Assembly: GCA_023663285.1 (NCBI GenBank)
Contig: JAMPHT010000032.1
Span: forward strand, 1-38,120
Source: Bacillota bacterium
GTDB taxonomy: Bacteria; Bacillota; Clostridia; Lachnospirales; Lachnospiraceae
Length of the DNA stretch: 38,120 nt
Reading direction: 5' to 3'
The position numbers were made by a program, and so were the translations under genes. Below, piece after piece: positions 1 to 38,120 of this stretch. Positions within the stretch are counted from its first letter, which is position 1, and each line of letters starts with the position of its first letter. Under the pieces are notes generated by a model that was given only the letters and a program-made list of their open reading frames with translations, had not been told where the DNA came from and did no database searches.

Positions 1-57
1 TATATGGTGGCGGAAAGATAGTTAAAATACTGATTTAATCAGCGTTTCCCTAAATTT

Positions 58-222
58 ATGGAAAATCTGGTCATTGATCCAAGTTATTATGAACAGCCGG
101 ATCCGTATACTAATGCGCCTTCTTGCCATGTGAATTTACTTGCGCTTTCAAGATATGCGAAGCAATGCGGAAAAAAGCTGGTTGATCTGACACTGGAGGA
201 AGTGAAGAATTTTTCAATTTGA
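58..222 (+). CDS. Small hypothetical reading frame, possibly a gene remnant
   Basis: A 54-residue frame begins MENLVIDPSYYEQPDPYTNA and ends in an acidic, Lys-rich helix-like tail (VDLTLEEVKNFSI). No convincing ribosome binding site precedes the ATG. The same frame is open only back to a TGA at 31-33, so the true start may lie in lost or rearranged DNA. Another frame that enters from the left edge ends at about base 36 and could be the tail of an upstream gene. I do not recognise the family. The AT-rich composition matches the neighbouring debris. It could be a real small protein of an accessory module or the 3' end of a broken gene. Confidence 0.35.
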   Translation: MENLVIDPSYYEQPDPYTNAPSCHVNLLALSRYAKQCGKKLVDLTLEEVKNFSI

Positions 223-279
223 CATTTTGGTTTTATAATAATGTTGATTCATTTCAGCCAGACTTGCAACAAATGGACA

Positions 280-305
280 AAAAGGACATAGGACTATGTC
301 CTTTT
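280..305 (+). terminator. Perfect hairpin with short T tract
   Basis: AAAAGGACATAG and CTATGTCCTTTT form a perfect 12-bp inverted repeat separated by GA. The right arm ends in four Ts followed by CTGTC. It lies about 60 bases after the small frame at 58-222 and probably terminates transcription from the left; the A-rich left side means it could work on both strands. Confidence 0.55.
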
Positions 306-350
306 CTGTCATATAAGAAAAAATCGGGACAAAAAAGTTTCCCCTCTTGA

Positions 351-497
351 CACAATAGCGGAACCGTCTTTTACACTATGGGCGTCTATTTCCTGGCGGC
401 GAAGGTGACAAAGACCCGGTACACCCTGACGGGAGCCCTGCTGGCCACATTGGCGGGGACGGTAGCCGGCGTGGTGCTGGCGGGGTGGATGGGGTAG
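351..497 (+). pseudogene. C-terminal remnant of an SpmB-like (nucleoside-recognition domain) membrane protein
   Basis: An open frame runs from just after a TGA at 348-350 to TAG at 495-497 and encodes about 48 residues, including SGTVFYTMGVYFLAAKVTKT and a hydrophobic end rich in Leu, Ala and Val. The FYT...YFxAxxxxKTR pattern followed by a final membrane helix resembles the C-terminus of spore maturation protein SpmB and related gate-domain membrane proteins. That match is from memory of the family, not from a search. No start codon context or ribosome site is present. Composition switches sharply from AT-rich to GC-rich at about 350, so the fragment looks like the surviving end of a gene truncated by a rearrangement. 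Confidence 0.45.
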
Positions 498-515
498 GGA
501 AAGGACAAATGGTTT

Positions 516-1120
516 ATGCTAACTATGAAAGAAAAATATATTGATATGAAACAGGGAAAAGTATATTATTGGCTTTCGGATTTTTGGGATGAAAAGCAAA
601 AGACCATTGTTTTTTTACATGGATTAACAGCAGATCATACTATGTTTGAGAAACAATGCGACTTTTTTAGTGGCAGTCACAACATAGTGGTATGGGATGC
701 ACCGGCTCATGGAAAATCAAGACAATACAAAGAATTTACATATCAAAATACGGTCGAGGTTTTAAAACAAATCCTTCTATGGTTTTAGCGTTTGTAGCAA
801 TAGATACTACTCCATATGGAGATATGTATTATTCAAAATCAGATAAATGGTGGCTGCGTCAGATTGAGTGGATGTCGTACCTATACCCGTTTAACGCTAT
901 GAAAAAGGCTCTTGCAAAGCAAGTTTCTGTATCAAAGAAGGGGTATGAAAATATGTTATCAATGCTTTCTCCTTATACAAAAAAGGAATTATGTCATTTA
1001 ATGGGAATTGGATATGCGGGATTTTTGAAGGACAATTCCAATGTTGATAATCCGGAAGCTGTTAATTGTGAGATTGAGAAGTTTATTCAATCCGTTCTTT
1101 TTTCACAAACGCCTTTGTAG
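516..1120 (+). pseudogene. Decayed alpha/beta hydrolase
   Basis: The first part (516-788) reads as an alpha/beta-hydrolase N-terminus: the oxyanion segment FLHGLTADHTMF and the strand VVWDAPAHGKS. It stops at 788. A different frame carries on the family sequence (FVAIDTTPYGDMYYSKSDKW, then a helical lid region) to 1120. The nucleophile elbow, normally G-x-S-x-G-G about 30 residues after the DAPAHG strand, is missing at the junction near 770-780. Near 1020-1045 the text jumps from GFLKDN to SNVDNPEAVNCEIEKF, which skips the segment that normally carries the acid and the catalytic His. The gene therefore appears to have suffered a frame-changing deletion and a second in-frame deletion, and cannot make an active enzyme. 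The start at 516 has a purine-rich region upstream (gggaaaggac). Confidence 0.75.
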
Positions 1121-1289
1121 GCAAATTGGTAAAAAGCAATATCAGAAAGTCCGACAGGCGGATGGATTTGCCGCTTACACCCCCGCCTCTGCCGTTCGCG
1201 CCGTTTCCTTCCCTAAACAGGATTTTAAGTTATAATCTATTTGACAATGGGGTCTCCGTCAGCAGAGACCGGAAAAGGGGAGGACAAGC

Positions 1290-2624
1290 ATGATAAAGCT
1301 CGGAAGAAGAAAATGGATCGCCGGGGTTCTGGCTTTGGCGCTGGCAGGCGGCCTGGCGGTCACGACGACGGCCTGCGGAGGTGCGGACAGAGAGACCGAA
1401 CGGAATGAGGGAGTCAGGAAAGAATCGGACAAAGAGCCGGAGGCAGCGTGGAATGGCGGGGAAAGCGATGAAAATCTGTCAGAGGATGCGGGAAACGGCC
1501 GGGAAGATGCTGATGATCCGCTTGAGAACGGCGGGGACGGTCAGCAAAACGCAGTAGATCCGTCGGAGAACGCAGCGCAGGATTACGGCGAACTGGCCGC
1601 GCGGATAGAGGAAGGAGCGGTGACATATCTTGAGGCGCTGAAGGCGGGAGATATTAAAACAGTGCTTTCTATGACAGACCCGGAGAGTGTGACCTATAAA
1701 AAGCTTTCCGGTATTCAGGACTACGAGACAGGGAAAGAATTTGTCAGTGCGCTCTTTGGCCGCGCCGTCTATAAATGGAAGGAAGAACGGAATACAGAGA
1801 GATATGTGGAGGAGATCATGGGAGGTGAGCAGGCGGGAAGAGACTTTTATCTGAGTATATATGTGGGGATGCCGAGTACCACTTACTTGAGTATGTTTCT
1901 GGTTCTGCCGGGTGTAGTGTTTCAGGACGGGGAGTTGATTCCGGAGGGATATAAGGTAAGCTCAGACGAGGAGGCTCTGGAAATGGTTCGTTCCGCGGCG
2001 GCGCTGATCCCGCTGGAGGATACGGCGCTGTCGGTGGAGCTGCAGGAGGACGGAGAGTTCTGGTTTGATATGGTAGGGCCTTTTTTATGCCTGGATGATA
2101 CCGATTTTGGATCCGGGGAAAACTTTCTGCCGGAATATCTGACGGAACAGATATTCGACGGGAAGATTGTAGGAAAATCGGACGGGGTCTTTGAGGAAGA
2201 TAACGAGGATTATATGGAGATTTTAGCTCTGTTGAGGCAGAAGGATTTTGACGGGCTGCTCGCGCTGGCAAACGGGAATCCCGACAAGTATATCAAAAAA
2301 GTATTTTCCGAACAGACGCCTTACAGGACGCCGGAAGAACTGACGGAAGCCCAGAGAGCCTTTTACGACAGCTATGTGGAGCAGATCGAGGTCTATATAG
2401 AAATGACCGCTTATCCCGAATCAAAAGGGATTTCCGCAGCGGTATTGATTGCCGCGCCTGCCAGGGGCTGGCGTGACCGGGAGAGGGAAGAATGGTATGC
2501 GGAAAACGGGATAAAGGAATGTACAGTGGCGTTCAGGTTCGGCGATAAAGGACTGATCGACGCGATGAGCACATTACTGCGGCCGTTGAAGCATGGAATC
2601 GAATATGCGGAGCAGTACTATTAG
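1290..2624 (+). CDS. Predicted lipoprotein of unknown function
   Basis: 444 residues. The N-terminus is a lipoprotein signal: basic MIKLGRRK, a hydrophobic stretch, and a lipobox-like TTTAC with Cys29 as the likely lipidated residue. Residues ~30-95 are a low-complexity Asp/Glu/Gly/Asn-rich linker typical of surface lipoproteins. The remainder is a soluble, acidic domain of about 340 residues that looks like two tandem halves, since a YLEALKAGDIKTVLSM-type segment near residue 113 recurs as ILALLRQKDFDGLLALANG near residue 315. No catalytic motif is visible. A good ribosome site (ggggagg) lies 7 bases before the ATG. The gene appears monocistronic; a hairpin with a T tract at 2667-2715 lies downstream. 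It probably sits on the outer face of the membrane. Confidence 0.8.
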   Translation: MIKLGRRKWIAGVLALALAGGLAVTTTACGGADRETERNEGVRKESDKEPEAAWNGGESDENLSEDAGNGREDADDPLENGGDGQQNAVDPSENAAQDYGELAARIEEGAVTYLEALKAGDIKTVLSMTDPESVTYKKLSGIQDYETGKEFVSALFGRAVYKWKEERNTERYVEEIMGGEQAGRDFYLSIYVGMPSTTYLSMFLVLPGVVFQDGELIPEGYKVSSDEEALEMVRSAAALIPLEDTALSVELQEDGEFWFDMVGPFLCLDDTDFGSGENFLPEYLTEQIFDGKIVGKSDGVFEEDNEDYMEILALLRQKDFDGLLALANGNPDKYIKKVFSEQTPYRTPEELTEAQRAFYDSYVEQIEVYIEMTAYPESKGISAAVLIAAPARGWRDREREEWYAENGIKECTVAFRFGDKGLIDAMSTLLRPLKHGIEYAEQYY

Positions 2625-2657
2625 AGCTTAAGTCAGAAGATTTTTTGTAAAATATAC

Positions 2658-2686
2658 TTGACATAAAAAGTAAAGCGTACTATACT
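2658..2686 (+). promoter_or_regulatory. Promoter of the XRE-ABC operon
   Basis: TTGACA (2658-2663), a 17-base spacer and TATACT (2681-2686) make a near-consensus vegetative promoter reading toward the regulator gene at 2810. Transcription would start near 2693, inside the inverted repeat described in the next entry. Confidence 0.7.
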
Positions 2687-2715
2687 TTGACGGTAAAGTA
2701 TGCTTTACTTTTTTT
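2667..2715 (+). promoter_or_regulatory. Inverted repeat overlapping the promoter: probable operator, also terminator-shaped
   Basis: AAAGTAAAGCGTACT (2667-2681) pairs with AGTATGCTTTACTTT (2697-2711) with a single G-T pair, and the right arm runs into seven Ts (2709-2715). Within the right part, GTAAAG-TATG-CTTTAC (2693-2708) is itself a 16-bp inverted repeat. The position over the -10 and start site suggests an operator for the XRE protein encoded next. In transcripts reading through from the lipoprotein gene the same sequence would fold as an intrinsic terminator. Confidence 0.55.
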
Positions 2716-2809
2716 GATGCACAGGGCCGTATATGGAATTGGCCCGCGCGGCGAGTAGTGGAGAAGGACATTCCTCTGCTCGATTTCTATGGAAAAGGCA
2801 GGAAAGGTC

Positions 2810-3016
2810 ATGCAGAATCGCATTCAGGAGATGCGTAAGGCCATGCGGATAACCCAGAATGAACTGGCGGACGCGGTGAACGTAAGCCGCCAGACCATTA
2901 TTTCTCTGGAAAACGGCAGGTATAACGCCTCTCTGCTATTGGCACATAAAATTGCAAAGTATTTCGGCATGGCGATTGAGGAATTGTTTCTTTTTGATGA
3001 GGAGGATGAGGAATGA
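2810..3016 (+). CDS. XRE-family transcriptional regulator (short, YozG-like)
   Basis: 68 residues, almost entirely one helix-turn-helix: MQNRIQEMRKAMRITQNELA, then VSRQTIISLENGRYN as the recognition region, ending in an acidic tail. It binds DNA as a small repressor; the likely target is the inverted repeat over its own promoter. I chose the ATG at 2810 because AGGAAAGG lies just upstream; an in-frame ATG at 2789 would add seven residues but lacks a site. Its stop overlaps the next start (ATGA), so translation is coupled to the membrane protein. Small XRE proteins of this kind commonly lead operons with a membrane protein and ABC genes, as here. Confidence 0.85.
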   Translation: MQNRIQEMRKAMRITQNELADAVNVSRQTIISLENGRYNASLLLAHKIAKYFGMAIEELFLFDEEDEE

Positions 3017-3498
3017 GAAGCTTGTTCTGCCCTGTGTGCAGGGCGAAAAATAATGAGGAATACCGGGCTGTGCTGAAAAAGCGACAGATAAGCTTCTGCC
3101 TGTTTGTTCTGGTGGGTGTGGCTACGGAGGCCCTTGTCCTGTTTCTGCATCTATGCACCCGGATCGTGATTCCGGAGTATCGGCTGGGGTATCTGCTGGG
3201 GCTGGGCGTGGGACTTGCCTTAAGCGGAGTGGTGGGGCTGGTGCATATACGGCGCAGGATGAAGGACGAGGAGAAGCTGAAAAAATGGCGTCTGAAGGAG
3301 ACGGACGAGCGGGAGATCGAGGTGGACAGCCTGGCGCTGCGGACAGCGGCAAAAATGCTGCTGGCGGTGATGTATGTAGTGCTGATCGCGGCGGGGATGT
3401 TTGCCAGGGAGGAGCTGCTGTGGGTCTGCTGGGGGCTGATTGCATTTTTTCTCTTATGCTATGCTCTGGGTAAAAAATATTATGAAACAAAAATCTGA
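3013..3498 (+). CDS. Small integral membrane protein of an XRE/ABC operon
   Basis: 161 residues. A short N-terminus contains a CPVC pair (residues 6-9). About four hydrophobic segments are visible, near residues 27-48, 58-78, 110-128 and 133-152, with a charged cytoplasmic loop (RRRMKDEEKLKKWRLKETDE) between the second and third. The loop's KETDERE motif is typical of DUF2178/DUF6773-like membrane proteins that accompany short XRE regulators; that family placement is from memory. The start overlaps the regulator stop by four bases. The function is unknown; it may be a partner or sensor for the ABC exporter encoded next. Confidence 0.75.
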   Translation: MRSLFCPVCRAKNNEEYRAVLKKRQISFCLFVLVGVATEALVLFLHLCTRIVIPEYRLGYLLGLGVGLALSGVVGLVHIRRRMKDEEKLKKWRLKETDEREIEVDSLALRTAAKMLLAVMYVVLIAAGMFAREELLWVCWGLIAFFLLCYALGKKYYETKI

Positions 3499-3514
3499 AG
3501 GGAAAGGAAACCAT

Positions 3515-4291
3515 ATGGAAAAAATTTTGGAGGTGCAGGGGCTGAAAAAGACCTTCCAGCTTTCTGCAAAGCAGCAGAAGATCGAAAAGACCAAAGAGAA
3601 GGTAAAGGTTGCGGTGAACGATCTGTCCTTTACCGCATACCGTGGCGAGGTGTTCGGGCTTCTTGGGCCCAACGGCGCGGGCAAGACCACTACCTTGCGT
3701 ATGCTTGCCACACTGATAAAGCCGGACGAAGGGGACGCTGTGCTGGACGGCTCCAGCGTGGTAAAGGAACCGGAGGCGGTGCGCAGCAAGATCGGTTTTC
3801 TCACAAGTGAGCTGAAGCTGGAGGAATTTTTTACCCCCAATTACCTCTTTGACTTCTTTGCGGATCTGCACGGCGTTCCCGCAGAGGAGAAGAAGCGGCG
3901 GAAGGAGGAGCTGTTCGCCCGGTTCGGCATTGATAAGTTCGCGGAGGTAAAGGTGGGGAATCTTTCCACGGGCATGAAGCAGAAAGCGTCCCTGGTGATC
4001 TCCATGGTCCATGACCCGGATGTGATCATTTTTGACGAGCCTACAAACGGACTGGATGTGCTGACCGCCAAGGTGGTGACGGATTTCCTGCTGGACTTAA
4101 AGTCCCAGGGCAAGACCATTATCGTATCCACCCACATTTTCAGCCTGATCGAGAAGATCTGCGACAGAGTGGGCGTTATCATAGACGGCCGCATGGCGGT
4201 ATGTGATTCCCTTGAGGCGGTTTGCGGAGGAATGAGCCTGGAGGATAGATTCTTTGAGCTTTACGAGGAAAAGGTGGGTAAAATCGTATGA
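3515..4291 (+). CDS. ABC transporter ATPase, NatA-like
   Basis: 258 residues. Walker A is GLLGPNGAGKTTTLR. The signature is NLSTGMKQKASL, Walker B is DVIIFDEPTNGLD, and the switch His is in VSTHIF. The short KTKEKVKVAVNDLSFTAYRG insertion before Walker A and the STGM signature resemble NatA-type ATPases that power ABC-2 exporters (sodium, antibiotic or signal export). I chose the ATG at 3515, preceded by a gggaaagg site, over upstream in-frame ATGs that overlap the previous gene. It overlaps the permease start by four bases, so the two are coupled. The substrate cannot be told from sequence. Confidence 0.9.
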   Translation: MEKILEVQGLKKTFQLSAKQQKIEKTKEKVKVAVNDLSFTAYRGEVFGLLGPNGAGKTTTLRMLATLIKPDEGDAVLDGSSVVKEPEAVRSKIGFLTSELKLEEFFTPNYLFDFFADLHGVPAEEKKRRKEELFARFGIDKFAEVKVGNLSTGMKQKASLVISMVHDPDVIIFDEPTNGLDVLTAKVVTDFLLDLKSQGKTIIVSTHIFSLIEKICDRVGVIIDGRMAVCDSLEAVCGGMSLEDRFFELYEEKVGKIV

Positions 4292-5463
4292 GAAAAGATA
4301 TGCTGACAATTATGAAAAAAGAGTTTGCCCGGTTTTTCGGGGACAGGAGAATGGTGTTTACCACGGTCCTCATGCCGGGACTTATGATCTACATACTTTA
4401 TACCTTTATGGGAAAAGGGATGATGCAGGAATTTTCTACGGATGACGCCTATGTTGCCACGGCTTACATACAGAATATGCCGGAGGAGCTGTCTCCCGCC
4501 CTGAAAGGGCTTTCCGCGGATTGGACGGAGCTTGCGGAAGGCGGAGCGGATGCGGCGAAGGACAGGATCACGGCTAAGGAGGCGGAGCTGCTGCTGGTAT
4601 TTCCGGCGGATTTCTCTGCGGCGGTGGCGGAATACCAGGTGTCCGACGGTCCGGCTCCCAATGTGGAGATTTATTACAACTCCACGGAGGCGGAATCCAC
4701 AAAGCTGTACAGCATAGTGAAAGGGGTCCTGGACGCTTACGAAGAGGGGATGGCCAACAAGTTTGATGTGAATGCTGGCGGGAGCGCCTACGATCTGGCT
4801 TCCGAGAAGGATGCCACGGGACAGATATTTGCCATGCTGCTGCCCCTGTTGATGATGACCTTCCTTTACAGCGGCTGTGTCTCCATAGCGCCGGAGGCTA
4901 TCGCAGGTGAAAAGGAGAGAGGCACCATTGCCACGCTGCTCGTGACGCCTATGAAGAGAAGCGCCCTTGCTCTGGGAAAGATCGTCAGCCTGAGCGCTAT
5001 CGCCCTGCTGGCGGGGCTTTCCAGCTTCTTGGGGACCATGCTTTCCCTGCCAAACCTTATGGGCGGTGCGGCCGGCATGGATGCGTCCGTTTATGTGCTG
5101 TCCGATTATCTGCTGCTCCTTGGCATCATATTGACCACGGTGCTGGTGCTGGTGGCTCTGATGTCCATCATATCCGCCTGTGCGAAGAACGTAAAGGAAG
5201 CAGGCACCGCAAACGCGCCCCTTATGGTGGTGTCCATGGGCGTCAGTCTCAGCACCATGTTCGGCGGGACGGGGGAGAAAAGCCTGGGTCTGTTCTGTAT
5301 CCCGCTCTATAACAGCGTGCAGTGTATGAACAGTATTTTCTCTTTTCAGTATGCGCCGGGGCAGATAGTGGTGACTATAGTGAGCAATCTGGTGTATGCT
5401 TTCCTGCTGACCTTTGTGCTGACAAAGCTGTTCAACAGCGAAAAGGTCATGTTTGCAAAATAG
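4288..5463 (+). CDS. ABC-2 type permease, NatB-like
   Basis: 391 residues with the ABC-2 exporter layout. There is an N-terminal helix (residues ~20-37), a large extracytoplasmic domain (residues ~45-165, acidic), then about five membrane helices. The conserved cytoplasmic segment APEAIAGEKERGTIATLLVT (residues ~205-224) is the coupling motif of NatB/YhgE-type permeases. It pairs with the ATPase encoded immediately upstream (four-base overlap) to form an exporter. The following nuclease-like gene begins close to its stop, so all five genes from 2810 look like one operon. Confidence 0.9.
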   Translation: MRKDMLTIMKKEFARFFGDRRMVFTTVLMPGLMIYILYTFMGKGMMQEFSTDDAYVATAYIQNMPEELSPALKGLSADWTELAEGGADAAKDRITAKEAELLLVFPADFSAAVAEYQVSDGPAPNVEIYYNSTEAESTKLYSIVKGVLDAYEEGMANKFDVNAGGSAYDLASEKDATGQIFAMLLPLLMMTFLYSGCVSIAPEAIAGEKERGTIATLLVTPMKRSALALGKIVSLSAIALLAGLSSFLGTMLSLPNLMGGAAGMDASVYVLSDYLLLLGIILTTVLVLVALMSIISACAKNVKEAGTANAPLMVVSMGVSLSTMFGGTGEKSLGLFCIPLYNSVQCMNSIFSFQYAPGQIVVTIVSNLVYAFLLTFVLTKLFNSEKVMFAK

Positions 5464-5473
5464 GAGTGAGCCT

Positions 5474-5911
5474 GTGTATATTGGAATGATCATCGTGGCG
5501 GCAGTTCTGGGCGCGTTCATCGTGGCGGCGGTCGTCAGGCGGCGGAGGAACCGGTACTACCCCTCGGACCTGGATCTGATGGAGGGGCATGATTTTGAAT
5601 ATTATTGTGCGGAGCTGCTGCGGCGCAGAGGCTTTCAGGAGGTGGAGGTCACAAAGGGCAGCGGCGACTACGGCATCGACATCCTGGCGGAAAAGGACGG
5701 GGTCACCTACGCCATACAGTGCAAGCGGTATACCGCGCCTGTGGGGGTGAAGGCAATACAGGAGGCATACGCCGGGCGGGATTATTATGACCGAATGGTG
5801 GGGGCGGTGCTGACAAACCAGTATTTCACCCAGCCCGCAGTGGAAGCGGCTAAAAAGCTGAAGATACTGCTGTGGGACAGAGGGTATTTGGAGGAGGTAC
5901 TCAGGGAGTAA
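5474..5911 (+). CDS. Membrane-anchored restriction-endonuclease-like (Mrr_cat) protein
   Basis: About 145 residues. One N-terminal membrane helix (IIVAAVLGAFIVAAVV) is followed by basic RRRRNR and then a PD-(D/E)xK fold of the Mrr_cat type: MEGHDFEYYCAELLRRRGF, the catalytic Asp in SGDYGIDILAEKDG and the QCK motif in YAIQCKRY. The family cleaves or binds DNA; small membrane-anchored versions are common in Clostridia and their role is unknown. I chose GTG at 5474 because AGGAG lies 7 bases upstream; a TTG at 5453 and an ATG at 5486 are in frame. It is the last gene of the ABC operon. Its TAA stop lies inside the left arm of the palindromic element that follows. Confidence 0.8.
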   Translation: MYIGMIIVAAVLGAFIVAAVVRRRRNRYYPSDLDLMEGHDFEYYCAELLRRRGFQEVEVTKGSGDYGIDILAEKDGVTYAIQCKRYTAPVGVKAIQEAYAGRDYYDRMVGAVLTNQYFTQPAVEAAKKLKILLWDRGYLEEVLRE

Positions 5912-6128
5912 AGAATTTCTAAAGCTGAGAAGGACTCAGCTTAAGAAATTCTAAGTTACTCCCACAAGAATCCGCTGTGCGGATTCTTGCGACAGAGGGG
6001 AAAGCTTGGACTGAGAAATTCTAAGTCACTCCCACAAGAATCCGCTATGCGGATTCTTGCAGCAAAGGAGAAAGCTTGGACTGAGAAGAGCTAAATCACT
6101 CCATGGGGATCCGCTGTGCGGATTCTTG
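5904..6128. repeat. Composite palindromic element, locus A, with tandem 70-bp units
   Basis: Outer arms GGGAGTAA (5904-5911) and TTACTCCC (5956-5963) enclose AGAATTTCT/AGAAATTCT (5912-5920, 5944-5952) and AAGCTGAG/CTCAGCTT (5922-5929, 5935-5942), with an A-A mismatch between the inner two blocks. A second hairpin follows: CAAGAATCCGC-TGT-GCGGATTCTTG (5965-5989). The region from AGAAATTCT to the end of hairpin 2 recurs at 6014 and, more degenerate, at 6084, giving a period of 70 bp. It lies between convergent genes and could terminate transcription from both sides. Related copies are at 12620 and 37909. Confidence 0.85.
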
Positions 6129-6136
6129 CGACAGGT

Positions 6137-7960
6137 TCATGGGTTCCAGGTTTCCAGCTGCTCTCTGAGGGAGAGGAAGTCGGCGGGACCGTTATCCAGG
6201 TAAAAGCAGTGGAAGTCGTAATCTGTGTAGGAGTCGCCCCACTGAATCCGGGCTTTTTCCTGCAGGGACAGAATCTCCAGATAGCCCAGGTAGTATTTCA
6301 GATAATTGCAGGGCTCCTGGGCGATATAGGTGTAGATCGCCGTGGCGGAGGCGGCGTCCGTGATGCCAAAGCTTTCAAGCACCTTGGCTATTTTATTGAA
6401 AGAGGCGTTCTCATAGTGGATCATAATATCCAGAAGGGAATAAAGGCATAACTGCAGACTGCGGTTATGCTTTTCTATTTGTATCAGCACGGCGTCCTCT
6501 TCCAGACCGCTCTCCCGCAGCAGGGCGGAGGCGTGATCATAGGACAGAAACTCCACGTATACCGCCCAGCCCTCAAGATAGCCGCCATACCAGATGAGCT
6601 CTCCCGCGGACCGTGCGCCTTGTTCGAGAGAGCGGCGGTTATGGTAAACGGTCTGATACAGATGGCCGGGATAGCCCTCATGGGCAAGGGTGGTGTAAAG
6701 TTCCAGGTCAGTGAGGGTCTTTTGGGTGTTGATATAGATCACATTGTCGGAGGTGTCGTCTAAGGGGGCGGTCAGGTAAAAGGCGGGCGCAGTGTAGCTT
6801 TCCAGGCTTTCGGAAACAGGCTTGACAGTCACGGACACCGTCTCTCCGGGAACGGCGGGGAAGCTTTCCTTCATGCGCTCCTGCAGGTCCGCCAGCATCT
6901 GGGCTGCGCCGGTATAGGGAAAGGCGATGGCGTCGTTGTCTCTGTAGCGCCAGGCTGCGCCGGGACAGCTGTCAAGCAGGCTGCGGATCGCTTCATATTC
7001 GTCGGTAAACTGTGCGGTGAGAAGCTCCTGTATCTCAGCCACAGGACGATAGGAGCCGGTCTCAGAGACCAGCAGTGCCTCATAGTACTCCTTCCCCTGG
7101 GGCAATGCCCCCAGCCCGGTCAGGGAGAGAGATTCGTCCTCCAGCAGGATCAGCCCGTCCCCAAGGGCAATATAGGCCGGCAGGACAACGGTTTTTAACA
7201 GCCGGTCATTGACGGCAAGGTATTTCTGCACCTCGGCTTCCGAGAGAGTTCCCTCTGCTAGCAGGGGCTGCAGCCGCTCCTCGAAGGTAGTCTGCAGAAA
7301 GTGTGTTCCCGCCTCCAGGGACTGTTTTGTGACAATGGCGTCACATTGCGCCCGGACGCTTTTCAGGGAGGCCGCAGGAGACAGCAGGCCCGCATCGGAG
7401 CGCTCCTGCTCATAGGCAAGCAGGGAGGCAAAGTATTCGTCTGTCTGATCCAGAAGCGCCAGATAGTCCTCCACGTCCCGCCTGCTGCGGAAGGTATATT
7501 CCGCCAGCAGAATAGGAAGCTGGGTCTGCATACCGGAGGAAGGAGAGAGGGGCTCGCTGTAATAGGAGAAGCTGTTCAGCTTCAGAGAGTTTTCCAGGTA
7601 GCGGGTCAGCCGTCTGTAGAGATAGGCGTCGGAAGGCGTAAGCTTATCCCGGCGGATGGCGCGCAGATCCGCAAGTGTGTTTTCCAGGGCAAGCTTCCCC
7701 TGGAGAGAACCCTCCGCGCTGTATCCCGGAAGGGAAGGTTCATAATCGTAAATGCCAAAGTCCTCCGGGTGGGCGACGGTGTAGTGCATATTCAGGGTGC
7801 TGCCTGCCAGCTCTTCGGTGAAAAGGCGGGAAGAGATATTGGTAAAGCGTTTTTCATCCTGTTTATATGTAAAGAGAAGGAAGGTCAGCGTACCGAAGGC
7901 GCAGACAAAGGCCGCGAGGAATAGAAGCTGCCGCAGAGAGGGGATAGAACGTTTTTTCAA
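6137..7960 (-). CDS. Membrane-anchored DUF885 family putative metallopeptidase
   Basis: 607 residues. An N-terminal anchor (LLFLAAFVCAFGTLTFLLF, residues ~12-30) places the rest outside the cytoplasm. The body is a DUF885 domain, which in other members is linked to zinc peptidase activity. The family hallmark is visible as THEGYPGH-like AHEGYPGHLYQT, with H426, E427 and H432, followed by YLEGWAVYVEF, which supplies the further conserved Glu. The start is a TTG with AGGTG 7 bases upstream; no better ATG is near. Length is normal for the family. The gene is transcribed alone, divergent from araR and convergent with the nuclease gene across the palindromic element. The substrate is unknown; short peptides are likely. 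Confidence 0.8.
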   Translation of the reverse strand: MKKRSIPSLRQLLFLAAFVCAFGTLTFLLFTYKQDEKRFTNISSRLFTEELAGSTLNMHYTVAHPEDFGIYDYEPSLPGYSAEGSLQGKLALENTLADLRAIRRDKLTPSDAYLYRRLTRYLENSLKLNSFSYYSEPLSPSSGMQTQLPILLAEYTFRSRRDVEDYLALLDQTDEYFASLLAYEQERSDAGLLSPAASLKSVRAQCDAIVTKQSLEAGTHFLQTTFEERLQPLLAEGTLSEAEVQKYLAVNDRLLKTVVLPAYIALGDGLILLEDESLSLTGLGALPQGKEYYEALLVSETGSYRPVAEIQELLTAQFTDEYEAIRSLLDSCPGAAWRYRDNDAIAFPYTGAAQMLADLQERMKESFPAVPGETVSVTVKPVSESLESYTAPAFYLTAPLDDTSDNVIYINTQKTLTDLELYTTLAHEGYPGHLYQTVYHNRRSLEQGARSAGELIWYGGYLEGWAVYVEFLSYDHASALLRESGLEEDAVLIQIEKHNRSLQLCLYSLLDIMIHYENASFNKIAKVLESFGITDAASATAIYTYIAQEPCNYLKYYLGYLEILSLQEKARIQWGDSYTDYDFHCFYLDNGPADFLSLREQLETWNP

Positions 7961-8084
7961 TGGAAATCACCTGATTGGATTAAGCGTTGCTAAAATATAT
8001 GCCGGAGACGGGCAGACAATGCCCCGGAAGCTTCCGCCCCTTCTTGCGTTCTTCAGAGTAAGATGTAAATTCACTTGTCGATAA

Positions 8085-8120
8085 AGTTGTATGGTGTACA
8101 ACTTGAAAAAATGTATACAA
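8085..8120. promoter_or_regulatory. Probable AraR operators
   Basis: AGTTGTATGGTGTACAACT (8085-8103) is a near-perfect inverted repeat, and ATGTATACAA (8111-8120) is a second, shorter one. Both contain the TTGTAC/GTATAC core seen in Bacillus subtilis AraR sites. They lie just upstream of the araR promoter, where autorepression sites are expected, and could also affect the divergent peptidase gene. Confidence 0.6.
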
Positions 8121-8137
8121 AAAAGCAAAAAGATGTA

Positions 8138-8166
8138 TTGACTTACCGGGGCAGGACTCCTATACT
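8138..8166 (+). promoter_or_regulatory. araR promoter, apparently giving a leaderless mRNA
   Basis: TTGACT (8138-8143), a 17-base spacer and TATACT (8161-8166). The araR ATG begins at 8173, six bases after the -10 box. That is where transcription would be expected to start, leaving no room for a ribosome binding site. Confidence 0.6.
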
Positions 8167-8172
8167 GGAAGT

Positions 8173-9264
8173 ATGAAAGAGCGGCAGACAAAGTACGGCG
8201 ATATTGTTCGTTATCTGGAAAACTTAATGGCGTCGGAGGCATTGAAGCCGGGGGATAAGCTGCCTTCGGAGAACGAGCTGGCAGAGCGGTTCGGAGTCAG
8301 CCGCCAGACAGTGAGAAAGGCCATCGGCCTGCTGGAGGAAGAGGGAGTGGTCCGCAGGGTCAGGGGCAGCGGCACCTATGTGAGTTTTGACCGCCGGGAG
8401 AATCTGGAGCGGCGGAACCGCATTGCTGTGGTGACCACCTATGTGGACAGCTATATTTTTCCAAGGATCATTCAGGGGATCGAGCGGGTCCTGTTCGAGA
8501 GAGGCTGTTCCGTCCAGATATCCTTTACCGACAATATGCCGGAGCGGGAAAAGAGTGTGCTGACGGATCTGATCAGCAGAGATGATGTGGCGGGCGTCAT
8601 TGTGGAGGGGACCAAGAGCGGTCTGCCAAATCCCAATCTACCGCTGTACAGGCAGCTGCTGAACCGGAAGATCCCTATCCTTTTCATCAATACCTTTTAT
8701 CCGGAGCTGGATGTGCCCCATATTTCACTGAATGACGTGAAGGCGGCGGAGACGGCGGTAAATTACCTGATAGAAAAAGGGCACAGGAACATAGGCGCCA
8801 TACTGAAGCTGGACGACGGCCAGGGCAGGCTGCGGTATCTGGGCTATCTGAAGGCCATGGAGGCAGCAGGGCTGACAGTCACGGACTCCCGGATGGTCTG
8901 GATAGATACGGATGAATCCAAGCAGCTGAATTATTGCAGGGATAAGATATTGAACCGGGTGGAGGAATGCAGCGCTCTGTTCTGTTATAATGACCAGATT
9001 GCATTCCAGCTGATCCGTATGCTGACGGAGAGAGGGATACGGGTGCCGGAGGATGTGTCGGTGATCAGCATGGATGATTCCGATCTGGCGCTGCACAGCG
9101 AGATACCTATCACCTCGCTGCCCCATCCCAAGGAGAAGCTGGGGGCAAAGGCGGCGGAGGTGCTGCTGGACATGATCAGGGGGCAAAAGGGAGAGCATAC
9201 CGTGGAGTTTGACACCAGAGTGGTGGAGAGACAGTCGGTGGCAGAGTATACGGGCGGGGGATGA
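8173..9264 (+). CDS. araR: AraR-like repressor (GntR DNA-binding head, LacI-type sensor body)
   Basis: 363 residues. Residues ~5-75 form a GntR winged helix (LPSENELAERFGVSRQTVRK, then GSGTYV). Residues ~80-360 are a periplasmic-binding-protein-like LacI/GalR sugar domain (RIAVVTTYVDSYIFPRIIQG; FINTFYPELDVPHISLND). This hybrid layout is characteristic of AraR, which represses arabinose genes until L-arabinose binds. The adjacent araA, araB and araD support the assignment. The start at 8173 gives the standard N-terminus but has no ribosome site. It is transcribed in the same direction as araA, 224 bases upstream. Confidence 0.85.
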   Translation: MKERQTKYGDIVRYLENLMASEALKPGDKLPSENELAERFGVSRQTVRKAIGLLEEEGVVRRVRGSGTYVSFDRRENLERRNRIAVVTTYVDSYIFPRIIQGIERVLFERGCSVQISFTDNMPEREKSVLTDLISRDDVAGVIVEGTKSGLPNPNLPLYRQLLNRKIPILFINTFYPELDVPHISLNDVKAAETAVNYLIEKGHRNIGAILKLDDGQGRLRYLGYLKAMEAAGLTVTDSRMVWIDTDESKQLNYCRDKILNRVEECSALFCYNDQIAFQLIRMLTERGIRVPEDVSVISMDDSDLALHSEIPITSLPHPKEKLGAKAAEVLLDMIRGQKGEHTVEFDTRVVERQSVAEYTGGG

Positions 9265-9280
9265 GCCTGCGTGGACTGCT

Positions 9281-9435
9281 TAGCGAAGAGTCCGCCCGGT
9301 TCGAGTGAGCGCCTGCGCGGGTCGCTTATAGGAGAGTCAGAGGGTATGTGTCCGCCTGTTCATCGGAGTGTCCGCCCGGCTGCTGAGAGTCTGTGTCATG
9401 TCGTTTAGCGGAGTGTCAGCTTTGTCCGGCGGGTG
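9281..9435 (+). repeat. Degenerate short repeats between araR and araA
   Basis: Variants of a GGAGWGTCMGCCCGG-like motif recur: tagcgaagagtccgcccgg (9281), ataggagagtcag (9328), atcggagtgtccgcccgg (9362) and tagcggagtgtcagc (9406). Spacing is roughly 35-47 bases. No AraR-like palindrome or clear promoter is visible in this gap. The stretch may be a decayed repeat array or an untranslated leader. Confidence 0.35.
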
Positions 9436-9488
9436 AGGAGTACGAACAGATATAAATATTTCAGAAAAAATAAATGGAGGAGACTATC

Positions 9489-10985
9489 ATGAAGGAAATG
9501 AAGAAGTATCAGTTCTGGTTTTGTACAGGCTCTCAGGATCTGTACGGAGACGAGTGCCTGAGAAAGGTGGCGGCCCATTCCAGGGAGATGGTGGAGGGGC
9601 TGAATGCGGCGGGGGTTTTGCCCTACGAGCTGGTCTGGCGGCCCACGCTGATCGACCAGGCGTCCATCCGGCGCACCTTTAACGAGGCCAACAATGATGA
9701 AAACTGCGCGGGCGTCATCACCTGGATGCACACCTTTTCCCCTGCGAAAATGTGGATCATTGGCCTGCAGGAGTATCACAAGCCTCTGTGCCATCTCCAC
9801 ACCCAGTTTAACGAGGAGATCCCCTATGACACCATCGACATGGATTTCATGAATGAGAACCAGTCCGCTCACGGCGATCGGGAATACGGACATATTGTGA
9901 CCCGCATGGGCATTGAGAGAAAGGTGATCGTGGGACACTGGAAGAATCCCGCCGTCATGGAGAAGCTGGCGGGCTGGATGCGCACCGCGGTGGGCGTTAT
10001 GGAGTCCTCCCATATCAGGGTCTGCCGTATTGGCGACAATATGAACAATGTGGCGGTCACCGAGGGAGACAAGGTGGAGGCCCAGGTGAGATTCGGCTGG
10101 GAGATCGACCATTATAACGTCAATGATGCGGTGGCTTATGTAGACGCCGTTTCCAGGGGGGACGTGGACGCTCTGGTGGAGGAGTATTATAATAAATATG
10201 AAATTCTCTTAGAGGGCAGAGATCCCGGAGAGTTTAAGGAGCACGTGGCAGTCCAGGCACAGATCGAGCTTGGGCTGGAGAAATTCCTGGAGGAGGGGGA
10301 CTATCACGCTGTGGTGACCCACTTCGGTATGCTGGGAGGCTTAAAGCAGCTGCCCGGACTTGCCATCCAGAGGCTGATGGAGCGGGGATACGGCTTCGGC
10401 GCGGAGGGCGACTGGAAAACAGCGGCTATGGTACGCCTGATGAAGATCATGACTCAGGGCAAGAAGGATGCAAAGGGAACCTCCTTTATGGAGGATTACA
10501 CCTATAACTTTGTGCCCGGCAAGGAGGGGATCCTTCAGGCTCATATGCTGGAGGTGTGTCCCACCATTTCTGACGGTCCTGTCAGTATAAAGGTACAACC
10601 TCTTTCCATGGGTAACCGTGAGGATCCCGCCCGTCTGGTGTTTACCAGCAAGACCGGCCCGGCGGTGGCCACATCCCTGGTGGATATGGGGAACCGATTC
10701 CGGCTTCTGGTGAATGCGGTAGATTGTAAAAAGTGTGAGAAGCCCATGCCGAAGCTTCCGGTTGCTACGGCATTCTGGACGCCGGAGCCTTCCCTGGAGG
10801 TGGGGGCGGAAGCATGGATCCTTGCGGGCGGCGCTCATCACACTGCCTTTTCCTATGACCTGACCGTACAGCAGATGGTTGACTGGGCGGACGCTATGGG
10901 GATCGAGAGCGTGGTCATCGACAAGGATACCACGATCCCGGCTCTGAAGAACGAGTTGAGGTGGAATTCGGTATACTATAAGTAA
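9489..10985 (+). CDS. araA: L-arabinose isomerase
   Basis: 498 residues, the usual length. It converts L-arabinose to L-ribulose in the cytoplasm, using Mn2+. Family landmarks are FWFCTGSQDLYGDE near the N-terminus, the highly conserved TWMHTFSPAKMWIIGL (residues ~78-95), CHLHTQFNEEIP, and the C-terminal GGAHHTAFS. The ATG at 9489 is preceded by ggaggag (9475-9481); an ATG at 9474 overlaps that ribosome site and is unlikely. araB follows after 36 bases, so the two are cotranscribed. Nothing appears damaged. Confidence 0.97.
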   Translation: MKEMKKYQFWFCTGSQDLYGDECLRKVAAHSREMVEGLNAAGVLPYELVWRPTLIDQASIRRTFNEANNDENCAGVITWMHTFSPAKMWIIGLQEYHKPLCHLHTQFNEEIPYDTIDMDFMNENQSAHGDREYGHIVTRMGIERKVIVGHWKNPAVMEKLAGWMRTAVGVMESSHIRVCRIGDNMNNVAVTEGDKVEAQVRFGWEIDHYNVNDAVAYVDAVSRGDVDALVEEYYNKYEILLEGRDPGEFKEHVAVQAQIELGLEKFLEEGDYHAVVTHFGMLGGLKQLPGLAIQRLMERGYGFGAEGDWKTAAMVRLMKIMTQGKKDAKGTSFMEDYTYNFVPGKEGILQAHMLEVCPTISDGPVSIKVQPLSMGNREDPARLVFTSKTGPAVATSLVDMGNRFRLLVNAVDCKKCEKPMPKLPVATAFWTPEPSLEVGAEAWILAGGAHHTAFSYDLTVQQMVDWADAMGIESVVIDKDTTIPALKNELRWNSVYYK

Positions 10986-11021
10986 TAAAAAGCGCGTGGC
11001 GCAGAAAGGCGGAATATCAAC

Positions 11022-12626
11022 ATGAGCGAAATGATCAAGGATGCAGTCAGAAGCGGCAGGACCGCTCTGGGAATTGAGTTTGGCTCCACCCGCATCAAGG
11101 CGGTGCTGGTGGATGAAAGCCATGCTCCCATCGCCATGGGAACCCATGACTGGGAGAATCGGCTGGAGAACAACATCTGGACCTACAGCCTGGAGGACAT
11201 CTGGAGCGGGCTGCAGGGCTGTTACCGCAGTCTGGCGGAGGATGTCAGAGGTAAGTACGGTGAGAGCCTGACCACCATAGGCAGTATCGGGTTTTCCGGC
11301 ATGATGCACGGGTATATGGCCTTCGACAGGGCAGGAGAGCTGCTGGTGCCTTTCCGCACCTGGCGCAATACCATGACGGAGGAAGCCTGCAAAGAGCTGA
11401 CGCCCCTGTTCAGCTTTAACATTCCCCAGAGGTGGAGCATTGCCCATCTTTATCAGGCAATCTTAAACGGGGAGGAACACGTGAAGGATATTGCTTTCTT
11501 TACCACTCTTGCAGGATATATCCACTGGCAGCTGACCGGGGAAAAGGTGCTGGGCATCGGCGAGGCGTCCGGTATGTTCCCCATTGATTCCACAGCGAAG
11601 GATTTCGACGGAAGGATGATTGAACAGTTTGACAAGCTGGTTGCGGGAAAAGGCTTTCCCTGGAAACTGAAGGAGATCCTGCCCGGAGTGCTGTGCGCCG
11701 GGGAGAAAGCAGGGAGCCTGACGCCGGAGGGAGCGAAGCTTTTGGATCCCACGGGGACCCTGCAGGCAGGTATCCCCATGTGTCCGCCGGAGGGAGACGC
11801 AGGCACCGGCATGGTGGCCACCAACAGCGTCAGGGTGCGCACCGGAAATATTTCCGCAGGGACTTCTATTTTTTCCATGGTGGTTACGGAAAAAGCGCTG
11901 GAGAATGTGCATGAGGAGATCGACATGGTGACCACGCCTGATGGAAATCCCGTGGCCATGGTTCACTGCAACAACTGTACCTCCGATCTGAACGCCTGGG
12001 TGAACCTCTTCGGCGAGTTTGCGGATAAGTTCGGCATGAAGATAGACAGGAACGAGCTGTACGGCACACTGTACAGGGAGGCGCTGAACGGAGACGCGGA
12101 CTGCGGCGGGCTGATGGCATACAATTATTTTTCCGGCGAGCCGGTGACAGGCTTGAACGAGGGCAGGCCCATGTTTGTCCGTATGCCGGATGCAAAATTT
12201 GATCTGGCCAACTTTATGAGAAGCCATTTATACAGCGCGCTGGCTACATTGAAGATCGGCAATGACATTCTGCTGAAGGAGGAGCACGTGAAGGTGGATT
12301 CCCTTATGGGGCACGGCGGCCTGTTCAAGACGCCCGTGGTTGGCCAGCAGCTTATGGCGGCGGCTTTCGATTCGCCCGTCACCGTCATGGATACTGCCAG
12401 TGAGGGCGGAGCCTGGGGCATGGCAGTCCTGGCGGCATTTATGAATGAAAGGTCCGGAGACGAGACTTTGCCTGATTACCTGAGTAACAGGATATTCGCA
12501 GGGCAGTCCGGAACCACCATTACGCCAAAGGCAGAGGATGTGGCGGGCTTTGACGTTTTTGTGGAGAGATACAAGAGCACTCTGCCTGCGGAGAAGGCAG
12601 CCACCCACGGACTAAAAAAGGAGTGA
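11022..12626 (+). CDS. araB: FGGY-family sugar kinase, probable L-ribulokinase
   Basis: 534 residues. FGGY kinase with the phosphate loop [17 protein letters not shown] (residues ~15-31), substrate-site region [15 protein letters not shown], a [12 protein letters not shown] segment near residue 255 that should hold the catalytic Asp, and the adenosine region [15 protein letters not shown] plus [17 protein letters not shown]. Its position between araA and araD implies phosphorylation of L-ribulose to L-ribulose-5-phosphate. It is not a close look-alike of the E. coli or B. subtilis AraB, and the first phosphate-loop acid is Glu (IEFGS) rather than the usual Asp, so xylulokinase activity cannot be excluded. 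The TGA stop lies within the outer arm of palindromic element B. Confidence 0.85.
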
Positions 12627-12760
12627 AGATTTTCTAAGGCAGCAAAGTACGCTGCCTAAGAAAATCTAAGTCATTCCGGGAAGAATCCGCAAGCGGATTC
12701 TTCCGGCCTTGCGGCAGTTCATGGATTGTTTGTGCCTGCCGCGCAGGCATGACTGGAAAT
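12620..12760 (+). repeat. Composite palindromic element, locus B (araB-araD gap)
   Basis: Outer arm GGAGTGA (12620-12626, including the araB stop) pairs with TCATTCC (12671-12677). AGATTTTCT/AGAAAATCT (12627-12635, 12659-12667) and AGGCAGC/GCTGCCT (12637-12643, 12651-12657) follow, separated by one A-A mismatch. Hairpin 2 is GGAAGAATCCGC-AA-GCGGATTCTTCC (12679-12704). Hairpin 3 is TGCCTGC-CGC-GCAGGCA (12733-12749). The copy at 37909 has the same three hairpins with paired substitutions. In the ara mRNA it would fold between araB and araD and may attenuate, stabilise or process the transcript. Confidence 0.9.
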
Positions 12761-12796
12761 TTGAAAATTAATACAAAGTATAAACGGAGGGGTATC

Positions 12797-13498
12797 ATGC
12801 TGGAAGAGTTAAAGCGGTTGGTATATGAAGCAAATATGGATCTGCCAAGATATGGGCTGGTGACCTTTACCTGGGGCAATGTCAGCGCCATCGACAGGGA
12901 GAGCGGGCTGTTTGTCATCAAGCCAAGCGGCGTGGAATATGAGAAGCTGACGCCGGAGGATATGGTAGTGATGGATTTAAGCGGTAAAAAGGTGGAGGGA
13001 CGGTTCAATCCTTCCTCGGATACGGCCACTCACCTTGAACTGTACAAGGCATTTCCGGAAATCGGCGGTATCGTACATACCCATTCCTCCTATGCCACAA
13101 GCTGGGCACAGGCGGGACGCAGCATTCCCTGCTACGGCACCACTCATGCGGATTACATCTATGGGGAGGTTCCCTGTGTGAGATGCCTGACGAAGGAAGA
13201 GATCGAGGAGGCGTACGAGGAGAATACCGGTCACCTGATCGTGAATGAATTCAAAAGAATGGGCAAGGACCCGGTGGCGGTGCCTGCCGTGCTCTGCAAG
13301 AACCACGGTCCCTTTGCCTGGGGCAAGGATGCAAAGGAAGCAGTGCATAACGCGGTGGTGCTGGAGGAAGTGGCAAAGATGGCTTATCGGGCGGAGACGA
13401 TCGAGCCCCGCATCCAGCCGGCCCCCCAGGAGCTCCAGGATAAGCATTATTACAGGAAACACGGCGCTAACGCTTACTATGGGCAGAGCGAAAAATGA
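12797..13498 (+). CDS. araD: L-ribulose-5-phosphate 4-epimerase
   Basis: 233 residues, class II aldolase/epimerase fold, cytoplasmic, zinc-dependent. It converts L-ribulose-5-phosphate to D-xylulose-5-phosphate. Visible landmarks are [10 protein letters not shown], the phosphate-binding [10 protein letters not shown], the zinc pair H94 and H96 in [14 protein letters not shown], the GTTHADY segment, and a third zinc His, H170, in [10 protein letters not shown]. The start at 12797 has a ggagggg site; an ATG at 12749 in the same frame lies in element B and lacks one. The transketolase genes follow after about 150 bases, linking the product to the pentose phosphate pathway. Confidence 0.95.
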
Positions 13499-13647
13499 CG
13501 TAGCAATAACTGATTAGACGTGACGGGATATTGTGTGATATTCTGGACGTAGCTGCTCGGAGGTTATTGGCAGAATTGCCGCTGTATGGCTCCGAACAGA
13601 TATTATAAAGCAAGAATTGCCGCGAGACGGCAGAATGGAGGAGAAGC

Positions 13648-14490
13648 ATGAATAATTTAGAACTGCGTAAACACGCGAACGATGTGCGGAAGGGCATTGT
13701 AACGGCAGTTCACGGCGCAAAGGCAGGACATCCCGGCGGGTCTCTATCAGCCGCGGACATTTTTACCTACCTGTATTTTGAGGAGATGAACATTGACCCG
13801 AAGGACCCGAATAAGGAGGACAGAGACCGTTTTGTGCTGTCCAAGGGGCACACGGCGCCAGGACTTTATTCCGCTCTGGCAAACAGGGGGTATTTCCCTG
13901 TGGAGGATTTAAAAACGCTGAGGCATCTGGGCTCTTATCTGCAGGGACATCCCTGTATCCATATTCCCGGCGTGGATATGTCCTCCGGCTCTCTGGGGCA
14001 GGGCATTTCCGCAGCAGTGGGTATGGCGCTGGGCGGCAGGATGGGCGGAAAGAATTTCCGTGTCTATACGCTGCTGGGCGACGGAGAGATCGAGGAGGGC
14101 CAGGTGTGGGAGGCGGCTATGTTCGCAGGCCACCGCAAGCTGGACAACCTCTGCGTCATCGTGGACAATAACAACCTGCAGATCGACGGCCCTATCGACC
14201 AGGTCTGCTCCCCTTATCCCATCGACAAGAAGTTTGAGGCATTCAACTTCCATGTGATCAACGTGGACGCACATGATTACGACGCTATCCGCGCGGCATT
14301 CAAAGAGGCGCGGGAGACAAAGGGGATGCCCACCTGCATCGTGGCCCACAGTCTGAAGGGCAAGGGCGTTTCCTATATGGAGAACAGCGTCGACTGGCAC
14401 GGCAAGGCTCCCAACGACGAGGAGTACGCAGTGGCTATGGCCGATCTGGAAAAGATCGGCGCAGAATTAGAGAAAGAAGGTGAAGCATAA
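13648..14490 (+). CDS. Transketolase, N-terminal (thiamine diphosphate binding) subunit
   Basis: 280 residues, the length of the split-type N-terminal half. Landmarks are HGAKAGHPGGSLSAADIFTY, SKGHTAPGLYSAL, GSLGQGISAAVGMALG, and the ThDP motif from GDGEIEEGQ to NNNLQ (residues ~145-175). Together with the C-terminal subunit it moves two-carbon units between sugar phosphates, using the xylulose-5-phosphate made by AraD. A ggagg site (tggaggagaagc) precedes the ATG. The stop overlaps the next start by one base (TAATG), so the two halves are made together. Confidence 0.95.
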   Translation: MNNLELRKHANDVRKGIVTAVHGAKAGHPGGSLSAADIFTYLYFEEMNIDPKDPNKEDRDRFVLSKGHTAPGLYSALANRGYFPVEDLKTLRHLGSYLQGHPCIHIPGVDMSSGSLGQGISAAVGMALGGRMGGKNFRVYTLLGDGEIEEGQVWEAAMFAGHRKLDNLCVIVDNNNLQIDGPIDQVCSPYPIDKKFEAFNFHVINVDAHDYDAIRAAFKEARETKGMPTCIVAHSLKGKGVSYMENSVDWHGKAPNDEEYAVAMADLEKIGAELEKEGEA

Positions 14491-15437
14491 TGGCAGACCA
14501 GAACACGATCAAAAAGATTGCGACCCGTGAAAGCTACGGCAACGCCCTGAAGGAGCTGGCGGAAGAATTTCCCGATCTGGTAGTGCTGGACGCAGACCTG
14601 GCGGCAGCTACCAAGACGGGAGTGTTTAAGAAAGCATATCCGGACCGCCATATTGACTGCGGTATTGCGGAGTGTAACATGATGGGCATTGCGGCGGGCC
14701 TGTCCCTGACAGGGAAGATTCCCTTTGTCAGTTCCTTCGCCATGTTTGCGGCGGGACGTGCCTTTGAGCAGGTTCGTAATTCCATCGGCTACCCTCATCT
14801 GAACGTGAAGATCGGGGCTACCCACGCGGGCATCACCGTGGGCGAGGACGGGGCTACCCATCAGTGTAATGAGGACATTGCCCTGATGAGGACCATTCCC
14901 GGCATGGTGGTCATGTGTCCTGCGGACGACGTGGAGGCAAAGGCGGCTGTCCGCGCGGCGCTGGAGTATGAAGGTCCTGTGTACATCCGGTTCGGACGTG
15001 CGGCAGTGCCTGTGATCAACGACCGACCCGATTACAAATTTGAGATCGGCAAGGGAAGCATTGTGCGGGAAGGCAGGGATGTGACCATTGTTGCTACAGG
15101 TATCTGTGTGGATTCCGCTCTGGGGGCGGCTGAGAAGCTGGCGGCAGAGGGCGTTGAGGCGGAGGTTGTGAGCATCTGCACCATCAAGCCGCTGGATGAG
15201 GATATCATCTTAAAGAGTGCGAAAAAGACCGGAAAGGTAGTGACAGTGGAGGAGCATACCGTCATCGGCGGCCTGGGCAGCGCAGTCTGCGACTGTCTGT
15301 GCGCGAAGCTGCCCACTCCCGTGAAGAAGCTTGGTATGCAGGACGTGTTCGGCGAGTCCGGCTCCGCTGCTGCCCTGGTGGCAAAGTACGGACTGGACGC
15401 AGAGGGCGTTTACAAATCCGTGAAGGAGTTCCTGTAA
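14490..15437 (+). CDS. Transketolase, C-terminal subunit
   Basis: 315 residues. It carries the pyrimidine-binding domain (DLVVLDADLAAATKTGVFKK; the catalytic Glu region IDCGIAECNMMGIAAGLSL; PFVSSFAMFAAGRAFEQVRN) and the C-terminal transketolase domain (VTIVATGICVDSALGAAEKL; TVEEHTVIGGLGSAVCD). It completes the two-subunit enzyme with the gene just upstream. It is the last gene of the arabinose block; a terminator hairpin lies about 100 bases downstream. Confidence 0.95.
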   Translation: MADQNTIKKIATRESYGNALKELAEEFPDLVVLDADLAAATKTGVFKKAYPDRHIDCGIAECNMMGIAAGLSLTGKIPFVSSFAMFAAGRAFEQVRNSIGYPHLNVKIGATHAGITVGEDGATHQCNEDIALMRTIPGMVVMCPADDVEAKAAVRAALEYEGPVYIRFGRAAVPVINDRPDYKFEIGKGSIVREGRDVTIVATGICVDSALGAAEKLAAEGVEAEVVSICTIKPLDEDIILKSAKKTGKVVTVEEHTVIGGLGSAVCDCLCAKLPTPVKKLGMQDVFGESGSAAALVAKYGLDAEGVYKSVKEFL

Positions 15438-15537
15438 ATTATACTGCAATCGGTAAGATTTGCAGACAGAAAATTCTGGCGGTCTTAAGTATAGCTATTA
15501 TTGATAGATAGCCGAATCACAGATTATTTTGAAAATG

Positions 15538-15582
15538 CGGTATGCTGGAGGTAATGGGGCATACCGTGTTTTTATCTTTTTA
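15538..15582 (+). terminator. Intrinsic terminator after the arabinose block
   Basis: CGGTATGC (15538-15545) pairs with GCATACCG (15559-15566), a perfect 8-bp stem with a 13-base loop, followed by T-rich tgtttttatcttttt. Confidence 0.75.
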
Positions 15583-15609
15583 CTTATAGGAATGCAGATT
15601 TTTTAAAGC

Positions 15610-15637
15610 TTGAATATAAGGACAAATCTGGTATAAT
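15610..15637 (+). promoter_or_regulatory. Promoter of the DUF4143 ATPase gene
   Basis: TTGAAT (15610-15615), a 16-base spacer and TATAAT (15632-15637), about 55 bases before the ATG. Confidence 0.6.
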
Positions 15638-15691
15638 AAAAGAAAAACAGGCAAAAACTAACCAAAATATCTTTTAGAAGGGAACCGCGAG

Positions 15692-16951
15692 ATGGAAGCA
15701 GAGATCAAACGGGATCATTATCTGGAACAGATGATAAAACGCAGAAACAACGGTTTGGTAAAGATCGTGACCGGCATTAGAAGATGTGGGAAGTCATATT
15801 TGCTGCGTACATTGTTTAAAAATGCGTTGCTTGCGGACGGAGTGGCGCCTGATCATATTATAGAGATGGCATTTGATTTGTTTGATAATGTGGAATACCG
15901 CGATCCGAAGGTGTTCTATCCGTGGGTAAAGGAGCAGATCAAGGGTGACGGGAAATATTATATCCTGTTGGATGAGGTTCAGATGCTGGGAGAATTCGTC
16001 AGTGTGCTGAACGGACTTGCAGATAAGAAGAACTGTGACGTTTATGTATCCGGCAGTAATGCAAAATTCCTGTCAAGGGACATTGCTACGGAATTTGGCG
16101 GCAGAGGCGATGAGATCCATATGTATCCACTGAGCTTTTCGGAGTTCATGTCCGTGTATGACGGGAATAAATATGATGGGTGGAATGAATATGTCTCATA
16201 CGGAGGAATCCCGCTGGTTGTCCTTGCGGATACGGAAGAGCAGAAGGCAGCATTGCTTGATAATCTGCTTAAGGAGACCTATATTCGTGACATTGTAAAG
16301 CGAAATAAAATCAGAAATGTTGGCGAGTTGGAAGCATTACTCAATATTCTTTCTTCTGCCATCGGTTCCCTCACCAACCCGAACAAACTGAAAAATACCT
16401 TTAAGAGCCTGGGTAATTCCAAAATCACGGCGACTACCATTACAAAGTATATTGAGTATCTGGAGGATGTGTTTTTAGTGGAATCAGCCAGAAGATATGA
16501 CATTAAAGGGAAGTCTTATATCGGAACGCCGTTGAAGTACTATTTTATGGATATGGGACTTCGTAATGCACAAATCAATTTTCGTCAGATGGAAGTGACG
16601 CATTCTATGGAAAATGTGATATATAATGAACTTCGTATGCGCGGCTATCGTGTGGATGTGGGCAATCTGACGATCGTTGAAAGCGGAAAGGCTGCAAAGG
16701 CAGTAAAGAAGCAATTGGAGGTGGACTTCCTATGTAGTAAGGGATCGAAGAAGTATTATATACAATCTGCATATCTTCTGGGAAACGAAAAAAAGGTAGA
16801 ACAGGAGCTGCGGCCGCTTTTGAAGATTCATGATTCTTTCAAGAAAATTGTGATCACCTCCAATACGCCAAAGCCTTTCTATAATGAGGATGGGATATTG
16901 ATGATGAGCGTGTATGATTTCCTGTTAAATGCAGGATCTCTGGAAATATAG
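15692..16951 (+). CDS. AAA_14/DUF4143 family ATPase
   Basis: 419 residues. Walker A is TGIRRCGKSYLLRTLF (Lys34, Ser35), Walker B is YYILLDEVQML (Asp, Glu), and sensor-like YVSGSNAKFLSRDI follows. The C-terminal half is the DUF4143 domain with NVIYNELRMRGYRV and the conserved EVDFLCSKGSKKYYIQSAY, a PD-(D/E)xK-like end (VDF, Q). These proteins are widespread in gut Clostridia and Bacteroidota, behave as accessory genes, and have no settled function. Base composition is clearly more AT-rich than the arabinose genes just upstream, consistent with acquisition. Confidence 0.9.
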   Translation: MEAEIKRDHYLEQMIKRRNNGLVKIVTGIRRCGKSYLLRTLFKNALLADGVAPDHIIEMAFDLFDNVEYRDPKVFYPWVKEQIKGDGKYYILLDEVQMLGEFVSVLNGLADKKNCDVYVSGSNAKFLSRDIATEFGGRGDEIHMYPLSFSEFMSVYDGNKYDGWNEYVSYGGIPLVVLADTEEQKAALLDNLLKETYIRDIVKRNKIRNVGELEALLNILSSAIGSLTNPNKLKNTFKSLGNSKITATTITKYIEYLEDVFLVESARRYDIKGKSYIGTPLKYYFMDMGLRNAQINFRQMEVTHSMENVIYNELRMRGYRVDVGNLTIVESGKAAKAVKKQLEVDFLCSKGSKKYYIQSAYLLGNEKKVEQELRPLLKIHDSFKKIVITSNTPKPFYNEDGILMMSVYDFLLNAGSLEI

Positions 16952-16970
16952 ATATTTAGCGGGGTATTAA

Positions 16971-17588
16971 ATGACAATGAATAGAATAATAGCAAGTACA
17001 GGAGCTTTGATAGTGACGATCTCGGTAGTATTATTTGCTGTCTGTATGTTGATTTCCTTTGGTTTCGGAAGTTATTTTGTCTGTATGCTGCTACCTGTCG
17101 GATATATAATGATGACCGCCGGTTTTTGTAATGAAAGTGATGAAAATCATAGAGTGGCAGCTGGTGCCGGAATGACATTTGCTGCGGTTTATGCCGCTTT
17201 GGTATTTCTTGTGTATTTTGCGCAAACTACCTCGGTCCGATTGGATCCACTTGATGAGCAGGCGATGAGAATACTTGACTATTCAAGAGGCGGACTTCTT
17301 TTTAACTATAATCTGCTCGGATATGGTATGATGGCGCTTTCGACTTTTTTTGTGGGGCTTACGATAGACGCAAGGACAAAAGCAGATAAGTGGTTAAGGT
17401 ATTTGATGCTGGTACACGGAGCATTCTTCTTTTCCTGTTTTATCATGCCGATGACAGGGATATTCAGCTCTATGTCAGACGGAGAAACCAGTATGGGAGG
17501 AGTGATAGCGCTTGAGTTTTGGTGTGCTTATTTTATCCCTGTCGGCGTTTTGTCACTTATACATTTTAGAAAGGGCAATAATTGCTGA
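16971..17588 (+). CDS. Uncharacterised integral membrane protein
   Basis: 205 residues with about six hydrophobic segments, starting with IIASTGALIVTISVVLFAVC and ending with an aromatic-rich helix (LEFWCAYFIPVGVLSLI). No family motif is recognised. It starts 19 bases after the ATPase stop, with a weak site (agcggggt) before the ATG, and may be cotranscribed with it. It converges on the toxin gene with only 22 bases between the stops. Codon use is AT-rich like its neighbours. Confidence 0.7.
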   Translation: MTMNRIIASTGALIVTISVVLFAVCMLISFGFGSYFVCMLLPVGYIMMTAGFCNESDENHRVAAGAGMTFAAVYAALVFLVYFAQTTSVRLDPLDEQAMRILDYSRGGLLFNYNLLGYGMMALSTFFVGLTIDARTKADKWLRYLMLVHGAFFFSCFIMPMTGIFSSMSDGETSMGGVIALEFWCAYFIPVGVLSLIHFRKGNNC

Positions 17589-17610
17589 CATTCCCTTGGC
17601 TGTAACGCCA

Positions 17611-18015
17611 CTATACTGCTATCACACAGGATTCATTATAAAATGGTATCTTAGAATCATGTGTAATCAATTTCATACCCTCTGCTTTCGCCTGCGCAAT
17701 CATAATCCGATCAAAAGGATCATTATGCACCTGATGCTCATTATGGAATACCAATGTTTCTAATGCCGCTATATGCCTGTCTGTTATCGGAAGCATCTGA
17801 TATCCCATCTTTCTGCACAATTCCGACAATTTAGAACCACAAAGCCGAATTTTATCTGGCTTTGACATATATTTTATTGCTGTTTCCCACACAGATGCGG
17901 AACTGTAGTAAATCGAATTTTGGGCATCCATAATCAAAGCCTTTGCCTGTTCCGGCATTTTGGGATTATCATCCAGAGCCCACAAAATAATATGTGTATC
18001 TAATAACAGCTTCAT
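17611..18015 (-). CDS. PIN-domain toxin, VapC-like
   Basis: 134 residues. PIN ribonuclease acid residues are all present: D6 (KLLLDTHIILWAL), E44 (SASVWETAIKY), D99 and D102 (HNDPFDRIMIAQA) and D120 (LITHDSKI). It is expected to cleave RNA (tRNA or rRNA in known VapC enzymes) when free of antitoxin. Its start overlaps the antitoxin stop by four bases, the usual antitoxin-first, coupled arrangement. The DTHIILWAL type and HNDPFDR motif are typical of toxins paired with small DUF2281-like or Phd-like antitoxins. The catalytic set looks intact. Confidence 0.9.
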   Translation of the reverse strand: MKLLLDTHIILWALDDNPKMPEQAKALIMDAQNSIYYSSASVWETAIKYMSKPDKIRLCGSKLSELCRKMGYQMLPITDRHIAALETLVFHNEHQVHNDPFDRIMIAQAKAEGMKLITHDSKIPFYNESCVIAV

Positions 18016-18245
18016 TCTGCCACTCCAAACATTTTTGCAATTTCAGGGTTCATCTCATCAAAATCATAATTGTCATCATACAACTTTTGTCCTTTGGCAA
18101 TACCGATTCTCCGCGCAACTGCCATATCTTTCTTTTCTTCGGTTTCCGATTGCATGAAGCGATTTATTATTTCCAATAAAAACTGCAAATTATCTTCTGA
18201 AAGTCCACTGATTTTCTGAACGATCTGTTCCTGTAATGCTGACAT
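18012..18245 (-). CDS. Antitoxin partner of the VapC-like toxin
   Basis: 77 residues. The N-terminal half (MSALQEQIVQKISGLSEDNL) is helical, and the C-terminal half is acidic with GIAKGQKLYDDNYDFDEMNP, the kind of flexible acidic tail that wraps a PIN toxin. It resembles DUF2281-type antitoxins by pattern only. The ATG at 18245 has GGCGG upstream (reverse strand); a longer in-frame start at 18275 lacks a site. It is cotranscribed with the toxin from the promoter at 18301-18329. Confidence 0.8.
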   Translation of the reverse strand: MSALQEQIVQKISGLSEDNLQFLLEIINRFMQSETEEKKDMAVARRIGIAKGQKLYDDNYDFDEMNPEIAKMFGVAE

Positions 18246-18300
18246 AGAAACACCGCCTTTCCACCATAAAATCAACTGCTCTGATCATCTGTCCAATCAT

Positions 18301-18329
18301 ATTATACACAAATACAAGTAACTATACAA
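18301..18329 (-). promoter_or_regulatory. Promoter of the toxin-antitoxin pair
   Basis: On the minus strand, TTGTAT (18329-18324), a 17-base spacer and TATAAT (18306-18301). A TTGTAT/TTGTATT repetition across the spacer could be a binding site for the antitoxin. Confidence 0.6.
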
Positions 18330-18384
18330 TTGCAAATTATATATAAATGAACTTAGAGAATTACCGGATACCGGCATTTGCAAC

Positions 18385-18413
18385 TTGCACATTTTCAGCG
18401 GCTATGATAGGAT
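18385..18413 (+). promoter_or_regulatory. Possible promoter of the ABC exporter
   Basis: TTGCAC (18385-18390), a 17-base spacer and TAGGAT (18408-18413). Weak -10 match. A small inverted repeat, GTTCAT/ATGAAC (18420-18425, 18433-18438), with GGAGG in its loop, follows in the presumed leader. Confidence 0.35.
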
Positions 18414-18470
18414 AAAAACGTTCATGGAGGTTATGAACAAATAAACGAAGGAAAGGAGGCGGTGACAGGT

Positions 18471-18566
18471 ATGGAAACTTTTTTATTGAAGGCTTTATAT
18501 TTATCGGAGGAATCAGGGAATGAAAAAATACATATTTCAAAACGCAAAGGAGGTGCTTCTGGTTAA
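18471..18566 (+). CDS. Possible short leader peptide overlapping the exporter start
   Basis: A 31-codon frame (METFLLKALYLSEESGNEKI, then a basic, Gly-rich tail) starts at an ATG preceded by AAAGGAGG 11 bases upstream and runs past the exporter start codon in another frame. It could be a translational leader for the exporter or, more speculatively, a small exported peptide. It has no recognisable processing motif and may be chance. Confidence 0.2.
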   Translation: METFLLKALYLSEESGNEKIHISKRKGGASG

Positions 18567-20142
18567 TCTCCTGGCCGGGGCGTCCGCCGGGTTTGCGGCG
18601 TTGCTGCCCTACATAACGGCGGAGCTGGTGGAACAGGCAGGAGCATTTTCCGGCAGGATAGCACTTCGCTTTGCCCTTTACTATATCGGGGCGGTAGCGG
18701 GAATACTGGTGTTTGAATATCTGGGCAAGCTGGCGGACGCCATGCTGAGAAGGAAGATGATGTGTCGGTTGAAATGTGATGTGGCCGGCAGATTCCTGTC
18801 CATGTCCCAGGCGGCATTCCATGAGCAGGACAGCGCCTATTATATGTCTGTGCTGACGGAGGATATTCCCACGCTGTATCAGGATTATTTCATGTGTGTG
18901 TTTGACTTTTTGAACAGCATCGTCAGAGTGGCGGTCTATCTGATATTTATGTTCCTGCTGAATCCTATACTGGCGGCTGTGATCCTGGCGGTCTGCCTGG
19001 CAACGGTGGCCATTCCGAATGTGGGAGGAAAGCGGCTGGCAGCGCTGCGGAACACGCAGGTAAAGGAGAACGCTCACTATATAGGCAGGATAAAGGAATT
19101 GTTTGAGGGCTTCATTTTGGTGAATCCCATTACCAGGAAGGCCTTTGCCGCGCAGCATGATAAAGCCTGTGAGGGCAGGGAGGAAGCGGCCTGGCGTTAT
19201 AACAGCTTCAGCTCCTTTGTGGAGGTCTTTGCGGGAATGTCCCTGTATATTATCAACATTGCGGCCTTTGTGTGCGGTCTGATACTGATCCGCTGCGATC
19301 TGCTGACATTGGGAAGCTTTGTGGGGCTGATCGCCTTTGTGGATCTGCTGGCGCTGCCGGTGCAGGATATCATGTATCAAATCATAGGCATCCGCTCCGC
19401 AGGGGAGATCAGGGAAAAGATTCGGGATATTCTGGCGCTGCCGGACTCCCCGGAGAAAACAAAGAACCGGCTGGAGGACAATATCGTGGTCAGAAATCTA
19501 TCCTTTCAACGAGAGGAATTTGAACTGAAGGATATTGATCTGACTCTGAAAAAAGGAAGGAAGTACGCAGTGACAGGAAAAAGCGGCGCGGGGAAATCCA
19601 CGCTTTTAAAGCTGATGCTGGGGTACTATGAGGGCTATGAAGGAACGATCGCCTACGACGGGGTGGCGCAGGATCAGTGCGAGCTGGCGGAGATGATCGC
19701 GGAAATCAATCAGGACGCGGTGATCTTCGATGCCGGTGCAAGGGACAACATCACACTGTTTGGCAGTTATCAGTCGGATAAATTTGACGCTTATGTGGAA
19801 GCGGTCCAGGCGGAAACATTGATGCGGGAGAGCTTCGGAGAGGCGGGAGCTAATATCAGCGGAGGCGAGAAGAATAAGATCGCGCTGCTCAGGGCATTGA
19901 ACAGAGAGTGTGAGGTGCTGTTCTGCGACGAGATGTTCTCCGCTCTTGACCGCGGAAGCAGGGAAAAGATTTCCGAATATTTATCCGGACGAAAGGATTT
20001 GACGATTCTCTCTGTGACCCACGATATTTCAAGGGAAGCCCTGGCGTTTTATGACGAGGTGATCGTCATGGATTCCGGCCGGATCGTCCGGCAGGGGGAA
20101 ACGACGGAAATGCTGGATTTTGTAGAGGAATTTTTAGCATAA
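18520..20142 (+). CDS. ABC exporter with fused membrane and ATPase domains
   Basis: 540 residues. The N-terminal type-I exporter membrane domain (about six helices, residues ~12-290) is followed by an ATPase domain. Walker A is VTGKSGAGKSTLLKLML (residues ~351-367). The signature is NISGGEKNKIALLRAL, Walker B is EVLFCDEMFSALD with the catalytic Glu present, and the switch His is in SVTHDI. The domain is shorter than average (540 vs ~580). It is likely a homodimeric exporter of a peptide, lipid or drug. GGAGG lies before the ATG. No processing protease domain is present. The terminator at 20149 separates it from the following two-component module. Confidence 0.9.
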   Translation: MKKYIFQNAKEVLLVNLLAGASAGFAALLPYITAELVEQAGAFSGRIALRFALYYIGAVAGILVFEYLGKLADAMLRRKMMCRLKCDVAGRFLSMSQAAFHEQDSAYYMSVLTEDIPTLYQDYFMCVFDFLNSIVRVAVYLIFMFLLNPILAAVILAVCLATVAIPNVGGKRLAALRNTQVKENAHYIGRIKELFEGFILVNPITRKAFAAQHDKACEGREEAAWRYNSFSSFVEVFAGMSLYIINIAAFVCGLILIRCDLLTLGSFVGLIAFVDLLALPVQDIMYQIIGIRSAGEIREKIRDILALPDSPEKTKNRLEDNIVVRNLSFQREEFELKDIDLTLKKGRKYAVTGKSGAGKSTLLKLMLGYYEGYEGTIAYDGVAQDQCELAEMIAEINQDAVIFDAGARDNITLFGSYQSDKFDAYVEAVQAETLMRESFGEAGANISGGEKNKIALLRALNRECEVLFCDEMFSALDRGSREKISEYLSGRKDLTILSVTHDISREALAFYDEVIVMDSGRIVRQGETTEMLDFVEEFLA

Positions 20143-20148
20143 CAGCAT

Positions 20149-20193
20149 AAAGGTGTATGGAAACAGGAAAATGTAAACCATGCACCTTTTTTG
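20149..20193 (+). terminator. Intrinsic terminator after the ABC exporter
   Basis: AAAGGTGTATGG (20149-20160) pairs with CCATGCACCTTT (20178-20189) with one G-T pair, followed by further Ts (tttg). Confidence 0.8.
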
Positions 20194-20233
20194 TATTTCC
20201 GCGGGGTTATTAACTTAAAAGGAGAGGTGTGGG

Positions 20234-20899
20234 TTGAAGAACATATTGATAATTGATGATGATGTATATATCGGAAATGCACTTGAAGAAACGCTTATAA
20301 AGGAGGGATACAGGGTCTTACGCGCCTATTCCGGGACGGAGGCGCTGCTTGTCTTATCCGGGTCAAGGCCGGATCTTGTGCTGCTTGATCTGATGCTGCC
20401 GGGACTTAGCGGTGAGGAGGTGCTTCCGCAGATAGAAGGGATACCTGTTATTATATTGAGCGCAAAGGCTGATATTGATAACAAGGTGGGTCTGCTGTTA
20501 AGCGGCGCGGCGGATTATGTGACAAAGCCGTTCAACACAAAGGAGCTTCTGGCCAGAATTGCCATACGGCTTCGCAATTCTGCAGTTACTCCTGCCGCTT
20601 CTATCCTGACCTATGATGATATCACTCTCGATACAAAGACTCATGCCGTGACCCTCGGAACAAGTAAGATCAAGCTGACCAGGACGGAATACGCTATTTT
20701 GAGGCTGCTTATGCAAAATCCCACACAGGTCATTACGAAATCCGGATTGCTGGACCGCATCAGCGAGGACACTCCCGACTGTACAGAAAATTCTTTAAAG
20801 ACCCATATCAGCCATTTGAGGGCAAAGCTCCGCGAGGTAAACGGCAAAGAGTATATTGAGGCAGTATGGGGAATTGGCTTCAAAATGAAAAAAACTTAA
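20234..20899 (+). CDS. OmpR-family response regulator of an ABC-linked two-component system
   Basis: 221 residues. The receiver domain has acidic pair D8/D9, phosphoacceptor D52 (VLLDLMLPG) and K98 (YVTKPF). The C-terminal winged helix begins near residue 125 (LTRTEYAILRLLMQNP; ISHLRAKL; VWGIGFKM). The start is TTG, preceded by ggagagg; no ATG gives a complete receiver. It precedes the ABC ATPase, permease and histidine kinase genes, an arrangement common in peptide-antibiotic resistance modules. The four direct repeats at 20901-20941, immediately after its stop, are the likely binding site. Confidence 0.93.
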   Translation: MKNILIIDDDVYIGNALEETLIKEGYRVLRAYSGTEALLVLSGSRPDLVLLDLMLPGLSGEEVLPQIEGIPVIILSAKADIDNKVGLLLSGAADYVTKPFNTKELLARIAIRLRNSAVTPAASILTYDDITLDTKTHAVTLGTSKIKLTRTEYAILRLLMQNPTQVITKSGLLDRISEDTPDCTENSLKTHISHLRAKLREVNGKEYIEAVWGIGFKMKKT

Positions 20900-20900
20900 A

Positions 20901-20958
20901 TCTCAACCATTTCTCAACTTTTTTCTTAACCGTTTCCTTAAGCCTTTTGAAGTAGAAT
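20901..20958 (+). promoter_or_regulatory. Four direct repeats and -10 box in front of the ABC genes
   Basis: TCTCAAC (20901), TCTCAAC (20912), TCTTAAC (20924) and TCCTTAA (20935) are spaced 11, 12 and 11 bases apart, one per helical turn, as expected for an OmpR-type dimer array. TAGAAT (20953-20958) is a good -10. The normal -35 position is taken up by the last repeat, so the promoter is probably activator-dependent. Confidence 0.7.
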
Positions 20959-20989
20959 GACCGCATCAATTTATAAGGAGGTCAAGCTT

Positions 20990-21904
20990 ATGGAGTACGT
21001 TCTTAAAACCAACGCTTTGAGCAAACACTACAAAGGCTTCAAAGCGTTAAACGGATTGTCCATGAATGTCCCTAAAGGGGCGATCTATGGCTTCGTCGGA
21101 AAAAACGGCGCCGGCAAGACAACGCTTATCCGGCTGATCTGCGGTCTGCAGGAGCCTACATCCGGCGACTATATGCTGTATGGCAGGAAGAACACGGATC
21201 AGGAGATCGTCAAGTCACGCAGGCGGATGGGGGGTATTGTAGAGGCGCCTTCCGTCTATCTTGATATGACGGCGGAGGACAACCTGAAGCAGCAATACCT
21301 TATTCTCGGACTTCCGTCTTATGACGGACTTACCGACATTCTGAAATTAGTGGGTCTTGAAAACACAGGGAAAAAGAAAGCGAAAAACTTTTCTCTGGGT
21401 ATGCGCCAGAGACTGGGCATTGCCGTGGCGCTTGTGGGCGATCCTGATTTTTTGGTGCTGGACGAGCCTGTAAATGGCCTTGACCCACAGGGTATCATTG
21501 AAATACGGGAACTGATATTAAAGCTGAACCGTGAACGCCAGATCACTGTTTTGATTTCAAGCCATATCCTCGATGAACTGTCCCGGCTTGCCACACACTA
21601 CGGCTTTATTGACAGCGGAAGAATGGTAAAGGAGATCAGCGCAGAGGAATTGGAGGCTGCCTGCAGAAAGTGCGTCCGGGTGGAGGTGACCAATGTAAAA
21701 GCCCTTGCCCGTGTTTTGGACGGAATGGAGATAGAATATAACATTATCTCCGATGGGGAGGCGGATATATTTGCAAAGGTCAATGTGACCGGCCTTGCCC
21801 TTGCATTGTCTAAAGAGGACTGCGAGATCGTTTCCATGCAGGAGAGGGATGAAAGCCTGGAAAGCTATTATGTCAGTCTGGTGGGAGGTGGCAGAGATGA
21901 ATAA
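20990..21904 (+). CDS. ABC transporter ATPase, BcrA-like
   Basis: 304 residues. Walker A is GFVGKNGAGKTTLIRL. The signature is FSLGMRQRLGIAVAL, Walker B is FLVLDEPVNGLDPQG and the switch His is in SSHIL. The LGMRQRLGIA form and the length (ATPase plus ~80-residue C-terminal extension) match ATPases of bacitracin/lantibiotic-type exporters. I chose the ATG at 20990 (AAGGAGG upstream); an earlier in-frame ATG at 20957 lies inside the -10 region. It overlaps the permease gene by eight bases. With the permease it probably exports or expels a peptide or antibiotic acting at the membrane. Confidence 0.92.
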   Translation: MEYVLKTNALSKHYKGFKALNGLSMNVPKGAIYGFVGKNGAGKTTLIRLICGLQEPTSGDYMLYGRKNTDQEIVKSRRRMGGIVEAPSVYLDMTAEDNLKQQYLILGLPSYDGLTDILKLVGLENTGKKKAKNFSLGMRQRLGIAVALVGDPDFLVLDEPVNGLDPQGIIEIRELILKLNRERQITVLISSHILDELSRLATHYGFIDSGRMVKEISAEELEAACRKCVRVEVTNVKALARVLDGMEIEYNIISDGEADIFAKVNVTGLALALSKEDCEIVSMQERDESLESYYVSLVGGGRDE

Positions 21905-22721
21905 GCTGTTGAAAGCGGGCTTTACAAGATTAAGAAAAAGCAGAATATTTTGGCTGATGACCCTGTTCAGCGTCTGCTGGGCCCTGTTTGTGATCTATAC
22001 ACAATACAGCGATATGAAACGCTATCAGGAAGTGATAGAAACGGAACAGCTTTTTCTGTTTTACGCCACGACAATAGGTATAGTCATTTCCATATTTACA
22101 AGCTTGTTTTTAGGTGCGGAATATTCGGATGGAACCATCCGAAATAAAATCATCATAGGCCGCAGGAGGGCGGATATCTACCTGTCTAACCTGCTGCTGA
22201 CGTCCATTACCGGTTTGTATTCCTATATTTTATACATTCTGGTCGTTGCAGCGATTGGAATCCCTTTATTCGGCGGTATCACAATACCCGTTTCTAGGCT
22301 GCTGATGACGCTTGGCTGTGTATTTGCAGTGGTGATCGCCTATTCCGGTATTTTCACATTTGCTGCAATGATGATCTCCAACAAAGCAATCACCGCGATC
22401 GTAAGCATCCTGCTGGCGTTCGGAATGATGATGGCTGCTCTCACCTGCTTCAGTATTTTAGAGGCTCCGGAGGTTGTCCCGTCAATGTCGCTTGTTGACG
22501 GAGAAATGAAAATTGAAGAAATACAAAATCCCAAATATCCAAGCGAAGAAAAACGGAAGGTCTGTCAGGTATTATTAGACATCAATCCGGCAGGTCAGAT
22601 GTACCAGCTTGGAGGAAGAGATATTCCAAATTTAAAGGTTTTACCGATATACTCTCTGGGAGAATTTATCGTATTTGCCGGCGCAGGGATACTGTTGTTC
22701 AGGAAAAAGGAATTGAAATAA
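21897..22721 (+). CDS. ABC-2 type permease of the two-component-linked transporter
   Basis: 274 residues with about six membrane helices: one near residues 18-36, then four from ~54 to 190 and one at the C-terminus (LGEFIVFAGAGILLF). A soluble acidic loop near residues 200-245 interrupts them. The cytoplasmic GAEYSDGTIRNKIIIGRRRA segment after helix 2 is the typical permease coupling region of this family. It starts eight bases before the ATPase stop, with ggaggtgg as ribosome site. The kinase gene follows after 10 bases, so expression is polycistronic. Confidence 0.88.
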   Translation: MNKLLKAGFTRLRKSRIFWLMTLFSVCWALFVIYTQYSDMKRYQEVIETEQLFLFYATTIGIVISIFTSLFLGAEYSDGTIRNKIIIGRRRADIYLSNLLLTSITGLYSYILYILVVAAIGIPLFGGITIPVSRLLMTLGCVFAVVIAYSGIFTFAAMMISNKAITAIVSILLAFGMMMAALTCFSILEAPEVVPSMSLVDGEMKIEEIQNPKYPSEEKRKVCQVLLDINPAGQMYQLGGRDIPNLKVLPIYSLGEFIVFAGAGILLFRKKELK

Positions 22722-22731
22722 GGAGTTTGCT

Positions 22732-23637
22732 ATGGAAATGTGGTTATGGGCGTTACTCGGCATTATGGCGGCAATCATCCTTGCCCTGCTTATCAAAATC
22801 CATCTTCTGCAGAAAGCCGCAAGGGAGATCGAGACCGCCTTTGCCGACAGGCTCATGACCGATACCAATACGCTGATCGATATTTCGACCGGAGATAAGT
22901 ATATGAGAAGCCTGGCGAATGCCGTCAATGTCCAGCTCCGCAGGCTTCGCGGGGAACGCCGCCGCTTCCGACAGGGAGATAGGGAGCTTAAAAATGCGGT
23001 CACAAATATCTCCCACGATCTGCGGACGCCGATCACCGCTATTTGCGGATATTTGGATCTGCTGGAGCAGGAAGATAAATCGGAAGCGGTGAAGCGGTAT
23101 CTGGAGATAATCGGAAACCGGACAGAGATATTAGCGCAGTTGACGGAGGAGCTTTTCAGATACTCCGTTATCGCTTCAAATGAAGAAAACGGGCTAAGGG
23201 AGCCGGTGGCGATAGGCAGCATATTGGAAGAAAGCATCGCCGCCTTTTATACCGAGATCAATGAACGGGGTATTGTCCCTGATATAAAAATGCCTCAAAG
23301 CAAAGTTATCCGAACCCTTGACCCTTCCGCTTTAGCCCGCGTGTTTTCCAATCTCCTGAGCAATGCCGTCAAGTATAGTGACGGCGATCTGGAGATCACG
23401 CTATCCGAAAAAGGAGAAATCACCTTTACCAATACCGCATCAGGATTGAATGAAGTACAGGTTGGTAAGCTGTTTGACCGTTTTTTTACCGTTGAGGCTG
23501 CCAGGAGATCCACAGGCTTAGGGCTGTCGATTGCCAGAACGCTGATCGAACAGATGAATGGAACCATCTCGGCAAGGTATGAAAACGGCAGATTAAGTGT
23601 CTGTATCGTGCTGCCGGATACGGGAGCAGAGTCCTGA
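22732..23637 (+). CDS. Sensor histidine kinase of the ABC-linked system
   Basis: 301 residues. A single N-terminal membrane helix (LGIMAAIILALLIKIHLL) and almost no extracytoplasmic part are followed by a HAMP-like linker. The H-box is NISHDLRTPITAICGYLDLL with H95, the N-box is RVFSNLLSNAVKYSDG and the G-box is STGLGLSIARTLIEQMNGTI. The lack of a sensing domain is typical of intramembrane-sensing kinases that depend on their ABC partner for input. aaggag precedes the ATG. It phosphorylates the regulator encoded at 20234. Confidence 0.93.
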   Translation: MEMWLWALLGIMAAIILALLIKIHLLQKAAREIETAFADRLMTDTNTLIDISTGDKYMRSLANAVNVQLRRLRGERRRFRQGDRELKNAVTNISHDLRTPITAICGYLDLLEQEDKSEAVKRYLEIIGNRTEILAQLTEELFRYSVIASNEENGLREPVAIGSILEESIAAFYTEINERGIVPDIKMPQSKVIRTLDPSALARVFSNLLSNAVKYSDGDLEITLSEKGEITFTNTASGLNEVQVGKLFDRFFTVEAARRSTGLGLSIARTLIEQMNGTISARYENGRLSVCIVLPDTGAES

Positions 23638-23645
23638 TTTCTGCT

Positions 23646-23700
23646 TTGCAACGTGGTTGTTTTGAGAAAATCAGCATGAAATGCATTGCCTCCGTTGCAA
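23646..23700 (+). repeat. Perfect 8-bp inverted repeat after the kinase gene
   Basis: TTGCAACG (23646-23653) and CGTTGCAA (23693-23700) flank a 39-base segment containing a smaller GCAT-GAA-ATGC hairpin. There is no T tract, so this is a weak terminator candidate at best. Confidence 0.35.
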
Positions 23701-23768
23701 TATAGATCTGTAAAAAATATAATTTTATCACAAAGCTTTTACAATGAATAGACTGCTGGAGAGATCGA

Positions 23769-23797
23769 TTGACTTTTTGACCGGATAACTATATGCT
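23769..23797 (+). promoter_or_regulatory. Promoter of the uncharacterised gene at 23850
   Basis: TTGACT (23769-23774), a 17-base spacer and TATGCT (23792-23797), 53 bases before the ATG. Confidence 0.5.
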
Positions 23798-23849
23798 TAT
23801 GTAGGTGCGGATACAAAAAATAGCGAAGGATAAAGGCGGAGGTTTTGAC

Positions 23850-25238
23850 ATGAGCGGCATACTGATAAGAAAAGCAGTGGGAATGATGGAGGATGACCCT
23901 AAGAGTTTTACAAAAAGTGTGATTCCTGCAATAATGCTGTCTCTTGTAGGGGTGGCGTTGGCATTGTCGGTGCTTTCCCTCAGTATCAGCCCGAAAACCC
24001 TGGAAAAGCTTCTGGAGGGAGTGGGGACGCCCTATGCCGTGATAGAGGCATATTATAAATGGTACGGACTGATGGGCACTACCACTGTAGCCTGTATGGT
24101 AATTGTTGCGGTGTTCGGTGTGGCGGCCATAGTCACAGGCAGGAAATCCGCAGTGGGGGTGCTGTGCGCCGTGTGCATTTCCGGCGCAGGCTTCCTCATT
24201 TCCGGTGTGATGTACCTTGGCGAGGACATTTCGGCGCTGCGGACAAAGGCTGAGGAGGACATGGCGCAGATCGCGGAGGGCAGGGCAGAGTCGGCGGTGG
24301 TCAGCTTTGACAAGGACGTGGAGAGGTCGGGACTGCCGGGGCCGTATGCGGACGGGCAGCCGACTATGTTTGCGGTATACAGCGGAATAGGAGAGGATAC
24401 CGACAACCTCTGGAGAGGATTTTTTATTCTTGACGATCTGGGCTTTGCGCCGGACGAGGACAGAATGTATGACGAAAATAGAAGCATCGAATGGAACGAT
24501 GAGAATGCCGGGTGGTATGCCGTTACTTATACCACAAACTTTCATGTGGTGCTGTCTGTGGAGCCGTTGAGGGCGGCATCGACGGCAGGGTCTGAAGCGA
24601 GAGAACAACAGGCAGTTTCTGGAACGACGGCAAAAGCATTCCTGTCGGATATGGATATTCATCCTTTATATGCAGCATTTTTGAGGAATGAAATAAGTGT
24701 TGCTGACCCTTATGTAGAGGAAGGCGCTTTTAGTGAGTTGGCGTTTTTGGATGACGCAGATACTGAGGGAGACGGTTATTCCTGGAGATATTTTTCTCTT
24801 TTGGATGTAAATAGCGACGGCGATCCGGAGCTTATCGTTGAGATCAGGGATTTGCCAAGTCAAGTGGTATATATATTAGGTGTTCAGGATAATGAATTGA
24901 TTTGCTATGACGTATTTGAAACGCATACAAGCCATTTGGCTTTTTATGTATGCGGCAACGGAATCGTCTGGTGGGGACAGGACTACGATGGTGTGGAATC
25001 TGTGTACTATACCTTTGATGCCGACGGAAAAGTACATGAATTGATTCATTTTGTCCGGGAGGCAGACTCTGATTCAGAGTTATCTTATGACTACTATTAT
25101 CTGGACGGGAAGAGGGAAGTCCCAATCAGCTTGCAGAGTGAAGAGGAAATTGTGGATCTGGATTCCCGTTATTGGACGGAGGAACAGCCTGAATGGTTTA
25201 AGTGTGAAGATTTCGCAGATATACCGCAAGAGCAATAG
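23850..25238 (+). CDS. Uncharacterised membrane protein with a large outer domain
   Basis: 462 residues. Three hydrophobic segments occupy residues ~23-47, 72-92 and 96-118; the first and last are long enough to span the membrane. The rest is acidic and aromatic-rich. Residues ~310-330 contain LLDVNSDGDPELIVEI, an FG-GAP/EF-hand-like repeat often seen in clostridial surface proteins, which may bind calcium. Residues 250-460 could be a separate domain (from ATAKAFLSDMDIHPLYAAF on). I chose the ATG at 23850, with ggcggagg upstream, over an in-frame ATG at 23805. I do not recognise a function. It converges with the small gene at 25254. Confidence 0.75.
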   Translation: MSGILIRKAVGMMEDDPKSFTKSVIPAIMLSLVGVALALSVLSLSISPKTLEKLLEGVGTPYAVIEAYYKWYGLMGTTTVACMVIVAVFGVAAIVTGRKSAVGVLCAVCISGAGFLISGVMYLGEDISALRTKAEEDMAQIAEGRAESAVVSFDKDVERSGLPGPYADGQPTMFAVYSGIGEDTDNLWRGFFILDDLGFAPDEDRMYDENRSIEWNDENAGWYAVTYTTNFHVVLSVEPLRAASTAGSEAREQQAVSGTTAKAFLSDMDIHPLYAAFLRNEISVADPYVEEGAFSELAFLDDADTEGDGYSWRYFSLLDVNSDGDPELIVEIRDLPSQVVYILGVQDNELICYDVFETHTSHLAFYVCGNGIVWWGQDYDGVESVYYTFDADGKVHELIHFVREADSDSELSYDYYYLDGKREVPISLQSEEEIVDLDSRYWTEEQPEWFKCEDFADIPQEQ

Positions 25239-25253
25239 ATCTGAAGGCCGGCG

Positions 25254-25634
25254 TTATTCAACCGCCAGCCTTATAAATCCGCCGTCCGCCTTATTGTAGA
25301 CGTGCTTTCCGACGATTTTCAGCAGAGACTGTATATTCTTGATGTCACTTCCCCTAAATTCCAGATAACACAGGGAATCGCTTTTTGAATTTTCATTTTC
25401 ATAGAAATCACTGACAGACACACTGAATTTATCCAGAATGTCCTCTAACGGATACTGAGAGATATTACTTGGCGATGTCCCTTCATCAAATTCCGGTTCC
25501 TGCACAAAGCTCAATGACGTTACATAATAATCCTCCTTCGTTGAAGCGTCGCAGGTCTTGTAAATATTTTCAGATATCTGGACGTAGCCGGAGGTTTGGT
25601 ACTTTTCCGGGGAATAAATGCATATGTTTTTCAT
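25254..25634 (-). CDS. Uncharacterised acidic cytoplasmic protein
   Basis: 126 residues, no signal or membrane helix. The sequence has strand-rich N- and C-termini (CYLEFRGSDIKNIQSLL; KHVYNKADGGFIRLAVE) and an acidic centre. The GKHVYNKADGGFIRL end is distinctive but not recognised. A strong AGGAGG lies six bases before the ATG on the minus strand, which supports it as a real gene. It is monocistronic and more AT-rich than the BlaR-like gene. An imperfect palindrome at 25243-25271 (AAGGCCGGCG/CGCCAGCCTT) spans its stop codon and could separate it from the convergent gene. Confidence 0.7.
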   Translation of the reverse strand: MKNICIYSPEKYQTSGYVQISENIYKTCDASTKEDYYVTSLSFVQEPEFDEGTSPSNISQYPLEDILDKFSVSVSDFYENENSKSDSLCYLEFRGSDIKNIQSLLKIVGKHVYNKADGGFIRLAVE

Positions 25635-25788
25635 TTTGTGCCTCCTGTAAACTGTGTTTTTTACTATTTGATTCTAACATAATTGTCTGTGACAGGTCAA
25701 TAAAAGTGTTGAAGTTTGACCTGAAATCAAGCTTTCTGCTGATTTGCGCAAATTTTGTGAATGGAGCGGATGTTTTGGCAAGTGGGGC

Positions 25789-25853
25789 TTGACAAGTCTG
25801 TCTAACGGTGTTAGACTATGTGTGTCTAATGAAATTAGACAAAGACATTAGAC
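25789..25853 (+). promoter_or_regulatory. Promoter and two palindromic BlaI-type operators
   Basis: TTGACA (25789-25794) and TAGACT (25812-25817) with a 17-base spacer form the promoter. GTCTAAC-GGT-GTTAGAC (25800-25816) fills the spacer and GTCTAAT-GAA-ATTAGAC (25824-25840) lies over the start site; their centres are 24 bases apart. A further half-site, ATTAGAC, is at 25847-25853. The arms (GTCTAA) are the likely recognition sequence of the BlaI-like repressor encoded next. Confidence 0.8.
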
Positions 25854-25869
25854 AGAAACGGGGGAACAT

Positions 25870-26241
25870 ATGGAACAGTACAGACTGGGAGAAATGGAAC
25901 AGAAATTTGCGGATCTGATCTGGGAGAGAGCGCCGATATCCACGGGAGAGTTGATAAAGCTGTGTGAAGCGGCATTTCAGTGGAAGCGCACCACTACTTA
26001 TACCATGCTGAAGCGTCTCTGCGACAGGGGGCTTTTTGCCAATGAAAGCGGCTGTGTCGTGGTAAAGACAGCCAGGGAGGACTTTAGGGGCGCGCAGGGA
26101 GAGCAGTTTCTGGAGGCTGCTTTCGAGGGCTCTCTGCCAAAGTTCCTGGCGGCTTTTTCCAGGCGAAGGAAGCTGGGGGATAAGGAGATTGCAGAGCTGA
26201 AAAAGCTGATAGAAGAGTACGAAGAGAAACAGGGGGAATGA
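25870..26241 (+). CDS. BlaI/MecI-family repressor
   Basis: 123 residues, normal length. N-terminal winged helix: LGEMEQKFADLIWERAPIST, recognition helix WKRTTTYTMLKRLCDRGLF, wing SGCVVVKTARE. The C-terminal helices (SRRRKLGDKEIAELKKLIEE) form the dimer region; the family is inactivated by proteolysis there. Two clear palindromic operators lie upstream, so autoregulation is expected. The stop overlaps the sensor-protease start by four bases. The neighbouring genes include no beta-lactamase or PBP2a, so the name describes the fold and mechanism only. Confidence 0.92.
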   Translation: MEQYRLGEMEQKFADLIWERAPISTGELIKLCEAAFQWKRTTTYTMLKRLCDRGLFANESGCVVVKTAREDFRGAQGEQFLEAAFEGSLPKFLAAFSRRRKLGDKEIAELKKLIEEYEEKQGE

Positions 26242-28361
26242 TTATGGGATACGAGTTGTTTTTGGTGCTTCTCAATATGAGCCTCAGTGGAGCGCTGGTT
26301 ATTTTGGCGGTACTTGTGGTAAGGTTGTTTCTGCGCAGGATGCCTAAACTGATTTCTTATTGTCTGTGGGCGGTGGTGCTGTTCAAGCTGCTGTGCCCGG
26401 TATCCTTTTCTCTGCCGGTGTCCCTGCCGGAAACGGAAAACGGCCCTGTGGTGGAGTCGGGAATCGTCTATTATATCCCTAAGGAGATCCTGTATGGGCA
26501 GCCATCCCCTACGAAGCCGGATGCCCCTGCTTTTGCGGAGGGAGAAGAAAACGGAGCGTTCTCTTATGGGGCGGGGAGTTCGACTCAGGCAGGTGAAATC
26601 GGGAACGTGGTATTATCCGGCGGAAGTAAGGGAGATGTGTCCGGTGAGGGCAGAAATCTGATGAAAGCAGCCATGGCAGTCTGGGGAGTGGGCGTGGCGC
26701 TGATGCTTGCCCAAGGAGGCGCTTCCGTGGTAATACTGAAGAGAAAATTAAAGGGCGCACGGGCTGTCTGCTGCAGCTTTGGAGACGGGGATCAGATCAC
26801 GGTATACGAAAAAGAAAATCTGCCTACGCCTTTCGTGCTGGGACTTTTTTGCCCGAAGATATATCTTCCGGCGGGGTTGAAGGAATCGGAGAGGCAGTAC
26901 ATTCTGCTCCATGAGCAGATCCATATCAGGCGGCGGGATCATATCGTCAAGGCGGTAAGCTTTCTGACGCTCTGCCTTCACTGGTTCAACCCCATGGTGT
27001 GGGCGGCGTTTTCTTTAAGCGAACGGGATATGGAAATGTCCTGTGACGAGGCGGTACTGCGGAAACTGGGAAGCGGAGTTAAAAGTGAATATTCCGCCAC
27101 TCTGCTGAATCTGGCGGCGGGCAGACGTATCATCGGGGGGACGCCGCTGGCATTCGGGGAAGGAACTCCGGGCAGACGTATCAGAAATGTGCTGAAATAT
27201 AAGAAGCCTCAGGTGGCGGCAGTGTGTGTCGGAATTGTAGTGGCAGTGGCAGCGGCGGTGCTGCTGCTGGCAAATCCCCGGTCGGGGAATTCCGACGGCG
27301 GCCAGGAGCCCGGTAACAGGCAGGAAAACGGAAATGAACAGGGCTCCGGCGGAGACGGGGGGCCGTCTCAGGGTCAGGGCGGCGAAGATGCCGGTGCGGG
27401 GGCTGATTACACCATTGACGGCGTTACAGGGGCTGTGCTGAGCTTTGAGCAGGAGCCGGATACAGCGGCCTTGGAGGAGAACCGGAAGCTTCGCGCCATG
27501 GATCGGGGAGAGGCACTTACATGGGAGACTTTGCAGAAACTGACAGAAGTGTCACTTCCGGAACTGAAGGATTACGCAGGCTATCAGGGGGCCGTCTGGG
27601 ATGACATGAACGAGTATGCGCTGAACAGATATTTGATCTACGAGCTGCGGGACGAAGAGCAGGGGCAGGATTATCAGCTGCTGGTGAGTTACATGGCGGA
27701 GGATAGCCATATCAATATGATATATCTGGCACGGGAAAGCGATAGGGCTGAGCTGCCGCTGTACAGAGAAGATGCAGGCTGGTGGGATGCGGACATTACA
27801 GCGTTTCGGGAGCATATTCCCTCACTGGCTGACTGGCTGGCGGAATATCGGCTCCCCAGGGAAGAGATGCTGCAGGCGGACGCCTTTTCCGCCATGGTGG
27901 GATATGATGGCGGACAGACCTTTCAATGGCTGGGGAAATACTATCCGATGGCGGAGCCCGGCGAATCCTGCCCGGAGGAATGGAAGGCTGCCGCAGTCAT
28001 CTATCGGATGGATGGGGAGAACCTTGTCTTTGATGCGGACGGCGTGTTGACGAATGTCATGCTTTGGAGCAACCATTCCGGAATAGAGACGGAGCCTGTG
28101 CCTGTGGAGGGCTGTGAGGAGCAGGCGGTTCTCTTTCTATTTGCCTGCGATTTGTTTACTTTACCTGAGCTTGCCGAAGCGGAGGAGGCGGGCACACCGA
28201 TTTCGGAGGAGGAAAGCACCGGACATTTCTGGTATGTATGCTTTGGCAGGGAAGGCGCGTCCCAGGGGTATATGTTTGGCCTGAATATGCGTTATTTTTC
28301 CAAGGAGGATGCAATAGAGCTTGCCCAGAGTATCCGCTTCACGGAGGAGGCGTGGCAGTAG
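26238..28361 (+). CDS. M56 (BlaR1-like) sensor metalloprotease with an unusual outer domain
   Basis: 707 residues. Membrane helices lie near residues 8-30 and 35-55, at ~138-160 and at ~326-347. The cytoplasm-facing M56 protease has H225-E-Q-I-H229 in LLHEQIHIRRRD, FNPMVWAAFSLSERDMEMSCDEA and GEGTPGRRIRNVL. After the last helix comes a Gly/Gln/Asn/Glu-rich linker (~350-395) and about 310 extracytoplasmic residues. This region shows no SxxK or KTG penicillin-binding motif; it is acidic and Trp/Tyr-rich, and contains YTIDGVTGAVLSFEQEP. The protease should cleave the BlaI partner when the outer domain is triggered by an unknown signal. ATG 26238 overlaps blaI-like stop (ATGA). Confidence 0.85.
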   Translation: MIMGYELFLVLLNMSLSGALVILAVLVVRLFLRRMPKLISYCLWAVVLFKLLCPVSFSLPVSLPETENGPVVESGIVYYIPKEILYGQPSPTKPDAPAFAEGEENGAFSYGAGSSTQAGEIGNVVLSGGSKGDVSGEGRNLMKAAMAVWGVGVALMLAQGGASVVILKRKLKGARAVCCSFGDGDQITVYEKENLPTPFVLGLFCPKIYLPAGLKESERQYILLHEQIHIRRRDHIVKAVSFLTLCLHWFNPMVWAAFSLSERDMEMSCDEAVLRKLGSGVKSEYSATLLNLAAGRRIIGGTPLAFGEGTPGRRIRNVLKYKKPQVAAVCVGIVVAVAAAVLLLANPRSGNSDGGQEPGNRQENGNEQGSGGDGGPSQGQGGEDAGAGADYTIDGVTGAVLSFEQEPDTAALEENRKLRAMDRGEALTWETLQKLTEVSLPELKDYAGYQGAVWDDMNEYALNRYLIYELRDEEQGQDYQLLVSYMAEDSHINMIYLARESDRAELPLYREDAGWWDADITAFREHIPSLADWLAEYRLPREEMLQADAFSAMVGYDGGQTFQWLGKYYPMAEPGESCPEEWKAAAVIYRMDGENLVFDADGVLTNVMLWSNHSGIETEPVPVEGCEEQAVLFLFACDLFTLPELAEAEEAGTPISEEESTGHFWYVCFGREGASQGYMFGLNMRYFSKEDAIELAQSIRFTEEAWQ

Positions 28362-28679
28362 CGCCCCGACCCTATCTTTTTGACTTATAGGAAACCGATA
28401 CGAGTATAAAAAGTAATACTGTTCAGCAGCAGGCCCGGTGTGGGATAATACCGGAAAAAGAATAGGTCGAGTGAAAAAAGAAAATAATCCTTGCGGATGC
28501 TCCGCCGATGTGTTATCATTGATACAAAGCATAACCGTTTCTAATTTTCAGTCAAATTTTTGTCAAATCAATCAGAACGATCGGAAAATCTATGCTTTTA
28601 AATTCAAATCTACAAAAAAGCAGGAGATTTTCAAAATACCATCCAAGGGAAAGCCTCCTGTACGCAAAGGAGGAAAAGG
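28362..28679. other. 318-base gap between the M56 gene and the nuclease gene
   Basis: No convincing gene. It contains a promoter for the following gene: TTGCGG (28491-28496), 17 bases, TATCAT (28514-28519), with an inverted repeat GCGGA-TGC-TCCGC (28493-28505) over the -35 box. A 5-bp stem CCGGT/ACCGG is near 28437. No clear intrinsic terminator follows the M56 gene. The presumed leader from ~28526 to 28679 is AT-rich with aaaggagg at its end. Confidence 0.5.
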
Positions 28680-29561
28680 ATGGAGATAGTATCATTGAAG
28701 TACGATTTCAGTTTTAAGCAGCTCATGCTGAACGAAGAGGTGCGAAAATATTTTATCAGCGACGTTCTGGGAATTCCGGCGGGAGAGATTCGTTCCGTCC
28801 GTCTGGCGAATCCGTTTCTGTGGAGAAGGTATGCCAAACAGAAGCAGGGGATTCTGGATGTAAGGGTGGAGCTTAATGATAACAGCCGGGTGAACATAGA
28901 GCTGCAGATCCGGATGGTGGCGCAATGGGACAAGCGGAGCCTGTTTTATTTAGCGAAGATGTTCACGGAGGACCTGCTGTCAGGGGAGCGCTATCATAAG
29001 CTGAAAAAGTGTATCTGCATCAATATCCTGGATTTTGACCTGAACGAGTCTCCGGCATACCACAGGAGGTATAAGCTGCGGGACGAGAACGGGGAAGAAT
29101 TCTCGGATATGTTCGAGATACACGTGATCGAGCTGAAGAAACAGATAAGCGGAGATAAGCCGTTGGATGACTGGATCCGGCTGTTCAACGCGGAGACGGA
29201 GGCGGAATTGGATATGATAAAGACAAAGAATCCGGGGATATTGGAGGCAGTAAAAGAGGTAAAGGTCATGAGTCTGAGGAAGGATCTGCGTGCGTTGTAC
29301 GAGGGGCATATGAGGGAGATACGGGACAAATATGCCAGGGATGATTATGTCAGGGAGGAAGGAGAAGCCGTTGGAAGGGTCAAGGGAAAGGCGGAAGGAA
29401 AAGCCGAGGATGTCCTGCAGCTCCTGTCCTTAAAAGGTCCGGTCCCGGAGGGACTGGAACAGCGGATCCGTGAGCAAAAGGACATGGACACATTGAGCAG
29501 CTGGCTGGTCACAGCTGCCAGAGCGGAGAGCGTGGAGGAATTTGAGCAAAAGGAGTTTTAA
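28680..29561 (+). CDS. Rpn-family PD-(D/E)xK nuclease
   Basis: 293 residues. N-terminal landmarks of the Rpn/transposase-related nuclease family are visible: LKYDFSFKQLMLNEEVRKYF, then the catalytic strand pair GILDVRVELNDNSRVNIELQ (Asp ... Glu-x-Gln). A C-terminal helical tail is rich in Lys/Glu/Gly (EAVGRVKGKAEGKAEDVLQL), as in many clostridial members. Family members promote recombination or cut DNA, and spread as accessory genes. The catalytic residues appear intact. aaaggagg lies directly upstream. The gene is monocistronic, with the terminator at 29633. Confidence 0.88.
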   Translation: MEIVSLKYDFSFKQLMLNEEVRKYFISDVLGIPAGEIRSVRLANPFLWRRYAKQKQGILDVRVELNDNSRVNIELQIRMVAQWDKRSLFYLAKMFTEDLLSGERYHKLKKCICINILDFDLNESPAYHRRYKLRDENGEEFSDMFEIHVIELKKQISGDKPLDDWIRLFNAETEAELDMIKTKNPGILEAVKEVKVMSLRKDLRALYEGHMREIRDKYARDDYVREEGEAVGRVKGKAEGKAEDVLQLLSLKGPVPEGLEQRIREQKDMDTLSSWLVTAARAESVEEFEQKEF

Positions 29562-29632
29562 AAATGAGGAGGGCTTCGCTTCCTTGGGTGATTTCGACGG
29601 TTTACCTCCATTTCGACCATAATATATTTCAG

Positions 29633-29670
29633 AGGGAGTGAAAGCAGAAAATGTTTTCACTCCCTTTAAA
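29633..29670 (+). terminator. Intrinsic terminator after the nuclease gene
   Basis: AGGGAGTGAAA (29633-29643) pairs perfectly with TTTCACTCCCT (29655-29665), with an 11-base loop and a short T/A-rich tail. Confidence 0.8.
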
Positions 29671-29793
29671 ATACCCAAATACCGTGATATAATGTGAAAT
29701 ATGGATCATCCGGAAGCGGAGACGGATACTTGTTCCCCGCGGGCAAAATGTCTAATGCTTGCAGCGGGGGTGTCGAATAAGGAGGGCAGCCGC

Positions 29794-31350
29794 ATGGAAA
29801 AGCAGTTTGATTACAACGACGGCACGGCGCTGGTGGAGACCGGCAGCGGGAAGGTGCGGGGTTATTTTTATGATGATGCGTACATATTTAAGGGGATACC
29901 CTATGCGAAGGCAAAGCGATTTCACGAGCCGGAGCCGGTAGAGCCCTGGGAGGGCGTGCTTGAAGCCACAAGCTATGGCTATGTGTGCCCCCTTTTGGAG
30001 CTGCCCAAGCCCACGGGAGAATTGGTGGTGCCCCACCGTTACTGGGTGATGAATGAGGACTGCCTGAACCTGAATATATGGACGCCGGGCCTGGACGGGG
30101 AGAAACGTCCTGTGATGGTGTGGCTGCACGGAGGCGGGTTTTCCGCCGGCTCCGCCATTGAGCATATCGCCTATGAAGGCGAAAATATGTGTAAGCTGGG
30201 CCAGGTGGTGGTAGTGTCCGTGAACCATCGGCTGAATATACTGGGGTACTGCGACCTTTCCGCCTTTGGGGAGGAGTACGCCGACTCCGGAAATGCAGGG
30301 ACCAATGATATCATAGCGGCTTTGAAATGGCTCCGTGATAATATTGAAAAATTCGGCGGAGACCCGGAGAACGTGACCCTTTTCGGGCAGTCCGGCGGCG
30401 GAGCGAAAATAACCACCCTGCTGCAGACGCCAGGGGCGGACGGGCTTTATGCAAAAGGAATCATTATGAGCGGCGTGATTGGCGGAGCTCTTATGGAGGA
30501 TGGCGAGGGCTCCGGGGAGAAATTGGGCCGGGCGCTTATGGAGGAATTGAAGGCGGATGACGTGAAGGCCCTTGAAAAGATTCCTTATGACGCGCTGGCC
30601 GCAGCTTACAACAGGGTGGCGCCGAGGCTGAAAAAGGCAGGGGAATATATAGGCTGCGTACCCCATCCCAACGCTTTTTATAAAGGGGACCCGTTGAAGG
30701 TGGGCTTTCGCAGGGAGACGGCTGAACTGCCGCTGATCGTGGGCAGCGTGTTCGGGGAGTTTGGCTCCTTTGCCCCTGCACCCTATAAGCGCTCCGGGCT
30801 GACCATAGAAGAGGGCGTCCGAATCGTAGAACAGGCGGTGGGAAAGAAAAACTCGGAGAAGCTGATCGCTCTGTTTAAAAAGGCTTATCCGGGGCGCAAC
30901 CCGGCGGACATCATGACGCTGGACTTTCTTTTCAGGGAGCCGGAGATAGATTATATCAGGGAGAGAAGCAAAGGCGGCAGGGTCTGGTCCTATTTATTTG
31001 ACCTGAACATGAACTATGACGGCGTCCGCACGCCCTGGCACTGTGCGGACATACCTTATTTCTTTCACAATACCTGTTTTACGCCCTATACCCAGGAGAA
31101 GGGCGTTACGGAGCGGGTGGAGAAATTGATGTTTGATTTTATCATGGCATTTGCCCGGACAGGAAACCCGGAGAATCCGCTGGCGCCGGATTGGGAGGCC
31201 TGCACCCCTGAGAAGGAACCGGTGCTTGTCATCGGCATGGAAACCAGGGTGCGGGATAATTTCGACCATGAACTGATCCCTGTTCTGAAAAGCTGTATGG
31301 AGGCATATGCCGATAACAGGGAAGAAACCATGAAGAACGTTCAGCACTGA
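29794..31350 (+). CDS. Type-B carboxylesterase
   Basis: 518 residues, usual length. The alpha/beta-hydrolase shows YIFKGIPYAKAKRFHEPEPV, EDCLNLNIWTP, oxyanion hole VWLHGGGFSAGSA, nucleophile S200 in LFGQSGGGAKITTL, Glu322 in VFGEFGS and His416 in WHCADIPYFF, so the triad is complete. The elbow is GQSGG rather than the common GESAG, as in many Firmicute members. It hydrolyses esters (p-nitrobenzyl esterase-like or plant-derived esters). No signal peptide with the ATG at 29794 (aaggagg upstream), so it is cytoplasmic. A TATAAT at about 29688 suggests a promoter. The c-di-GMP gene follows 69 bases later. Confidence 0.93.
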   Translation: MEKQFDYNDGTALVETGSGKVRGYFYDDAYIFKGIPYAKAKRFHEPEPVEPWEGVLEATSYGYVCPLLELPKPTGELVVPHRYWVMNEDCLNLNIWTPGLDGEKRPVMVWLHGGGFSAGSAIEHIAYEGENMCKLGQVVVVSVNHRLNILGYCDLSAFGEEYADSGNAGTNDIIAALKWLRDNIEKFGGDPENVTLFGQSGGGAKITTLLQTPGADGLYAKGIIMSGVIGGALMEDGEGSGEKLGRALMEELKADDVKALEKIPYDALAAAYNRVAPRLKKAGEYIGCVPHPNAFYKGDPLKVGFRRETAELPLIVGSVFGEFGSFAPAPYKRSGLTIEEGVRIVEQAVGKKNSEKLIALFKKAYPGRNPADIMTLDFLFREPEIDYIRERSKGGRVWSYLFDLNMNYDGVRTPWHCADIPYFFHNTCFTPYTQEKGVTERVEKLMFDFIMAFARTGNPENPLAPDWEACTPEKEPVLVIGMETRVRDNFDHELIPVLKSCMEAYADNREETMKNVQH

Positions 31351-31419
31351 AAAGGCAGATATTGCCGGGGAGGCAGGGGTATTGCCACGGCAGCAGAGAA
31401 ATACGCAGGGGGGATCGCA

Positions 31420-33099
31420 ATGGGGAAACTGGGATTTTGGCATGACAATGAAAGCTATATTGATTCGGTGATGAATACGGTGAATATGCTGGCGAAGGAT
31501 ACCTACCTGTATATGTTGCATCTGAAACAGAACAGGGTATGGTTTTCAGAGACCTTCAGGACCTATTTCGGGATACGGGACGCCTGCACCCTGGAGCATT
31601 ATGAGATCATGCAGGGTCTTGTTCACCCGGAGGACTGGTGGGAGTACGAGGAGGGGCTTCCCCAGAGGATGCGGGGTGAGAAGCTGGATTGGGAGCTGTG
31701 CGTCCGGATGAAAGGGGTATCCGGAGAATACCATCTGTTCAGTATCCATACGGATATTGTGGAGGATGAGAAGAATGGGGAAAAATATTTGCTCATCCTG
31801 CTGCGCAATGAAAATGTCCAGCCCAGAATCGACGCTTTGACGGATCTGTACTCCCGCGCAAGGTTCACGGATGACGTTGAGGCGGCCATTGGGAGGAAAG
31901 AGCCCTTTGCCGTGCTGATGATCAAGCTGGAACGGTTTACCAATCTGAACATTATTTACGGGAGTGATTTCACCAATCAGATCTTAAAGGAAACGGCGCT
32001 GCAGTTTATTTACATGATGGATGAAAGCAGCGCGGTCTACCGGCTGGACGGCCCCAAATTCGGACTTATATTAAAGAGCGGCGGCAGGGAGAGGCTGCTT
32101 GACTTTGAGCAGAGGATACGGGAAAAGCTGGCTGGAGGGATCCATATCAACAATGTGCGGGTCACGCTGAAGATATGCGCGGGAGCGATCTTGATCGACC
32201 GGTACGAGGGAAAAGCGGATTCACTGGTCTCCAAGGTGGCATATGCCCTGGGACATTCGGAGACGGATCATCAGGGCAAGCTGATCATTTTTAATGATGA
32301 GGTATGCTTCTCGAAAAATGCGGATCTGGAATTGATGAAGGTGATCCATCAGTCGGTGAGAGAGGGCTGCAGGGGCTTTTATGTGGAATACCAGCCCATT
32401 GTGACTTCCGGCACAGGATGTATCGCAGGGGCGGAGGCCCTGGTCAGATGGCGCAGGGAGCCTTACGGAATCGTGCCGCCCGGTATGTTTATCGAATGGA
32501 TGGAAAAAGATCCGGGAATGTATGAGCTGGGAAACTATGTGCTGCAGACAGCCCTGAGGGAAACGGTGGGACTGCTGGAGCTTTTGCCGGAATTTGTGCT
32601 GAATGTCAATGTGTCCGCCAGGCAGCTTGAGCGGGAAGAATTTCGGGAAGAAGTGCTGCGGATCTTAAAGGAGACAGGCTTCCCGGCAAACCATTTGTGC
32701 CTGGAGCTGACGGAACGGTGCAGGGATATGCCCATAGAAGTAATAAAGCGGGAAGTGGAGTTTTTCCGGGGACAGGGTATCCGCATGGCAATGGATGATT
32801 ACGGGACCGGAAGCGCTTCTTCGGGAATCGTACTCAATGCGCCCATGGATGAGATCAAGCTGGACATGAGCTTTATCCGGGGGATCATCGAGGATACGAA
32901 GAAGCAGGCCATGGTCCGTTCGATCGTGGAATTCGCCAACAGCTCCGGCATGAATACCTGTCTGGAGGGTGTGGAGACAGAGGAGCTGCAGAATTACCTG
33001 CGGGGTTATCAGGCCACCTGGTTTCAGGGGTACTATTACTCGAAGCCTGTTGAGATAGGAAAATTTCGGGATTTGGTACAAAAAGTTAGTATTTATTAA
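31420..33099 (+). CDS. EAL-domain c-di-GMP phosphodiesterase with degenerate GGDEF domain
   Basis: 559 residues, no membrane segment. Residues ~15-120 resemble a PAS-type sensor (FRTYFGIRDACTLEHYEIMQ; GLVHPEDWWEYEEG). Residues ~125-295 are a GGDEF fold (LTDLYSRARFTDDVEAAIG) in which the signature is D210-GPKF, so it should not make c-di-GMP. Residues ~310-555 are an EAL domain with E339 in AEALVRWRRE, NVNVSARQLE, LELTER, D459-D460 in MDDYGTGSASS, K480 in EIKLDMSFI and LEGVETEE, so phosphodiesterase activity is expected. It probably lowers c-di-GMP in response to a cytoplasmic signal, possibly with the GGDEF part as GTP sensor. The ATG follows a weak gggg-rich site. Confidence 0.9.
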   Translation: MGKLGFWHDNESYIDSVMNTVNMLAKDTYLYMLHLKQNRVWFSETFRTYFGIRDACTLEHYEIMQGLVHPEDWWEYEEGLPQRMRGEKLDWELCVRMKGVSGEYHLFSIHTDIVEDEKNGEKYLLILLRNENVQPRIDALTDLYSRARFTDDVEAAIGRKEPFAVLMIKLERFTNLNIIYGSDFTNQILKETALQFIYMMDESSAVYRLDGPKFGLILKSGGRERLLDFEQRIREKLAGGIHINNVRVTLKICAGAILIDRYEGKADSLVSKVAYALGHSETDHQGKLIIFNDEVCFSKNADLELMKVIHQSVREGCRGFYVEYQPIVTSGTGCIAGAEALVRWRREPYGIVPPGMFIEWMEKDPGMYELGNYVLQTALRETVGLLELLPEFVLNVNVSARQLEREEFREEVLRILKETGFPANHLCLELTERCRDMPIEVIKREVEFFRGQGIRMAMDDYGTGSASSGIVLNAPMDEIKLDMSFIRGIIEDTKKQAMVRSIVEFANSSGMNTCLEGVETEELQNYLRGYQATWFQGYYYSKPVEIGKFRDLVQKVSIY

Positions 33100-33147
33100 A
33101 CAACTATGATGCAATTTTAGTTTACATTGTATGACAGAAGGATAAAA

Positions 33148-33191
33148 AAGCGGACGTTGTCCGCTTGCACGCAGGGCCGACGGCGGCCTGC
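33148..33191. repeat. Two hairpins between the EAL and amidase genes
   Basis: AAGCGGAC-GTT-GTCCGCTT (33148-33166) is a perfect 8-bp stem preceded by six As, so it has terminator form only for leftward transcription. GCAGGGCCG-ACGG-CGGCCTGC (33171-33191) is a second stem with one bulged G. Together they lie just before the amidase ribosome site. Confidence 0.45.
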
Positions 33192-33221
33192 GCTGCATTA
33201 GAATACAATGGGGTGGAAGGA

Positions 33222-34616
33222 ATGCAGGACAACAGGGCAGTGCAAAATTACGAACCGGAATTGATCAATGTCAGGAGAAATCCGTATCTGCTGGATTATG
33301 AGGAGCAGAGGCGGGGCGCGGCGCAGGGACAGCGCATGGCGCAGGGACAGCGCATGGCGCAGGGACAGCGCCAGATGCAGGGACAGCGCATGGCGCAGGG
33401 ACAGCGCCAGATGCAGGGACAGCGCCAGGAGCAGGGGCGACGCATGGTGCAGGATCGGCGAACGGCGCAAGGTCAATATGCTGAGCAGAGTACAAGGAGA
33501 GAGTCTACAGGACAGATATACAGGGATGAGGCTGTGGGCAGGCGACAGTCCCGGTCCGGATATGGTCAGGAGACAAGGCGGCCTGCGGAGCGGACAGGCC
33601 AGGCTCGTCCCGGATACGGACAGGAGACAAGGCGGCCTGCGGAGCGGACAGGCCAGGCTCGTCCCGGATACGGACAGGAGGCAAGGCGGCCTGCGGAGCG
33701 GACAGGCCAGGCTCGTCCCGGATACGGACAGGAGGCAAGGCGGTCTGTGAGAAGGACAGGCGAAGTGCAGCCCATATACGGACAGGGAACGGCGCGCCCG
33801 GCAGGCAGGACGAGAGAGGTGCAGCCTATTTACGGCCGGGATATGAGACAGACAGCCGGAAGAAGCAGGACACAGGCAGGAGCGATGAGCCGGGAAGCTA
33901 TGCTGAGAGAGCGCCGCAGGAGACAGCTGCGCAGGCAGAAAATAGCGGTAGGCATCTGGGCAGTCTGCATTATCGCCATCAGCGGCATACTTCTTTTGAG
34001 CCATAATAATGCATCTGCAGCAGAGCCTGCGGGCGCGATCAAGGATACGCAACAGCAGCAGGAGACGCTTCCCTCCAATGAGTCAGGCACTGTGATACAG
34101 GGGCTTCCCGTGGAGAAATTTACGGCTCATCCGGAGTGGACGGAGAATTTTCTGACTCCCAATGAATATTCCAGACCGGGAGAGGCGCTGACGGAGGTAA
34201 AGGACGTATTTGTACATTACACGGCCAATCCCGGAACCAGCGCGGCTCAGAACCGCAGTTATTTTGAGCAGCAGAAGGATACGCATATGGCCAGCGTCAG
34301 CGCCCATTTCATCATTGGCTACGAAGGGGAGATCATTCAGTGTGTGCCTTTGGATGAGATCGCCTATGCAGTGGCAGGCAGGAATTATGATTCTGTTTCC
34401 ATAGAGTGCTGTTACACGGCAAAGGACGGCTCTTTTACGAAGGAGACCTATGATTCCCTGATATCCCTGCTGGCGTGGCTGACAGACGCCTATGATCTGG
34501 ATACCGGCCACATCCTGCGCCATTATGACTGCGGCGGCAAGAAATGCCCCATTTATTACACGGAAAATGAGGACGAGTGGGAGCAGCTGAAGCAGAATGT
34601 AAAGGCATATAAGTAA
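33222..34616 (+). CDS. Membrane-anchored N-acetylmuramoyl-L-alanine amidase with tandem-repeat N-terminus
   Basis: 464 residues. Residues ~1-30 are unique. Residues ~31-75 are AQGQRM/AQGQRQM repeats. Residues 113-220 hold six 18-residue units (YGQETRRPAERTGQARPG type, the last three degenerate). A basic stretch leads into one membrane helix (VGIWAVCIIAISGILLL, ~243-260). The C-terminal Amidase_2/PGRP domain has zinc ligands H332 (VHYTA), H434 (HYDC) and C442 (KKCP), and cuts the amide between MurNAc and L-Ala in peptidoglycan. The Arg/Gln-rich repeat part would lie in the cytoplasm, with the amidase outside. I chose the ATG at 33222 (ggtggaagga upstream). Confidence 0.88.
   Translation: MQDNRAVQNYEPELINVRRNPYLLDYEEQRRGAAQGQRMAQGQRMAQGQRQMQGQRMAQGQRQMQGQRQEQGRRMVQDRRTAQGQYAEQSTRRESTGQIYRDEAVGRRQSRSGYGQETRRPAERTGQARPGYGQETRRPAERTGQARPGYGQEARRPAERTGQARPGYGQEARRSVRRTGEVQPIYGQGTARPAGRTREVQPIYGRDMRQTAGRSRTQAGAMSREAMLRERRRRQLRRQKIAVGIWAVCIIAISGILLLSHNNASAAEPAGAIKDTQQQQETLPSNESGTVIQGLPVEKFTAHPEWTENFLTPNEYSRPGEALTEVKDVFVHYTANPGTSAAQNRSYFEQQKDTHMASVSAHFIIGYEGEIIQCVPLDEIAYAVAGRNYDSVSIECCYTAKDGSFTKETYDSLISLLAWLTDAYDLDTGHILRHYDCGGKKCPIYYTENEDEWEQLKQNVKAYK
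33315..33450 (+). repeat. 18- and 21-bp in-frame tandem repeats (AQGQRM)
   Basis: Units GCGCAGGGACAGCGCATG (18 bp) and a 21-bp variant with CAGATG inserted alternate about seven times. All lengths are multiples of three, so copy-number changes keep the frame. Confidence 0.8.
33558..33881 (+). repeat. Six tandem 54-bp units within the amidase gene
   Basis: Units start at 33558, 33612, 33666, 33720, 33774 and 33828. The first three are nearly identical; the fourth diverges in its second half; the last two are degenerate. Each encodes 18 residues. Confidence 0.9.
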
Positions 34617-34622
34617 AGGAGA

Positions 34623-35846
34623 TCAATAAAAAACATCCTCCAGGCCCGTTTTGGGCGGCATTCCCCGGTATCCGAAGGTAAGGGCGCTGATATTTTCGCC
34701 CCGCTGCCAGCGGGTGAACAGCCGGAGCTTGCGTTCATAGCCGGAGACGATTGTTTTTATGCGGCTTTCGGTCATATTCGGGTCTAAGGAGTAAAGCTGT
34801 TCAATGAAGGAAGGGTCCGGCAGTCTGGACACATCCACCGAAGAGCGGTCCTTTACCAGAGACAGAAGCCTCAGCTCGGTGGCTTCAAAGCTTTCGGTGC
34901 CGATCTTAAGCATATCCCGATCGTTGTCCGGCACAGTGTCATTTACAAACAGGGCTTTTCCGCTGTCATAGACAGGGGCCGGTCTGATGAACCTAAGGCT
35001 GTCAGCATCTCTGAGAATGGAAATGTTGGAGAGATGCCGGTCACGGTTGGAAAGTATAAAGTCGGTCATGATCTGGTATTCCAGAAAGGGGCGCAGTTCC
35101 TCCTCTGCCAGCCCATGCTCTGCGCAGACAGAGATAAAATGCTCATAGGTGTTCTTGTCTCCGGGCTTCTTCTGGGAATTTTCAATATCATAGGCGGGCA
35201 CCAGCTCCAGCTTCAGGGATGTGAATAATTCCGAAAAGCAGCCGTAATGGTAGGAGCGGCCATGGATCTCCACCAGCTTATAGGGAGTATGATTTGAAAA
35301 GCCCTGAAGCTCATGGAGCTTTGTGGCGATGACTTCATTGAAGCTTTCCGCAGAAAGCGAGTCCCGGTTGCCTTTTATCATACCGCGCTTTCCGTTTCTT
35401 ATGGTCCAGCATTTATCAAGGGAGCCCTGCAGAGAGCCGTTGGGAGTATAGTGAGGGATCGTATCCGGTGTGTTTTTTTTTTCGTTTGCTATGTTTATGT
35501 CATCATGAAAATCATTTTCAAACAGATTTACGTCTTTCCAGCGCAATCCCGAATCAATGGGAGAGATCCAGTAATAGTCCGTCAGCGAGAGCCCCAGATT
35601 TTTCACAAGGTAATCCTCCGGGCCCAGAAGCCCTTTATTAAACAGCATCTGCCTGATATGCCCCTGTTCGAGGGGGACTGCCCGCCTGGCCCACCATTTC
35701 TTCAGCCAGTCGGTGCTTTTGGAATCGTGAATGGGCGCCAGCTCGGCATTGTGATCAAACAGTCTGTAATTTTCGATGGCGCCGTCCTCCGTAAGGTTTA
35801 TGACGGCGATCTCACTATCTTGTCTTTTCAGCATAAACGGTCTCAT
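34623..35846 (-). CDS. HipA-like kinase
   Basis: 407 residues. HipA-type kinase features are the Gly-rich NGSLQGSLDKCWTIRNGKRG region, MIKGN with a candidate ATP-binding Lys, the catalytic loop N267-R-D269-R-H271-L-S-N274 (HipA family NxDxHxxN), and the metal-binding D294 in PVYDSGKAL. It is shorter at the N-terminus than E. coli HipA. Known HipA proteins phosphorylate tRNA synthetases; the target here is unknown. GGAGG lies 7 bases before the ATG. The start lies 32 bases inside the upstream XRE gene, so the two are translationally linked, as in hipBA. The stop is only six bases from the amidase stop (convergent). Confidence 0.8.
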   Translation of the reverse strand: MRPFMLKRQDSEIAVINLTEDGAIENYRLFDHNAELAPIHDSKSTDWLKKWWARRAVPLEQGHIRQMLFNKGLLGPEDYLVKNLGLSLTDYYWISPIDSGLRWKDVNLFENDFHDDINIANEKKNTPDTIPHYTPNGSLQGSLDKCWTIRNGKRGMIKGNRDSLSAESFNEVIATKLHELQGFSNHTPYKLVEIHGRSYHYGCFSELFTSLKLELVPAYDIENSQKKPGDKNTYEHFISVCAEHGLAEEELRPFLEYQIMTDFILSNRDRHLSNISILRDADSLRFIRPAPVYDSGKALFVNDTVPDNDRDMLKIGTESFEATELRLLSLVKDRSSVDVSRLPDPSFIEQLYSLDPNMTESRIKTIVSGYERKLRLFTRWQRGENISALTFGYRGMPPKTGLEDVFY

Positions 35847-36246
35847 AGGCTTCCTCCATTATGATCTCTGACAGGCGTTCCTCCAGCTTCCACCTTGCAA
35901 GCTCGCGAATGACAAGGGTTGCCTCCTGCTTCACGGGAAGGATCAGATCCTCGTATAGTATTCCGCTTTTCTCAAAGGTAAGATAATAGGACTTGTGCTT
36001 CACCGTGACCGTGCCGGAAATGCTGTACTTATCTGAATAAACGGTACAGCTGTAGCTGCATAGCTTATAAAATTCGTCCATGGTGATCCCCAGGGCGGCG
36101 GACAGGGCATACAGCTGGCCGCATCTTAAGTTTGCCACCGGAAGCTTGTGATTGGCAAGGTCATTGAGGGTGCTGTATGGGATGCCGCTTTTTTGAGAAA
36201 GCTGGTATATGGACATTTTATTTTTCTGCAGGTATGTCTTTAACAT
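35815..36246 (-). CDS. XRE-family regulator, probable partner of the HipA-like kinase
   Basis: 143 residues. The N-terminal helix-turn-helix (KNKMSIYQLSQKSGIPYSTL, then the VANLRCGQLYALSAALG region) covers residues ~8-62. The C-terminal half is a strand-rich domain (SISGTVTVKHKSYYLTFEKS) followed by a helix (ELARWKLEERLSEIIMEEAY) and is larger than in classic HipB. It likely represses its own operon through the 24-bp palindrome at 36269-36292 and may restrain the kinase. The ATG at 36246 has gaggtgg upstream; a longer in-frame start at 36297 would lie upstream of the promoter's start site and is rejected. Confidence 0.85.
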   Translation of the reverse strand: MLKTYLQKNKMSIYQLSQKSGIPYSTLNDLANHKLPVANLRCGQLYALSAALGITMDEFYKLCSYSCTVYSDKYSISGTVTVKHKSYYLTFEKSGILYEDLILPVKQEATLVIRELARWKLEERLSEIIMEEAYETVYAEKTR

Positions 36247-36268
36247 AATAATAACCACCTCATAATGC

Positions 36269-36297
36269 ATTATACCGCATATGCGGTATAATATCAA
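36269..36297 (-). promoter_or_regulatory. Promoter and 24-bp perfect palindromic operator of the XRE/HipA operon
   Basis: On the minus strand TTGATA (36297-36292), a 17-base spacer and TATAAT (36274-36269). ATTATACCGCAT and its exact reverse complement ATGCGGTATAAT (36269-36292) fill the whole space between and include the -10 box. Binding there would block polymerase completely. The start site would lie about 16 bases before the ATG. Confidence 0.88.
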
Positions 36298-36523
36298 GAA
36301 CGAGTTACATTTTCAATGACTGGCGGTTATAGTCTTTTTTGTCAGGGTAAAATCTGATAGAGTTATACAGGAAGATGTGGTAAAATACACTCAAGAATCC
36401 ATCCGCTGCGAGTCTGCCGCGCTTCGCGCTTAAATGTTTTTTCGTGTAAAGGGCGTGTGTACGAAAACTGCGGTTTATGTCAAAATTGTACCTGATCGGT
36501 GCTATATACATGAGGGATGATAT

Positions 36524-37843
36524 ATGGAACGGGTGATGGTCGAGAGCATCTTTAGCTTTTTGGAAATGTTGATATCTTTATTTTTTGCCGCAGGTATTTT
36601 CCGAAAAAAGATACGGGGGAAACGGGGATTGCCTGTTCTCTTTTTGTTTGCTGTTTTCGGGGCGGCTCTTTTAACGCTCCGGGAATATGTATTCCGGTGG
36701 ATACCAGATTTTTTCCCGGCAGTGCTTATTTTTACAGTATATGCCATTGCCGTTTGCAGGGCGAAATGGTGGGCGGCGGTATCCTGGGCCCTAGTAAATT
36801 ACCTGTTCATAGGCATTGTGACGATAGGCGCCGGCTATATCCTGAGAATGGGTCCGGGGCAGGCTGCAGGAGCGGATGAACGGGAAGTATACTTGTGGCT
36901 GGCTGCCCGTATTCTTACACGGACGTGTCAATTCCTTTTGTCGGTCATTATTCTGCGTATATGGAAACGGTTCCCGGAATCCGCAATGGCCCGGCGTGGA
37001 AGCCGGAAAATCATGATCGTTTCTTCTGCCAGTACTATTTTACTCTGGATCCTTTTGGGAAAGGGTTCTGATAGGAATGCGGAAGTCCTGTATTCCAACA
37101 GCCTGGTCTGCCTGCTGGTATTGGCGGTCAATCTGGCATTCCTTATTTTTGATGAGATCCTTGCGAAAGAGAAATATGTGGAGGAAGAACTAAGGACGCA
37201 GAACCAGATGGCGGCTCTGCAGATACGCAGCCAGACAGAAGTGAACCATATGTACCAGGGCATACAGTCCTTAAAGCATGATATGAACAACCATCTGCAT
37301 ACGATATCAGGTTACATACAGATCGGGGAATATGGGAAAGCCCAGGAATATGTGGAAAGGATAGCGGGGGAAATAAGCCGCGTGGAGTCGTTCCACTCAG
37401 GGAATCCTACGGTTGACGTACTGATCGGGAGCAAGACGGCGCTGGCCCGGATGAGCGGCATTGTAGTGGAGGCGGAATGCCAGGTGCCTCCTGAACTGAA
37501 GATAGCAGACAGGGACCTGACCGTGTTGATTGGCAATCTGTACGACAATGCCATTGACGCAAATCTGAAAATTGCGGATACGGACAGCCGTTTTATCCAT
37601 ATAAGGATTATGTTTGATACAGGGAATCTGTTGCTGTTGTTTGAAAATGCCACGCCAGAGGACAGCAGGATAGGGGAATCTGACAAATGGGCCACGACAA
37701 AAGAGGATAATTCCCTGCATGGATTCGGGATAAAAAATATTGACAGGATTTTGCAGGCATATGGGGGATATTGCGAAAGAGAGATAAAAGATCACGTTTT
37801 CCGCTGCAGGATAAGGATACCGGACCCGGCATTTCACGTCTGA
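36524..37843 (+). CDS. AgrC-like sensor histidine kinase (GHKL type)
   Basis: 439 residues. The N-terminal sensor has six or so membrane helices (residues ~5-215), as in AgrC-type receptors for autoinducing peptides. The dimerisation/phosphoacceptor helix is SLKHDMNNHLHTISGYIQIG with H252. The GHKL ATPase has N-box GNLYDNAIDANLK and G-box HGFGIKNIDRILQAYGG; such kinases pair with LytTR regulators. gaggg lies before the ATG. The regulator gene begins 241 bases after the stop, separated by candidate binding repeats and element C. No peptide precursor or AgrB-like protease is seen within the window. Confidence 0.9.
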   Translation: MERVMVESIFSFLEMLISLFFAAGIFRKKIRGKRGLPVLFLFAVFGAALLTLREYVFRWIPDFFPAVLIFTVYAIAVCRAKWWAAVSWALVNYLFIGIVTIGAGYILRMGPGQAAGADEREVYLWLAARILTRTCQFLLSVIILRIWKRFPESAMARRGSRKIMIVSSASTILLWILLGKGSDRNAEVLYSNSLVCLLVLAVNLAFLIFDEILAKEKYVEEELRTQNQMAALQIRSQTEVNHMYQGIQSLKHDMNNHLHTISGYIQIGEYGKAQEYVERIAGEISRVESFHSGNPTVDVLIGSKTALARMSGIVVEAECQVPPELKIADRDLTVLIGNLYDNAIDANLKIADTDSRFIHIRIMFDTGNLLLLFENATPEDSRIGESDKWATTKEDNSLHGFGIKNIDRILQAYGGYCEREIKDHVFRCRIRIPDPAFHV

Positions 37844-37895
37844 AATGTGGGAATTCACGTTTAAGATGTGTTTTTGCTGGATACTGCAGTATACT
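37833..37895 (+). promoter_or_regulatory. Possible LytTR-type direct repeats and promoter
   Basis: TTCACGTCTGAAATGTG (37833-37849) and TTCACGTTTAAGATGTG (37854-37870) are direct repeats with a 21-base period and overlap the kinase stop. ACGTTTAAG resembles the ACAGTTAAG core bound by AgrA-type regulators. TATACT (37890-37895) is a good -10 with a poor -35 (tgtgtt) 17 bases upstream, as in activated agr promoters. It overlaps a 12-bp palindrome, ATACTGCAGTAT (37881-37892). Confidence 0.5.
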
Positions 37896-37908
37896 GAAAA
37901 GTGTGCAC

Positions 37909-38048
37909 GGAATGAAGATTTTCTAAGGCAGTAAAGTACACTGCCTAAGAAAATCTAAGTCATTCCGGGAAGAATCCGCAAGCGGATTCTTCCGATCTTG
38001 CTGCAGTTTATTGATTGTTTGTGCCGCTGAAGCGGCATGATTGGAAGT
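37909..38048 (+). repeat. Composite palindromic element, locus C
   Basis: Outer arms GGAATGA/TCATTCC (37909-37915, 37960-37966); AGATTTTCT/AGAAAATCT (37916-37924, 37948-37956); AGGCAGT/ACTGCCT (37926-37932, 37940-37946). Hairpin 2 is GGAAGAATCCGC-AA-GCGGATTCTTCC (37968-37993). Hairpin 3 is TGCCGCT-GA-AGCGGCA (38022-38037). It is collinear with locus B, but several stem pairs are changed on both sides. Here it is not attached to a stop codon and would form most of the regulator gene's leader. Confidence 0.9.
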
Positions 38049-38084
38049 GTATTTGGAAAAATATCAAAGGAGTGTTGTCAGAGT

Positions 38085-38120
38085 ATGAGGATAGCCATTT
38101 GTGAGGACAACAGGGAACAT
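38085..38120 (+). CDS. Start of a response regulator, probably LytTR (AgrA-like); truncated by window end
   Basis: Only 12 codons are visible: MRIAICEDNREH. The AICEDN pattern, with the acidic pair of a receiver domain, is typical of LytTR-family regulators that pair with GHKL kinases such as the one upstream. AAAGGAG lies 12 bases before the ATG, a long spacing. The C-terminal DNA-binding domain is outside the window. Confidence 0.7.
   Translation, partial: MRIAICEDNREH

Follow-up and report, generated by a model that had tools for sequence, protein, structure and literature searches.

The window analysed here, the whole stretch of 38,120 nucleotides, is contig C25 of the 3.07-Mb assembly of a gut bacterium of the Lachnospiraceae (G000; 90 contigs, estimated 86% complete). 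It holds three copies of one palindromic element (Table 1), which a repeat search grouped as a single direct-repeat family, D3. Copy A starts at 5904, and the stop codon of an Mrr-type restriction endonuclease gene (TAA, 5909-5911) falls inside its outer (X) arm. Copy B, at 12620, sits between an FGGY kinase gene, whose TGA stop (12624-12626) is likewise inside the X arm, and an aldolase-II gene, with an arabinose isomerase gene nearby; positions 12400-13000 hold no GC-rich hairpin with a T run behind it, the mark of an intrinsic terminator. Copy C, at 37909, lies 64 nt 3' of a GHKL sensor kinase gene (36524-37843), before the end of the window. Separately, 18- and 54-base tandem repeats (families D1 and D2) occupy 33287-33815, within an open frame at 33165-34616.

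Table 1. Copies of the element and their parts in the window.
Feature	Position	Strand	Sequence or basis
H1 of copy B	12620..12677	+	sequence reading and RNA folding
Outer stem X, H1 of copy B	12620-12626/12671-12677		
B stem, H1 of copy B	12627-12635/12659-12667		
A.A mismatch, H1 of copy B	12636/12658		
C stem, H1 of copy B	12637-12643/12651-12657		
Loop, H1 of copy B	12644-12650		AAAGTAC
Bulge, H1 of copy B	12668-12670		AAG
H2 of copy B	12679..12704	+	GGAAGAATCCGC-AA-GCGGATTCTTCC
H3 region of copy B	12705..12758	+	GCCTGC 12734-12739 / GCAGGC 12743-12748
H1 and H2 of copy A	5904..5990	+	sequence reading and covariance model
Partial tandem copy 3' of copy A	6007..6060	+	3' half of H1, and H2
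Second partial tandem copy 3' of copy A, degraded	6083..6134	+	repeat search
H1 and H2 of copy C	37908..37993	+	top covariance-model match of the genome
H3 region of copy C	37994..38048	+	GCCGCT/AGCGGC

Structure of the copies in the window

The first-pass annotation described the stretches 12620-12760 and 37909-38048 as collinear copies of three hairpins that differ at paired positions, and both read as it described, collinearity extending over about 140 nt. In H1, the X stem is GGAGTGA/TCATTCC in copy B and GGAATGA/TCATTCC in copy C, the B stem is AGATTTTCT/AGAAAATCT in both, and the C stem is AGGCAGC/GCTGCCT in the former versus AGGCAGT/ACTGCCT in the latter; the loop AAAGTAC and the 3' bulge AAG are common to the two. 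H2 is identical, whereas the H3 arms change from GCCTGC/GCAGGC (copy B) to GCCGCT/AGCGGC (copy C). The paired changes claimed for hairpins 1 (C stem) and 3 are therefore real in both copies, and locus A was also confirmed to have H1 and H2, the B and C stems attributed to it, the A.A mismatch and the GAATCCGC/GCGGATTC core. RNA folding gave z-scores of -8.4 for copy B and -8.7 for copy C, with 0 of 200 shuffles equally stable, and the predicted fold of H1 and H2 is the same in the two. H3 is the weakest hairpin, since the minimum-energy fold of copy B pairs its region differently.

Family size and architecture

A DNA search returned 92 local matches in G000, and the palindromic core occurs at 37 exact places there against 0 in the control, an abundance far above chance. 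A covariance model (R1) was built from 17 aligned copies, mostly picked by requiring stems; three of its rows (L001, L052 and L062) have a wrong first letter, which affects the outermost pair column and, slightly, the model. Searched against the host and related Lachnospiraceae, as the first-pass annotation had suggested, it yielded 77 matches in G000 (E<=0.1), or 65 places once 12 opposite-strand shadows were removed, and at E<=1e-8 it found copies in 8 of 120 genomes of the family, with H1 retained and stems that are quite different. In five hand-chosen genomes, the matches at E<=1e-3, opposite-strand shadows still included, numbered 113 (G187), 52 (G422), 34 (G347), 21 (G416) and 7 (G006). 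The element is indeed dispersed, as had been proposed.

Units in the window's species are about 140-150 nt long, nearly all of it near-perfect palindromes. H1 follows one order: an outer stem, 9 bp, the A.A mismatch, 7 bp, an AAARKAC loop and a 3' bulge of 2-4 nt. This architecture is constant across Lachnospiraceae genera while the stem sequences differ, and the outer stem, CGGAATGA or GTGTGAGA, defines at least two subfamilies. Some copies have an additional hairpin at the H1 bulge, and in copies such as C82:5456, C7:5785 and C69:2774 of G000, nested palindromes (AAAGAGG...CCTCTTT; ACAATAGAATC...GATTCTATTGT) sit in the loops of the unit's other hairpins.

The distribution is patchy. By DNA search, 13 of 61 genomes match, every one in the window's genus, and none of 24 genomes from other families of the same order does. 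The exact 24-nt core was found in 35 stretches of Lachnospiraceae assemblies, with labels that include Blautia, Lachnoclostridium and Acetatifactor. The pairing-blind pattern AGN5CTAAGN17CTAAGN5CTA gave 111 matches in 20 of 397 genomes of the family, and its reversed form 5; G102 and G120 have no strict-pattern match although the covariance model finds copies in both. Plasmids contained no match to the element. Viral contigs contained 21 pattern matches, of which 18 (several near-duplicates) are at chance level, only 0-3 of their 10 pairs being complementary. Of the remaining three, one (viral contig L456) is identical to a copy in the bacterial genome G428, another (L449) has the inner stems and loop with the outer stem absent, and a third (L453) has paired inner stems and a different loop.

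Covariation and type of pairing

Covariation was counted in sequences retrieved with the same pattern, which sets the unpaired and invariant letters and leaves ten stem pairs free; 67 of the 72 listed places were used, giving 66 distinct sequences. Watson-Crick pairs fill 585 of the 660 free-pair cells, against 199-241 in slid controls. When each of 18 genomes contributes a single sequence (two chance hits left out), 89% are paired versus 50% after permutation. The fold has thus been kept across genera while the letters change, as the first-pass annotation had it. The A.A mismatch and CTAAG, which the pattern imposes, recur in copies from the DNA or model searches, and the last position of the H1 loop is C in 65 of the 66 sequences. 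We do not count as proof the covariation in the first 17 aligned copies, 15 of which were selected by requiring stems; two of the 17 copies found had been left out of that alignment and two others put in by eye.

The further step of reading paired changes as selection of a fold goes too far. In an RNA helix one would expect G.U to be accepted on the transcribed strand, but the remaining 75 cells comprised 10 G.U, 16 A.C and 49 other combinations. An enlarged set of 104 sequences, which overlaps the first and admitted those with at least six of ten inner pairs, has 9 G.U and 20 A.C in the inner stems and 7 and 6 in the outer stem, or 16 G.U versus 26 A.C overall. Double changes in 64 sequences were of the transition type in 71 cases and flips in 120, so that 120 of 191 could not have been reached through G.U. 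The argument draws on the symmetry between these two kinds of mismatch and on what is generally known of stems in RNA. Pairing so nearly confined to Watson-Crick is suggestive of DNA hairpins, or of one arm being corrected from the other by template switching, for which a precedent is reported in RNA genes (PMC8794818); the paired changes can be explained by either without RNA selection, and covariation alone is no proof of RNA function.

It is quite improbable, in our judgement, that no fold is selected at all and that template-switch correction during replication is the sole source of complementarity. Such correction predicts scarce G.U and A.C mismatches and a majority of flips among the double changes (PMC8794818), as is seen. 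It should, however, also have removed the A.A mismatch and the bulge on the 3' side, yet both persist, and it leaves the conserved loop, the orientation and the position unexplained.

Position and direction relative to genes

Genes were called with an in-house codon model, for which the window served as training sequence; it failed on G422. In G000, both flanking genes run in the element's direction at 53 of the 65 copies; 5 copies precede a convergent gene, 3 follow a divergent one, 4 lack one neighbour, and none lies between two genes read the opposite way. Of the 41 copies inspected in four other genomes, 26 stand in tandem contexts (25 sense, 1 antisense) and 4 in convergent or divergent ones, with 11 not fully resolved. 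Tandem contexts are therefore sense in 53 of 53 and 25 of 26 cases, 78 of 79 in total, where two gene pairs are each counted twice for tandem copies (C55:80384 with 80550, and both copies of L395). The single copy found between two oppositely read genes is L402 (G187:C46:16211). We considered replication strand as the cause of the orientation and set it aside as improbable: on contigs with copies on both strands, 17 of 18 tandem copies from the four other genomes follow the local genes, L402 being the exception.

In G000 the element contains the upstream stop codon in 27 of 60 cases; the stop comes 0-9 nt before it in 25 and farther off in 8, and all three frames are represented (21, 17 and 14). 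In some copies (for example L069, L078, L091 and L191) the 3' end holds a Shine-Dalgarno sequence serving the following gene; by inspection, many downstream genes have theirs outside the unit. The placement of copies at or near the upstream stop codon, oriented with the gene, is new. The first-pass annotation was right about a dispersed, fold-keeping element and missed its fixed orientation, its position at stop codons and its presence, with different stems, in other genera; its suggestion of an RNA element between genes of one operon gains support from the sense, intercistronic position.

H1 has three conserved CTAA motifs, which start TAA in three frames (offsets 8, 30 and 40), and sense TAA in both arms forces the A.A mismatch. 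All three frames are shut by the sense strand in 78 of 104 copies, versus 31% of shuffles (650 of 2080). As a reason for the orientation, three-frame stops were rejected, as the antisense strand shuts three frames in 90 of the 104. In most copies that have nested inserts in the loop the frame relation is lost, and across copies the third CTAA motif is often CTATG or CTACG. Stop codons fail to explain the sense-only orientation, and so does DNA transposition alone.

Insertion at empty orthologous sites

At the kinase-aldolase junction, H1 was present in only one (G036, a few codons earlier) of 28 relatives with both ends readable, and G192 (L200) retains a remnant whose tail resembles H3. For 16 further copies we inspected 35 orthologous junctions in seven relatives, picked by hand among the matches. 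H1 is absent from 34 of these junctions, which cover 15 copies; the single junction for the 16th (L337, for C9:4955) has no downstream alignment. Three of the 34 (L330, L344 and L348) contain H3 words or other remnants, so some sites were formerly occupied or have lost a copy.

Individual junctions locate the insertion at the end of the upstream gene. At C58:1759 the relative has overlapping stop and start codons (ATGA), and the element lies between the two genes. At C82:5456, C13:6181 and C44:78576 the relative's stop is the same codon as the TGA that starts the unit, and at C15:32760, C5:46327 and C44:83374 the last codons are different or replaced. With no H1 at the 34 junctions of 15 copies, these copies are recent insertions at, or a few codons from, a natural stop. 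Recent mobility read from empty orthologous sites is what a MITE would show, which lends support to the REP/MITE-like candidate that had been put forward. One copy, C7:5785, is flanked on both sides by AAGTGCGAA, a motif also present within the unit, and some units have AAGTGTGA in direct orientation at both ends, which is indistinguishable from a duplication.

Copies shared between species

Some sites are occupied in several species. A copy at the rpsH-rplF junction occurs in seven species, one from another genus, and other sites that recur across species are rpsN-rpsH, infB-rbfA, and those before gltX and before a thyA-like gene (gene names read by eye from translations). Occupation of the same orthologous sites in several species or genera looks like long retention or function. 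Five rpsH-rplF copies have a common derived base (CTAATAAAATC); in four of them the C stems differ by paired changes, one with G.U, and the fifth (G001) is mismatched. This subgroup indicates that some copies are old and that their fold was kept in place.

Among 30 species of the genus, drawn from 38 with an rplF match of 61 searched (seven further junctions lie outside the count), the rpsH-rplF junction has H1 in 12 (a remnant only in one), another palindromic element in 6 and neither in 12. The second palindrome is AAATCAAGCACGAGCGAAGCGAAGTATTTGATTT-like and is followed by TCGAGAAAAC...GTTTTCGAGATG; it was seen at L257, L262, L268, L274, L276 and L281, and the five of these six loci that were searched have no Rfam match.

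These sites bear on a host mRNA element, that is, an intercistronic hairpin bound by an RNA-binding protein or endoribonuclease and spread by recombination, which might act in processing, in stabilisation of the upstream mRNA or in slowing termination. We regard this as a tentative alternative, possible though not likely. Besides the shared sites in housekeeping operons and the derived-base subgroup with its paired changes, it is favoured by the conserved loop and bulge, by the stop-codon position and by the fixed sense orientation that the gene calls give, as expected of structured mRNA; in addition, a reduction of translation is reported for those REPs of E. coli that lie no more than 15 nt from a stop codon (PMC12306157). 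Against it, G.U is not above A.C, most double changes bypass G.U, and the covariation with tolerated G.U that a structured mRNA should have was not seen. Nor is H1 needed, since it is absent at rpsH-rplF from 18 of the 30 species, where another palindrome can occupy the junction, and 377 of 397 genomes have no pattern match, a figure to be read with the variants missed by the strict pattern (G102 and G120) in mind.

Comparison with known families

The first-pass annotation could name no family for the element, and none emerged. Rfam (release 15) gave no match at gathering score in the window or in 8 loci and none up to E=0.05 in 14 loci; one copy had five sub-threshold, chance-like matches. 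No described family was matched in a comparison that covered Rfam, REP features and mainly open-access literature.

REP, BIME and REPIN sequences resemble the element as short dispersed palindromes that are mostly intergenic and species-specific and reach tens to hundreds of copies. Unlike them, it has a fixed order of three hairpins and a fixed sense orientation in place of alternating or both orientations, and it lacks a consistent Y1 transposase. We know of no dispersed palindromes in bacteria that hold one strict direction. The tag GTAG/GTGG marks the REPs of RAYT systems (PMC2817692, PMC3733652), and a word search of the main texts of these papers finds no mention of Firmicutes or Clostridia. 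Of 119 copies of the element, 10 have GTRG in the 14 nt before the outer stem and 5 have CYAC in the 14 nt after it, which is about chance level.

A REP or REPIN mobilised by a RAYT (Y1 tyrosine transposase) would account for a dispersed, palindromic, intergenic, high-copy element, and Y1_Tnp is present in G000, G422 and G347. Y1_Tnp matches were found in 8 of 16 genomes searched, with 4 in the copy-rich G422 and 2 in the copy-rich G347, mostly full-length. However, they are absent from the carriers G416 (21 model matches), G036, G195, G001 and G017 (G036 and G017 being 82 and 87% complete), the richest carrier, G187, has only a 47-residue match with a stop, and G074, G002 and G031 have one or two each with no element match in the DNA, model or pattern searches. 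Together with the head motif at chance level and the orientation that does not alternate, this makes a RAYT origin very improbable, and we rejected Y1 as the mobiliser, although two copy-rich genomes have it. The sole Y1 region of G000 (G000:C23:16323-16702; L107, L108 and L150) is in two pieces in different reading frames; the nearest copy of the element is about 2.4 kb away, and none lies at its ends.

Bacterial MITEs and modular repeats such as ERIC, BOX and bcr1-like units are about 100-200 nt long, non-autonomous, intergenic, structured and modular. The element is like these, and like RU-type units, in being short, non-autonomous, intergenic, structured and modular; it differs from MITEs in having no established terminal inverted repeat or target duplication, and in an H1 architecture that stays constant while stems are replaced. 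Integron attC sites form single-strand hairpins with unpaired bases and a variable terminal structure, in sense behind ORFs. An attC-like recombination site would thus fit the sense position at ORF ends, the near-strict Watson-Crick stems, the variable loops with nested palindromes and the one-sided bulge. Its neighbours, however, are ordinary operon genes and not gene cassettes, no attC box (GTTRRRY-type) was seen by eye, and the genes stand in the same order in relatives that lack the element, so it is not moved by cassette exchange; we hold this reading to be extremely improbable. RNase III processing sites are sense intercistronic mRNA hairpins with a long stem and an internal bulge, from which the element differs in being mobile and patchy and in having no G.U excess.

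A proposed mobile element of gene junctions

Our leading reading, to which we give about even confidence, is a new mobile element, palindromic and non-autonomous, whose speciality is the junction between genes. It would settle where one gene follows another, in transcription direction and with its 5' end at the upstream stop. H1, with its A.A mismatch, 3' bulge and AAARKAC loop, may serve as the recognition hairpin of a putative trans-acting enzyme, and would probably be read as single-stranded DNA, given near-strict Watson-Crick pairing in which G.U is not preferred over A.C. Template switching from arm to arm may help maintain the complementarity. Sense copies may persist because the unit is a ready-made intercistronic spacer, which would place hairpins behind the stop and, in some copies, a 3' Shine-Dalgarno sequence before the next gene.

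A mobile element is favoured by mobility, patchy occurrence and the nested palindromes, an mRNA-level effect by direction, by place and by the old sites that species share. We hold that the former describes the nature of the element and the latter why sense copies survive. The Y1_Tnp search found no mobilising gene, which counts against the mobile-element reading. A SINE-like bacterial element moving through RNA, whose structured RNA would be attached to mRNAs at translation stops, or be copied from them there, and then return to the chromosome, is unlikely; if it were true, sense insertions at gene ends would arise directly and not by selection.

The sense position at stop codons in 78 of 79 tandem contexts means that either the element targets transcription or translation, or a strong mRNA effect filters its copies. 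Within one genus, the rpsH-rplF junction with the H1 element, with the second palindrome or with neither is a natural experiment. More generally, selection on RNA does not necessarily follow from paired changes in a hairpin of a bacterium, and counts of G.U versus A.C help to separate the possibilities.
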